Of a DNA stretch of 43,324 nucleotides, positions 1-43,324 are shown piece after piece. The stretch's first letter is position 1, and each line of letters opens with the position of its first letter. The stretch covers positions 1 through 43,324 of the forward strand of contig NZ_QEKH01000038.1 of the NCBI RefSeq assembly GCF_003096415.1. The letters are read 5' to 3'. The notes under the pieces are model-generated. The model saw only the letters and a program-made list of their open reading frames with translations, did not search any database and was not told the DNA's origin. The translations under genes and the position numbers were made by a program. The stretch is from Victivallis vadensis (lineage in GTDB: Bacteria; Verrucomicrobiota; Lentisphaeria; Victivallales; Victivallaceae).

Positions 1-1911
1 AACCGCTTGATTTCGGCGACCGCGCCGAACGGCGTGACCACGAAATACGTGTATGACGAGGCCGGGCGCATCGCGAAAATGGCGCGTCTCGACGGTGAAG
101 AGCTGCTGAGCAGCCTCGAAATCGCGTACAATGCGCAGGGGCTTCCGGCGCAGTACCGCGACCACAAGGGGCGGGTCAAGTCCGCTGAATACAACGAGTT
201 GGGCAAGGTGGTCAAGGAGTTCCTGCCGAACGAAACCAGCGTCGAATATCTGTACGACAGCATCGGCCAGCTTGCGAAGGTGCTGGACCAGAACCGCCAC
301 GAGATCAACTTCAACTACAACGGCTTCGGACTCGCCGCCAAACGCACCGCCGAGAACCAGCTCACCAGTTACCTGCACGACAAAAACGGGATGCTGAGCG
401 CGGTGATTTCGCGTTTCGCGGATCAGAAGCAGGCCGACCGCAAGATCGGTTACGAATACGACGACTGCGACCGGCTGGTCAAGGCGGACTACGGCAAAGG
501 ACAGGTCGAAACCTTCCAGTACAACAGCTGGGGCAAGCTGATCGCGAGCAGCAAGGTTGATGCAAGCACCAAGCGCAGCGCTACTTACGCCTACGATTAC
601 TTCGGCAGGATGACTGAAAAAGTCGAAACCGCCGTCGAAAACGGCAAGGAGAGCAAGACGGTCAGCCGCTATGCGTACAACAACTACGGCCAGCGCATCG
701 GCCGCGTGACCACCGCCGACGGCGTGACCTTCAGCGAAAAGCGCGAATACGACGAGTTCGGCAGGCTTGCGAAGATCGTATCCGGTTCCGATATCGTGAC
801 TTATGCGTACAACACCAAGAACCAGCTCGTGACCCGCACCACCAACGGCATCGCCGTCCGGTACAGCTACACCAAGCTCGGACAGCTCGCCGCCAAGAGC
901 ATCGCGGGCATGGAGGATGCCGCGAATCTGAAATATTTCTACGACAAGGACGGCACGATCAGCGGCCGCGAAGTCGGCGGCGTAAAGCAGAGCTACCGCT
1001 ACGACAAGATCGGCCAGCTGCTCGCGGTGGTTGATCCGGCGGGCAAGGAGGTCGAGAAATATGTGTACGATCCGGCGGGCAATATCCTGAGCAAGACTGT
1101 CGCGGGCAAAACCACAACCTACACCTACGACAAGGCGAACCAGCTGGTCAGCAGCAAGAACGCCGACGGCAAAGTCACGAAATACGAATACGACGCGGCA
1201 GGCCGCATGGTCAAGGAGGGCGAAAAGACCTTTGCCTACGGCTGGCTGGACAAAGTGATGCAGGTCGCCGAAAACGGCAAGACCACGCAGAGTTACAGCT
1301 ACGACATCAGCGGCCAGCTCGCGACCGCCGACTACGGCGACAGCAAGGAAACCTTCCTGTGGGACGGCCTCGCGCTGTTGAGCCGCAACAATCTCAAATA
1401 CGTGAACGAACCCGCCGTAACCGGAGGCAATCCGATCCTCGCCGGGGACAAGATGCTCTTCGACGACATGCTCGGCAACACCCTCGGCGTCAAGGATGGA
1501 GAGAAGTTCAGCGCCATCGACCGCGACGCCTTCGGAGAGCTGAAACCCGGCGAAAAGCCCAACCTCGCCGTAAACTTCTTCACCGGCAAGCCCGAAGTCG
1601 ACGGCTTAGGGTACAGCTTCCTGTTCCGCAACTATCGCGCCGATCTCGGCAAGTGGCAGACCACCGACCCGCTCGGTTATCCCGATGGATGGAACAATCT
1701 GGCGTATGTCAACAACTGCGTGACCATGAAAGAGCCGGGAAAGGCGAAATGCCTTTCCCTCCGGGTAGGGGGAGCCCTGATGGAGACAGGCATGGTTGTA
1801 CAGGAGCGGCACACCGCTCCGGTCGGTGACCGCGTCGGCTTTTTTGCCGACGCCGGGCACTCCCTACGCCTGCTGCCGCCGGAGTTCACGCGCGGAACGA
1901 CCAGATGCTGA
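1..1911 (+). CDS. RHS/YD-repeat protein, 3' part, with a replaced C-terminus
   Basis: The reading frame is open from the first base of the window, so the gene starts upstream. A TTG at position 7 is only an internal codon. The visible 636 residues are a run of YD repeats (many Y-x-YD-x-x-G-R/Q-L units such as YAYDYFGRMTEK and YEYDAAGRMVKEG). They end in an RHS core-like block, FLFRNYRADLGKWQTTDPLG, followed by NNLAYVNN. In RHS proteins these repeats build a large extracellular shell, and a variable toxin or adhesin tip normally follows the core. Here no such tip is seen. About 11 codons after the core block, from position 1731, the frame runs into an intergenic-type repeat found again inverted at 2073-2288. 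The last 60 residues are therefore encoded by the repeat, and the stop at 1909-1911 lies inside it. I infer a truncated and probably degenerate RHS gene. A neutral tail that still allows shell export cannot be excluded. Confidence 0.85.
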   Translation, partial: NRLISATAPNGVTTKYVYDEAGRIAKMARLDGEELLSSLEIAYNAQGLPAQYRDHKGRVKSAEYNELGKVVKEFLPNETSVEYLYDSIGQLAKVLDQNRHEINFNYNGFGLAAKRTAENQLTSYLHDKNGMLSAVISRFADQKQADRKIGYEYDDCDRLVKADYGKGQVETFQYNSWGKLIASSKVDASTKRSATYAYDYFGRMTEKVETAVENGKESKTVSRYAYNNYGQRIGRVTTADGVTFSEKREYDEFGRLAKIVSGSDIVTYAYNTKNQLVTRTTNGIAVRYSYTKLGQLAAKSIAGMEDAANLKYFYDKDGTISGREVGGVKQSYRYDKIGQLLAVVDPAGKEVEKYVYDPAGNILSKTVAGKTTTYTYDKANQLVSSKNADGKVTKYEYDAAGRMVKEGEKTFAYGWLDKVMQVAENGKTTQSYSYDISGQLATADYGDSKETFLWDGLALLSRNNLKYVNEPAVTGGNPILAGDKMLFDDMLGNTLGVKDGEKFSAIDRDAFGELKPGEKPNLAVNFFTGKPEVDGLGYSFLFRNYRADLGKWQTTDPLGYPDGWNNLAYVNNCVTMKEPGKAKCLSLRVGGALMETGMVVQERHTAPVGDRVGFFADAGHSLRLLPPEFTRGTTRC

Positions 1912-1947
1912 CCGGATGATGTGAAGTTACCCTTATGGAGGCTGAAC
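1731..1947 (+). repeat. Structured extragenic repeat, left copy of an inverted pair
   Basis: This stretch matches the reverse complement of 2073-2288 over about 215 bp. The identity is highest around 1791-1825. It holds three hairpins: GGGAAAGGC/GCCTTTCCC (1737-1759), GGAGCGG/CCGCTCC with a CACA loop (1803-1820), and GCGTCGGC/GCCGACGC with a six-T loop (1832-1853). Two of the three stems have a different sequence in the other copy yet still pair. The outer edge falls inside the RHS reading frame. The inner edge carries ATGGAGGCTGA at 1935, at the same 22-nt spacing from GCTGAC as in the other copy. Confidence 0.8.
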
Positions 1948-2072
1948 TCTCCCCTGCCTTTTCATGCAGGCAAGGTTCAGTAAGGCTCGTACTCAAAGAT
2001 ATGCTTGCCTGTGATATGGCAATTGTATTGTTGCCTGACCTCGCTTTGCATATATCGGCAGATAAACTCTTA

Positions 2073-2288
2073 TCAGCCTCCATCAGAATATCTGTCTATT
2101 ATCTTGTCAGCATCTGGAGGTTCCGCGCGTGATCTCCGGCGGCAGCAGGCGCAGGGAGTGCCTAAAGCCTGCAAAAAAGCAGGCTTTGCGCCGACCGGAG
2201 CGGTGTGCCGCTCCTGTACAACCATGCCTGTCTCTACCGGAGCCTCCCCCTCCCGGAGGGGAAACCGGAACGGTTTTCCCGGCTCTAA
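2073..2288 (-). repeat. Structured extragenic repeat, right copy of the inverted pair
   Basis: This is the inverted partner of 1731-1947, separated from it by about 125 bp of unrelated AT-richer sequence. The same three hairpins are present: GGGAAACCG/CGGTTTTCCC (2259-2280, one bulge), an unchanged GGAGCGG/CCGCTCC (2197-2214), and AAAGCCTGC/GCAGGCTTT around six A (2164-2187). A short open frame on the minus strand (2073-2324) shares residues such as TGMVVQERHTAPVG with the RHS tail, but only because the DNA is repeated. I do not regard it as a gene. Confidence 0.8.
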
Positions 2289-2293
2289 GTATT

Positions 2294-2387
2294 CGGCGCC
2301 GGCACCTTGCCGGTCGGGTTCCAAGGGCGAAGCGCCTTGGTCGCTCCGAAAGGAGCGAAATCCCCCATGCCGTTAAGGGGGGAGGTT
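2294..2387 (-). terminator. Hairpin cluster downstream of the glycoside hydrolase gene
   Basis: Four hairpins follow one another between the repeat and the stop codon of the minus-strand gene: CCGGCACCTTGCCGG (2299-2313), CCAAGGGCGAAGCGCCTTGG (2321-2340), TCGCTCCGAAAGGAGCGA (about 2340-2357) and a CCCCC/GGGGG pair (about 2363-2384). There is no clean T-tract, so a classical intrinsic terminator is not shown. A role in ending or stabilising the operon transcript is inferred. The first two hairpins recur in the same order at 34579-34624, again just past the end of a minus-strand gene. Confidence 0.5.
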
Positions 2388-4550
2388 TTAGAATTGAAGT
2401 CCGTAAACCATCAATGGTGCGCCGGAAAGCGTCAGGGTGACCTTGCCGTCGACCGCTTTGACCTGGGGGGCGCGTCCGATCGGATCAATGACCGTCACTT
2501 CGTCGGAGATGGCGGGGAGGGTCACTTCGCGGTGGGTTTTCCAGTGATCGACCCACGGTTCCAGATGGATGAAACCGGGAGATTTTTGGGACTGCACCAT
2601 GCCGTCGGTACGGTCGTAGACCACAGCCAGCGGGCCGCGCGGCGTGTCGAAGCCGACGCCCTTTACCTGCGGATCCTTGAAGGTCAGGTACTTGCGGAAT
2701 TTCGCGCCGTCGAGTTGCTCCGCGACTGCCGCATAGGCCAGCAGCGAGGGTTTGACGGCGCCGTCGCGCCGCAGCAGGCCGTAACTGTATTCGCTGTCCT
2801 TGTGGTTGACGCCGCCGATGTCGTGCCAGACCGCATCGTGAAGCTGGTAGAACTGGATTGACGCGACGCCTTCGGCGAGGCCGAGCGCGTAGGTCAGCAC
2901 CACGTTTTCAGCGGCTTGCCGCTCGGAATCCTTCCACCAGTCGTTCGCGTGGGTGGCGGCGTAGACTTCGGAGAGATGGATCGGCTTTTCCCCGAGTTCG
3001 CCCATCACCTTTTTGAAACGGCGGATTGAACCAAGGTAGGACCACTGGTTTTTCTCGTAGTCGGGAGTGAAGTTGCCGCGCCCCGGATGCATCGCAATCC
3101 CGCCGTCGAAATACTCCCACGCTCCCGCCGCCGCGAGGGCGCGCACGAATTTCGGATCGTCTCCGGCGATGCCCATGCCGATGATTTTGATGTCGGAATT
3201 GCGCTCCTTGCAGAGCTGGCGGAACTGGCGGAGCAGCTTCGCATAACGCTCGGCGTACTTCCGGTGGAATTCCGGTTTGAGGCCCATGTTCCACTCGTTG
3301 CAGAATTCGATTTCCGGGTTCTCGAATTCCATCGCGCGCTTGAGAATCTGGTCGAGCCGCGCCTTGTCTTTGGACGGGGCCTGTGCTTTGGGGACATTGG
3401 CGTGGTCGAGGGCGAGCAGGCCGTATTTCGCGCATTCGCGGTTGTCGCCGTGGCGGAGGATACGCACGCCGATGCGCCGCATCAGCTTGTAGACCGACTC
3501 CATATCGGGAACGGGGAAGTAGGCGGACATGCCGAATCTGCTGTTCTCCCGGTCCTGAAACTCATGGGGCGGCAGCACCGCGAGACTGGTACGGGTGAAC
3601 AGCAGCTCCTTCCCCCCCTGTTTGACGGAGGCTTCCGCGAACCAGATCATCCGCTCCGCTTCCGGCAACTGGAATTTCAGCGTTTCGGATTGGTGCGGAG
3701 CGAGCGTGAGAAGGCGTTTCTCATTCAGCACGCTCCTGCCGTCGTAGTCGCGGGCGGTGACGGCAAGTTCGACGCCGCTTTGCGTTTGGCTGCCGGGATT
3801 GGTGATGTTCACGGTAAATTCCGGCACGCCGGAGTCCCACAGGTTGAACGGCTTTCCCGTCGCCAGCGTCAGCGTCAGCGGGCGGTTGCGGAGCAGGGCC
3901 GCAGCTTCGGCGCCGGTCGCCCCCGGAGGGGTGAGCTGGAAAACGCAGGAAGCGGACTGCTTCCCGGATTCATTCTTTTTGTAGCTGAGATGCTCCGCCC
4001 AGCTGCTGGTATAGTTGGCGTTGCCGCCGAGCTGCAGCCAGACCGAAGCATGCTTGCCATGAAAACCGCGGAAGTAGCCGTCGCGTACCTCGTAAGGCAC
4101 GCCGCCGTTGGCGTCGCGGGTCCAGAGCCCGGATTTGAAAAGCTCCGGCTGTTTTTTGACGCCGACTGGCTGAAGCTCCTGCATGATGCCGCCGGTTTTC
4201 ATCCCTTCGGGGGCGGTCAGTTCATAGTCGGCGAAGATCGTTCCCTCCGGCGTGGCGCGGAAGGTGGCGGAAAGGGCGACCTGCCCGGACTTGTCCTTGT
4301 CGATGCGGTAATCGACCTTCAATGTGTCGGGGGCGATTTGGGTGACGGTTTCCGGATAGGCGACCGGAGGGGCCCAGCTGCAGAGCTGGCGGCCGATTTT
4401 CAGCAGCCGGCTGCCGGAGCCGTCCTTGATGACCAGTCCGCCTTTGTCGGCTTCCAGCGAATAACCGGGATAGGCGATCGCGGCTTTTTCGGCTGCGAAA
4501 ATTCCGGCGGCGCAGAAAGCTGCGAGAGTGAGTGTCAGTTTTTTGAACAT
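2388..4550 (-). CDS. Secreted glycoside hydrolase-like protein, clan GH-A type
   Basis: The 720-residue product begins with a signal peptide (MFKKLTLTLAAFCAAGIFAA, cleavage near residue 20). Residues about 25-220 form a beta-rich domain with the motif NYTSSWAEH near 179-187. Residues 230-325 look like a second beta-sandwich. From about 335 a TIM-barrel-like catalytic region follows. FCNEWN (residues 416-421) fits the acid/base Asn-Glu pair of clan GH-A enzymes, and IHLSEVYA (Glu528) fits the nucleophile at the end of a later strand. A small beta-domain closes the protein. This supports a retaining glycosidase acting outside the cytoplasm, but I cannot name the GH family or the substrate. It is the last gene of the LacI operon, 16 bp after the 238-residue protein whose fold repeats its own first domain. 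An inactive relative of these enzymes is possible but less likely because both glutamates are present. Confidence 0.75.
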   Translation of the reverse strand: MFKKLTLTLAAFCAAGIFAAEKAAIAYPGYSLEADKGGLVIKDGSGSRLLKIGRQLCSWAPPVAYPETVTQIAPDTLKVDYRIDKDKSGQVALSATFRATPEGTIFADYELTAPEGMKTGGIMQELQPVGVKKQPELFKSGLWTRDANGGVPYEVRDGYFRGFHGKHASVWLQLGGNANYTSSWAEHLSYKKNESGKQSASCVFQLTPPGATGAEAAALLRNRPLTLTLATGKPFNLWDSGVPEFTVNITNPGSQTQSGVELAVTARDYDGRSVLNEKRLLTLAPHQSETLKFQLPEAERMIWFAEASVKQGGKELLFTRTSLAVLPPHEFQDRENSRFGMSAYFPVPDMESVYKLMRRIGVRILRHGDNRECAKYGLLALDHANVPKAQAPSKDKARLDQILKRAMEFENPEIEFCNEWNMGLKPEFHRKYAERYAKLLRQFRQLCKERNSDIKIIGMGIAGDDPKFVRALAAAGAWEYFDGGIAMHPGRGNFTPDYEKNQWSYLGSIRRFKKVMGELGEKPIHLSEVYAATHANDWWKDSERQAAENVVLTYALGLAEGVASIQFYQLHDAVWHDIGGVNHKDSEYSYGLLRRDGAVKPSLLAYAAVAEQLDGAKFRKYLTFKDPQVKGVGFDTPRGPLAVVYDRTDGMVQSQKSPGFIHLEPWVDHWKTHREVTLPAISDEVTVIDPIGRAPQVKAVDGKVTLTLSGAPLMVYGLQF

Positions 4551-4566
4551 ATACGGTTGGATCTTT

Positions 4567-5283
4567 TCAGTTGGCGGGAGCGTTTCCGGCTTCCGGCTGC
4601 GCGGCTTCTACCTTGCTGTCGAAGAGTGCGCCGACGGCCTCGCCGGTGACTTCGGGAGGCGCGAAACGGAACTCCAACGTGGTTTTGTATTCATCGCCGG
4701 ACTTGCGGAATCCGGCGTGTTCCGCCCAACTGCTGGTCCAGTTGGGATTGCCTGGCAATGCCAGATAGTAGGTTCCGCGCCCTTCCTTGGTGAAGGGGCG
4801 CAGTTTTTTGCCGTTCGCCTTGAGCAGGTCGCCCTTGCCGCCCTTTTTGAATCTGGACCAGCAGTTGAATTCGATCATCGCCCCATCCGGCTTGTACTCC
4901 GGCGAGGTCAACGTGTATTCGATCTTCGCGCCGGCGTCGGTGGCGGTGCAGAGCGCGGTCAGTTTGATCGCCTCAATGCTCTTTTTCAACGCTTCGGCCT
5001 TTTCCGGGGTGTCCTTCGGATTGGCTTTCACGTCGATCTTGTAGTCGACTTTGAACGAATCAGGTGTAAGCTGTTCCGCGCCGATCGGCGTCGCGAAGTG
5101 CGGGGAACGGATGAACATGACCTTGCGGATCACCACCTCGTCCTGCCACTTCGGATTGGAGAGGACGATCTTGTCCTTTGCGAACCGAAGTACGAAATCC
5201 TTTGTCCTGACCGATGCCTTTTCCGCCGCGAAACTGATCGAACCGATGCAGAACGCCGCACACAAACCAAGTTCTTTCCACAT
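4567..5283 (-). CDS. Secreted solo beta-domain protein, paralog of the hydrolase N-domain
   Basis: The product has 238 residues with a signal peptide ending near SFAA (residue 20). No catalytic domain is present. The body is homologous by eye to residues about 25-220 of the downstream hydrolase. The shared points come in the same order: D-F/L-KVDYKID versus DTLKVDYRID, an A-x-I-E/D-YELT-like strand, and NWTSSWAEH versus NYTSSWAEH followed by a PP-x-x-TG-x-x-A turn. It ends with an alanine/proline-rich tail (EAAQPEAGNAPAN). It sits 25 bp after the pseudopilin gene and 16 bp before the hydrolase, so the three are probably co-transcribed. A role as carbohydrate-binding or accessory subunit is inferred. 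I know no named family for it. Confidence 0.7.
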   Translation of the reverse strand: MWKELGLCAAFCIGSISFAAEKASVRTKDFVLRFAKDKIVLSNPKWQDEVVIRKVMFIRSPHFATPIGAEQLTPDSFKVDYKIDVKANPKDTPEKAEALKKSIEAIKLTALCTATDAGAKIEYTLTSPEYKPDGAMIEFNCWSRFKKGGKGDLLKANGKKLRPFTKEGRGTYYLALPGNPNWTSSWAEHAGFRKSGDEYKTTLEFRFAPPEVTGEAVGALFDSKVEAAQPEAGNAPAN

Positions 5284-5308
5284 GATGAATTCTCCGGAAT
5301 TATTGATA

Positions 5309-6070
5309 CTAAGGGGCGTAGTAGGTGGACCACAGCGGAGCCGCCCAGGAGTTGCTGGAGGTAGTGGGATAATACCAGCCCTTCAAGGCATTGAAGTTGA
5401 TCTGATTGGGATTGCTGCCGTATTTCAGGGATTCCACATGGCCGTCCAGCGTGGCGAAATTGGAGGCCAGGCCGGAATGATCCCGCCGTTTTTTGTGTTC
5501 GCTCTGAAAGCGGCTCAGGCTCTTGTTGATATGCCACATGGAAGTTTCAGTGAAATTCGGGCTGGCGTATTCCATTACCATGATGCTGGTCGAGGGAGAA
5601 TCGGCACGGCTGATTTTCCCTCTGATGCCTTTTACCCCGTTTTTGGTTGCATCGAGCAGCCAGCCGTTCAACGAATAATTGGTTGTGTTCGCTCCGTATT
5701 GGTCGCCTCCGAAACCGAGTCCCTGAATATATCCGGGAGTTGAGGTCGTATTGAATACCTCCGGATTGCCGGCGCAGTACCAGAGTTTATTTCCCAAAGA
5801 GTAATTATTGCGCAGGGTCTGCATCCAGTAGAGACTGTTCCAGACCGGCCCGGTTTTTCCGGGATGAAACGGCAGGGTGTCAGCCGAGTCTCCCGAATAG
5901 AGCAGCAAGCCCTGCGCCATGCTTTTCATATTGCCTTTGCAGGTCGCAACACGGGCTGTGGCACGTGCCTTGTTCAGCGCGGGCAGAAGCATTGCGGCGA
6001 GAATCGCGATGATCGCGATCACGACGAGCAGCTCGATTAAGGTAAAACAACGATTGGAAAAGTGTTTCAT
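5309..6070 (-). CDS. Type II pseudopilin-like protein with N-methylation signal
   Basis: This 253-residue protein starts with a short basic leader and then [20 protein letters not shown], the prepilin peptidase and N-methylation signal that also forms the membrane anchor and pilin helix. The C-terminal part contains [15 protein letters not shown], the DG motif typical of the large prepilin-like families of Planctomycetes and Lentisphaerae (DUF1559-like, H-X9-DG type). Such proteins are presumably displayed on or across the outer membrane through a type II/IV-pilus-like system, but their function is unknown. An AGGAAA ribosome site precedes the ATG. The gene lies 46 bp after lacI and 25 bp before the solo beta-domain gene, which suggests a link to extracellular glycan use. 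Confidence 0.85.
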
Positions 6071-6116
6071 GGTTGAATTATTTCCTGTTTTATATGAAAT
6101 TGGGGTAAAGAGTACA

Positions 6117-7241
6117 TTATGAAATAACGCCGGAAAGGGATACCGGTTCGGCCCTGCGTATTTTTTTGTTTCTGACTGCGGACATTTTCACGGAGTTGCC
6201 CGGAATCAGTTCCAGCGGCAATACGATTTTGTAGGGCTGGTCTTCGATCTGCCGGGTGAAAATCTGCTGGTAAACCCGCTGGGCGGCTTTGATGCCGAGC
6301 TGGCGCGGATAGGTGCGCAGATGGGTGAAACTGATGTCGCCGGGGATGTTTTCGGGATTGTCGAAGGTCACGATGCTGCAATCCTGCGGGCAGTTCAGGC
6401 CGAGTTCTTTCAGGACCTCGACGGCGAGATAGGCCGCCATCGGATGGGTGGTGATCAGGGCCTCGGGACGGTCCGGCGAGGTGAACAGCTCCTGGAGCGC
6501 GGCTTTCACATCCTCATTGTCGCTGGTGGCGGAAACGCGGCTTACAAAACTTTCCGGGCCGAGTTCCTGCAAAGTTTCGATCATCGCGCCGTTCAGGCGG
6601 GCCCGGAACGAGTGGACCTTGGCGGAGCCGGACAGGAAACCGATCTTTTTGAATCCGTTCCGGATCAGGTGCCGCGCGGCGATCACGCCGCCGGTGAAAT
6701 TGTCCGCCTCCACCGAATTGATTGAAATATCGTCGCGGTCGCTGGAGATCAGCACCGGCTTCATGCGGCTGGCGACCAGGCGGTCGACCACGTCGCAGGT
6801 CGGATTGCCGATCACGATGATGCCGTCGGCGGAGAGCAGACGGTTGAAAATCTGGTCGTTCTCCTCACTGTAGCCGGCCGGATCCCAGGTGCAGATATTC
6901 ATCATCATATTGCCGTGGCGGCTGAAATAGGACTGGATGCCGCGCAGCATTTCGTCGAAATAATCCAGCATCAGCATGTTCTTCTGCTCCGCCAGCGGGC
7001 AGAGCAGCAGTTCCACCCGGTAAAGTTTGTTGTCCGCCTGTGAAATCGCGGCGGCTTTGCGCGCGATGGAACTGGCGTCGTAGCCGAGTTCATCGACGGT
7101 GTCGAGCACGCGCAGCTTGGTCTGCTCGTCGACCTGCCCGCGCCGGTTCAGCACCCGCGAGACCGTGGCGATCGAAACTCCGGCGGCTTCCGCCACCTGA
7201 GTCAGGGTCACCGGCTGCCTGACTGTTGTTTTCTTAATCAT
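6117..7241 (-). CDS. LacI-family transcriptional regulator
   Basis: The 374-residue protein has the canonical LacI helix-turn-helix at residues about 11-35 ([20 protein letters not shown]) and a periplasmic-binding-protein-like sensor domain from about 70 to 350 (for example [21 protein letters not shown]). The C-terminus carries an extra basic tail ([10 protein letters not shown]). It heads the operon with the pseudopilin, the beta-domain protein and the glycoside hydrolase, so it probably senses a sugar released by that enzyme and represses the set. Its own promoter and a perfect 12-bp palindrome lie immediately upstream, which points to autoregulation. The hinge region ([11 protein letters not shown]) is less typical than that of E. 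coli LacI. No strong ribosome site is visible before the ATG. Confidence 0.93.
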
Positions 7242-7265
7242 GGTTTTTCAGCTTTTTCATTGGAA

Positions 7266-7326
7266 TTGCTGTAAATTTACATTTGTTTTCTGTAAATATT
7301 ATGATCTATCTTACAGCAAAAGTCAA
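7266..7326 (-). promoter_or_regulatory. Promoter and putative LacI-type operators of the hydrolase operon
   Basis: On the minus strand a -35 box TTGACT (7321-7326) is followed after 17 bp by CATAAT (7298-7303). Just downstream is the perfect palindrome TGTAAATTTACA (7270-7281), well placed for a repressor to block initiation. Further half-sites CTGTAA (7290-7295) and TTACAG (7311-7316) flank the -10. The outer pair TTGCTGTAA/TTACAGCAA (7266-7274 and 7311-7319) is also an exact inverted repeat. Binding by the adjacent LacI protein is inferred. Confidence 0.65.
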
Positions 7327-7387
7327 GTGGAAATCCCAAAAAAGTGGAAAAATATGGAAAAAAAGGGTGGAGCAGGATTTTTGCGGA

Positions 7388-7400
7388 TTGCATTTTGCAA
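7388..7400. promoter_or_regulatory. Putative enhancer palindrome upstream of the response regulator
   Basis: TTGCATTTTGCAA is an inverted repeat of TTGCA with a 3-bp spacer. It lies 68 bp upstream of the -24 element at 7469. The identical 13-mer occurs at 9611-9623, upstream of the partner kinase gene. The position is normal for a site bound by an NtrC-family activator, so autoregulation by the product of 7602-8933 is the simplest reading. Confidence 0.6.
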
Positions 7401-7468
7401 CGGATGATGAAGGGGACGCGAAGCCGCGAAGCACTGTTCCGCCGTGCGCGATGGGGAAGGAGTTATCT

Positions 7469-7484
7469 TGGCACGAAGTTTGCT
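7469..7484 (+). promoter_or_regulatory. Sigma-54 promoter (-24/-12) of the response regulator gene
   Basis: TGGCAC, five bases, then TTGCT is an exact match to the sigma-54 consensus TGGCAY-N5-TTGCW, including the invariant GG and GC with correct spacing. Transcription would start near 7496, leaving a leader of about 105 nt before the ATG at 7602. The 7242-7601 gap holds nothing else that I can identify apart from this promoter, the enhancer palindrome and the divergent LacI promoter. Confidence 0.8.
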
Positions 7485-7601
7485 ATAAAACACAAAAAAC
7501 GGCAAAATCGTCGGAATCGGGCCTGCTTCGGAGTGGCGGCACTTGCGGAAAAGGCGATCCGGGCGTATAATTGGTAAGGGATATATTATGGAGAGACGAC
7601 A

Positions 7602-8933
7602 ATGCTGAATATACTTGTGATCGATGACGAGGCGAATATCCGCAAGACACTGGCGCTGTGGCTGAAATCCCACGGGCGGCAGGTCTGTCAGGCGGGAGAC
7701 GTTCAGGCGGCGCTGGCGGAGAGCCGGGCGCGCATGTTCGAGATGGCTTTTCTGGACCTGCGGCTCGGCGCCGACAACGGGCTGGAGCTGATTCCGAAGC
7801 TGCTGGCGGATTCGCCTTGGATGAAAATCGTGGTGATGACGGCCTATTCCTCCATCGATACGGCGGTGCAGGCGATGCGGCTCGGGGCGTTCGACTACAT
7901 CGCCAAGCCGTTCAATCCCGAACAGATCGAGCTGGTGGTCGGCCGGGTCGAGGCGATGCTGGCGATGCAGAACCGGATCGACTGCCTGAAAGCTGATTTG
8001 CAAAGCCTGCACCCGGAGGCGGTGTTCTCCTCCGCGAATCCGAAAATGCAGCGCACATTGGAGATGGCGCGGCAGGTCGCGGATTCCGAAGCCGTCGTTT
8101 TGCTGCGGGGCGAAAGCGGCACCGGTAAAACCATGCTGGCGCGGGCGATCCACAACTGGAGCCGCCGGGCGGAATTTCCGCTGGGGATCATCTCCTGCCC
8201 GACCCTGACGCCGGAGCTGCTGAGCAGCGAATTGTTCGGCCACATGAAGGGGGCGTTCACCGGGGCGGTCAGGGACAGTGCCGGGCGGGTGGCGGCCTGC
8301 GATCACGGCACGCTTTTTCTGGATGAGATCGGCGACCTGCCGCCGGCGATCCAGCCGCAGCTGCTGCGCTTCATTCAGGATCACGAATACGAACGGGTCG
8401 GGGGAACCGAAACTCTCCGCGCCGACGTGCGGATCATCGCCGCGACCAACATGGATCTGGAGGAGGCGGTGCGGCAGAAAAAATTCCGCGAGGATCTCTT
8501 CTACCGGTTGAACGTGTTTCAGTTGGAGATTCCGCCGCTGCGGGAGCGCCCGGAAGATATCGAAACGCTCGCGCTGGATATGCTGCTCTTTTTCGCGAAA
8601 AGCAATCACAAGGTGCTGAACGGCTTTTCGCCGGAGGCGATGGCGGCGATGCGCAGCTACGGATGGCCCGGAAATTTGCGCGAACTGCGTAACGCAGTCG
8701 AACGCGGCGCGATCCTCGCCACGGGGGAAACGGTTGAACTGGCACATTTGCCGGAGGCGCTGAAACAGGAGTCCGGCCCGCTGAGTTTCCGGGAAAACCT
8801 GACGCTGGAGGAGGTGGAGGAACGGTATATCCGGCATGTGGTGGCGACCGCCCCCTCTTTGCAGCAGGCCGCGGAAATTCTCGGAATCGACCAGGCGACG
8901 CTGTGGAGGAAGCGCAAAGCCTACGGAATCTGA
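7602..8933 (+). CDS. NtrC-family sigma-54-dependent response regulator
   Basis: The 443-residue protein has the full three-domain layout. The receiver domain (1-120) has the acidic pocket D8/D9, phospho-acceptor Asp52 and Lys102. The AAA+ domain has Walker A GESGTGKT (170-177), the sigma-54 contact loop GAFTGA (217-222), Walker B GTLFLDEIGDLP, and an arginine-finger region. A Fis-type helix-turn-helix lies at about 408-441 (QQAAEILGIDQATLWRKRKA). It should be phosphorylated by the downstream kinase and open sigma-54 promoters. A GGAGAG ribosome site precedes the ATG by 6-7 nt. The gene is itself preceded by a sigma-54 promoter and a TTGCA-N3-TGCAA site, so positive autoregulation is likely. 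An 800-bp repeat-rich gap separates it from the kinase gene, which carries its own matching promoter. Confidence 0.95.
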   Translation: MLNILVIDDEANIRKTLALWLKSHGRQVCQAGDVQAALAESRARMFEMAFLDLRLGADNGLELIPKLLADSPWMKIVVMTAYSSIDTAVQAMRLGAFDYIAKPFNPEQIELVVGRVEAMLAMQNRIDCLKADLQSLHPEAVFSSANPKMQRTLEMARQVADSEAVVLLRGESGTGKTMLARAIHNWSRRAEFPLGIISCPTLTPELLSSELFGHMKGAFTGAVRDSAGRVAACDHGTLFLDEIGDLPPAIQPQLLRFIQDHEYERVGGTETLRADVRIIAATNMDLEEAVRQKKFREDLFYRLNVFQLEIPPLRERPEDIETLALDMLLFFAKSNHKVLNGFSPEAMAAMRSYGWPGNLRELRNAVERGAILATGETVELAHLPEALKQESGPLSFRENLTLEEVEERYIRHVVATAPSLQQAAEILGIDQATLWRKRKAYGI

Positions 8934-9576
8934 ATAGTAGGCCAAGTGGCCATTTACGCGGCGCCCAATAAGCGCGTGCGGCAAGGTGCCGCTGCCGGGT
9001 GCGCCTGCCAATGCCCCTTCGGGGGGCGTGCGGCGGCTGGTACATGCGAGCATTGGTTGGCCTCCATGACCATTTACGCGGCGCACAACAAGCGCGGTCA
9101 GCGCCGCGAACGAATGTGAGGGAATTATTTTGCGGCAGCAAAATAACGAGGAACAATAGTGACGAAGCCGAACGTAGAGAGCGAAGCCTCCCTGGCGTAG
9201 TGAGCGTAGCGAACGTTGAAGGGTTGGCCGCCGCAGGCGGACAAGTAAGCGGCGAAGCCGCGCCCGCGAGCGGAAGTGCTCCGCAACCAGACCGGCCTCT
9301 GCCACCGGCGAGGGGGGCCGGGGGACGTGCGCGACGTCCCCCGGAGCCATCCGCAGGCTGAAGGCGCGGTGCTCACTACCCTCCGGGCGGCTTGCCGGGT
9401 CTCTTGCGCCTAAGAAAAGCCGTACCTCCGGGCGGCCCCGCTTGTTCTTGTTACAATGTAAAGCCGGGTATAAACTGACGTGCGACTTGAAAGCGGAGCT
9501 GAAGCTTTCTCCCGCTCTGCGGGAGCAAGCCCTTCGGGCTCCGCACTCCAAAGTTGCCGATCGGACTGCGGGGGTA
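8934..9576. repeat. Multi-hairpin intergenic region between regulator and kinase genes
   Basis: I see no credible gene in this stretch. It holds a 27-bp imperfect direct repeat beginning CCATTTACGCGGCGC at 8950 and again at 9070, exactly 120 bp apart. It also contains many hairpins: GCGGCAAGGTGCCGC (8978-8992), CCAATGC/GCATTGG (9008-9056), TTATTTTGC/GCAAAATAA (9125-9146), GCGGCGAAGCCGC (9249-9261) and CCGGGGGACGT/ACGTCCCCCGG (9318-9344). The last part contains CTCCCGC/GCGGGAG and AGCCC/GGGCT pairs near 9510-9535. The AAGG-apex and GAA-loop hairpins resemble those at 2299-2340 and 34470-34624. Confidence 0.7.
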
Positions 9577-9623
9577 TTGCAAAATACAATGCGGCGTAAT
9601 TCGCCGAATATTGCATTTTGCAA
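9577..9623. promoter_or_regulatory. Paired enhancer palindromes upstream of the kinase gene
   Basis: Two copies of the same 13-bp motif, TTGCAAAATACAA (9577-9589, one mismatch) and TTGCATTTTGCAA (9611-9623), lie 34 bp apart centre to centre, about three helical turns on one DNA face. They are also inverted to each other, so the segment can fold into one long hairpin through GGCG/CGCC near 9592-9605. The second site ends 45 bp before the -24 element at 9669. This is a typical arrangement for cooperative binding of an NtrC-type activator. Confidence 0.65.
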
Positions 9624-9668
9624 TGAAATAAGATGAAGGACGCCTTGATATTGAGGTTGACAGACGGC

Positions 9669-9684
9669 TGGCATGTATTTTGCT
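9669..9684 (+). promoter_or_regulatory. Sigma-54 promoter (-24/-12) of the kinase gene
   Basis: TGGCAT, five bases, then TTGCT matches the sigma-54 consensus at every conserved position. The start of transcription would fall near 9696, giving a leader of only about 50 nt. Together with the 7469 promoter this makes both partners of the two-component system sigma-54 dependent. Confidence 0.8.
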
Positions 9685-9708
9685 GAAAGTGTATAGAAAA
9701 CAGAGTTA

Positions 9709-9738
9709 AGAGCTTATCCCTGAATAAGCTCTAAGGAG
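9709..9738 (+). promoter_or_regulatory. Leader hairpin abutting the ribosome site of the kinase gene
   Basis: AGAGCTTAT (9709-9717) and ATAAGCTCT (9724-9732) form a perfect 9-bp stem with a 6-nt loop, directly followed by AAGGAG at 9733-9738. The ribosome site is only 2 nt from the ATG at 9741 but 8 nt from the ATG at 9747, so the second ATG is the likely start. The hairpin fills most of the short sigma-54 leader. Confidence 0.6.
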
Positions 9739-9746
9739 AAATGCGG

Positions 9747-11609
9747 ATGCTGGATATTCGGAAAAAATTTCTGATCAGTTTCGGGGTGCTGGTAGTGCTG
9801 ATTGCGACGGTCGGGGCTGTGATGATGAGGCAGGTGGACCGCCTTGGAGCGGCGATTGATGTGATTTTAAGGGAGAATTACCGGAGCGTGGTGATCTGCC
9901 GGAAGGTGGACGATATTCTGGAGGAGGTGAACGGCGGTTTGCTGCGCTCTTTCCGGGACGGGACGGCGGAGGAAAACGGCGACTGGAAGGAGGCGGTTCG
10001 GGAACTGCGGGCCGCATGGGATGCCGAGTTGCGGAATGTGACGGTGAAAGGGGAGCTTGAGCGGGCGGAACGGGTCAACCGGCTGCTGAAGGAGTATATC
10101 GCACTGCTGCCGGAGCTGGCGCAACCCCGGAAAGCGGAAACGGAACGCCGGACGCTTTACGATGAACGCATGGAGCCGCTGTTCCGGGAGATCAAAGAAC
10201 TGACCGGCGAAATTCAGGCGTTGAACCAGCAGAATATGATTGACGCGAACAACCGGGCGCGGCAGGAGGCGGAGACGTTGCACCGGCGGGTGCTGATGAT
10301 CCTGATCGGCTGCTGTCTGTTCGCGGTGATCCTGACGCTTCTGCTCAAGAATTGGATTCTGAATCCGATTGCCAGACTGCTGGCACTGACCAATGAGATC
10401 AGCAACGGCAATCTGGATATCGTGCTGGATGCGAAATCCGGTGACGAGATCGGGCAGTTGTCGCGCTCTTTCAATGCGATGGCCGCGGCGCTGCGGGAGG
10501 CGCGCCGGAATGAACGGATCAAACTGGAACGTTCCGAGCGGACCAACCGCGACGTGTTCAGCGAATTGCCGACGCCGATCGCCGTTTTCGACGCCCGCAG
10601 CGGTCGCGTGGAGATTGCCACGCGCAGCGCGGAACAGTATTTCGGCTTCCGGATCGGAGCCGAAGTCGGGGCGGTGAACGCGGTCTGGCTGCGGGAGATT
10701 TACGACCGGGTGCTGGCCGGGGGCGGCGTCTGTACCTGCCGGCAGAATGACGGGGTGATCCAGCACTTCATCGATAACAAGGAGTATTTTTTCCAGCCGA
10801 CGGCGCTTCCGATTCCGGCGGACGCCCCGGCTGACCGTATTTCGGCGGTGGCGGTGATCCTGAAGGATGTGACCATGGCCCATGAACAGCAGGAGCTGAA
10901 GCGCAGCGTGATTTCGACGGTTTCGCACCAGTTGAAGACGCCGCTGACCTCGCTGCGCATGTCGATTTATCTGCTGCTGGATGAGAAGATCGGGCCGCTG
11001 AATCCGGGGCAGCTCGACCTGGTGATGTCGATGCGGGACGATGGCGACCGGCTGGCCGATATCATGAGCGACCTGCTGGACCTGAACCGGGTCTCCGGCC
11101 GGAACAATCTGCAACTGGAGCCGCGGCGTCCCGCCGATCTGATCCGGGCCGCCGAGGAGCGGTTCCGGGCGAAGTGCCTCGACCGCGAGATCAGGCTGGA
11201 AACGCAGGTCGCTCCCGACGTCCCCGACGTGCTGGTCGCGGTGAACCGGATCGACTATGTGTTCGACAATCTGATCGGCAATGCGTTGCGCTTTACCCCG
11301 GCGGGAGGCTCGATCACGGTTTCGGCGGTGCGGCGGGAGGATGCGGTGGAATTCACGGTGCGCGATACCGGCTGCGGAATGCCGCCGGAGGTGCAGGCCC
11401 ATTTGTTCGAGCAGTTTTACCGCGCTCCGGGGCAGGAGCCGAACAGCGGCGTCGGCCTCGGATTGTCCATCGCCAAGGAGATCGTCACGGCGCTGGGCGG
11501 ATCGATCCGGGTGGAGAGCGCGGCAGGGCAGGGGAGCTCTTTCATCTTTTCGATTCCGGTGACGGGGGCGAAGGAAAATCAGGAGAAGAACTCCGCGCAA
11601 TGGGTGTGA
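9747..11609 (+). CDS. Membrane sensor histidine kinase with HAMP and PAS
   Basis: Counted from the ATG at 9747 the protein has 620 residues. Transmembrane helix 1 is at about 6-27 and helix 2 at about 182-202. Between them lies a 150-residue, helical, charge-rich periplasmic sensor resembling four-helix-bundle domains. A HAMP linker (about 203-255, NPIARLLALTNEIS) and a PAS-like domain (about 268-375) follow. The catalytic core has the H-box STVSHQLKTPLTSLR with His394, the N-box NLIGNALRFTP, the G1 box DTGCGMPPE and the G2 box GVGLGLSIAKEIV. It should autophosphorylate and pass phosphate to the NtrC-type regulator at 7602-8933. The KdpD N-domain protein begins 28 bp after its stop. The stimulus is not shown by the sequence. 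A K+ or turgor link is suggested only by that neighbour. Confidence 0.93.
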   Translation: MLDIRKKFLISFGVLVVLIATVGAVMMRQVDRLGAAIDVILRENYRSVVICRKVDDILEEVNGGLLRSFRDGTAEENGDWKEAVRELRAAWDAELRNVTVKGELERAERVNRLLKEYIALLPELAQPRKAETERRTLYDERMEPLFREIKELTGEIQALNQQNMIDANNRARQEAETLHRRVLMILIGCCLFAVILTLLLKNWILNPIARLLALTNEISNGNLDIVLDAKSGDEIGQLSRSFNAMAAALREARRNERIKLERSERTNRDVFSELPTPIAVFDARSGRVEIATRSAEQYFGFRIGAEVGAVNAVWLREIYDRVLAGGGVCTCRQNDGVIQHFIDNKEYFFQPTALPIPADAPADRISAVAVILKDVTMAHEQQELKRSVISTVSHQLKTPLTSLRMSIYLLLDEKIGPLNPGQLDLVMSMRDDGDRLADIMSDLLDLNRVSGRNNLQLEPRRPADLIRAAEERFRAKCLDREIRLETQVAPDVPDVLVAVNRIDYVFDNLIGNALRFTPAGGSITVSAVRREDAVEFTVRDTGCGMPPEVQAHLFEQFYRAPGQEPNSGVGLGLSIAKEIVTALGGSIRVESAAGQGSSFIFSIPVTGAKENQEKNSAQWV

Positions 11610-11637
11610 CCGGGCGGAGCCGGAAAGAAGGTGTGAA

Positions 11638-12789
11638 ATGGAGATCGAACGTGCTGACCGTTTTCTGCGGCTGATCCGCAACTCCCGGCGCGGCAGGCTG
11701 AAGATTTATCTCGGATATTGCGCGGGAGTCGGCAAGACTACCCAGATGCTGAAGGAGGCGCAGCGGCTGAAGCACAGCGAAGGAGTGGATGTCGCGGTCG
11801 GATTGCTGGAAACGCATGGCCGGGCCGAAACCGCCGCCTGCCTGGGCGACTTGGAGGTGATTCCCTGCCGGGTGATGCGGCACCGGAACATCGAAATCGC
11901 CGAAATGGACGTGCCGGCCATTCTCGCCCGGCGGCCGCAGGTGGTGCTGGTGGACGAACTGGCGCATACCAACGTCCCCGGTTCGAAGCATGAGAAACGG
12001 TATCAGGATGTGGAGGAGATTCTCGATGCCGGAATCCATGTGATTTCGACGCTGAACATTCAGCATCTGGAAAGCCTGTACGAAATCGTTGAGAAAAGCA
12101 CCGGCGTGAAGGTCCGGGAACGGATTCCGGACTGGGTGGTCACGGGAGCCGACGAGGTGGTCAACGTCGATGTTTCGGTGGACGACCTGCGCGAACGGAT
12201 TCGCACCGGCCGGGTTTATCCTGCCGAACGGATCGGGAGCGCGCTCGACAATTTTTTTCGTGCGGGCAATCTTCAGCAGCTGCGGGAACTGACGCTGCGG
12301 GAACTTGCCGCGCAGCTCGACACCCGTTACCGGGAGAAAAACGAAGCCGGCGGGGATTCGGGCGACAGCGTCAGCCCCGATCAGGTGATGGTCTGCATGA
12401 GTTCGCTCAGCCCCAATGCCGACGCGCTGCTGCGTTACGGTTCGCGGCTCGCCGGGCGGCTGAACCGCAACTGGTATGTACTCTATGTGCAGACCTCCCG
12501 GGAGAGCGCGCTCAGGATCGACGCCGCGACCCAGCGGCGGCTCGCGGATACCCTCGAACTGGCCCGTCAGGTCGGAGCAAAGGTGTTCACCTATCAGGGG
12601 GATGACGTGGTCAAGACCATTCTGCAGTTTGCCCGGGAACACCGGGTCGGCCATATCATCATGGGCCCTTCCGGACGGCGCATCCCTTTCTGGCGGCGGC
12701 TCTTCGGCGAAACCAGCCTGTTGGAACGGCTCACCGTCAGCAACTATGATTTCAAGATTGTGGTGACTGAAAAGCGCCGCCCCGAATGA
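11638..12789 (+). CDS. Stand-alone KdpD N-terminal domain with universal stress domain
   Basis: The 383-residue protein matches the cytoplasmic N-terminal half of KdpD and then stops. Residues about 18-230 are the KdpD sensor domain, with Walker A AGVGKTT (29-35), Walker B VVLVDELAHTN (102-112) and the family motif STLNIQHLES (137-146). Residues about 248-380 are a universal-stress-protein domain ending in HIIMGPSGRR. The four transmembrane helices and kinase core of E. coli KdpD are absent. That function is presumably supplied by the separate kinase encoded just upstream. Similar short KdpD proteins are known in cyanobacteria and Deinococcus. In the classical system this part binds ATP and senses second messengers or K+ status. 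No kdpFABC genes lie in the window. The gene ends 5 bp from the convergent recD stop. A GAAGG ribosome site is present. Confidence 0.9.
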   Translation: MEIERADRFLRLIRNSRRGRLKIYLGYCAGVGKTTQMLKEAQRLKHSEGVDVAVGLLETHGRAETAACLGDLEVIPCRVMRHRNIEIAEMDVPAILARRPQVVLVDELAHTNVPGSKHEKRYQDVEEILDAGIHVISTLNIQHLESLYEIVEKSTGVKVRERIPDWVVTGADEVVNVDVSVDDLRERIRTGRVYPAERIGSALDNFFRAGNLQQLRELTLRELAAQLDTRYREKNEAGGDSGDSVSPDQVMVCMSSLSPNADALLRYGSRLAGRLNRNWYVLYVQTSRESALRIDAATQRRLADTLELARQVGAKVFTYQGDDVVKTILQFAREHRVGHIIMGPSGRRIPFWRRLFGETSLLERLTVSNYDFKIVVTEKRRPE

Positions 12790-12794
12790 AGCTC

Positions 12795-14702
12795 CTACGC
12801 TTCGGCGAGGCGGGCCTGCAGGCCGGAGGCGCGGCGGGTGCGGCGCTCCAGCATCAGGCGCGTGACGGCGGGCGTGCTCCAGAGCACCACCTCCTTTGAG
12901 GCGCGGGTGATGCCGGTGTACAGGAGTTCGCGGGTCAGAACCGGTGAATCGCCGTCCGGCAGCACCAGCAGCGCCCGGCTGAACCCGGAGCCCTGTGACT
13001 TGTGGATGGTCATCGCGAAAACCGGTTCATGCTCCGGGAGTTCGGCGGCGAGGAAACTGCGCTCGAAGCCGGGGAAATAGATCCGGATCGCGCCGCTTCC
13101 GGCGAGGTCTTTCCAGAAGAGTCCGATGTCGCCGTTGCTGAGGCCGGTCAGCCGGTCGTTGGCGAGGATCATCACGGGCATGCCGGGCGTGTCGTCGCTT
13201 TTCCAGTGAAAGAGTTCGCGGATGAGCCGGTTCAGTTCCTCCACGCCGAAAGGGCCGCGCCGGACGGCGGCCAGCACCTTGAAGGCGTTCAACAACCCGA
13301 ACGCCTCCGTGAGTGCTTCGGCGGTTCCGGCTTCGGCCAGCTCCGCGAGGCGGAGGAAACAGCCGCGTTTGCCGGGCAGCTCGCGCGCCAGTTCCTGCCT
13401 GAGCCGGGCGGAGAGCTGGTCGCGCGTGACGGCGATGGTGCGGAAATCATCATTCTGCTGATGGTGAATGAAGTCGGTCAATCCCTCGATTTTTTCCGGC
13501 GTCGCGCCGTCCTGAAGCAGTTTGATCGCGGAGCTGACTTCGCCGATTGCGGGCGCGGTGTCGAAACGGAAGTTGTGGGTCAGCTCCGCAAGCGCCCCGG
13601 TGAGCGGCCGCGCGTCGTCCGGTTCCGCAAGAAAGACGCCGGGCGACTGCCGCAGATAGGCTTCGCGGATCGCGCCGGAAAAGGCGTTGCGCTTCCCGGA
13701 GTCGCAGATGTCGGCCAGCACCGCGCCGGATTCGACCGAGGCGAGCTGGTTCGGGTCGCCGAGCAGGATCAGCCGGGTTTCGGGTGCGAGGGCCTGCATC
13801 AGCCGCGCCATCAGCGGCAGCGACACCATCGAACTTTCATCGACGATCACGAGGTCGAAGGGGAGCGGATTCCCGGCGTGGTATTTCGTCCGGTGCGTCA
13901 ATGGCGCGGAACCGATCAGCCGGTCGATGGTCGAGGGGGCAAGCTCCAGAATCCGGCGGCGTATCGCTTCGGCCGTGCCGATTTTGAGGCCGTCCTCGCG
14001 CAGCGCCTCGCCGAGGCGGGCCTGCGCCTTGCCGGTCGGGGCGCACAGCGCGACCCGGAGTTCGGGGGCGCGGGCGAATTCCAGCGCGAGCAGCGCCGCG
14101 ACCACCGTGGTCTTGCCGGTGCCGGGGCCGCCTGAAATCACCGTGAAGTCCCGGCTTGCCGCCGCCAGCGCCGCCAGCCGCTGGAAATCGGGCCGGTCTT
14201 CTGCCGCTCCGTTGCGGTAGTTGATGAAAAGTGCGTCGAATGCTCCCGGGGGCAGTTCCGGCGGATGTTCCGGGCGGCGGGCGCGGTGCATGACCGCCTG
14301 CGCAACCTGAAGCTCGTACACCAGATAGCGTTGCAGATAGAGCCGCCCGGCGTCGTCGATTGCCAGCGGAGTCGGGAAGCCCGCGTCGCGGCAGGCCGGA
14401 TAACGGCTGACCGCGGCGGCGAGGGCGGGAGCGGACAGCCGTTCGAGCCAGGCATCGCAACCGGGAAGCCGGAACTGCCGCTGCCCCTCGGCGGGAGTTT
14501 CCGGAAACAGCATCCCGGCCAGCTCCCGCAGCGGGCAGCAACTGTGGCTCAGGCGGACCGCGCGGGAGGCGAACAGCGCCGCAAGATAAAGCTCCTCACA
14601 CTCCGGCGCGCGGGCGAAACGGAGCATGAAGTCGGCGAACGCCAGATCGATCGGTTCAAATTCGCCGGTGGCGGCGCAACGTTCGGCAAATGGCTGTTTC
14701 AT
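12795..14702 (-). CDS. recD: RecBCD enzyme subunit RecD (5'-3' helicase)
   Basis: The 635-residue product has the RecD layout: an N-terminal RecB-binding domain (1-120), then a superfamily 1B helicase with Walker A GGPGTGKTT (191-199), motif II VIVDESSMVSLPLMARLM, a GDPNQLASVESGAVL motif and the C-terminal TIHKSQGS and YTGITRAS motifs. It is close to E. coli RecD in length (608). RecD drives the fast 5'-3' motor in the RecBCD complex that resects double-strand ends. The ATG overlaps the recB stop (ATGA), so the gene is translationally coupled. It is the last gene of the glycosylase-recC-recB-recD operon and converges on the KdpD-like gene with almost no gap, and I see no terminator between them. 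Confidence 0.96.
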   Translation of the reverse strand: MKQPFAERCAATGEFEPIDLAFADFMLRFARAPECEELYLAALFASRAVRLSHSCCPLRELAGMLFPETPAEGQRQFRLPGCDAWLERLSAPALAAAVSRYPACRDAGFPTPLAIDDAGRLYLQRYLVYELQVAQAVMHRARRPEHPPELPPGAFDALFINYRNGAAEDRPDFQRLAALAAASRDFTVISGGPGTGKTTVVAALLALEFARAPELRVALCAPTGKAQARLGEALREDGLKIGTAEAIRRRILELAPSTIDRLIGSAPLTHRTKYHAGNPLPFDLVIVDESSMVSLPLMARLMQALAPETRLILLGDPNQLASVESGAVLADICDSGKRNAFSGAIREAYLRQSPGVFLAEPDDARPLTGALAELTHNFRFDTAPAIGEVSSAIKLLQDGATPEKIEGLTDFIHHQQNDDFRTIAVTRDQLSARLRQELARELPGKRGCFLRLAELAEAGTAEALTEAFGLLNAFKVLAAVRRGPFGVEELNRLIRELFHWKSDDTPGMPVMILANDRLTGLSNGDIGLFWKDLAGSGAIRIYFPGFERSFLAAELPEHEPVFAMTIHKSQGSGFSRALLVLPDGDSPVLTRELLYTGITRASKEVVLWSTPAVTRLMLERRTRRASGLQARLAEA

Positions 14703-17700
14703 GATTCCTCCGGGCTGATCAACGCTTCGAGCGCGGTGACGAGTTCAAAATCGGGCCGGGTGAAGAATACGCCGTCGCCGTTGGGAGGCTGTCCGGCCCG
14801 GATGCCGCGCAGAAAAAGGTAGTAGACGCCGCCGAAGCGGTCGCGGTAATCCTCCGCATCGAACTTCCCGAAGGTGCGGCGCAGGAATTTGACCAGCGCG
14901 ACCGTATAGAAGAGGTATTGCAGGAAGTAATAGCTGTGGCTCATCGCCGCCGGGAGCTGGGCGGGCGTGAAGTTGGCAGGTTCGCCGTCGAGCCGGTTGG
15001 TTTTCCAGTCGACGAGGCTGTAGCGGTCGCCGGAGGCGGTGCGGCGGCGGAAAACCAGATCGATAAAGCCGTTCAGGAAGCCGCCGTCCACCGGGGTGTT
15101 CCACTCCGGCCAGTCGGTGAAGCGGAACTCCCGCTCCGCATAGTCTCCGAGCAGTTCCGCGATCTCGCCGGTGCGGAATTTCCGCCCGAAGCCGAACAGG
15201 AACCTGAGTTCCGAGAGGCGGTCGGCGCGCCCGATCTGCGACAGGGTGAAGCCGTCGCCCTGCGCGTCGTGCAGCGGGGCGCGGCGGGTGCGTTCGACCA
15301 TCGCGGCGACCGCGTCGAGCCGCTCGCGGTCCGCGCCGGAACCGTCGCCGGCCAGGAGTCCGTAGAAGCGCAATTTGCGCGCCGCCAGCTCCCGGAGCGT
15401 GTCGAAAGGGGCGGTAAAATCCAGCTCTTCAAGGATTTCATGCACCGCATTGCCGAAGGCCTTGCCGCCCGGAAGCGCGAGGGCCGGATTCTTCTCCGGC
15501 GCGGTTTCGGACAGGGCGGGAAGCTGTTCCTCGGGCTGGCTGTCGTCGTGGTCCGCGCCGTCGTCGGCGGGATCAAGCCGCCCGGAAGCCGCCGGGGAGA
15601 GCGAGGAAAAGCTGGCGATCCGGTAGTGGTCGCGCAGCACGCGATGATTCCACTCCCACGGCGCCAGCTGCCGGCTGCGGTCGAGTTCGGGGCGGTAAAC
15701 CTGCGTGGAAACCGGCAGGGTTTTCTCTTCAAGCTCCACCGGCAGCAGCCGCGGCGCATCCTTTCGCATTTTCAGGAACCGGGTCGGATGGGCCGCTTCC
15801 TCCGGCGTCGCCTCGCGGAACTTGACGAGCCAGTCCAGCGGCGAATTGCAATAGCTGCTCGCACCGTCTTTGCCCCACAGCACGTGACAGCGGTATTTGG
15901 CGCGGGTCAGCGCGACGTAGGCGAGGCGGAGGTTTTCCATTGTCGCCTCATCGTGTTCGCGCTCGTTCATTGAACCTGCGGCGTGCAGTTCATAGACCAG
16001 ATGCCCGTCCTCATGGAAGTTGCCTCCCGGCGAACGGCTTCCGGTCGCGAAGCGGAACAGCGAGGGCAGGATCACCACCGGGTACTCCAACCCCTTGCTG
16101 CTGTGGACGGTGGTGATTTTCACCGAGTCGCGGTCGCTTTCGAGAATCTGCTTGACTTCGTCGGAACTGTCGTCGATCCGCCCTTCGACCGCGTCGGAAA
16201 GGAAATTCAGCAGTGCATTGATGCTCAGCTTGCGGCGGCTGCTCTCCTGCTGGAGCAGGTCGCCGAGCTGGTGGAGGTTGGCCAGCTTGCGCTCGCCGCC
16301 CTCCTGACGCGCGAACCGGGCGGGAATGTCGAAGTATTTGAGAAGGCCGGAAAACATCACGATAAAGGTCTCCGGCCGCCACTCCCGGCGCAGCCGGGCG
16401 AAAGCGGTCTGATGCTCCGCAAGCTCGTTGCTCCCCTCCTCCGAACCGAGCCGCAGCAGTTCGGCAAGGCCGCACCCTCCCAGACCGGTCGCCAGCGCCG
16501 CCAGCACTTCGCCGCTGCGTTCCGGCGCGGCAATTGCCGCCAGCACGGTCAGGAGTTCGCGCGCCTCGTCGCTGCGGTAGACGCTTTCGCTGTTGGAAAA
16601 GACCGACGGGATCATCCGCGCCGCCAGCAGCGGCTTCAGGGCGTAGGCTTCGCTCCACTTCTTGACCAGAATCGCGATGTCGCCGGGGCGCAGCCGCCGT
16701 TCGGGAGTGTCGCTGCGCGGCGGAATATGCAGCGTGTCGTCACAGAGCAGCGCATTGGCGATTTCGACCGCCGCCGCAAGGCAGGCGTCGCCGTCGGAGT
16801 CGGGGAGGTCGGTGATCCGCAGCGGGCGGCGGTCCTCGCGTCCCGCGACCAGCAGCGCGGATTCCGGGCGGTTGCCCAGTTCCGGTTTGGCCGGAGCGGA
16901 AATCTCCGGCAGCGTGATCCGCTCCGACGCGAAGGGCGACGCATGACGGCTGAACAGCAGATTGACCGCTTCGATCATCCCCGCCGCCGAACGGAAATTG
17001 CGGGTCAAGGTGTATTTGGCTCCGCCGTAACGGAATACGTCGTCCGCGGCGCGGTTGTAGGTGTCGATGTCGCCGCCGCGGAAGCCGTAGATCGCCTGCC
17101 GCGGATCGCCGACCAGAAAGAGGGTCGCCGCCGGCACCGCGCCGCCGGGTTCGGCCGGATCGATGAATATCTTTTTGAAGATCGCATACTGGATCGGGTC
17201 GGTATCCTGAAACTCATCCACGATCCCCAGCGGATACTGCTGCTGAAGGCTCCGCTGCAACCGGCTTTCCGGCTCCATCAGCGCCCGGTGCACGTCGCGG
17301 ATCATATCGTCGAAGGTCTGCAGGTTCGCCTGCTGCTTGGCGCGGTCGTAAGCGGCGAGCAGTTCCTCGACCGCCGCCAGCAGCACCGTGTCGCCGAACC
17401 GGGGCGCCAGTTCGGCAAGCTGGAAAATACGCTGCAATTCAGATTGTTCGAGTATTCCGGCAAGCGCCTCCTGCCGCTGTTCCAGAGCGGCGAACTGCGA
17501 CGGCGCGCCGGATTTTTTGCGCGCGCAGAGAGCTTCGGTGAGCGCCTCCGGGGTGAAAGCGGCGAGCAGTTGCAGGAACTCCCCGGTCGGCACACCATCG
17601 GCCCGGAATTTCTCATACGCCGCGATGAACCGGTCAAAATCCTTGCCGCTGAATGGCTTGTTGAATAGATAAGGGAAATTGGCCAGACACTCCGGCAGCT

Positions 17701-18406
17701 CTTCCCGGCGCAGTTCGCCGAAGCCCTCCGCCAGTTCTTCGAGATCCGCCGCCGGATCGGTTCCGGCTTCGGCGTTGGAGCGGATCACAAGATCGGGGCG
17801 GGCGATCCGCCGCAGCGCCAGTTCGGCAAGACGTTCCGCCGTGTATCCGGCCTGACGCAACAGCGCCTGCCGCAGGGCGCTGTGCCGGGCGTCGTCGTCG
17901 GGGTAGAACTCCCGGCGGTAGAGGTCGTCGGCGAGTTTTTCGAGCAGTTCGGCGCAGTCGTTGTCCAGCTCTCGGCTGAACAGGATGCCGCTTTCAAAGG
18001 CGTTTTCGCGCAACACCTTCTGACAGAAGCCGTGGATGGTCGTGACCGTCGCGGCGTCGAAGTCGAAGAGCGCGGTGCGCAGCCGTTTCCGGCACTCTTC
18101 AGAAGTCAGCGTTTCAAGGGCGCGAGCGACGAGCTGCGCTTCGCGCCCCGACTCGGGCGGCAATCTCTTTTCGAGTGCGGCGAGCGTGCCGGAGAGCACC
18201 TGCCGGATGCGGCCGGCGAGTTCGGCCGCCGCGGCGCGGGTGTAGGTGACCACCAGCAGTTTTTCAATCGGGATATCCCGCTCCAGCACCGCGCGCACCA
18301 CGAGATTCTGGATGTTGTAGGTCTTGCCGGTCCCGGCGGCCGCTTCGATCAGGAAGAGGCCCCGGAGCGGGCAGTTCAGCGAATCAAGCTCCTGTACCGG
18401 CGTCAC
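14699..18406 (-). CDS. recB: RecBCD enzyme subunit RecB (helicase-nuclease)
   Basis: The best start is GTG at 18406. It overlaps the recC stop as GTGA and has AGGAGG 6 nt upstream, whereas the longer reading from 18451 has neither. The product is then 1235 residues, with Walker A AAAGTGKT (22-29), the UvrD-like motifs VTYTRAAAAELAGRIR, VDEFQDTDPIQYAIF, GDPRQAIYGFRGGD and TTVHSSKGLEYPVV, and an ALTRAKYR motif. The C-terminus carries the RecB nuclease domain with GFIDLVFRR and SLVDWKTNRL, where the Asp and Lys of the D-x-K motif are intact. It is the 3'-5' motor and nuclease of RecBCD, acting in repair of double-strand breaks and degradation of foreign DNA. Co-translation with recC and recD fits assembly of the heterotrimer. 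Confidence 0.97.
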   Translation of the reverse strand: MTPVQELDSLNCPLRGLFLIEAAAGTGKTYNIQNLVVRAVLERDIPIEKLLVVTYTRAAAAELAGRIRQVLSGTLAALEKRLPPESGREAQLVARALETLTSEECRKRLRTALFDFDAATVTTIHGFCQKVLRENAFESGILFSRELDNDCAELLEKLADDLYRREFYPDDDARHSALRQALLRQAGYTAERLAELALRRIARPDLVIRSNAEAGTDPAADLEELAEGFGELRREELPECLANFPYLFNKPFSGKDFDRFIAAYEKFRADGVPTGEFLQLLAAFTPEALTEALCARKKSGAPSQFAALEQRQEALAGILEQSELQRIFQLAELAPRFGDTVLLAAVEELLAAYDRAKQQANLQTFDDMIRDVHRALMEPESRLQRSLQQQYPLGIVDEFQDTDPIQYAIFKKIFIDPAEPGGAVPAATLFLVGDPRQAIYGFRGGDIDTYNRAADDVFRYGGAKYTLTRNFRSAAGMIEAVNLLFSRHASPFASERITLPEISAPAKPELGNRPESALLVAGREDRRPLRITDLPDSDGDACLAAAVEIANALLCDDTLHIPPRSDTPERRLRPGDIAILVKKWSEAYALKPLLAARMIPSVFSNSESVYRSDEARELLTVLAAIAAPERSGEVLAALATGLGGCGLAELLRLGSEEGSNELAEHQTAFARLRREWRPETFIVMFSGLLKYFDIPARFARQEGGERKLANLHQLGDLLQQESSRRKLSINALLNFLSDAVEGRIDDSSDEVKQILESDRDSVKITTVHSSKGLEYPVVILPSLFRFATGSRSPGGNFHEDGHLVYELHAAGSMNEREHDEATMENLRLAYVALTRAKYRCHVLWGKDGASSYCNSPLDWLVKFREATPEEAAHPTRFLKMRKDAPRLLPVELEEKTLPVSTQVYRPELDRSRQLAPWEWNHRVLRDHYRIASFSSLSPAASGRLDPADDGADHDDSQPEEQLPALSETAPEKNPALALPGGKAFGNAVHEILEELDFTAPFDTLRELAARKLRFYGLLAGDGSGADRERLDAVAAMVERTRRAPLHDAQGDGFTLSQIGRADRLSELRFLFGFGRKFRTGEIAELLGDYAEREFRFTDWPEWNTPVDGGFLNGFIDLVFRRRTASGDRYSLVDWKTNRLDGEPANFTPAQLPAAMSHSYYFLQYLFYTVALVKFLRRTFGKFDAEDYRDRFGGVYYLFLRGIRAGQPPNGDGVFFTRPDFELVTALEALISPEES

Positions 18407-21400
18407 TGCAGAACCTCCTGCGGCTGTTTTGGATAAATCAGATCGGCGCAACGGAACACCAGTTCGAGGAACGCCTCGTCGTTGAAATCCTCCGGCCGGA
18501 AACAGCGATGGAAACCTTCAAGGTTGTCCAGCGGGAAGTCGAAGGGGCCGGGATCGAACTTCGCCAGCGCCGCGCGGCGTTTCGCCTCCGGTTCATCCTT
18601 GGCCGAACAGGCGCTGGAGAAGTAAGCCGCCAGCGGCAGCGGACGGCTCAGGCCGTCGCGGAAAAGTTCCAGCAGCCGTCCCAGTTCCGCTTCCGCAACA
18701 TCCGGTTCAAATTCCGGAAGTTCAACGACTTCTACGCTGTCCTTGATGAAGAAGCCGAGCGAGCGCGCCGGGATGTTTCCGGCATTGCGCACCGTCAGCA
18801 GCAAATGGCGCAGCCGCAGCCGCAGAAGGTGCTTCGGCGAGGAGCCGGAGCCATGCACGAAAAGCTGTGTCGTCCCGTCCGGCGACAGGAACATCGAACC
18901 GGTTACGGTGATCCCATTCGTTTCAACCGCAAAGGGTTCCGCATGGCGTTCGGTCAGCAGCGCGTATTGTTCCGGAGTCAGCGCGGCGACCTGGCGGCGG
19001 GCAGTTTCAAATTCATTCCTGCCCGCGCTGCCGAGTGGAAGCTGTCCTCCCGCCAGCATCAGCCGGTAGGCAAGCTCGCCTGACGGTCCTTCATCGGAGG
19101 AGAGCCGCCAGTCGAGCAGCCGGTCCCGCACCTGATAACTGCCTAAGCCGTCGAGGGTAAACGGTTCCTTGTCTTCGGGCGTGCAGCGGTCGGTGCGAAA
19201 ACTCAGGCCGACACGGTTGCGCAGGAAGTATTCCGGGTGATTCAGGAATGCGCGTTCCAGTTCCGCAAGTTCGAGCACCGGCGGCAGCGGTTCGGGCCGG
19301 AGGGTGAAGGGGAGCCGGCTTTCCGGCTCCGCGCCGCCTGCCAGATAGCCGTGCAGCGAACGGGCGGCGCGGAAGTATTCCGGCGAATAGCAGCGCAGCT
19401 CCGCGCCGTTCGCCGGGTCGAAATAGCGGAAATTGAAGCTTTGCAGGGAGTGGCGGATCACTTCAAAATCGCGGAAACTCGCCTTCAATACGTCGATCAG
19501 GTCGGCCAGCGGCACCGCCGGAGGCCGTTCCTCAAGGGTCAGGGGATCGCTGCCGTGGTAGAACAGCATCAGAGTGCGGCGCGCCGCCAACAGGGCTTCG
19601 AGGAACAGATAGCGGTCCTCCATCTGGCGCGAGCGGTCGCCGAGCCGCCGGTCGCTCATGATGTTGAAGCCGAGCCGGATATCCCTTCGCGGGAACTCCC
19701 CCTCGTTGAGGCCAAGCAGCGCGACCGCCTGCATCGGGATGCTCCGCAGCGGCACCATCGAGCAGAAGGTGATCCCGCCGCGCAGGAAGGGCATATTGTT
19801 CTGTACGAGGCTGAAACTGTCGGACAACTGGTCGGTCACAGCCTCGAGGGGAAGCGGTTCATCGCAGTTCCCGTCGCGAGCCGCCGCCGCAAAGGCGTCG
19901 ATCGTGCCGCGCAATGCGGTGATTTCCGGCAGCGACTCCTTGTCAGGGCGGAAGAAGGTATCCACGGCATTGTGAAAGAGTTGCGCCCACGCTTCGGCGG
20001 AGTGGGCGTTGCCGGTGCGTTCGCCGAGTTCCGCAAGCGAGCTTACAAACGACACGAACCGTCCGAGCAGTTCCGCATCGCTCCCCTCGGCATTGCCGCA
20101 TGGCAGGTACTCCCCGTTGACCAGTTGGTCCTCCGGGGCGGTCATCGCAAAACCGAGCAGCAGCCGGTCGAAGCCGCAGCGCCAGCTGAATTCCCCGAAT
20201 TCAAAGTCGCAGAAACGCCGCCGCGCCGCCGCGTCGTAGCCCCAGCGGATCGCGCTTTGCCCGACCAGTTCGCGCAAGGTTTCCATCTCCGCGTCGGCGA
20301 TGCGGAACTTCTGCCGCAGGGCGGGCGTGTCGAGCAATGAAAGGATTTCGGAGGCTTCGAACCGCCCGGAAGCCTGCCGCAGCAGCTGCAGGAAAGTTTC
20401 CGCGATCAGGCTCTCCTGCCGCAGGCTGCGGTCGGAGATGCCGTAACGCCCTTCAAAGGTTTCGTCGTTGAACACCGCCCGGATGTACGGTTCATAGGCG
20501 TTGATGTCGGGAGCCATCACGATCACGTCGCGCGGCTGGACGGCGCCGTTGCTTTCGTCGAACAGGCGGATCAACTCATCTTTCAGCACTTCAAGTTCGC
20601 GCCGGATGGTGTGGCAGCTGTGGACCCGGATCGAGCGGTCGCGCCGGTAGTCGATTTTGCGGGTGCGGCCGACTTCGACATCGTCCCCGTCCGGACCGCG
20701 CCGTCGCATCCGCAGGATATCCTCCTGAATGGTCTGGAGCATGGTCGCGCCGGGGTAGGCGAGCGATTCGCTTTTCTCCGGCACGAAACTGCGGAAGAGT
20801 TCGGCCGAGCGCACCCGGGCCAGCTCCGGCAGCTCCAGCGTCTGCGCGAAGAAGCTCCGCCCCTGCGCGCCGAGGCTGGTGAGCAGCGGATTCTCCACAT
20901 CGGTGTTTTCAAAGACGCCGCTGTTCTTGTCGGCGAGACGGTCGCGGAAACGCTTCTCATAGGTGTCCCAGAATTCGCGGCAGGGGTTCAGATAGAAAAG
21001 ATTGACCTCGGTGATCGCGGAGAGGTGCCGCAGGAAATTCAGATAGAGCGGCGGCATGGTGCCGACCCCGAACACGCTGATCCGCACCGGCACGCGGCTC
21101 CACAGATCGCGCTCCGGCACCCGCTCGAAGAATTTGCGGAACCAGCCGTAGGGACCGGTGAACCCTTTCGCGATTTCCCGGTACAACTGCTGCTGCCACA
21201 CATAACGCCCCGGTTCTTCGCCGCGCCGCCACGCTTCGAGCAGGTCGCCGCGGTAGACCTGGTACTGGTCGAACAGATCGGCGATGCGCCCGGCGAGCTG
21301 CCGCCGCTTGCGGACCGGTTCGGAGCCGGTGAGATAGCGATCCAATTCCGGCCAGCGTCCGGCGGATTCTCCGAGCAGCCGGAAGATCCGCCACGCGGCG

Positions 21401-21690
21401 ACCTCCGGCGAAAAGATGCGGCACTCCCGGTTGAACGCCTCCAGCTCCTCGCGCGGCAGCAGTTGCCGCATGGTCTTTAAAATGAAACTCTGCAGGAACG
21501 GCATGTCGAAGTTGGCCATGATCGAGCCGTCGCGCGCCATCTCCTGCTCCAGCCAGGTGGCCATGCCCTGTGTCTGCACCACCACGGTTTCCGGCACGAA
21601 AGGATCGGGACCGGGGCGGTCGAAGATCATCCGGCGGAAGATTGCGGCGAGATCCTCAAGTTTGTTGCTGGAGTAGAGGTTGAAGTTCAT
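18403..21690 (-). CDS. recC: RecBCD enzyme subunit RecC
   Basis: The 1095-residue product matches RecC, an inactivated helicase-like scaffold that splits DNA strands and recognises Chi in E. coli. Visible RecC features are the start FNLYSSNKLEDLAAIF, VVVQTQGMATWLEQEM (about 36-52), the central SIRVHSCHTIRRELEVLKD, VIVMAPDINAYEPYI and the region MQAVALLGLNEGEFPRRD, followed by RQMEDRYLFLEALLAAR. The length is close to E. coli RecC (1122). The ATG at 21690 overlaps the glycosylase stop (ATGA) and its TGA overlaps the recB GTG. Whether the Chi pocket reads the same sequence cannot be judged here. Confidence 0.96.
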   Translation of the reverse strand: MNFNLYSSNKLEDLAAIFRRMIFDRPGPDPFVPETVVVQTQGMATWLEQEMARDGSIMANFDMPFLQSFILKTMRQLLPREELEAFNRECRIFSPEVAAWRIFRLLGESAGRWPELDRYLTGSEPVRKRRQLAGRIADLFDQYQVYRGDLLEAWRRGEEPGRYVWQQQLYREIAKGFTGPYGWFRKFFERVPERDLWSRVPVRISVFGVGTMPPLYLNFLRHLSAITEVNLFYLNPCREFWDTYEKRFRDRLADKNSGVFENTDVENPLLTSLGAQGRSFFAQTLELPELARVRSAELFRSFVPEKSESLAYPGATMLQTIQEDILRMRRRGPDGDDVEVGRTRKIDYRRDRSIRVHSCHTIRRELEVLKDELIRLFDESNGAVQPRDVIVMAPDINAYEPYIRAVFNDETFEGRYGISDRSLRQESLIAETFLQLLRQASGRFEASEILSLLDTPALRQKFRIADAEMETLRELVGQSAIRWGYDAAARRRFCDFEFGEFSWRCGFDRLLLGFAMTAPEDQLVNGEYLPCGNAEGSDAELLGRFVSFVSSLAELGERTGNAHSAEAWAQLFHNAVDTFFRPDKESLPEITALRGTIDAFAAAARDGNCDEPLPLEAVTDQLSDSFSLVQNNMPFLRGGITFCSMVPLRSIPMQAVALLGLNEGEFPRRDIRLGFNIMSDRRLGDRSRQMEDRYLFLEALLAARRTLMLFYHGSDPLTLEERPPAVPLADLIDVLKASFRDFEVIRHSLQSFNFRYFDPANGAELRCYSPEYFRAARSLHGYLAGGAEPESRLPFTLRPEPLPPVLELAELERAFLNHPEYFLRNRVGLSFRTDRCTPEDKEPFTLDGLGSYQVRDRLLDWRLSSDEGPSGELAYRLMLAGGQLPLGSAGRNEFETARRQVAALTPEQYALLTERHAEPFAVETNGITVTGSMFLSPDGTTQLFVHGSGSSPKHLLRLRLRHLLLTVRNAGNIPARSLGFFIKDSVEVVELPEFEPDVAEAELGRLLELFRDGLSRPLPLAAYFSSACSAKDEPEAKRRAALAKFDPGPFDFPLDNLEGFHRCFRPEDFNDEAFLELVFRCADLIYPKQPQEVLQ

Positions 21691-22196
21691 TGCGTCTCCC
21701 GGAAGCGGAGCATTTCGCGGAAAGCGGCGAGCTTCTCTTCATAGCGGAGCCGCGCCGCCGCCGGGCTGGTGGAGGGAAGCGCGAGGATCGTCAGTCCGGT
21801 GCGCCCGAAAAGTTCGGGATAGTGCCGCTTCAGGAGCTTGTGCGAAGTCGAACCGTTGCAGCCGATCGCGCGAATGCCGGGACATCGCGCGAGGAGTCCG
21901 GGAATGTCGTTGGGGCGGTGTTCGCGGATTGCGGTGTCGAGGCTGCCGGGCCGCACGCCGGAGCCGACCACATCCCACAGCGCCACGCGGTTTCGCCGGA
22001 GTTCGGCAAGCCGTTCCCCGTAGGGAAGGAGGTGATCGAAGCCGAACAGCTCGCCCATGATCCGCCAGAACGCGTTGCGCGGATGCGCATAATACTGCGC
22101 CTGCCGCAGCGATTCGTCGCCCGGCAGCGAACCGAGAAACAGCAGCTCCGCATCGGGCGCCGCCGCCGGCGGAAACGAATGTTTGGTCTCTTCCAT
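21687..22196 (-). CDS. Hypoxanthine-DNA glycosylase-like protein (UDG superfamily, family 6)
   Basis: With the ATG at 22196 (GGAG 5 nt upstream) the protein has 169 residues. A longer reading from 22235 would overlap the promoter and is unlikely. It has the family-6 signature LFLGSLPGDESLRQAQYYAHPRNAFWRI split over residues 18-45, then ALWDVVGSGVRPGSLD, IGCNGSTSHKLL and the second UDG motif ALPSTSPAAA. Members remove hypoxanthine (deaminated adenine) from DNA in base-excision repair. The family is my assignment from the motifs, and a general uracil glycosylase-like activity is the alternative. The gene is the first of an operon with recC, recB and recD, with a 4-nt overlap, an uncommon neighbour for recBCD. 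Confidence 0.85.
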   Translation of the reverse strand: MEETKHSFPPAAAPDAELLFLGSLPGDESLRQAQYYAHPRNAFWRIMGELFGFDHLLPYGERLAELRRNRVALWDVVGSGVRPGSLDTAIREHRPNDIPGLLARCPGIRAIGCNGSTSHKLLKRHYPELFGRTGLTILALPSTSPAAARLRYEEKLAAFREMLRFRETQ

Positions 22197-22222
22197 TTGG
22201 CTCCTGCTTTGCTTAACACGGT

Positions 22223-22251
22223 AACATACAGTCAAAGGGGATTTTTTTCAA
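22223..22251 (-). promoter_or_regulatory. Sigma-70-type promoter of the glycosylase-recCBD operon
   Basis: On the minus strand TTGAAA (22246-22251) is followed after 17 bp by TATGTT (22223-22228). Transcription would start near 22216, about 20 nt before the ATG at 22196, which supports that start codon. Confidence 0.55.
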
Positions 22252-22271
22252 CGTTTTTCCCCGGTTTCCGG

Positions 22272-22300
22272 TTGAAAAAACAGGCGACGGATGGTAGAAT
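22272..22300 (+). promoter_or_regulatory. Sigma-70-type promoter of the three-paralog operon
   Basis: TTGAAA (22272-22277), a 17-bp spacer and TAGAAT (22295-22300) lie about 40 bp before the ATG at 22344. The promoter is divergent from the recCBD promoter, with about 20 bp between the two -35 boxes. Confidence 0.6.
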
Positions 22301-22343
22301 GCAAACAGCAGGGGGAAAATCAGGAAAACGGCCAGAGGGCGAC

Positions 22344-24413
22344 ATGGTGAAAACCGGGCAGTGGAAAGTTACGGCACAGACGTTGTTTTTTCTGTTGACG
22401 CTGTCGGGGACGGGCGCTTATATTGTCGGTTCCGCCGCCGTGGCGCTTTGCGCATGGGGGATACCGGTTGACCGGGCCTTTTCCGGTGATTTTGAAGCAG
22501 CTCCACTGCTTTTGATTTTTGGGGGCGCTGGAACGGTGTTCTGCTTCCTGTGTCTGCTGGGGCTGTTTTTCCATCAGAAGTGCCGCGAAAGTCATGTCGG
22601 GCTTCTGATGCGGTGGTATGTGGTCTGGGCTTCGCTGCTGTTTCTGCTTGCGGAGGGGGGCGCATGGCTGGCGGAGTCCGGGCCGGGGATGGCAGGAGTG
22701 GCGCTTGTATTCCTTACTGTGGTTCTGCCGTTGGCGGCGCCCGGACGGCCGGATTGGAAGCACATTGCTCTGGTCTGCTGTAATTTTCTGGGATGGAGCG
22801 GGGGGATTCTGGTTCTGGCGGTGACCGGAGATTTTGCCCTTTCCGCCACAGATTTCGGTTTCATAAGCAGGATGAGCGTCTGTTACCGGTATCCGGCGGC
22901 ATTCTGCTTCGGTATCCGGGATTTTTTACGGATTTCCGGCGGCGGCTGGGGTTGGTTCTTCCTGGCCGGGCTGCTGTTGCTGCAGGGCGGGTATCTGGCG
23001 AGTGCTGCGCTTTGGGCGGGGGCGGATCGGGTGAACATGCGGCGGTTGTTCGGGAAAGGTGTATTGACATTGTGGGGAGCGGTGGCTTTCTGCTGGCTGT
23101 TCTCGCTGGGAATGGCGGCGTATTCTGCACGGCAGGCGGAAGCGGCATGGCTGGCGTTGGAAAAGCGGTTCGGCAGGCCGCCGACGGTGGTGACACTGAA
23201 GCGGGAGTTTTACCGGGATAACATTCCTGATCCGGAGTTCTGGAATCGTGTGAAAAGGTTGGCAGGTGTGGCCCGCCAGTTGATTCAGGATGACAGGGAA
23301 CCGTGGTATTTTATACCGGAACCGCGTTGGTTCCGGCTGTCGCCGGAAGAATTAAAGAAGCTCAGCAGCAATTTCGCCGCTTCAGAGGCATGGAACGAGT
23401 GGGTGCGGTTGTTTTCCGGAGAGCTTCCGGCGGAAGCGCTGAATTTTCAAACATCTGTACTATGCAATGAGTCCTCGGCCGCCCCGGAATTGATTCGTGC
23501 CTTTTGTAGTCTGGCACTGTGGAGAATTGCAAGTACTCCGGCAGGCGGGGATCGGGAAGGGGCATTGCAGTGTTATCGTTCCATGAAAAACGGCTGCCGA
23601 TATCTTGAAAAGGCGCCGAATGTTATTTACCCGCTGGTCCGGTTTCGATGCGAAGCGCTTCGACTGGATGCGTTGGAACTGCTGTTGGAAGCGGGGACAG
23701 GTTCCGCCGATTGGCTGGAACAGGAGGCTGAGGAACTGCAGGAGCTGAGGGCGCGTAGCATTGTTGCTGAGGAACAGGGATTTTTTGCGTATGTGGCCGG
23801 GGAACTGGATGCAATGGATTCGGCGGCACATACCGGGATACCGCCGGTGACGCAACTCTCTTATCTGCCGCTTTGTCCGCGGGCTTTGAGATTTTTCTTC
23901 CCGCAGTTCCGGTGGTATTGCTCTGCGGACCGGATGGAACTGATGCGGATGTGCGATGTCCCGGCTTTCCGAAATATGCGGGGAGTGGAGGTGATTGGAA
24001 AGCCGTACATGTTCACCGGGCGGGCGGTCGTCGTAGGGGATTTCATCAGAAAGAGGTTTGCCGTATTGCAGGCTCGTTACCGGGCGATGGAAATATTGGC
24101 GGCGGCAGAGCTTCATAAACGTGAAACCGGCGTTTATCCGGAGAAAATCGAGCCGATGCCGCTTGACCCCTTTGGTGAAAAAACGTTGCGATACCGGATC
24201 GGTGATTGTCCCGTTCTGGAATCAAGCCGGCGGGCGGCCCCGGCTGACGCTGCCGGATATTCCGGTTATGAAATGCAGTATCGTAAAGTCCCCGCCGTAC
24301 AGGTATGGAGCATCGGTCCCAACGGAATTGACGAGGATGGCTTGGGCGGTTACGATGAAGCTGCCCGCAGACAGTGTGATGATATCCGGGCGATTGTGAG
24401 GATCGGAAAATGA
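22344..24413 (+). CDS. Unknown membrane protein, tandem paralog 1 of 3
   Basis: The start is ATG 22344. The frame is open much further upstream, but that part is a shadow of the divergent glycosylase gene. The protein has 689 residues: about seven hydrophobic helices in the first 256 residues (about 11-36, 53-76, 87-108, 114-131, 139-160, 201-224, 233-256), then a soluble mostly helical part. Family motifs are EKRFGRPPTVVTLKREFYR, PDPEFWNR, LDALELLLE, FFPQFRWYCSADR and YRAMEILAAAELHKRETGVY. The end has DPFGEKTLRYR and VWSIGPNGIDEDGLGGYDE. This last module is like the C-terminal end of prepilin-like proteins of Planctomycetes and Lentisphaerae (a P-x-DPF-G-x-x-L-x-Y box followed by S-x-GPNG-x-D). 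I do not recognise the whole family. Its stop overlaps the next start as ATGA. A cell-envelope role is inferred from topology only. Confidence 0.85.
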   Translation: MVKTGQWKVTAQTLFFLLTLSGTGAYIVGSAAVALCAWGIPVDRAFSGDFEAAPLLLIFGGAGTVFCFLCLLGLFFHQKCRESHVGLLMRWYVVWASLLFLLAEGGAWLAESGPGMAGVALVFLTVVLPLAAPGRPDWKHIALVCCNFLGWSGGILVLAVTGDFALSATDFGFISRMSVCYRYPAAFCFGIRDFLRISGGGWGWFFLAGLLLLQGGYLASAALWAGADRVNMRRLFGKGVLTLWGAVAFCWLFSLGMAAYSARQAEAAWLALEKRFGRPPTVVTLKREFYRDNIPDPEFWNRVKRLAGVARQLIQDDREPWYFIPEPRWFRLSPEELKKLSSNFAASEAWNEWVRLFSGELPAEALNFQTSVLCNESSAAPELIRAFCSLALWRIASTPAGGDREGALQCYRSMKNGCRYLEKAPNVIYPLVRFRCEALRLDALELLLEAGTGSADWLEQEAEELQELRARSIVAEEQGFFAYVAGELDAMDSAAHTGIPPVTQLSYLPLCPRALRFFFPQFRWYCSADRMELMRMCDVPAFRNMRGVEVIGKPYMFTGRAVVVGDFIRKRFAVLQARYRAMEILAAAELHKRETGVYPEKIEPMPLDPFGEKTLRYRIGDCPVLESSRRAAPADAAGYSGYEMQYRKVPAVQVWSIGPNGIDEDGLGGYDEAARRQCDDIRAIVRIGK
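24301..24413 (+). repeat. Near-identical gene-end repeat, copy A
   Basis: These 113 bp match 26286-26398 with four substitutions and no gap, offset 1985 bp. They encode the GPNG-x-DEDG end of paralogs 1 and 2. A further exact 24-bp match follows in the next gene starts (24438-24461 and 26399-26422). Confidence 0.9.
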
Positions 24414-26398
24414 AGCGATGGTTGACAAGGTTGACTCAGTGGCGGGTATCGGCTCCGGCGGCTTTTTTCCTGCTGACTCTCTGGGGATTGGGATGGTATA
24501 TCGTCTATTCGTTGTTTCTGTTTCTGCTGGTGCCGGGGTGGCTCGACTTTCTGCTGGACTGTGATGATTTGCGGCTGTTGTTGGCAGTTCCGTACTGGTG
24601 TTGGATCATTACCGGCCTGGGGGCAGTCGGGGCGATGCTGCTGTTTTTTCACAGGATTGCGCAACAGGTCTGTTCCGGTTGGCTGATGCGGTGGTGTGTG
24701 GCGTGGGGGACAGGAGTGCTGCTTGTGCTGTTGACGGCGGCGGAAAACTGGAGTACTGTTGAACCGACAGTGATCTGGCTGGCCCGCTGTTTGGTGACAC
24801 TGGTGTTTCCGTTGTTGATTCAGAAAGAGTTGAACCGCCGGAGCGTTGGTCTGGTCTGCGGCAATTTCCTGTGCTGGAGCGGAGGCATGTTTCTGGTCGG
24901 TATCGTGTGGACCGGATTGTTGCTCCGGGGAGGATGGGTTTGGGAAGCGGTTGAAGTCCGGCAGAAACTTGGGACTTTCATTGAAATCGATCAGGCTGCC
25001 GCAGGTTTTCTGCGGCTTTCCGGTTCCGGATGGGCGTGGCTGCTGCTGGCCGGACTCCTGCTGCTCTTGGCCGGTTATGGATTTACTGCGGTGATTTGGG
25101 CGGAAGCGGAAGGGGTGAAGTTGCGCCGGATGTTCGGAAAAAAGGTGGTGGTGCCGTGGGGAATGGCGCTGTCCTGCTTTGTGTTTTCTCTGCTGTTGGC
25201 TTTATGGGCTTCACAGGAGAGCGAACGGGACAAAACGGCATTGGAACGGCGGTTCGGATATCCGCTGACCTCGGCCGGGTTGCGGGAAAGGTATTGCCGG
25301 AGCGGTTCTCCCGATCCGGAATTCTGGAGCAGACTGGCGATGGCGCGGGAGGAGGTCGCCCGGCAGACTGCCGGGCCGCTGGAGGAGTTCTGCAACCGGA
25401 GTCCGCGCTGGTTTCAACTGCATTCGGAGGAGTTGGAACGGCTCAGGGAGGGATTCGGCTTCTGTGAGAAACCGTTGCAGGAACTGGACCGGGCATTCGG
25501 CGGAGTCCTGCTCCGGGGGGAGCGGCGGCTCTCAGAAGAGGAGGCAGTGCAATTTGAAGATTGCTGCGGAGAAATCATCCAGTCTTATCTGCTCTGGGGC
25601 TTATGGCGGCTCCGGTCGGCGCTGGCGGAACAGGATGGTGAATCGGCGCTTGCAATTTACCGGAGAATGGAAAACTGCAATACTGTCGGTATTGTGAACT
25701 GGATATCCGGTGTGGGATGGATCAGTGGCGAGGAAAAACGGCTGGATGCTTTGGAGTTGTTGCTGGAATCCGGTTTGTGTTCTTCCGGCTGGTTGCGGCA
25801 GGAGGGGGAAAAGTTGGCGGCTTCGGAGAAGAAGATCGATGAAATAGAGGAGGAAGCGTTCTATGCCGACGTGGTTTTTATATTGGATGCTCTGGAAACG
25901 GAGGCAACTCGTGAAACAGTGAAAGCCGGATCGTTTTCATATCGAGTGGCGCAACCGGGAAAATTGCGGTTCCTTTTCCCACAGTTGTGGTGGTATTGCG
26001 CAGCGGACCGGCGGACTTTGCTGCAGGCATATAACGTTCCGGGACTGCGGGATGTGCCGGAGAAGGAGCTGGAACGAAAGCCCTATGTGATTTGCAGTAT
26101 CGTACTGCCGGGGACAAACGGATACGGCAACCGGTTCCTGATGCTCAAGGCGCGCTGCCGGGCCATGCGGGCGCTGATTGCCGCCGAACTGAGCAGGCGG
26201 GAGAATGGAGCCTGGCCGGAGAAACTTGAGCCGATGCCGATTGACCCTTTCAGCGGCAAACCGTTGCTTTACCGTGCAGGAACGCAGGTATGGAGCGTCG
26301 GTCCCAACGGAATTGACGAGGATGGCTTGGGCGGTTACGATGAAGCTGTCCGCAGACAGTGTGATGATATCCGGGCGATTGTGAGGATCGGGGAATGA
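24410..26398 (+). CDS. Unknown membrane protein, tandem paralog 2 of 3
   Basis: The 662-residue product has the same layout as its neighbours: N-terminal hydrophobic helices up to about residue 265, then the motifs ERRFGYPLTSAGLRERYCR, PDPEFWSR, LDALELLLESGL, FLFPQLWWYCAADR and CRAMRALIAAELSRRENGAW. The terminal module (PIDPFSGKPLLYR, WSVGPNGIDEDGLGGYDE) is complete. It starts 4 nt inside paralog 1 and ends 4 nt inside paralog 3. Its last 113 bp are nearly identical to the last 113 bp of paralog 1 (four differences), although the rest of the two genes is much more divergent, which suggests gene conversion at the ends. The function is unknown. Many leucine and tryptophan residues in the first half fit a polytopic inner-membrane protein. 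Confidence 0.85.
   Translation: MKRWLTRLTQWRVSAPAAFFLLTLWGLGWYIVYSLFLFLLVPGWLDFLLDCDDLRLLLAVPYWCWIITGLGAVGAMLLFFHRIAQQVCSGWLMRWCVAWGTGVLLVLLTAAENWSTVEPTVIWLARCLVTLVFPLLIQKELNRRSVGLVCGNFLCWSGGMFLVGIVWTGLLLRGGWVWEAVEVRQKLGTFIEIDQAAAGFLRLSGSGWAWLLLAGLLLLLAGYGFTAVIWAEAEGVKLRRMFGKKVVVPWGMALSCFVFSLLLALWASQESERDKTALERRFGYPLTSAGLRERYCRSGSPDPEFWSRLAMAREEVARQTAGPLEEFCNRSPRWFQLHSEELERLREGFGFCEKPLQELDRAFGGVLLRGERRLSEEEAVQFEDCCGEIIQSYLLWGLWRLRSALAEQDGESALAIYRRMENCNTVGIVNWISGVGWISGEEKRLDALELLLESGLCSSGWLRQEGEKLAASEKKIDEIEEEAFYADVVFILDALETEATRETVKAGSFSYRVAQPGKLRFLFPQLWWYCAADRRTLLQAYNVPGLRDVPEKELERKPYVICSIVLPGTNGYGNRFLMLKARCRAMRALIAAELSRRENGAWPEKLEPMPIDPFSGKPLLYRAGTQVWSVGPNGIDEDGLGGYDEAVRRQCDDIRAIVRIGE
26286..26398 (+). 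repeat. Near-identical gene-end repeat, copy B
   Basis: This is the partner of 24301-24413. The exact 24-bp match continues into paralog 3 at 26399-26422, so the repeat spans a gene junction. Recombination between the two copies would remove exactly one gene. Confidence 0.9.
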
Positions 26399-28140
26399 AG
26401 TGGCGGGTATCGGCTCCGGCGGTTTTTCTGGGGGTGACGCTGTGGGCGGTTGGCGGATATGTGGTTTTTTCCGGCATATCGTGGCTGTTTGCGCTGGGAG
26501 TACCGGTCTGGAAGATGGCCGGCTGGTGTGGCGGAGTGGTTCCGCAGCTCCTTTTCTGGTCAGGCTGCGGGCTGACGTTTTTGCTTCTTTACCTGATTCT
26601 GGCGTTTTATCAGCGGTTTTGCGGCAAAAGCAATGTGTTTCTGATCCGCTGGTGCGTATGGCTGCTGACACCGTTGTTCCTGCTGGTCGCTCTGCTGCCG
26701 GGAAAAGTGGAAACAGCGGCGGGAAGTTCGATTCTGTTTTTGGGGCTGATCCTGCCGCTGGCGGCAACGGAAAGTTTTGACAGGAAAAATATTGCGTTGA
26801 TCATCGGCAATTTCCTGTGCTGGCTGTCCGGGGGAGTGATTTTGTATTGCATCTGGGATTTCATTATACAGACTGGCGGATTTCAGGAAATGTGCTTGCA
26901 TGGCCCTGATGAACCGGACGTTTTCCATTGGTTCGGCATCCAGCGTTTCTGGCCGATTTACGGATATGGCTGGAGTCTGTTCGGGTTGGCCGGGCTGCTG
27001 TTCCCGGCGGGCGGATATTTCCTGACCGCTGTATTGTGGGCGAAACTGGATCAGGTGGAAGTGCGTTGCATGTTCGGCAGAGGAATATGGATGCTGTGGA
27101 GTGCGGCGTTCGGCTGCTGGCTGTTTTCGGCGGGAATGATGCTGTATGCGGAAAAGGGGGAGGCGCAGGCGCGGCAGGCGTTGGAACTGCGGTTCGGCAG
27201 GCCGCCGACTGCTGCATCGCTGAAAACGGGCTTTTACCGGGGACGTCAGCCCGATCCCGGATATTGGAAACAGATCAAGGCAATGGAAAAGCGGATCAGC
27301 GCGGAGCTTGAATGGGGTTTCGGCCGGTCGGCACGTCCGGAAACTTTGCCTACGGAAAAAAAGGAGAGGCTCAGAAAAATTTTCAGCTCTTCCGACTGGA
27401 CCAGATGGGAACAGACATTTGCCGGTGCCATCCCTCTGGAAAAACTGGAGTTCAGAAAAGCCGAAGTCGGGGCTGAATATAATGATCTTGGGACTTTGTA
27501 CACTTACAGCAGACTGGCTTTCCTGCGGATTCAGTCGGCAGCGGAGGAGGGAAAGGCGCAGGAGGCGCTGTACTCCTGTGAAACCATGCGGAATGTATGC
27601 CGCCATCTGGAAAATGTGGCAGGCCCCGCCTACGGCAACGCATGGATTACCTGCGGACAGCACCGGTTGGATGCGATGGAACTGCTGTTGAAGTCCGGCC
27701 TCTGCCCGGCGGAACAGCTCCGGCGGTGGGCGGTGGAACTGCGGAAGATGGAAACCTTGATTACCGTGATGGAGGAACGCCAATTATTTGCGGAAGCCGT
27801 CATCGCTCTGGATCTGTTTGATATGTTCACCGGAGAGGGCGGAATGATATCGGGGGCTGCCGGTGAGTACCGGCCGTTGCCGTACCGGACGTTGAAATTC
27901 TTTCTTCCGCAGCTCTGGTGGTATCTGACGGTGGATCGGACGATGATGCTGCAACTGTACAACGTTTCCGATCTGCGGGAGGTATCGGCGGAAAGAGTGC
28001 GGGGCGGAACGTATGTTTACAGCGGAATGTCCCTGACGCCCGGAGAAACCGTCAAGGAGAGATTTCTCCGGCTTGCGGCCCGCTGCCGGGCTGTGCGCGA
28101 GCTGACTGCCGCTGAACTGCCGCCGTTCAGCGGGCGGTGA
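26395..28140 (+). CDS. Unknown membrane protein, tandem paralog 3 of 3, shortened C-terminus
   Basis: The product has 581 residues. It keeps the hydrophobic N-terminal half (to about 255) and the family motifs ELRFGRPPTAASLKTGFYR, PDPGYWKQ, LDAMELLLKSGL, FFLPQLWWYLTVDR and CRAVRELTAAEL. It then stops at PPFSGR. Relative to paralog 2 about 20 codons are missing just before the DPFSGK box, and everything after that box (the GPNG-x-DEDG module) is gone. The stop lies in the 3' end of the convergent recN gene with a 14-bp overlap, so the end may have been lost by a deletion fusing it to recN. Whether it is still functional is unknown. The frame is otherwise intact. Confidence 0.8.
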   Translation: MKWRVSAPAVFLGVTLWAVGGYVVFSGISWLFALGVPVWKMAGWCGGVVPQLLFWSGCGLTFLLLYLILAFYQRFCGKSNVFLIRWCVWLLTPLFLLVALLPGKVETAAGSSILFLGLILPLAATESFDRKNIALIIGNFLCWLSGGVILYCIWDFIIQTGGFQEMCLHGPDEPDVFHWFGIQRFWPIYGYGWSLFGLAGLLFPAGGYFLTAVLWAKLDQVEVRCMFGRGIWMLWSAAFGCWLFSAGMMLYAEKGEAQARQALELRFGRPPTAASLKTGFYRGRQPDPGYWKQIKAMEKRISAELEWGFGRSARPETLPTEKKERLRKIFSSSDWTRWEQTFAGAIPLEKLEFRKAEVGAEYNDLGTLYTYSRLAFLRIQSAAEEGKAQEALYSCETMRNVCRHLENVAGPAYGNAWITCGQHRLDAMELLLKSGLCPAEQLRRWAVELRKMETLITVMEERQLFAEAVIALDLFDMFTGEGGMISGAAGEYRPLPYRTLKFFLPQLWWYLTVDRTMMLQLYNVSDLREVSAERVRGGTYVYSGMSLTPGETVKERFLRLAARCRAVRELTAAELPPFSGR

Positions 28141-29785
28141 GGATGCTGCGGGCGTGGATCAGCGCGGATTCGCCGCCGCCGAGCATCCGGGCGATTTCAA
28201 GTTCACGGCCGTTTTCGTCGAGGCGGATGCTTTCGGAGTAGGTGCGCCCCTTTTCGGTGTGCTTGACCACGCAGTAGTGGCGGTCGGCGCGCGCGGCGAC
28301 CTGCGCCTGATGCGAAATGCACAGGATCTGCCGGTGGCGGCCCAGATTTTTCAGCTCGTCGCCGACCCGGTTGGCGGTTTCGCCGCCGATGTTGGAGTCG
28401 ATCTCGTCGAAGACCACCACCGGGATCGCGTCGGCGTCGGCCAGCACGGTTTTCAGCGCCAGCATCAGGCGTGACAGCTCGCCGCTGGAGGCGATGCGGC
28501 GCAGCGGCTGGCTGTTCTCGCCCGCGTTGGCGGAGAACATGAATTCGATCCTGTCCATGCCGGAAGGGCAGGGCGGTATTTCCGAGAAATCGACCGCCAG
28601 GATACATCTGGCAAAACCGATCGCGCCGAGTTTGCCCTGAACTTCGCGGGCGAACTTTTCAGCGGCTTTTCTGCGGAGTTTCGACAGCGTTTCCGCTGCG
28701 GTTTTCAGCTCCGCTTCCAGCTCTTTTTCCCGCTGGTCGAACTCCTCGCGGTGTTTGCGCGCATCGGTGAAGTCTTTCAGCCGCTTCCGGGCCTCGTCGC
28801 GGGCGTCGAGCACCTGTTCGAGCGAGGGGCCGTAGCGCCGCTTCAATGTGAAGATGTCGCTCAGGCGGTTTTCGATCGCGGCGAGCGCCTCGGCGTCGAG
28901 GTCGACCCGGGACGCAAGATCGCTGATGTCGGAGGAGAGCGCATTGATCGACTCCTGAATCGTATCGCAGTCAAGCAGCAGTTTTTCGGTCAGTTTCTCG
29001 TCGATCCGCGACAGGTTCAGCAGTTGGCGGTATACGGAACCGAGCTGGTCGGCCAGAGAGTTTTCGCTTTCGGTCAGCGCGTTGGTCAGGTATCCGGCGG
29101 TTTCGAGCACCTGCCGGGAATTGGAACCGAGCTTGTGCTTGGCGGAAAGCTCCTCATCTTCGCCGGGAGCGGGATCGATCTTGTCGATATCCTCAAGCAG
29201 CAGTTCCAGGCGGCTTACTTCGGCTTCATCAGGGAGGTTGCGGTTGAATTCGTCGCGTTCCGCGCGCAGCGCCGCAAGGTCGTCACAGAGCTTCGCGCAC
29301 AGTGCGCGCGGTTCATCGGTGCCCGCGTAACGGTCGAGCATGTCGAGCTGGCGGGCCGGCACCAGCAGCGAAAGCTGCTCATTGGCCCCGTGCAGGTCGA
29401 TCAACTGTTCGCCGATGGAGCCGAGCAGCCGGGCGCTGACCGGAGTGTCGTTGATGAAGTTGCGCACCGAACTTGCGCCGATCACCCGGCGCAGCTGCAA
29501 CTCCGGCTGGGCCGGATCGAAAGGGATCCCCGCCTCCATGAGCAGTCCGGCAATCACTTTGACCAGATGCGGGGGGACATCGAAGCAGCCGGTCACCTCG
29601 CAGCGGTCGGCTCCGGTCCGGACCACCGAACGGTCCACCCGGCCGCCGAGCAGCAGCTCGACCGCTCCCATCAGAATCGATTTGCCCGCGCCGGATTCGC
29701 CGGTGACGACGTTGAAGCCGGGGCCGAATTCGAGTTCGGCCCGTTCGATCAGGGCGTAGTTGCTGATTTTAATGAAGCTGAGCAT
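28127..29785 (-). CDS. recN: DNA repair protein RecN
   Basis: The start ATG at 29785 is one base after the stop of the kinase-like gene (TAAgATG). A longer frame from 29854 lies inside that gene and is rejected. The 552-residue protein is SMC-like: an ABC head with Walker A GESGAGKS (29-36), two coiled-coil arms around about 150-360, the signature SGELSRLMLALK and Walker B VVFDEIDSNIGGETANRVG, then the H-loop region CISHQAQVAARAD. RecN acts early at double-strand breaks by bridging DNA and helping RecA. It is last in a minus-strand run that starts at nagB and converges on paralog 3 with a 14-bp overlap. Linkage to LPS genes is presumably incidental. Confidence 0.96.
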   Translation of the reverse strand: MLSFIKISNYALIERAELEFGPGFNVVTGESGAGKSILMGAVELLLGGRVDRSVVRTGADRCEVTGCFDVPPHLVKVIAGLLMEAGIPFDPAQPELQLRRVIGASSVRNFINDTPVSARLLGSIGEQLIDLHGANEQLSLLVPARQLDMLDRYAGTDEPRALCAKLCDDLAALRAERDEFNRNLPDEAEVSRLELLLEDIDKIDPAPGEDEELSAKHKLGSNSRQVLETAGYLTNALTESENSLADQLGSVYRQLLNLSRIDEKLTEKLLLDCDTIQESINALSSDISDLASRVDLDAEALAAIENRLSDIFTLKRRYGPSLEQVLDARDEARKRLKDFTDARKHREEFDQREKELEAELKTAAETLSKLRRKAAEKFAREVQGKLGAIGFARCILAVDFSEIPPCPSGMDRIEFMFSANAGENSQPLRRIASSGELSRLMLALKTVLADADAIPVVVFDEIDSNIGGETANRVGDELKNLGRHRQILCISHQAQVAARADRHYCVVKHTEKGRTYSESIRLDENGRELEIARMLGGGESALIHARSILTAR

Positions 29786-29786
29786 C

Positions 29787-30602
29787 TTAAAACTCCGGCG
29801 CGGCCTTGCCGAACTCCTTGTTGTAGAGCTTGCGGGCGGCGCGGTCGACCGCAAGCCAGAAGGCGCGGTCGCGGTTCAGGGTGTCGCGAAGGTGCGGAAC
29901 ACCCGCGTAAATCTTCATGAAGCGGAACAGGTCTCGCCGGGAGATCCCGGTGTCCATCGCGGAAAAAAACAGCCCCGCCACATCCTTGACCAGATAGCGG
30001 AACGGCACCTCCTGCCGGATTTCGGCCCGGTGCAGGTCGATTACGTAGAGGTGCGGCAGCTCTTCGCCGAGTGTCGCGTTGTCGGCGAGGAAGTGGCACA
30101 AATAGCAGTCGCGGTGGTTCATCCCGTTGCGGTGCATGGTGCGCGCCATCGTCGCCAGACGGGTCAGCAATCCGAGCTTGAGCCGGAAGGCAGGCGGACG
30201 CTGCGGCCAGTCGCGGCAGAAATCTTCGAGGCTGGTCATGTTTTTGAGCTCGGCGGTGATCAGGAAGGAGTCCAGCCGGGCCGGGTCGGAACCGCGTTCG
30301 CCGAAGGCGCACGGCGTCATGGTGTCCACGCCCAGTTCGTGCAGCAGGTTCAGCGCCGCAAACTCGTTGCGCGCGCCCAGCACCGGCTGCTTGAATTGAA
30401 GCCAGTTCTTGAAAATTTCCTTCCAGCCGACGCCGTGGTGGATTTTCGCAAAATAGCCGCGTCCCTCCAGTTCGAAGCGGAAAGTGCGACGGGTTTTCAC
30501 ATGGCGGAACACCTCGCCCTCAATCTTCTCGACCTCTGCAAACGGATCGCGCCCCTGCCAGAGCTGTGTGAAAAACGGGTCCAGTTTAACGGTTACCGGC
30601 AT
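29787..30602 (-). CDS. LPS core heptose kinase-like protein (WaaP/RfaP family)
   Basis: Counted from ATG 30602 (AGGAGG 7 nt upstream) the protein has 271 residues, near the size of E. coli WaaP (265). It begins VKLDPFFTQLWQGRDPF, has the nucleotide-binding segment YFAKIHHGVGWKEIFKNW with the conserved lysine, and a kinase catalytic loop in GMNHRDCYLCHF (His-Arg-Asp) followed by YVIDLHRAEIR for the metal-binding Asp. WaaP phosphorylates the first heptose of the LPS inner core in the cytoplasm. It overlaps the end of the WaaG-like glycosyltransferase gene by 17 nt, which strengthens the LPS-core assignment and shows the organism makes a heptose-containing core. Confidence 0.88.
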   Translation of the reverse strand: MPVTVKLDPFFTQLWQGRDPFAEVEKIEGEVFRHVKTRRTFRFELEGRGYFAKIHHGVGWKEIFKNWLQFKQPVLGARNEFAALNLLHELGVDTMTPCAFGERGSDPARLDSFLITAELKNMTSLEDFCRDWPQRPPAFRLKLGLLTRLATMARTMHRNGMNHRDCYLCHFLADNATLGEELPHLYVIDLHRAEIRQEVPFRYLVKDVAGLFFSAMDTGISRRDLFRFMKIYAGVPHLRDTLNRDRAFWLAVDRAARKLYNKEFGKAAPEF

Positions 30603-31719
30603 GGGCGGCCTCCTCGATATAGTCGACGGCGGCTTCGGCGCGGCGGTAGAAGTCGGCTTTGGCCCCGTAGTCGATTGCAAGTTGTTTCAATTGTTCCAGC
30701 CGGCCGGGAGTGGAAAGCGCCGCCGCCAGCTCCCGGTCGAATGTTTCCTGCTCGAACGGATCGGCCGGAATCACGATGCCGCCCGATTCGGCGACGTAGT
30801 TCGCGAAACCGCAGTTGGCGGTCGCCATCACCGGAGTCCCGGCGGCAAGTGCCTCGATCAGCACGGTGCCGGTCGCCTCGTTGCGGGCCGGGTGGATCAG
30901 CAGGTCCGCCGCCAGCAGCAGCGCCCCGACGTCGTCACGCCCCCCCGCGAAGATCACCCGGTTTGAAATTCCGAGCGATGCGGCCAGTTTAGGGCAGGTA
31001 TTGCCGGAGTCGCGTCCCGCGACCAGCAGCCGGGTGCGTTTTTTCAGCTCTTCCGGCAATGCGGCCACGGCGCGCAGCGACCGGTCCACCCCTTTGGTGC
31101 GGAAGCCGGAACCGACCTGAATCAGCAGAATTTCATCCGCGGAAATGCCGAATTCACGTCGCTTGGCTTCCCGGACCGGCTCCGGATGTTCCGGGCGTCT
31201 GCGGTCGGCGGGGATGCCCGGCGGCAGCAGCCGGAACCGTTCGGCGGGGGTGTGGTAAACTTGTTGAAAGTCGCGTAACTGGCCGGGCGTCAGGTAGAGG
31301 ATCACGGTTTTCGCCTGCGGCGCGAAGATCGCCTCCTCGAAGGCGAGAAAGGTCCGGTAGCGCGGCAGCAGTTTGCGCACCAATGCCGGATGACGTTGCG
31401 CGGAGAGCGCGAAGCAGTTGTCGGCGGCGAAATAAAGGTCGGCGCCGGGCATCCGGTTGAAGGCGAAAAAGAGATCGGGCTTTTCTGCTTCGAACTTCCG
31501 GCGGAGCGCGGCGGCGAACCGCTTCGCACGGCCGTGGTTGCTCCAGCCGGAAACCGGCAGCAGTTCGAGCTTTACCCCGGCCGGGATCTCTCCTTCCGCC
31601 GAAATCGCGTAAACGGTGACCCGGTGGCCGCGCCGCACCGCTTCTGCGGCGATGCGCATCATATCGCGCTGGAGCCCCCCGTGCGGGAAATATTTGAAAA
31701 TGCCGAATGCGAGTTTCAC
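30586..31719 (-). CDS. Glycosyltransferase family 4, WaaG-like
   Basis: The likely start is GTG at 31719 (VKLAFGIFKYFPHGGLQRDM), 7 nt after the preceding stop with GGGGAG upstream. An ATG at 31773 would extend back into the GT2 gene. The 377-residue product has two Rossmann domains: the N-terminal glycine-rich loop FPHGGLQRD, and C-terminal VGSGFRTKGVDRSLRAVAAL (donor-binding) with the EX7E motif in ARNEATGTVLIEALAAGTPV. The ending and the neighbour WaaP-like kinase match WaaG, which adds the first glucose to the heptose core. The actual sugar is not determined by sequence. Confidence 0.87.
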   Translation of the reverse strand: MKLAFGIFKYFPHGGLQRDMMRIAAEAVRRGHRVTVYAISAEGEIPAGVKLELLPVSGWSNHGRAKRFAAALRRKFEAEKPDLFFAFNRMPGADLYFAADNCFALSAQRHPALVRKLLPRYRTFLAFEEAIFAPQAKTVILYLTPGQLRDFQQVYHTPAERFRLLPPGIPADRRRPEHPEPVREAKRREFGISADEILLIQVGSGFRTKGVDRSLRAVAALPEELKKRTRLLVAGRDSGNTCPKLAASLGISNRVIFAGGRDDVGALLLAADLLIHPARNEATGTVLIEALAAGTPVMATANCGFANYVAESGGIVIPADPFEQETFDRELAAALSTPGRLEQLKQLAIDYGAKADFYRRAEAAVDYIEEAAHAGNR

Positions 31720-31726
31720 GGAACGC

Positions 31727-32506
31727 TCACTCCCCGTCAAGGTCGTCGAGCAGCAATACCCGCCGGTATTCAAACTGGTTGAGCTTGCGGCGCAGCCGCC
31801 GCCGGGCCGACAGCCGGACCGGTTTGTCGCTGCACAGCGGATTCAGTACGGTGGTCGCGTGCTGGAGGTGGCTGACGAACCGCCCCAGTTCTTCGGGGGT
31901 CACGAAACTCATCTCGTAGCCCTGTTCGACCAGCCTGCGGTGGATGGAGCGCCCGACCGGGCCGCCGTCGTCGAAGCCGCCGGGACACCGCTTCAGGAGT
32001 TCGGTGCGGTACAGCACGCAATGGGTGCGCAGATACCGCTCCTGCTTCGGTTTGATTTCCGCGCGGAACTTCTTGGCCAGCCCTTCGACGAAGCCGGCGA
32101 AACGGCGGTAATGGGTGGTGGTTTTGAGTTTCCAGCTGCCGAGTCCGGCAATCTGCGGCGAGGCGTTGATCCGGTTGACCAGGAAGTCGAGCCAGAGGTC
32201 GTTGCGGATCAGGGTATCGGTGTGCATCAGCAGCGTCAGCGGAGTGTCGACCTCCTTAAGCGCGAGATCGATCGCGCGCGCTTCCATCTGGTGGGGAGTT
32301 TCGCCGCCGACGTTGCGGCGCTCCAGCAGCCTGATCCAGCGGAGTCCGCGCAGGTATTCGAGCGATTCGTCCTGCGAATCGTTGTCCACGACGATCACCT
32401 TGTACCGTTCCGGAGCGGTGTGCATCCGGAGCAGGCGCAGACAGAGCCGCGTCAGCTCGGGAGTCTTGTAGTTCGCTATGATGACGGTAACTTCGGGTGT
32501 GCTCAT
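31727..32506 (-). CDS. Glycosyltransferase family 2
   Basis: Starting at ATG 32506 (STPEVTVIIANYKTPE) the protein has 259 residues. An upstream ATG at 32545 would add 13 residues with no support. The GT-A fold is shown by VTVIIANYKTPELTRLCLR, VIVVDNDSQDES and the metal-binding segment LLMHTDTLIRNDLW, where HTD takes the place of the usual DxD-like triad. A basic C-terminal tail (RLSARRRLRRKLNQ) may sit on the membrane surface. The next gene starts 7 nt after its stop, so it is part of the LPS-core set. The acceptor is unknown. Confidence 0.82.
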   Translation of the reverse strand: MSTPEVTVIIANYKTPELTRLCLRLLRMHTAPERYKVIVVDNDSQDESLEYLRGLRWIRLLERRNVGGETPHQMEARAIDLALKEVDTPLTLLMHTDTLIRNDLWLDFLVNRINASPQIAGLGSWKLKTTTHYRRFAGFVEGLAKKFRAEIKPKQERYLRTHCVLYRTELLKRCPGGFDDGGPVGRSIHRRLVEQGYEMSFVTPEELGRFVSHLQHATTVLNPLCSDKPVRLSARRRLRRKLNQFEYRRVLLLDDLDGE

Positions 32507-32567
32507 GAACGCTCGCAGTTGTTGTTTTACTGTTATGCAGTTCAATATACACCCGTGAGCCCATTAT

Positions 32568-33521
32568 TCAAGTTGCAGAAGTGTTTTCTTGCCGCGTAGT
32601 CTCCATACACTCAGGAGTGCTGCCGATCAGGCGGAGGGCGTTGGTGCGGCCGACTTTCAGCAGCTCCGCGTCGGAGAGCAGCTCCAGCGAGGCGAGGTGC
32701 TTCATGCAGAAGTCCAGCGTGACCGCCGCCGCGACCAGGCAGTTCTTGGCCGGGTTGTACAACTTTCCATCCGGCGTCAGGATCGCGTCGTTGCCGAGCA
32801 CGCGGCAATGGCCGGGAGGATATCCGGCCGCCTCCGAAGCGTCGCTGGTCACGATCACCCGGTCCGCCCCCTTCACACGCAGGATCACCTTGATCAGGTC
32901 GGCGGGCAGGTGATGGCCGTCGGTGATGATCATCGCGCTCAGCCGGTCCTCGGCCAGTCCCGCCCAGATCGGGTTGCGGTGCCGGTCGAGCTGATTCGGC
33001 AGGCCGTTGCCGAGGTGGGTCAGCGCCTGCGCTCCCGCATCCGCCGCGTTCACGATGTCCGCGGTATTTGCCAGGTGGTGGCCCACGGAAACCGCGATTC
33101 CGAGTTTCCGGGCGCGGGCGATCGCCTCCGGCGCGCCCGGCGCATCGGCGCTGACGGTGATCAGCCTGACGAAGCCTTCCGCCTGTTGGTAAAGCCGTTC
33201 CACCGTTTCGGGGGAGGGGGCCTGCACCCACTCCGGGTTGTGCGAACCGATCGCGCCGCGTGCGATGAAAGGCCCTTCAAGATGGATGCCCGGAACCGCT
33301 CCGGCGAGGCCGTGCCGTTCGACCGCCCGCCGGATCAGCGGCAGGTTGCGGCGGTAGACTTCGGCCGGGGAGGTGATCAGCGTCGGCAGGAAAACGGCGG
33401 TTCCGGCGGCGAACAGCTCGTCCGCCGCCCGCAGGAACTCCGATTCGGTCAGTTCCGGATCGGAGAAGTTCACCCCGTTGTGTCCGTTGACCTGAAGATC
33501 GACCCAGCCCGGATTATTCAT
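32568..33521 (-). CDS. nagA: N-acetylglucosamine-6-phosphate deacetylase, short form
   Basis: The 317-residue protein has the amidohydrolase barrel of Nag[13 protein letters not shown] at the start, HLEGPF with Glu82 as metal ligand, [10 protein letters not shown] and [13 protein letters not shown] for the two histidines, DGHHLP, and [16 protein letters not shown] with the catalytic Asp. It removes acetate from GlcNAc-6-P to give GlcN-6-P, the substrate of NagB encoded just upstream. It is about 60 residues shorter than E. coli NagA (382) because the N-terminal half of the small beta-sandwich domain is missing. The start overlaps the nagB end by 8 nt, so the short form is genuine rather than a missed start. 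The next gene follows after 61 bp. Confidence 0.9.
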
Positions 33522-34266
33522 ATTTCTTCTCCAGCAGCGACGCCGAATCGCGGTCGAGGAAGGTGGCCACGTCGGAGTGGGTGCGCAGGATCGACGACGG
33601 GCAGAGATTGGTCAGCGGCCCTTCGAGAGCGCCCCTGACCGCTTCGGCCTTGCGCTTGTCCGGCACGGTGTTGATGATCGCCTTGCTTTTCAGGATCTGG
33701 CGGCAGCTCATCGAAATCGCCCGTTCCGGCACGTCCGCCAGCGTCGGGAACCAGCCTTCGCCGAGCTGCTGCCTGCGGCACTTCTCATCGAGTTTGATCA
33801 CCAGGTAGGGTTTTTCGGTATCGAAGTCCGCCGGCGGATCGTTGAACGCGATGTGACCGTTTTCGCCGATGCCGATGAACGCGACATCGATCGGATTTGC
33901 GGAAATAACCGCATCCAGTTCGGCGCAGGCCTGCTCCGGATCGGCGGCGCTGCCGTTGACCGGATGGAACGCTGCGGGCGGCACCGGCAGTTTCGACACG
34001 AAGCGGGTCCACAGATATTTGCGGAATCCCGCCGGGTGGTCCGCCGGAAGCCCGATGTATTCGTCGAGGTGGAAAATCCGGATTTTGCTCCAGTCGATTC
34101 CCGGCTCCTGCAACAGCGCCGCCAGCATTTCGAACTGACTGGCGCCGGTGGCGAGAATAATGTTCGCTTTGCCGTTGTCGGCGAGCGCCTTGCGGATTTT
34201 TTCCGCTCCCGCTTTCGCCGCCGCTGTTCCGAGTGAAACCTTGTCGTCAAAAATTTTTACCTGCAT
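33514..34266 (-). CDS. nagB: Glucosamine-6-phosphate deaminase/isomerase
   Basis: The 250-residue protein has the NagB/SugarP-isomerase fold: [14 protein letters not shown] (phosphate loop), [22 protein letters not shown] with the first catalytic Asp, and [19 protein letters not shown] with the active-site His. It turns GlcN-6-P into fructose-6-P and ammonia, following NagA. Compared with the E. coli motif GNDGHIAFNE, the Asp before GH is Asn and the later Glu is Asp. Asn is known at this point in other bacterial NagB proteins, so activity is still likely. A ribosome site AAAGGAAC lies about 10 nt upstream. Upstream is a 385-bp hairpin-rich gap, and I could not place a convincing promoter in it. 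Confidence 0.9.
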
Positions 34267-34651
34267 GTTTCATGTTCCTTTCAATATTAATTGTATAATC
34301 CCTTGTCAGGGGGGGAGAAGCCATGCCGCTTGGGCGGCTGGCGGGTCTGCAACCCTGCGGTTTGCAGACCTTGTGCGCTCCGGTGCCTGATTTTCAATCA
34401 GGCACCGGAGCTGGGCGCAGTAGCGTACAAGCGTCTCCGACGGGCAAGGCGCTTGCCCTTGCAACCCGACCGGCAACGTGCCGGTGCAGAGTTCCGCCGA
34501 TAGAGCAAACAAACTCATAGATCCTACCCCCGGTTTTGAGATTTTTGCGCAGCAAAAAGCTCGAAACCGTACCCGGCGCCGGCACCTTGCCGGTCTGGGG
34601 GACCGGGGGGCGAAGCGCCCCCGGCCGCCGGAGGCAACCCAAAGTTGCCGG
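34267..34651. repeat. Multi-hairpin intergenic region between nagB and a dehydrogenase gene
   Basis: There is no gene here. In order I see GGTCTGCAA/TTTGCAGACC (34344-34370), a perfect 16-bp stem GCTCCGGTGCCTGATT with a TTC loop (34377-34411), GGGCAAG/CTTGCCC near 34442-34458, ACCGGCA/TGCCGGT (34469-34485), GAGATTTTTGC/GCAAAAAGCTC near 34538-34562, CCGGCACCTTGCCGG (34579-34593) and CCGGGGGGCGAAGCGCCCCCGG (34603-34624). The last two repeat the order at 2299-2340. The region lies between the 3' end of one minus-strand gene and the 5' end of the next. It may end the GntR operon transcript. Confidence 0.75.
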
Positions 34652-35554
34652 TTAGAGGTCGGCGAGGACGACGGGAACGCCGCCCCGGGCGCGGCTGCGG
34701 CTGGCGGCTTCGAGGAAGGCGATTACCTCAAGGCTTTCGGCCGGATCGATCGGGGAGACTCCGGTGCGGAAAAAGCGGTCGATCGACTGCGCCAGCGCGA
34801 ACATATACGGGATGTCCGGGTTCTGCACGCTGACGATATGGCGCTTGTCGGTGGTCAGCCGTACTCCGAAGTTATTGGCTCCGACCCGGTTGCCGGCGAC
34901 GAGGCCGAGGCGGCCGTCGTTCCAGCGGCCGACGACGAGATCGAACTTCCCGTTGCTTTCGGTATGGACTTCGGCACATCCTTTGCCGAGGTAGCTGTAC
35001 ACGATTTCGGCGGAGTGGATGCCGTACCAGAAGTAGTCCCGGTAGTCGTCGAGGATCGCCATCGGGCCGAAGCCTTCGGCGGCGGCGACGGTCTCATCCT
35101 GCGGCTTGAGTCCGGCGATCCCGGCGGCGAAGCGCATGCTCGATGCGGTCATGATCGGCACATTGTACTGTGCGGCAAGGTCGAAAAGCGTTCTGGCATC
35201 GCTGTAGGAGCAGGCGAGCGGCTTGTCGATGAAAACCGGTTTGCCGAATTTCGCAAGTACTTTGAATTGTTCAAGATGCTGTGCGCCGTCGACGCTTTCG
35301 AGCAGATAGGCGTCCAGCCCGGCGAGTTCTTCGATGGAGCTGACGATTTCGACGCCGTACTTGTCGCGGAGGTCGGCGGTGAAGCCGGCGACGCGGCTGC
35401 GGCTCAGCGAGAAGGTTTCACTGCCGCCGGGGAAGGCTTTGACGACCTTCACGCCGGGGACGTGGAATTGATCCGCCGGATCGTTGAAGCATCCGGCGAA
35501 ACAGACGACATGGGAGGTGTCGAGGCCGACGAGGCCCACTTTGAGTTCCTGCAT
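34652..35554 (-). CDS. Gfo/Idh/MocA-family oxidoreductase (GLDTSH type)
   Basis: The 300-residue protein has an N-terminal nucleotide-binding fold and the family motif FIDKPLACSYSDA near residues 124-136, where the Lys-Pro pair is typical. The usual GxGxxG loop is replaced by VGLVGLDTSHVVCFAG, a variant seen in some members of this family. The C-terminal part is the alpha/beta substrate domain (MAILDDYRDYFWYGIHSAE). It likely oxidises or epimerises a sugar or cyclitol with NAD(P), but the substrate is unknown. It starts 13 bp after the larger dehydrogenase and ends the GntR operon. An AAGGAAC site precedes the ATG. Confidence 0.82.
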   Translation of the reverse strand: MQELKVGLVGLDTSHVVCFAGCFNDPADQFHVPGVKVVKAFPGGSETFSLSRSRVAGFTADLRDKYGVEIVSSIEELAGLDAYLLESVDGAQHLEQFKVLAKFGKPVFIDKPLACSYSDARTLFDLAAQYNVPIMTASSMRFAAGIAGLKPQDETVAAAEGFGPMAILDDYRDYFWYGIHSAEIVYSYLGKGCAEVHTESNGKFDLVVGRWNDGRLGLVAGNRVGANNFGVRLTTDKRHIVSVQNPDIPYMFALAQSIDRFFRTGVSPIDPAESLEVIAFLEAASRSRARGGVPVVLADL

Positions 35555-35567
35555 GATAAAAGTTCCT

Positions 35568-36644
35568 TCAGTTGAGTTCGATGCGGGGGAGGGGATTCTG
35601 GCGGTGCGCCTCTTCCATCACGTAAATCTGGCGGCGGACCTGATCGAGGGTGATGATCCGCTGTGCGCCGTTGACCAGTATGTCGTAAATGTTGTCGTAG
35701 ACTCCGGCGGAAAGATCCGTGAATCCGTTGGCGTTGCTGCTCGGATCGGGGAAACTCCAGGTCTCTTCCTGCCAGTTCAGCGTTTCGGAACAGTATTGGC
35801 GGCGGTCGCTCCACGGCTTCCACAGCGTATGTTTCGGGGCGCGGGCCGGATCGAAGTATTTCCAGCGCAGCCCGGAGGGGCCTCCGGTCAGCCCGCCGAG
35901 CGTTCCCTGGATGTTGTACTGTTCGCCCTGCGGGTAAGCCTGAAAGGAGCTGACCTGAATTTCGATGGTCGGCGCACCGTCGCCGTAGAGGGTCAGCGCG
36001 CAGAAGTTGTTCGCGTCGCCGCCGAAGTCGAAGTGGTACGCCGCCATCCGGCAGAACACCTGAGGCGTGGCGTCCCCGAACAATACGAGCGCCTGATCCA
36101 CCGGATGCGGGCCGGTGTTGAAGAGATTCCCGGCGCACTGGTCCTGCCGGGTCTGCCAGTCCCAGCGGCGGCCGTAGCCGGACCAGTTGCTGCGGATGCA
36201 GATGATCCGGCCCAGCACCCCCGAAGCGATCACTTCGCGGATTTTGCGGAAGTACGGATAGAAGCGGGAATTCTGGAAGGGGAAGAAAAGCTTGTCCGCT
36301 TTTTCGGCGGCTGCCGTGATCGCGTCGAATTCGGCCACTGTGGTCGCGGAGGGTTTCTCGCTGAGCACATGGAATCCCGCCTGCAATCCGGCGAGCGAGG
36401 TTTCGACGTGGAAACGGCTCGGCGTCGCGTTGACCAGCAGTTCGAAGCCGCCTGCGGCGATCAGCTCCTTTGCGTTATGGAATGTTTTGCAGCCGAAAGC
36501 CTTGACTGCGTCTTCCCGCCGGTCGTCCAGTTCGTCGGCCACCGCGACAACCTCGAATCTCGGATCAGTCTTCAGGTACCTGGCGTGGATGTCGCAGCCG
36601 CTGCGGCCGAAACCGGCGATGGCTGTTTTCACTTTCCGGTTCAT
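35568..36644 (-). CDS. Gfo/Idh/MocA-family oxidoreductase
   Basis: The 358-residue protein has the canonical dinucleotide loop TAIAGFGRSGCDIHARYL (GxGxxG), the acidic end of strand 2 (VVAVADELDDR), LLVNATPSRFHVETSLAG and the catalytic-site motif HVLSEKPSATTVAEF with Glu-Lys-Pro. The C-terminal domain is complete. It should act on a sugar or polyol with NAD(P); the substrate is not shown. AAGGAGA lies about 9 nt before its ATG, and it begins 21 bp after the GntR gene, so the regulator probably controls it together with the second dehydrogenase. Confidence 0.88.
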   Translation of the reverse strand: MNRKVKTAIAGFGRSGCDIHARYLKTDPRFEVVAVADELDDRREDAVKAFGCKTFHNAKELIAAGGFELLVNATPSRFHVETSLAGLQAGFHVLSEKPSATTVAEFDAITAAAEKADKLFFPFQNSRFYPYFRKIREVIASGVLGRIICIRSNWSGYGRRWDWQTRQDQCAGNLFNTGPHPVDQALVLFGDATPQVFCRMAAYHFDFGGDANNFCALTLYGDGAPTIEIQVSSFQAYPQGEQYNIQGTLGGLTGGPSGLRWKYFDPARAPKHTLWKPWSDRRQYCSETLNWQEETWSFPDPSSNANGFTDLSAGVYDNIYDILVNGAQRIITLDQVRRQIYVMEEAHRQNPLPRIELN

Positions 36645-36665
36645 GTCGTGTTCTCCTTAAGTAAT

Positions 36666-37646
36666 TTAAGTATCCGCATCCCGGAATTCGGGATAAACCA
36701 GCAGTCCCGATTCGGCGTCCGGCGTACCGTCTAGCGTCCGTTTGAGCTTCGCCGCCGCTTCCTTGAAAAGCAGCTCCTGATCCTGCAGGAAACCGGTCAC
36801 GCGAACGCCGAAGATGTCCGTGTCGAAATCATTGTCGAAGTCGCTGTAGAACAGGTTGCCGCGCCATTCGACCGGATGGAACGCGCTCCAGCGCATCAAT
36901 GCGCCGGTGTGGGCGCGGGTATCGCTGACCACCAGCAGCGGACGTTCGTCCGAGAGTTTCAGGCGTTCTTCCAGCGTGGCGACCTTCTCTTTAAAGTCAG
37001 GCGGCATACGCACAACTTCGTAGAATTTGCCCGTTTCGCGGCAGGCGTCCACAAAACCCTCGCACCGGTAGCCGGTGACCAGCGAATCCGGGCGACTCTG
37101 CAGCAGTACCGGCAATGCTTCGGGATACGCCGCGATCCGGCTGCGGGTGATCTCGTAATAGGCACGGCGATGGTCGCTCGAAACATAGGGCAGGTCGGCC
37201 ACCACGCGGTTGATCAATACGCTCGGCACCTGCGGCGCGATCGCCTCGATCGCCGGAAACAGCACCGCTTCGGGGCGGACCCATAGCAGGCCGTCGAATT
37301 CAAAAAGCCGCCGCCATGCGGAACGGTTTTCCAGTTCGGCGGGATTCAGAAAGACCGCATCGAATATGCTGCCGGCGTACTCCATGAATTCCGCTCCCGA
37401 CACTACGCCGACCCTGAATTTCTTTTCCGCGATCGGCGCGGCGAAGGTGCCGGAACCGTGGCGGCTGACCAGAATTCCGGAACGGGTCAGTTCCTGGATC
37501 GCCCGGTCCAATGTGGCGCGGGCCACCCCGAATTCCTCCGCCAGCTCCGGACGGGAGGGCAGGGCGCTGTTTTCCGGATAGACGCCCTGCCGGATCCTGC
37601 GTTCAATCTCCCGGGCAATCTCCCGGAACGGTTGCTGTCTGACCAT
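36666..37646 (-). CDS. GntR-family regulator with LacI-type sugar-binding domain
   Basis: The 326-residue protein has a GntR winged helix-turn-helix at residues about 5-70 (PSRPELAEEFGVARATLDRA, then GILVSRHGSGTF). A periplasmic-binding-protein-like domain follows to the end (FRVGVVSG, VPSVLINRVVADLPYVSSDHRRAYYEITR), an arrangement like AraR of Bacillus. It likely binds a sugar or derivative and controls the two dehydrogenases that follow. GAGGAG lies 8 nt before the ATG. A good promoter lies upstream, with two CCTAG motifs on either side of its -10 box that might be operator halves. Confidence 0.9.
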   Translation of the reverse strand: MVRQQPFREIAREIERRIRQGVYPENSALPSRPELAEEFGVARATLDRAIQELTRSGILVSRHGSGTFAAPIAEKKFRVGVVSGAEFMEYAGSIFDAVFLNPAELENRSAWRRLFEFDGLLWVRPEAVLFPAIEAIAPQVPSVLINRVVADLPYVSSDHRRAYYEITRSRIAAYPEALPVLLQSRPDSLVTGYRCEGFVDACRETGKFYEVVRMPPDFKEKVATLEERLKLSDERPLLVVSDTRAHTGALMRWSAFHPVEWRGNLFYSDFDNDFDTDIFGVRVTGFLQDQELLFKEAAAKLKRTLDGTPDAESGLLVYPEFRDADT

Positions 37647-37691
37647 GGAACACTCCTCGGCGGTTAATTTTAATCTAGGTTTCTTTGTTAT

Positions 37692-37720
37692 ATTATAATT
37701 TGACTAGGCAACTATTTCAA
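37692..37720 (-). promoter_or_regulatory. Sigma-70-type promoter of the GntR-dehydrogenase operon
   Basis: On the minus strand TTGAAA (37715-37720), a 17-bp spacer and a perfect TATAAT (37692-37697) are present. CCTAG occurs in the spacer (37703-37707 on the plus strand as CTAGG) and again downstream of the -10 near 37674-37679. The pair could be a binding site for the GntR protein (inference). Confidence 0.7.
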
Positions 37721-37829
37721 GGGCGGAATTGGGAAAAAAGTTGTTTTTTTACAGGGAGGGGACATTCGGATTAGAAAAAAGCGGTATAACACGCTATGTT
37801 AGAGGAGTGTATTTCAGAAAGGCGGTCGC

Positions 37830-38888
37830 ATGGCGGAGTTGGTGAATTGCCCGAATTGCGGGCTGGACTACGAAATCTATCCGGAACTGGTCGGCGTCAC
37901 GCTTTGGTGTGAACGCTGCGGCTGCAGTTTTTGCGTGTCGCGCTGTCTGCCCGATTCAATCTACATGAATACCTCCGGCGGAGTGTTCCTCTACCCGGCG
38001 GCCCGGCTTGAAGAGATGCTTGAATCCGGGGAACTCTCCTGCGATGCCGTCTGCCTGTCGCCGGATTGTGTGAACTGGATGAGCTACACCGAGCTTTTCG
38101 ACCGGATGCCGCTCGAAGTCGAGCTTTTGAACCTGCCGTTGCCCGTGCCGGAACCGGAGGCGGCTCCACCTGTGGCCGTTTCCCCGGAAGAACCGCCCGC
38201 CGTTGAAATGCCGGAACCGGAGGAAGAACCGGAAGAATACGCCGAACCGGAGGAGCCGCCGCGCCGCGCCTCGTCGTTCGCCGGTTTCTTTGTGCTGTTC
38301 AAGGGAGTCACTTCTCTGTTGATCCTGCTGGGACTGATCGCGGCGTTTGTGATTTTCATGCTTTACCATACCAGCGGCGAGGTGAACGACTTCATCACCA
38401 AAGAAGCCACCGTGCGCAGCATCATGGAGCGCGCCGGGCGCGAGCCGGACGGCAGGATGGTGAAGCTGCTGCTGAAGACCGCGGTGAAGGCCGATCCGGC
38501 GGAGGCGACCGCGGAATTGTTCCAGGCGGTTCGTTCGGAACGGGCCGACCTGGTGAAACTGCTGCTGGAGGCCGGCGTCACTCCGAATGCCCGCACCAAG
38601 GTCGGGATGACCGTATTGGTCGATGCGATCGGGCCGCCGCCGTCGGTGCTCGACCCGCTGACTGCTCCGGAGGGGAGCGAGGAGTGGGAAAAAAAACGCG
38701 GCGAGCTGCGGATCGGCGAATCCGAAGGCAAACTGGAGGTGATTCGCGCCCTGATCGCCGGAGGCGCCGACGTGAATCTGCAATCCTTCTATCAGAACGG
38801 GCGGCTGGTGACTCCGCTCGGCAATGCAAAAGAATTCCGGTACCGGAAAATTGAAATGATGCTCCGTGAAGCCGGAGCAAGAGAATGA
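37830..38888 (+). CDS. Zinc-ribbon, GYF-like, membrane and ankyrin-like multidomain protein
   Basis: The 352-residue protein begins with a CxxC...CxxC zinc ribbon (Cys7, Cys10, Cys27, Cys30; NCPNCGLDYEIYPEL). Residues about 44-95 (YMNTSGGVFLYPAARLEEML, then VNWMSYTELFD) look like the GYF_2/DUF4339-type domain often found near membrane proteins. An acidic proline-rich linker follows (about 104-145), then one transmembrane helix (about 156-178, TSLLILLGLIAAFVIFMLYH). The outer part (about 205-350) has ankyrin-like repeats (ADLVKLLLEAGVTPNARTKVG, then GKLEVIRALIAGGADVNLQS). The topology would place the zinc ribbon in the cytoplasm and the ankyrin part outside. A role in protein-protein contact is inferred. 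deoC starts 12 bp after its stop, so the two may be co-transcribed. Confidence 0.8.
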   Translation: MAELVNCPNCGLDYEIYPELVGVTLWCERCGCSFCVSRCLPDSIYMNTSGGVFLYPAARLEEMLESGELSCDAVCLSPDCVNWMSYTELFDRMPLEVELLNLPLPVPEPEAAPPVAVSPEEPPAVEMPEPEEEPEEYAEPEEPPRRASSFAGFFVLFKGVTSLLILLGLIAAFVIFMLYHTSGEVNDFITKEATVRSIMERAGREPDGRMVKLLLKTAVKADPAEATAELFQAVRSERADLVKLLLEAGVTPNARTKVGMTVLVDAIGPPPSVLDPLTAPEGSEEWEKKRGELRIGESEGKLEVIRALIAGGADVNLQSFYQNGRLVTPLGNAKEFRYRKIEMMLREAGARE

Positions 38889-38900
38889 AAAGGACAGGAT

Positions 38901-39626
38901 ATGGAATTGGATTACACGCTGGATGAACTCTCCAAGATGATCGATCACTCGCTGCTGCATCCGACCATGACCGATGAGGAATTGATCAAGGGGGCTGCAC
39001 TGGCGGTTGATTACAACTGCGCTTCCGTCTGTATCAAACCGTATTTTGTGAAGATTATCTCCCAGTTGCTCGACGGCACCGGGATCAAAACCGGCACTGT
39101 GATCGGTTTCCCGCACGGCAACAGTTCCACCGCCGTCAAGGTCTTCGAGGCGAAGCAGGCGGTGGAGGACGGTGCCGACGAAGTGGACATGGTCATCAAC
39201 ATCGGCAAGGCTCGTTCGGCGGAGTGGGGATTCGTCAGCGATGAGATCGAAGCCGTGAACCGTGAAGTGACCTCCGGCGGCGCGATCCTGAAAGTGATTT
39301 TCGAAAACGATTTCCTCACCGATGCCCAGATCGAGCAGCTCTGTCTGGTCTGCAACCGGATCAGGCCCGCCTTCATCAAGACCTCCACCGGTTACGGCTT
39401 CACGAAGCGTGAAGACGGCAATTACAACTATACCGGGGCTACCGTCGAGCAACTCGCGCTGATGCGCCGCGTTTCCGATCCCGCGATCCAGATCAAGGCG
39501 GCCGGAGGCGTCCGCACGCTCGATGACCTGCTGACGGTGCGGAAGCTCGGTGTGACCCGAGTCGGAGCAACCGCAACCGCCGCGATTCTCGACGAAGCCG
39601 TCCGGCGCCTTTACGGGCAGGCCTGA
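38901..39626 (+). CDS. deoC: Deoxyribose-phosphate aldolase
   Basis: The 241-residue protein is a class I aldolase barrel with the DeoC signature: IDHSLLHPTMTDEEL, VCIKPYFVKI, GFPHGNSSTAVKVFEAKQA, VDMVINIGKA (Asp96 region) and FIKTSTGYG with Schiff-base Lys160, followed by IQIKAAGGVRTLDD with the second lysine. It splits deoxyribose-5-phosphate into acetaldehyde and glyceraldehyde-3-phosphate in deoxynucleoside use. AGGA lies about 8 nt before the ATG. The preceding gene encodes the zinc-ribbon membrane protein. No nucleoside phosphorylase is nearby, so the pathway partners lie elsewhere. Confidence 0.95.
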   Translation: MELDYTLDELSKMIDHSLLHPTMTDEELIKGAALAVDYNCASVCIKPYFVKIISQLLDGTGIKTGTVIGFPHGNSSTAVKVFEAKQAVEDGADEVDMVINIGKARSAEWGFVSDEIEAVNREVTSGGAILKVIFENDFLTDAQIEQLCLVCNRIRPAFIKTSTGYGFTKREDGNYNYTGATVEQLALMRRVSDPAIQIKAAGGVRTLDDLLTVRKLGVTRVGATATAAILDEAVRRLYGQA

Positions 39627-39731
39627 AGCGGAACGCCGGGAAAACGCTGTTGCGGTGTTTGCCTGTTATTGCCAAATTGGGAGTCGGGTGGTTATTTGTA
39701 ATATGTTCGTGGAAGTATTTCGGCAGAATAG

Positions 39732-39759
39732 TTGATTTATTTTTATTTTGGTTTATATT
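39732..39759 (+). promoter_or_regulatory. Sigma-70-type promoter of the ferritin-like gene
   Basis: TTGATT (39732-39737), a 16-bp AT-rich spacer and TATATT (39754-39759) lie about 40 bp before the ATG at 39801. The 174-bp gap between deoC and this gene holds nothing else that I can identify. Confidence 0.6.
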
Positions 39760-39800
39760 GAATGATAAGGCAACCAAATAAAGCAAGAGGAGGTTTTATT

Positions 39801-40109
39801 ATGCCGTCATTCAGTAATCCGTTTGAAGGCCTTCATCATGACCGCAAGGTGACGGAGCCGGAGTTGATACGCGCGATTCGTTTTATGATTGCGTCGGAGT
39901 ATGAAGCGACACAGCTTTACATGCAGCTGGCCGAATCGACCGACAACAAACTGGCCAAAGCAGTTCTGGTGGATGTGGCGGATGAGGAGCGCGTCCACGC
40001 CGGAGAATTCCTGCGGCTGTTGCATGAGCTTGCGCCTGATGAGTGCAAACACTACAAAGCCGGTGCAGGGGAGGTCGAGGAAATGATTGAGAAGTTAAAG
40101 AAGAAGTAG
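39801..40109 (+). CDS. Small ferritin-like/rubrerythrin-family protein
   Basis: A strong GAGGAGG site 7 nt upstream fixes the start at ATG 39801, giving 102 residues. An ATG at 39762 is in frame but overlaps the promoter. The protein is one two-helix half of a four-helix bundle with paired iron ligands: ASEYEATQLY (Glu33/Glu35 region) and DEERVHAGEF (Glu62, His65). Its size and motifs resemble the encapsulated-ferritin/rubrerythrin-type short proteins that dimerise to build a diiron site, often associated with encapsulin shells. No encapsulin gene is present beside it, and the C-terminal tail (VEEMIEKLKKK) does not look like a typical targeting peptide. It probably handles iron or peroxide. 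The gene has its own promoter and a terminator. Confidence 0.87.
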   Translation: MPSFSNPFEGLHHDRKVTEPELIRAIRFMIASEYEATQLYMQLAESTDNKLAKAVLVDVADEERVHAGEFLRLLHELAPDECKHYKAGAGEVEEMIEKLKKK

Positions 40110-40140
40110 CCGGTTTTCAACCGGTATCTCGCCAGAGACG

Positions 40141-40176
40141 AACGGCGGGGAGTTCAAACTCCCTGCCGTTTTTTTC
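40141..40176 (+). terminator. Rho-independent terminator of the ferritin-like gene
   Basis: A 14-bp stem (AACGGCGGGGAGTT/ACTCCCTGCCGTT, one G-T pair) with a short loop is followed by seven T. The T-run is only on the plus strand, so it stops the ferritin transcript. The rest of the gap to the TRAP operon (40177-40286) shows no clear element. Confidence 0.9.
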
Positions 40177-40286
40177 TGTCGACTAATTGCTTTCCGGAAT
40201 TCGAGCCGCGGCAGGTCGGCATCAGGGCCGTCAGGATTGCCGTACCGGGACCGGAACGTGTTTCAGGCAGGGAACTTCTTGTTTCG

Positions 40287-41588
40287 CTATTTCAACAGTC
40301 CCGCAATGCCGGGCAGCCACATGGAGAGCGCCGGTATGAAGGTGATCAGCAGCACCGCGACGATCATCGCGATGAAAAAGGGAATCATCGGCTTCGTCAC
40401 ATTCGCGATCGAAGTTTTGCCGATGCCGCAGCCTAGGAAGAGACAGGAGCCCACCGGCGGAGTGCACAGCCCGATGCAGAGGTTTGCGATCATCATGATT
40501 CCGAACTGGATGTCGCTCATGCCGAGCTGACGCGCCACCGGCAGGAAAATCGGCGTGAAGATCAGCACCGCCGGAGTCATGTCCATGAAAGTTCCCACCG
40601 CCAGCAGCAACAGGTTGATGATGAGCAGCAGCACGAACCGGTTCTCCGAAACCGCCACCAGCGCCGAACTGATCGTCTGCGGAATGTTGGCGATGGTCAT
40701 GATCCAGCTCATCGACGAACTTACCGCGATCAGCAGCATCACCACGGCGGTGGTGACGCCGGTCTGCCGCAGGATATCGGGAAGATCGCGCCATTTGACT
40801 TCCCGGTAGACCGCCATCGCCAGGATCAGCGAATACGCGACCGCCACCGCCGCCGCTTCCGTCGCGGTGAAGATGCCGCCGAGGATGCCGCCGATGATCA
40901 CCACCATCAGGAACAAACTCAGGAAGGCGCGCCGGAAAGCGGTCCAGATCTGTCGCCGGCTGCATTTCACTCCGCCCTTGTCCCCCTTGCGGATCGCGTG
41001 GATCAGGCAGACCGTCATGATGCACAGCCCCATCACGATTCCGGGAATCACTCCGGCGATGAAGATTGCCGCGATCGAAACCGAGCCGCACGCGACCGCG
41101 TAGACAATCATGATGTTCGAGGGCGGGATGATCAGCCCCGTCGTCGCCGCCGCCGTGGTCACCGCTACACTGAAATCGCGGTCGTAGCCGTTGCGGGTCA
41201 TCTCCGGCAGCATAAAGCCGCCTACGCTTGAAACCGCCGCCGTGGCGGAACCGGAAATGGAACCGAACATCATGCAGGTCAGGGTGTTCACATAGGAAAG
41301 CCCGCCCGGATAACGCCCCACGAGCGCATTGGCGAAGTCGATCAGCCGCCGCGCCATGCCGCCGCGCCCCATCAGGATGCCGGAAAGTACGAAGAACGGA
41401 ATTGCCAGCAGTGAAAACGAACTCACGCCGTTCACCATCCGGTCAGCCACGATCGTTTCGCTCGAAGCCATTCCGCCGTTTGCGAAAACCGCCGCGAGCG
41501 AGGCGGTTCCGATCGCCACGCCGATCGGAACATTGCTCAGCAGCAACGCGACGAACACCAGGACAAGAACGATTGCCACTTCAGTCAT
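40287..41588 (-). CDS. dctM: TRAP transporter large permease DctM
   Basis: The 433-residue protein has the DctM pattern of about 12 transmembrane helices, with family segments NVPIGVAIGTASLAAVFANG, FVLSGILMGRGGMARRLIDF, MFGSISGSATAAVSSVGGFM and LIIPPSNIMIVYAVACGSVS. It carries the Na+-driven transport pathway of TRAP systems, working with the small permease and the periplasmic binding protein encoded upstream. Its start overlaps the dctQ stop by 8 nt (ATGACTGA). It ends 111 bp from the convergent terminator of the ferritin-like gene. Confidence 0.95.
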   Translation of the reverse strand: MTEVAIVLVLVFVALLLSNVPIGVAIGTASLAAVFANGGMASSETIVADRMVNGVSSFSLLAIPFFVLSGILMGRGGMARRLIDFANALVGRYPGGLSYVNTLTCMMFGSISGSATAAVSSVGGFMLPEMTRNGYDRDFSVAVTTAAATTGLIIPPSNIMIVYAVACGSVSIAAIFIAGVIPGIVMGLCIMTVCLIHAIRKGDKGGVKCSRRQIWTAFRRAFLSLFLMVVIIGGILGGIFTATEAAAVAVAYSLILAMAVYREVKWRDLPDILRQTGVTTAVVMLLIAVSSSMSWIMTIANIPQTISSALVAVSENRFVLLLIINLLLLAVGTFMDMTPAVLIFTPIFLPVARQLGMSDIQFGIMMIANLCIGLCTPPVGSCLFLGCGIGKTSIANVTKPMIPFFIAMIVAVLLITFIPALSMWLPGIAGLLK

Positions 41589-42057
41589 GTTTCAGGTCCT
41601 CCCGGAGATTGCACACTTCAAACAACAGGATGAAAAGCCCGCTGACCGGCAGCGGCAGGTATTGAACCACGTCCGACACCTGAAGCGCCGGCAGCACATT
41701 CCAATGGTGAAGCGCCTGCATCACCAGCTTGACCCCGCCTATTTCAAAAACAATCAGGGTGAAGGCCAGCGTGACGAAATGGATGAAAAACGCCATTTTC
41801 AGCTTCATCCCGGCGGCAAAGCGATTGGTCAGAATATCGATCCCGAGGTGCGCCCGCGCTTCAAAGGCCGCTGCGATCCCGAGATAGCTGACCCAGATCA
41901 GCAGCACGCCGGCAAGCTCCTCGGTCCATTTGATCTGTGCTCCCCAAAGATAGCGCGACGCGACGCCGAGCAGCACGTCGATCACGAGGAGGGCGACAGC
42001 GGCGATCAGGCAGACGTTCAGCACGCGCAGAGCATGTTTTTTCAGGGTGTCGAGCAT
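41581..42057 (-). CDS. dctQ: TRAP transporter small permease DctQ
   Basis: The 158-residue protein has four hydrophobic helices (about 10-32, 46-66, 84-106, 129-150) and the DctQ motif VLLIWVSYLGIAAAFEARAHLGIDIL. It joins DctM in the membrane. The start shares one base with the dctP stop (TAATG), and the end overlaps dctM, so the three are one translational unit. Confidence 0.93.
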   Translation of the reverse strand: MLDTLKKHALRVLNVCLIAAVALLVIDVLLGVASRYLWGAQIKWTEELAGVLLIWVSYLGIAAAFEARAHLGIDILTNRFAAGMKLKMAFFIHFVTLAFTLIVFEIGGVKLVMQALHHWNVLPALQVSDVVQYLPLPVSGLFILLFEVCNLREDLKHD

Positions 42058-43070
42058 TATTTCACCTCCCGGATTTTGCGGATCAATTCTGCGGTTTTGC
42101 CGGTGTACGATGAATAGACCGGTTCCATTTTCGCCGCGAACTCCGCCTTGTCCACGACGATGAATTCAACTCCCAATTCTTCCGCCCGGGTCCGGGCACG
42201 CTTTTCGGCCTCCGCCCAGAGCTTGCGTTGGAAAAGGCCGGATTCGGCGGCGGCGATTTCCAGCCACTCGCGCTGCTGTTCCGACAGCGAATTCCAGGTG
42301 GCGGAGCTGACCACCAGCAGATCGGGTACCATCACATGGTCACTGAAGGTGAAAAATCTGCACACTTCCATGTGGCGGCCGGTCTCGAAGCTCGGCAGGT
42401 TGTTTTCCGCTCCGTCCACCGTGCCCTGAGACAGCGCGGTGTAAAGCTCTCCCCACGGGATCGGAGTCGGAGCGCCGCCGAAAGCGCTGACCATATCCAT
42501 CGCGCTGCGGCTCTGCTGGGTGCGTATTTTCAGCCCCTTGAGATCGTCCGCCTTGCGGACGGGCTTCTTCGTCGTGTAGAAATTACGCGTCCCGGCGTCA
42601 TAATAGACAAGGCCGCGCATTCCGGGGAGATGCTCGGCAAGGTCGCGGCCGATGGGGCCGTTCAGCACCTTCCAGAAGTGATCGCTGTCGCGGAACACAT
42701 ACGGCAGGCCGAGCACGGTGATCTCCGGTACGCTTGATTCCAGTACCGCCGTGGAGGTCTTGGAAATGTCGAGCTGCCCGTTCTGCACCTGCTTCAGACA
42801 CTCCGCTTCGGAGCCGATCATGCCCGACGGGTAAATCTGTATTTCCAGCTTGCCGCCCGACAGCTTTTTGACCCGTTCCGCCATCATCACCATCGCTTCG
42901 TGCACCGGGTGGTCCGTCGGCAGCCCGTGTCCGAGCTTCAGGATCCGCGTGCCGTCCCCAGCGCCGCGCTGCGCGGAGCGCACGCACCAGGCGTACCCCA
43001 GCGACAGCACCAGCACGGCGATCAGGCCGCCGCCGAGCAGCCGCGATGTCCACTCTGAAAACAGTTTCAA
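42057..43070 (-). CDS. dctP: TRAP transporter substrate-binding protein DctP
   Basis: The start is best placed at TTG 43070 (LKLFSEWTSR), because AAGGAGG lies 8-9 nt before it. An ATG at 43112 lacks a ribosome site. The 337-residue protein has an N-terminal membrane anchor (LLGGGLIAVLVLSLGYAWCV) and the DctP fold: LKLGHGLPTDHPVHEAMV, IYPSGMIGSEAECLKQVQNG, LKGLKIRTQQSRSAMD with the conserved arginine that holds the carboxylate, and PWGELYTALSQGTVDGAENN. Ligands of this family are organic acids such as C4-dicarboxylates, uronates or sialic acid; sequence alone does not tell which. The separate dctQ and dctM genes fit the DctPQM type rather than the fused sialic-acid type. An inverted repeat lies in the upstream region. 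Confidence 0.94.
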   Translation of the reverse strand: MKLFSEWTSRLLGGGLIAVLVLSLGYAWCVRSAQRGAGDGTRILKLGHGLPTDHPVHEAMVMMAERVKKLSGGKLEIQIYPSGMIGSEAECLKQVQNGQLDISKTSTAVLESSVPEITVLGLPYVFRDSDHFWKVLNGPIGRDLAEHLPGMRGLVYYDAGTRNFYTTKKPVRKADDLKGLKIRTQQSRSAMDMVSAFGGAPTPIPWGELYTALSQGTVDGAENNLPSFETGRHMEVCRFFTFSDHVMVPDLLVVSSATWNSLSEQQREWLEIAAAESGLFQRKLWAEAEKRARTRAEELGVEFIVVDKAEFAAKMEPVYSSYTGKTAELIRKIREVK

Positions 43071-43103
43071 GATGCTCCTCCTTATCCGGAAATTATAGAA
43101 TGC

Positions 43104-43125
43104 AACATACAATGTTATTTAACAT
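43104..43125. promoter_or_regulatory. Putative operator upstream of the TRAP operon
   Basis: AACAT (43104-43108), ATGTT (43112-43116) and AACAT (43121-43125) form alternating inverted half-sites. ATGTTA-TT-TAACAT (43112-43125) is a perfect repeat. This is consistent with a dimeric regulator of the TRAP operon, which is not in the window. The promoter is not clear: a TATAAT lies nearby on the minus strand, but with no good -35. Confidence 0.4.
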
Positions 43126-43177
43126 CATCATACTATATTAACGCCGTGTGCAAGTTTTATTGGTAAAAAACGAAAAA

Positions 43178-43324
43178 GAGCATGCTTGGGCTATTAATAG
43201 CCGAAATATCGATTAAGTTAGGTTAGCTACAACCAACTTAGAAAGGTATTCAAGCATGCTCACGGAAGACTATATCACCGAAGTGTATTGTTTCATAGAC
43301 GACATGATGAAAGAATGTTGGAAA
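43178..43324 (+). mobile_element. Left end of an IS982-like insertion sequence (partial)
   Basis: GAGCATGCTTG (43178-43188) is an exact inverted repeat of CAAGCATGCTC (43251-43261). Between them are the palindrome GGCTATTAATAGCC (43189-43202) and the imperfect hairpin AAGTTAGGTT/AACCAACTT (about 43215-43239). The transposase frame begins within the second copy. The element continues beyond the window, so its other end and any target-site duplication cannot be seen. Confidence 0.6.
43256..43324 (+). CDS. Transposase, N-terminal fragment, IS982-like
   Basis: Only the first 23 codons are in the window: MLTEDYITEVYCFIDDMMKE and three more residues. The pattern I-T-E-x-Y-x-x-x-DD at the start resembles IS982-family transposases. 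A weak AAAGG site lies about 9 nt upstream, and the ATG sits inside the inverted repeat CAAGCATGCTC. The assignment to the family is tentative because the DDE motifs are outside the window. Confidence 0.55.
   Translation, partial: MLTEDYITEVYCFIDDMMKECWK

Follow-up and report, generated by a model that had tools for sequence, protein, structure and literature searches.

Three tandem membrane proteins of Victivallis vadensis with a predicted seven-helix anchor, a predicted outer helical domain and, in two of them, a GspG-like module

The window analysed here, a stretch of 43,324 nucleotides, is contig C38 (NZ_QEKH01000038.1) of the 5.2 Mb genome of the gut bacterium Victivallis vadensis. Between positions 22344 and 28140 it carries three consecutive genes for paralogous membrane proteins, and the tandem arrangement with four-nucleotide coupling that a first-pass annotation had described is borne out: the open reading frames have exactly these coordinates, the ATGA overlap occurs twice and the products are mutual best homologs. 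The layout is as follows.

22272..22300, + strand: sigma-70-like promoter match, TTGAAA-17 nt-TAGAAT, with TG before the -10 (extended -10); consensus match only
22344..24413, + strand: gene 1 (P0001, 689 aa), seven predicted transmembrane helices, helical domain predicted to be extracytoplasmic and GspG-like C-module (open reading frame, family alignment)
24410..24413, + strand: ATGA shared by genes 1 and 2 (sequence)
24410..26398, + strand: gene 2 (P0002, 662 aa), seven transmembrane helices, helical domain and GspG-like C-module (open reading frame, predicted model)
26395..26398, + strand: ATGA shared by genes 2 and 3 (sequence)
26395..28140, + strand: gene 3 (P0003, 581 aa), polytopic anchor and helical domain, C-module absent (open reading frame, alignment)
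28127..28140, + strand: final codons of gene 3, overlapping the 3′ end of recN, which lies on the minus strand and has its stop at 28127

The frame of gene 1 is open upstream of 22344; in the alignment, the starts of the homologs fall in the same methionine region as this position. A common promoter had also been proposed, and a single promoter-like match does lie 44 nt upstream of gene 1, which, as a match to a consensus, is weak evidence. The genes are surrounded by those for UDG, recC, recB and recD and by recN; a functional link to recBCD, UDG or recN was considered and rejected, these being ordinary genes, and no gene neighbour recurs in the relatives.

As mutual best homologs in the genome the paralogs share 39% and 33% identity with gene 2 (E 6e-101 and 9e-72), and in a maximum-likelihood tree of 30 family members the three proteins form one clade with support 99/98; they therefore arose by duplication within this lineage. 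The underlying alignment begins at the transmembrane region, and some of its 30 members are fragments or truncated. More distant members are encoded elsewhere in the genome (contigs C2, C13 and C18). Of 100 related genomes, 28 contain relatives, in some cases matching in the C-module only, and, at E 1e-10, relatives were found in 20 of 194 genomes of the phylum, all of which belong to the class of the window; nine close members are 26–42% identical to gene 2. The family had been called unrecognised, and it has kept that status after a search for a named family matching over the full length: neither Pfam nor NCBIfam nor PADLOC yielded a significant family match over P0001–P0003, the full family profile retrieved only non-specific membrane proteins from the PDB (best E 0.04), aligned relatives matched named families weakly and in a scattered manner, apart from T2SSG/TIGR01710 in the twilight zone, and no description of such proteins was found in the literature searched.

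Most of the motifs listed for the soluble part in the first reading are present as given. FGxPxT is found in all three genes; PDPE-x-W and LDALELLLE are found in two, gene 3 reading PDPGYW and LDAMELLLK at these positions. The FxPQ..WY motif is separated from DR by three residues and not by two. The DPF..L.Y and GPNGIDEDG ends occur in genes 1 and 2 only, that is, in two of the three paralogs as described.

The N-terminal part of gene 2 is predicted to form the membrane anchor.

24455..25213, + strand: seven transmembrane helices of gene 2 (about residues 16–268), N-in/C-out (prediction from model and charge bias)

Structures were predicted with the loci retrieved by the genome searches left out of the input. 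The AlphaFold2 model of gene 2 (pLDDT 76.6, pTM 0.72, 21 sequences in the alignment) places seven membrane helices within residues 15–282, followed by a helical soluble domain, a long helix at residues 560–599 and short strands. Loop charges over the 30 members (K+R versus D+E) are 2.9/0.9 for the N-terminus, 0.8/1.1 for L1, 2.1/0.3 for L2, 0.03/0.2 for L3, 1.1/0.2 for L4, 1.3/2.4 for L5 and 2.7/0.6 for L6, and this bias alternates along the loops as expected for N-in/C-out. Thus model and charge bias both agree with the original count of about seven N-terminal helices, and the soluble part is predicted to be extracytoplasmic. Seven hydrophobic helices, where most relatives have a single anchor, could suggest that this part is a transporter or membrane enzyme for which the outer domain is regulatory. 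However, conservation of the transmembrane part is poor, with many gaps in the alignment, and both invariant columns of the alignment fall in the soluble part; moreover, other relatives manage with one transmembrane helix or a signal peptide, and no convincing Pfam or PDB match was obtained, which makes a transport or enzymatic role of the anchor quite improbable.

Between the anchor and the C-module lies the domain that all three proteins share.

25214..26086, + strand: alpha-helical repeat domain of gene 2, predicted to be extracytoplasmic (about residues 269–559; model and profile comparison)

With the full gene 2 model, Foldseek gave no match below E 0.001. VIA-align paired the helical domain with designed repeats, 14-3-3 and TPR proteins, generic helical repeats reaching Z 10.7; these matches are read as a common arrangement of helices and not as functional ones, and a TPR_16 match in one relative is weak (E 0.2). 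A pilus-assembly or signalling fold, to which the first-pass annotation had looked for a role, was thus not recovered for the middle domain in the Foldseek and VIA-align comparisons, which matched generic helical repeats only.

The C-terminal module of genes 1 and 2 resembles a known domain.

24045..24410, + strand: C-terminal GspG-like module, gene 1, carrying an inter-strand insert (profile match E 1.1e-19)
26087..26395, + strand: long helix and beta module resembling the globular domain of GspG, gene 2 residues 560–662 (sequence profile and model)

Searched against PDB sequences, the C-module profile of the wider superfamily described below gave seven matches, all seven to GspG-type pseudopilins (best E 0.0018), and against 23 GspG sequences of Lentisphaeria it reached 94.9% probability; these sequences were chosen by their leader motif and hence cannot serve to test it. 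With the C-module profile of the window family alone, only 41% was reached against GspG, so the sequence link to GspG runs through the wider superfamily. Genes 1 and 2 themselves lie below Pfam detection; the fused relative L075 passes the Pfam T2SSG cut-off (34.5 versus 21). The module is modelled with a pLDDT of 86.5, and with this model Foldseek ranks EpsG first (E 0.25, probability 0.89), while the top rows of VIA-align are GspG, PulG and EpsG at Z 6.8–7.3, followed by pilins; most top rows superpose at 1.8–2.6 Å over 73–80 residues, PulG (1t92) at 2.0 Å over 74. A Z of 7 alone is middling, and the weight comes from sequence, Foldseek and VIA-align agreeing on one family. Sequence and predicted fold identify the C-module of genes 1 and 2 as the globular domain of GspG, the major pseudopilin of type II secretion (T2SS). 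The likeness to GspG/PulG/EpsG (Pfam T2SSG, PF08334) extends over the helix of the module, ...NG.YP..L..., DPF.G..L.Y, ...YS.G.[DN]... and the final D. In GspG of EHEC, Ca2+ is held by the side chains of D117, T122 and D125 (PMC3396595). The G-x-[DN]..D pattern is kept in 28 of 40 members and other residues of the loop vary; the members have D or N at the position of GspG D117, genes 1 and 2 both having N, and most of them, genes 1 and 2 included, keep the final D. The module may be metal-stabilised, as pseudopilins are.

The first reading had called this end prepilin-like, which holds for the globular part in genes 1 and 2 but not for the rest: a prepilin leader (G^F-T-L-x-E followed by transmembrane alpha1-N) was found in none of 40 members, so the likeness is limited to the globular part and "prepilin-like" does not mean pilin. 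Whereas GspG carries leader and alpha1-N, the module of the window proteins follows seven transmembrane helices and a domain of about 290 residues. That the proteins are genuine, if unusual, pilins or pseudopilins, which the GspG-like C-module alone would favour, is for these reasons hardly credible. A pilin-type fold together with an alpha-helical domain is also known from the minor pseudopilin GspK; there, the additional domain interrupts the pilin fold and the protein has a prepilin leader, while in the window proteins the alpha domain precedes the module.

A less literal connection to type II secretion deserves more weight. The proteins could be accessories or regulators of the pseudopilus, the GspG-like module docking on or imitating GspG on the outer side of the inner membrane, with substrates or the tip handled by the helical domain; apart from the nature of the module itself, this would fit with the organism encoding its own GspG and with the occurrence of GspG in all 27 genomes of the phylum sample that contain a superfamily member versus 47 of the 69 without one (p 3e-4). 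This co-occurrence looked like strong evidence for a functional link, but it is largely explained through genome size: among genomes of 2.3–3.2 Mb the association falls to p 0.07, and the lineages are not independent. Further, neither the window genes nor any examined relative adjoins a T2SS gene cluster, a module that is not directly preceded by transmembrane alpha1-N cannot polymerise in the manner of pilins, and some copies have no module at all. An accessory role in type II secretion is thus conceivable but unlikely.

The soluble part is not confined to the class of the window. Gene 2 alone, used as query in a scan of species genomes, retrieved nothing, and a narrower alignment gave matches; the second scan yielded 15 loci outside the close family. 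Most of these encode proteins of 400–600 aa in which one transmembrane helix or a signal peptide is followed by a helical middle and the ending DPFSGKPLxYR...YSVGPDGxDDGG, and they come from Planctomycetota, Armatimonadota, Akkermansiaceae, Hydrogenedentota and Acidobacteria (L078–L089; signal-peptide-like N-termini in L084 and L088). When the whole soluble part was compared by hhalign with ten single-TM or secreted proteins of other phyla, the probability was 99.7% (E 2e-26, 371 columns); split, the middle without the C-module reached 95.5% and the C-module alone 99.4%, compared to 0.4% for a mismatched middle-versus-C control. Likewise, family members (e.g., L037, L049 and L051; E 8e-7 to 5e-6) are recovered by an HMM that covers only the middle and contains no Lentisphaeria sequences, and FGxPxT lines up with R.xGxP.T..EL, which in the other-phylum proteins lies right after the one transmembrane helix. 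As judged from these comparisons, the whole soluble part of the window family is homologous to the multi-phylum superfamily; the likeness covers the FGxPxT equivalent, the helical middle, the C-module (genes 1 and 2) and the habit of forming tandem arrays, which recur with up to five members (L087; others are L040, L080, L081, L084 and L122). The single-TM proteins differ in having one transmembrane helix or a signal peptide instead of seven helices, and are only about 16–20% identical to gene 2. The paralogs represent one local branch of this unnamed bacterial superfamily, whose members are widespread and duplicate in tandem. The fusion of a polytopic part with a pseudopilin-type module, which had seemed unexpected, is accordingly real but no isolated case, since the soluble part sits on several anchors in several phyla: one transmembrane helix, a signal peptide, another polytopic part (the planctomycete L077) or a BlaR1-type M56 protease (L075).

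The last of these proteins gives a hint at function. In L075, two GspG-like copies flank a helical region that lies C-terminal to an M56 (BlaR1) domain, so that the helical/GspG-like unit occupies the position of the BlaR1 sensor, and the gene adjoins one for Penicillinase_R (E 3.4e-25). It is thus a membrane protein with the same helical and GspG-like parts as the window proteins, which differ from BlaR1-type sensors in that P0001–P0003 have no Pfam M56 match and no adjoining repressor gene. The hint at sensing comes from this one distant fusion. Each gene product is pictured as a membrane-anchored extracytoplasmic protein in which seven transmembrane helices would hold the helical repeat domain of about 290 residues on the outer side of the cytoplasmic membrane; the final helix of the domain would, in genes 1 and 2, continue into the GspG-like beta module, and the two together may constitute one exchangeable extracytoplasmic module, used with various anchors in several phyla as a platform for binding or sensing proteins or ligands. 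Such a unit on a seven-helix anchor is favoured because the block moves between anchors, is predicted to lie on the outer side, bears no enzyme signature and in one case replaces the BlaR1 sensor; we consider the chances of this reading about even.

A broader proposal is more tentative, and we hold it to be possible rather than probable: the superfamily may have taken the globular domain of GspG from the filament to cap the end of a helical receptor outside the cytoplasm. Mounted on single-TM, seven-TM and BlaR1-protease anchors and expanded in tandem, this receptor would represent a new class of envelope sensing or binding modules. The module itself shows the pseudopilin globular domain in use beyond pili and secretion machines, within a large superfamily unnamed in databases; if binding or sensing is true, the module would be a common envelope device of planctomycete-like bacteria. 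For these phyla, an annotation as "GspG-like" need not denote a pseudopilin.

The tandem copies are themselves changing, as seen from a tract shared by genes 1 and 2.

24300..24413, + strand: gene-conversion tract of gene 1, 96.5% identical over 114 bp to 26285–26398 (DNA comparison)
26285..26398, + strand: gene-conversion tract of gene 2, partner of the gene 1 tract (DNA comparison)

Outside these last 114 bp the two genes are near 52% identical, and at third positions identity is 97% in the last stretch and near 45% in the remainder. The near-identical ends are the result of a recent gene conversion of about 114 bp, and the common GPNGIDEDG end hence counts as one observation and not as two independent conservations. 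Gene 3 breaks off in the region where the C-module starts, and the module is also absent from L036 and other relatives; it has been lost repeatedly and is dispensable in some copies. Between relatives dN/dS is 0.23–0.52, indicating a constrained but loosely constrained protein, consistent with weak constraint.

In the favoured binding or sensing reading, tandem copies that diverge fast and occasionally recombine could provide different binding specificities in the envelope. The same features might also describe envelope proteins of fast turnover that serve no one common client, paralogs subject to birth and death which are kept for variability (e.g., surface variation or decoys) or are decaying. 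Tandem arrays in many lineages, the gene conversion, the truncated gene 3, a decayed copy in this genome, of which the membrane half is left on contig C4 (G000:C4:191865-192590), the low identity among the nine close members and the upper end of the dN/dS range all agree with such turnover; against it stand dN/dS below 1 in all pairs, a soluble core conserved across phyla and intact operon coupling, and the variation is compatible with a binding function as well. We regard turnover without a common client as rather unlikely.

Gene conversion has linked genes 1 and 2, which are 96.5% identical across a 114-bp tract (24300–24413 versus 26285–26398 of the window); beyond this tract their identity is about 52%. 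Elsewhere in the same genome, on contig C4 (191865–192590, about 5866–6591 of locus L066), lies a decayed copy of the family, the membrane half of which looks intact and is followed by stops and loss of frame.

Among the relatives, L053:6153–8348 and L076:2330–4240 appear, as judged from sequence, to carry a GYF_2-type domain at the N-terminus, ahead of the transmembrane helices; Pfam reports no such domain in either. In a rumen member of the Lentisphaeria, the gene at L034:8762–10054, upstream of a family member, encodes a linalool dehydratase/isomerase domain (match to PF18566 at E 6.7e-34). In the wider superfamily, an Armatimonadetes locus (L087:1–5959) holds five members in tandem within 6 kb, and in L075:1059–4297 a Penicillinase_R repressor gene is followed by one for an M56 (BlaR1) protein, with its helical region flanked by two GspG-like modules.

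Other genes of the window include:
5309–6070, minus strand, genuine prepilin-type protein with an N_methyl leader and weak DUF1559, unrelated to genes 1–3
12795–22235, minus strand, recD, recB, recC and one gene of the UDG superfamily, packed closely together and overlapping at their ends
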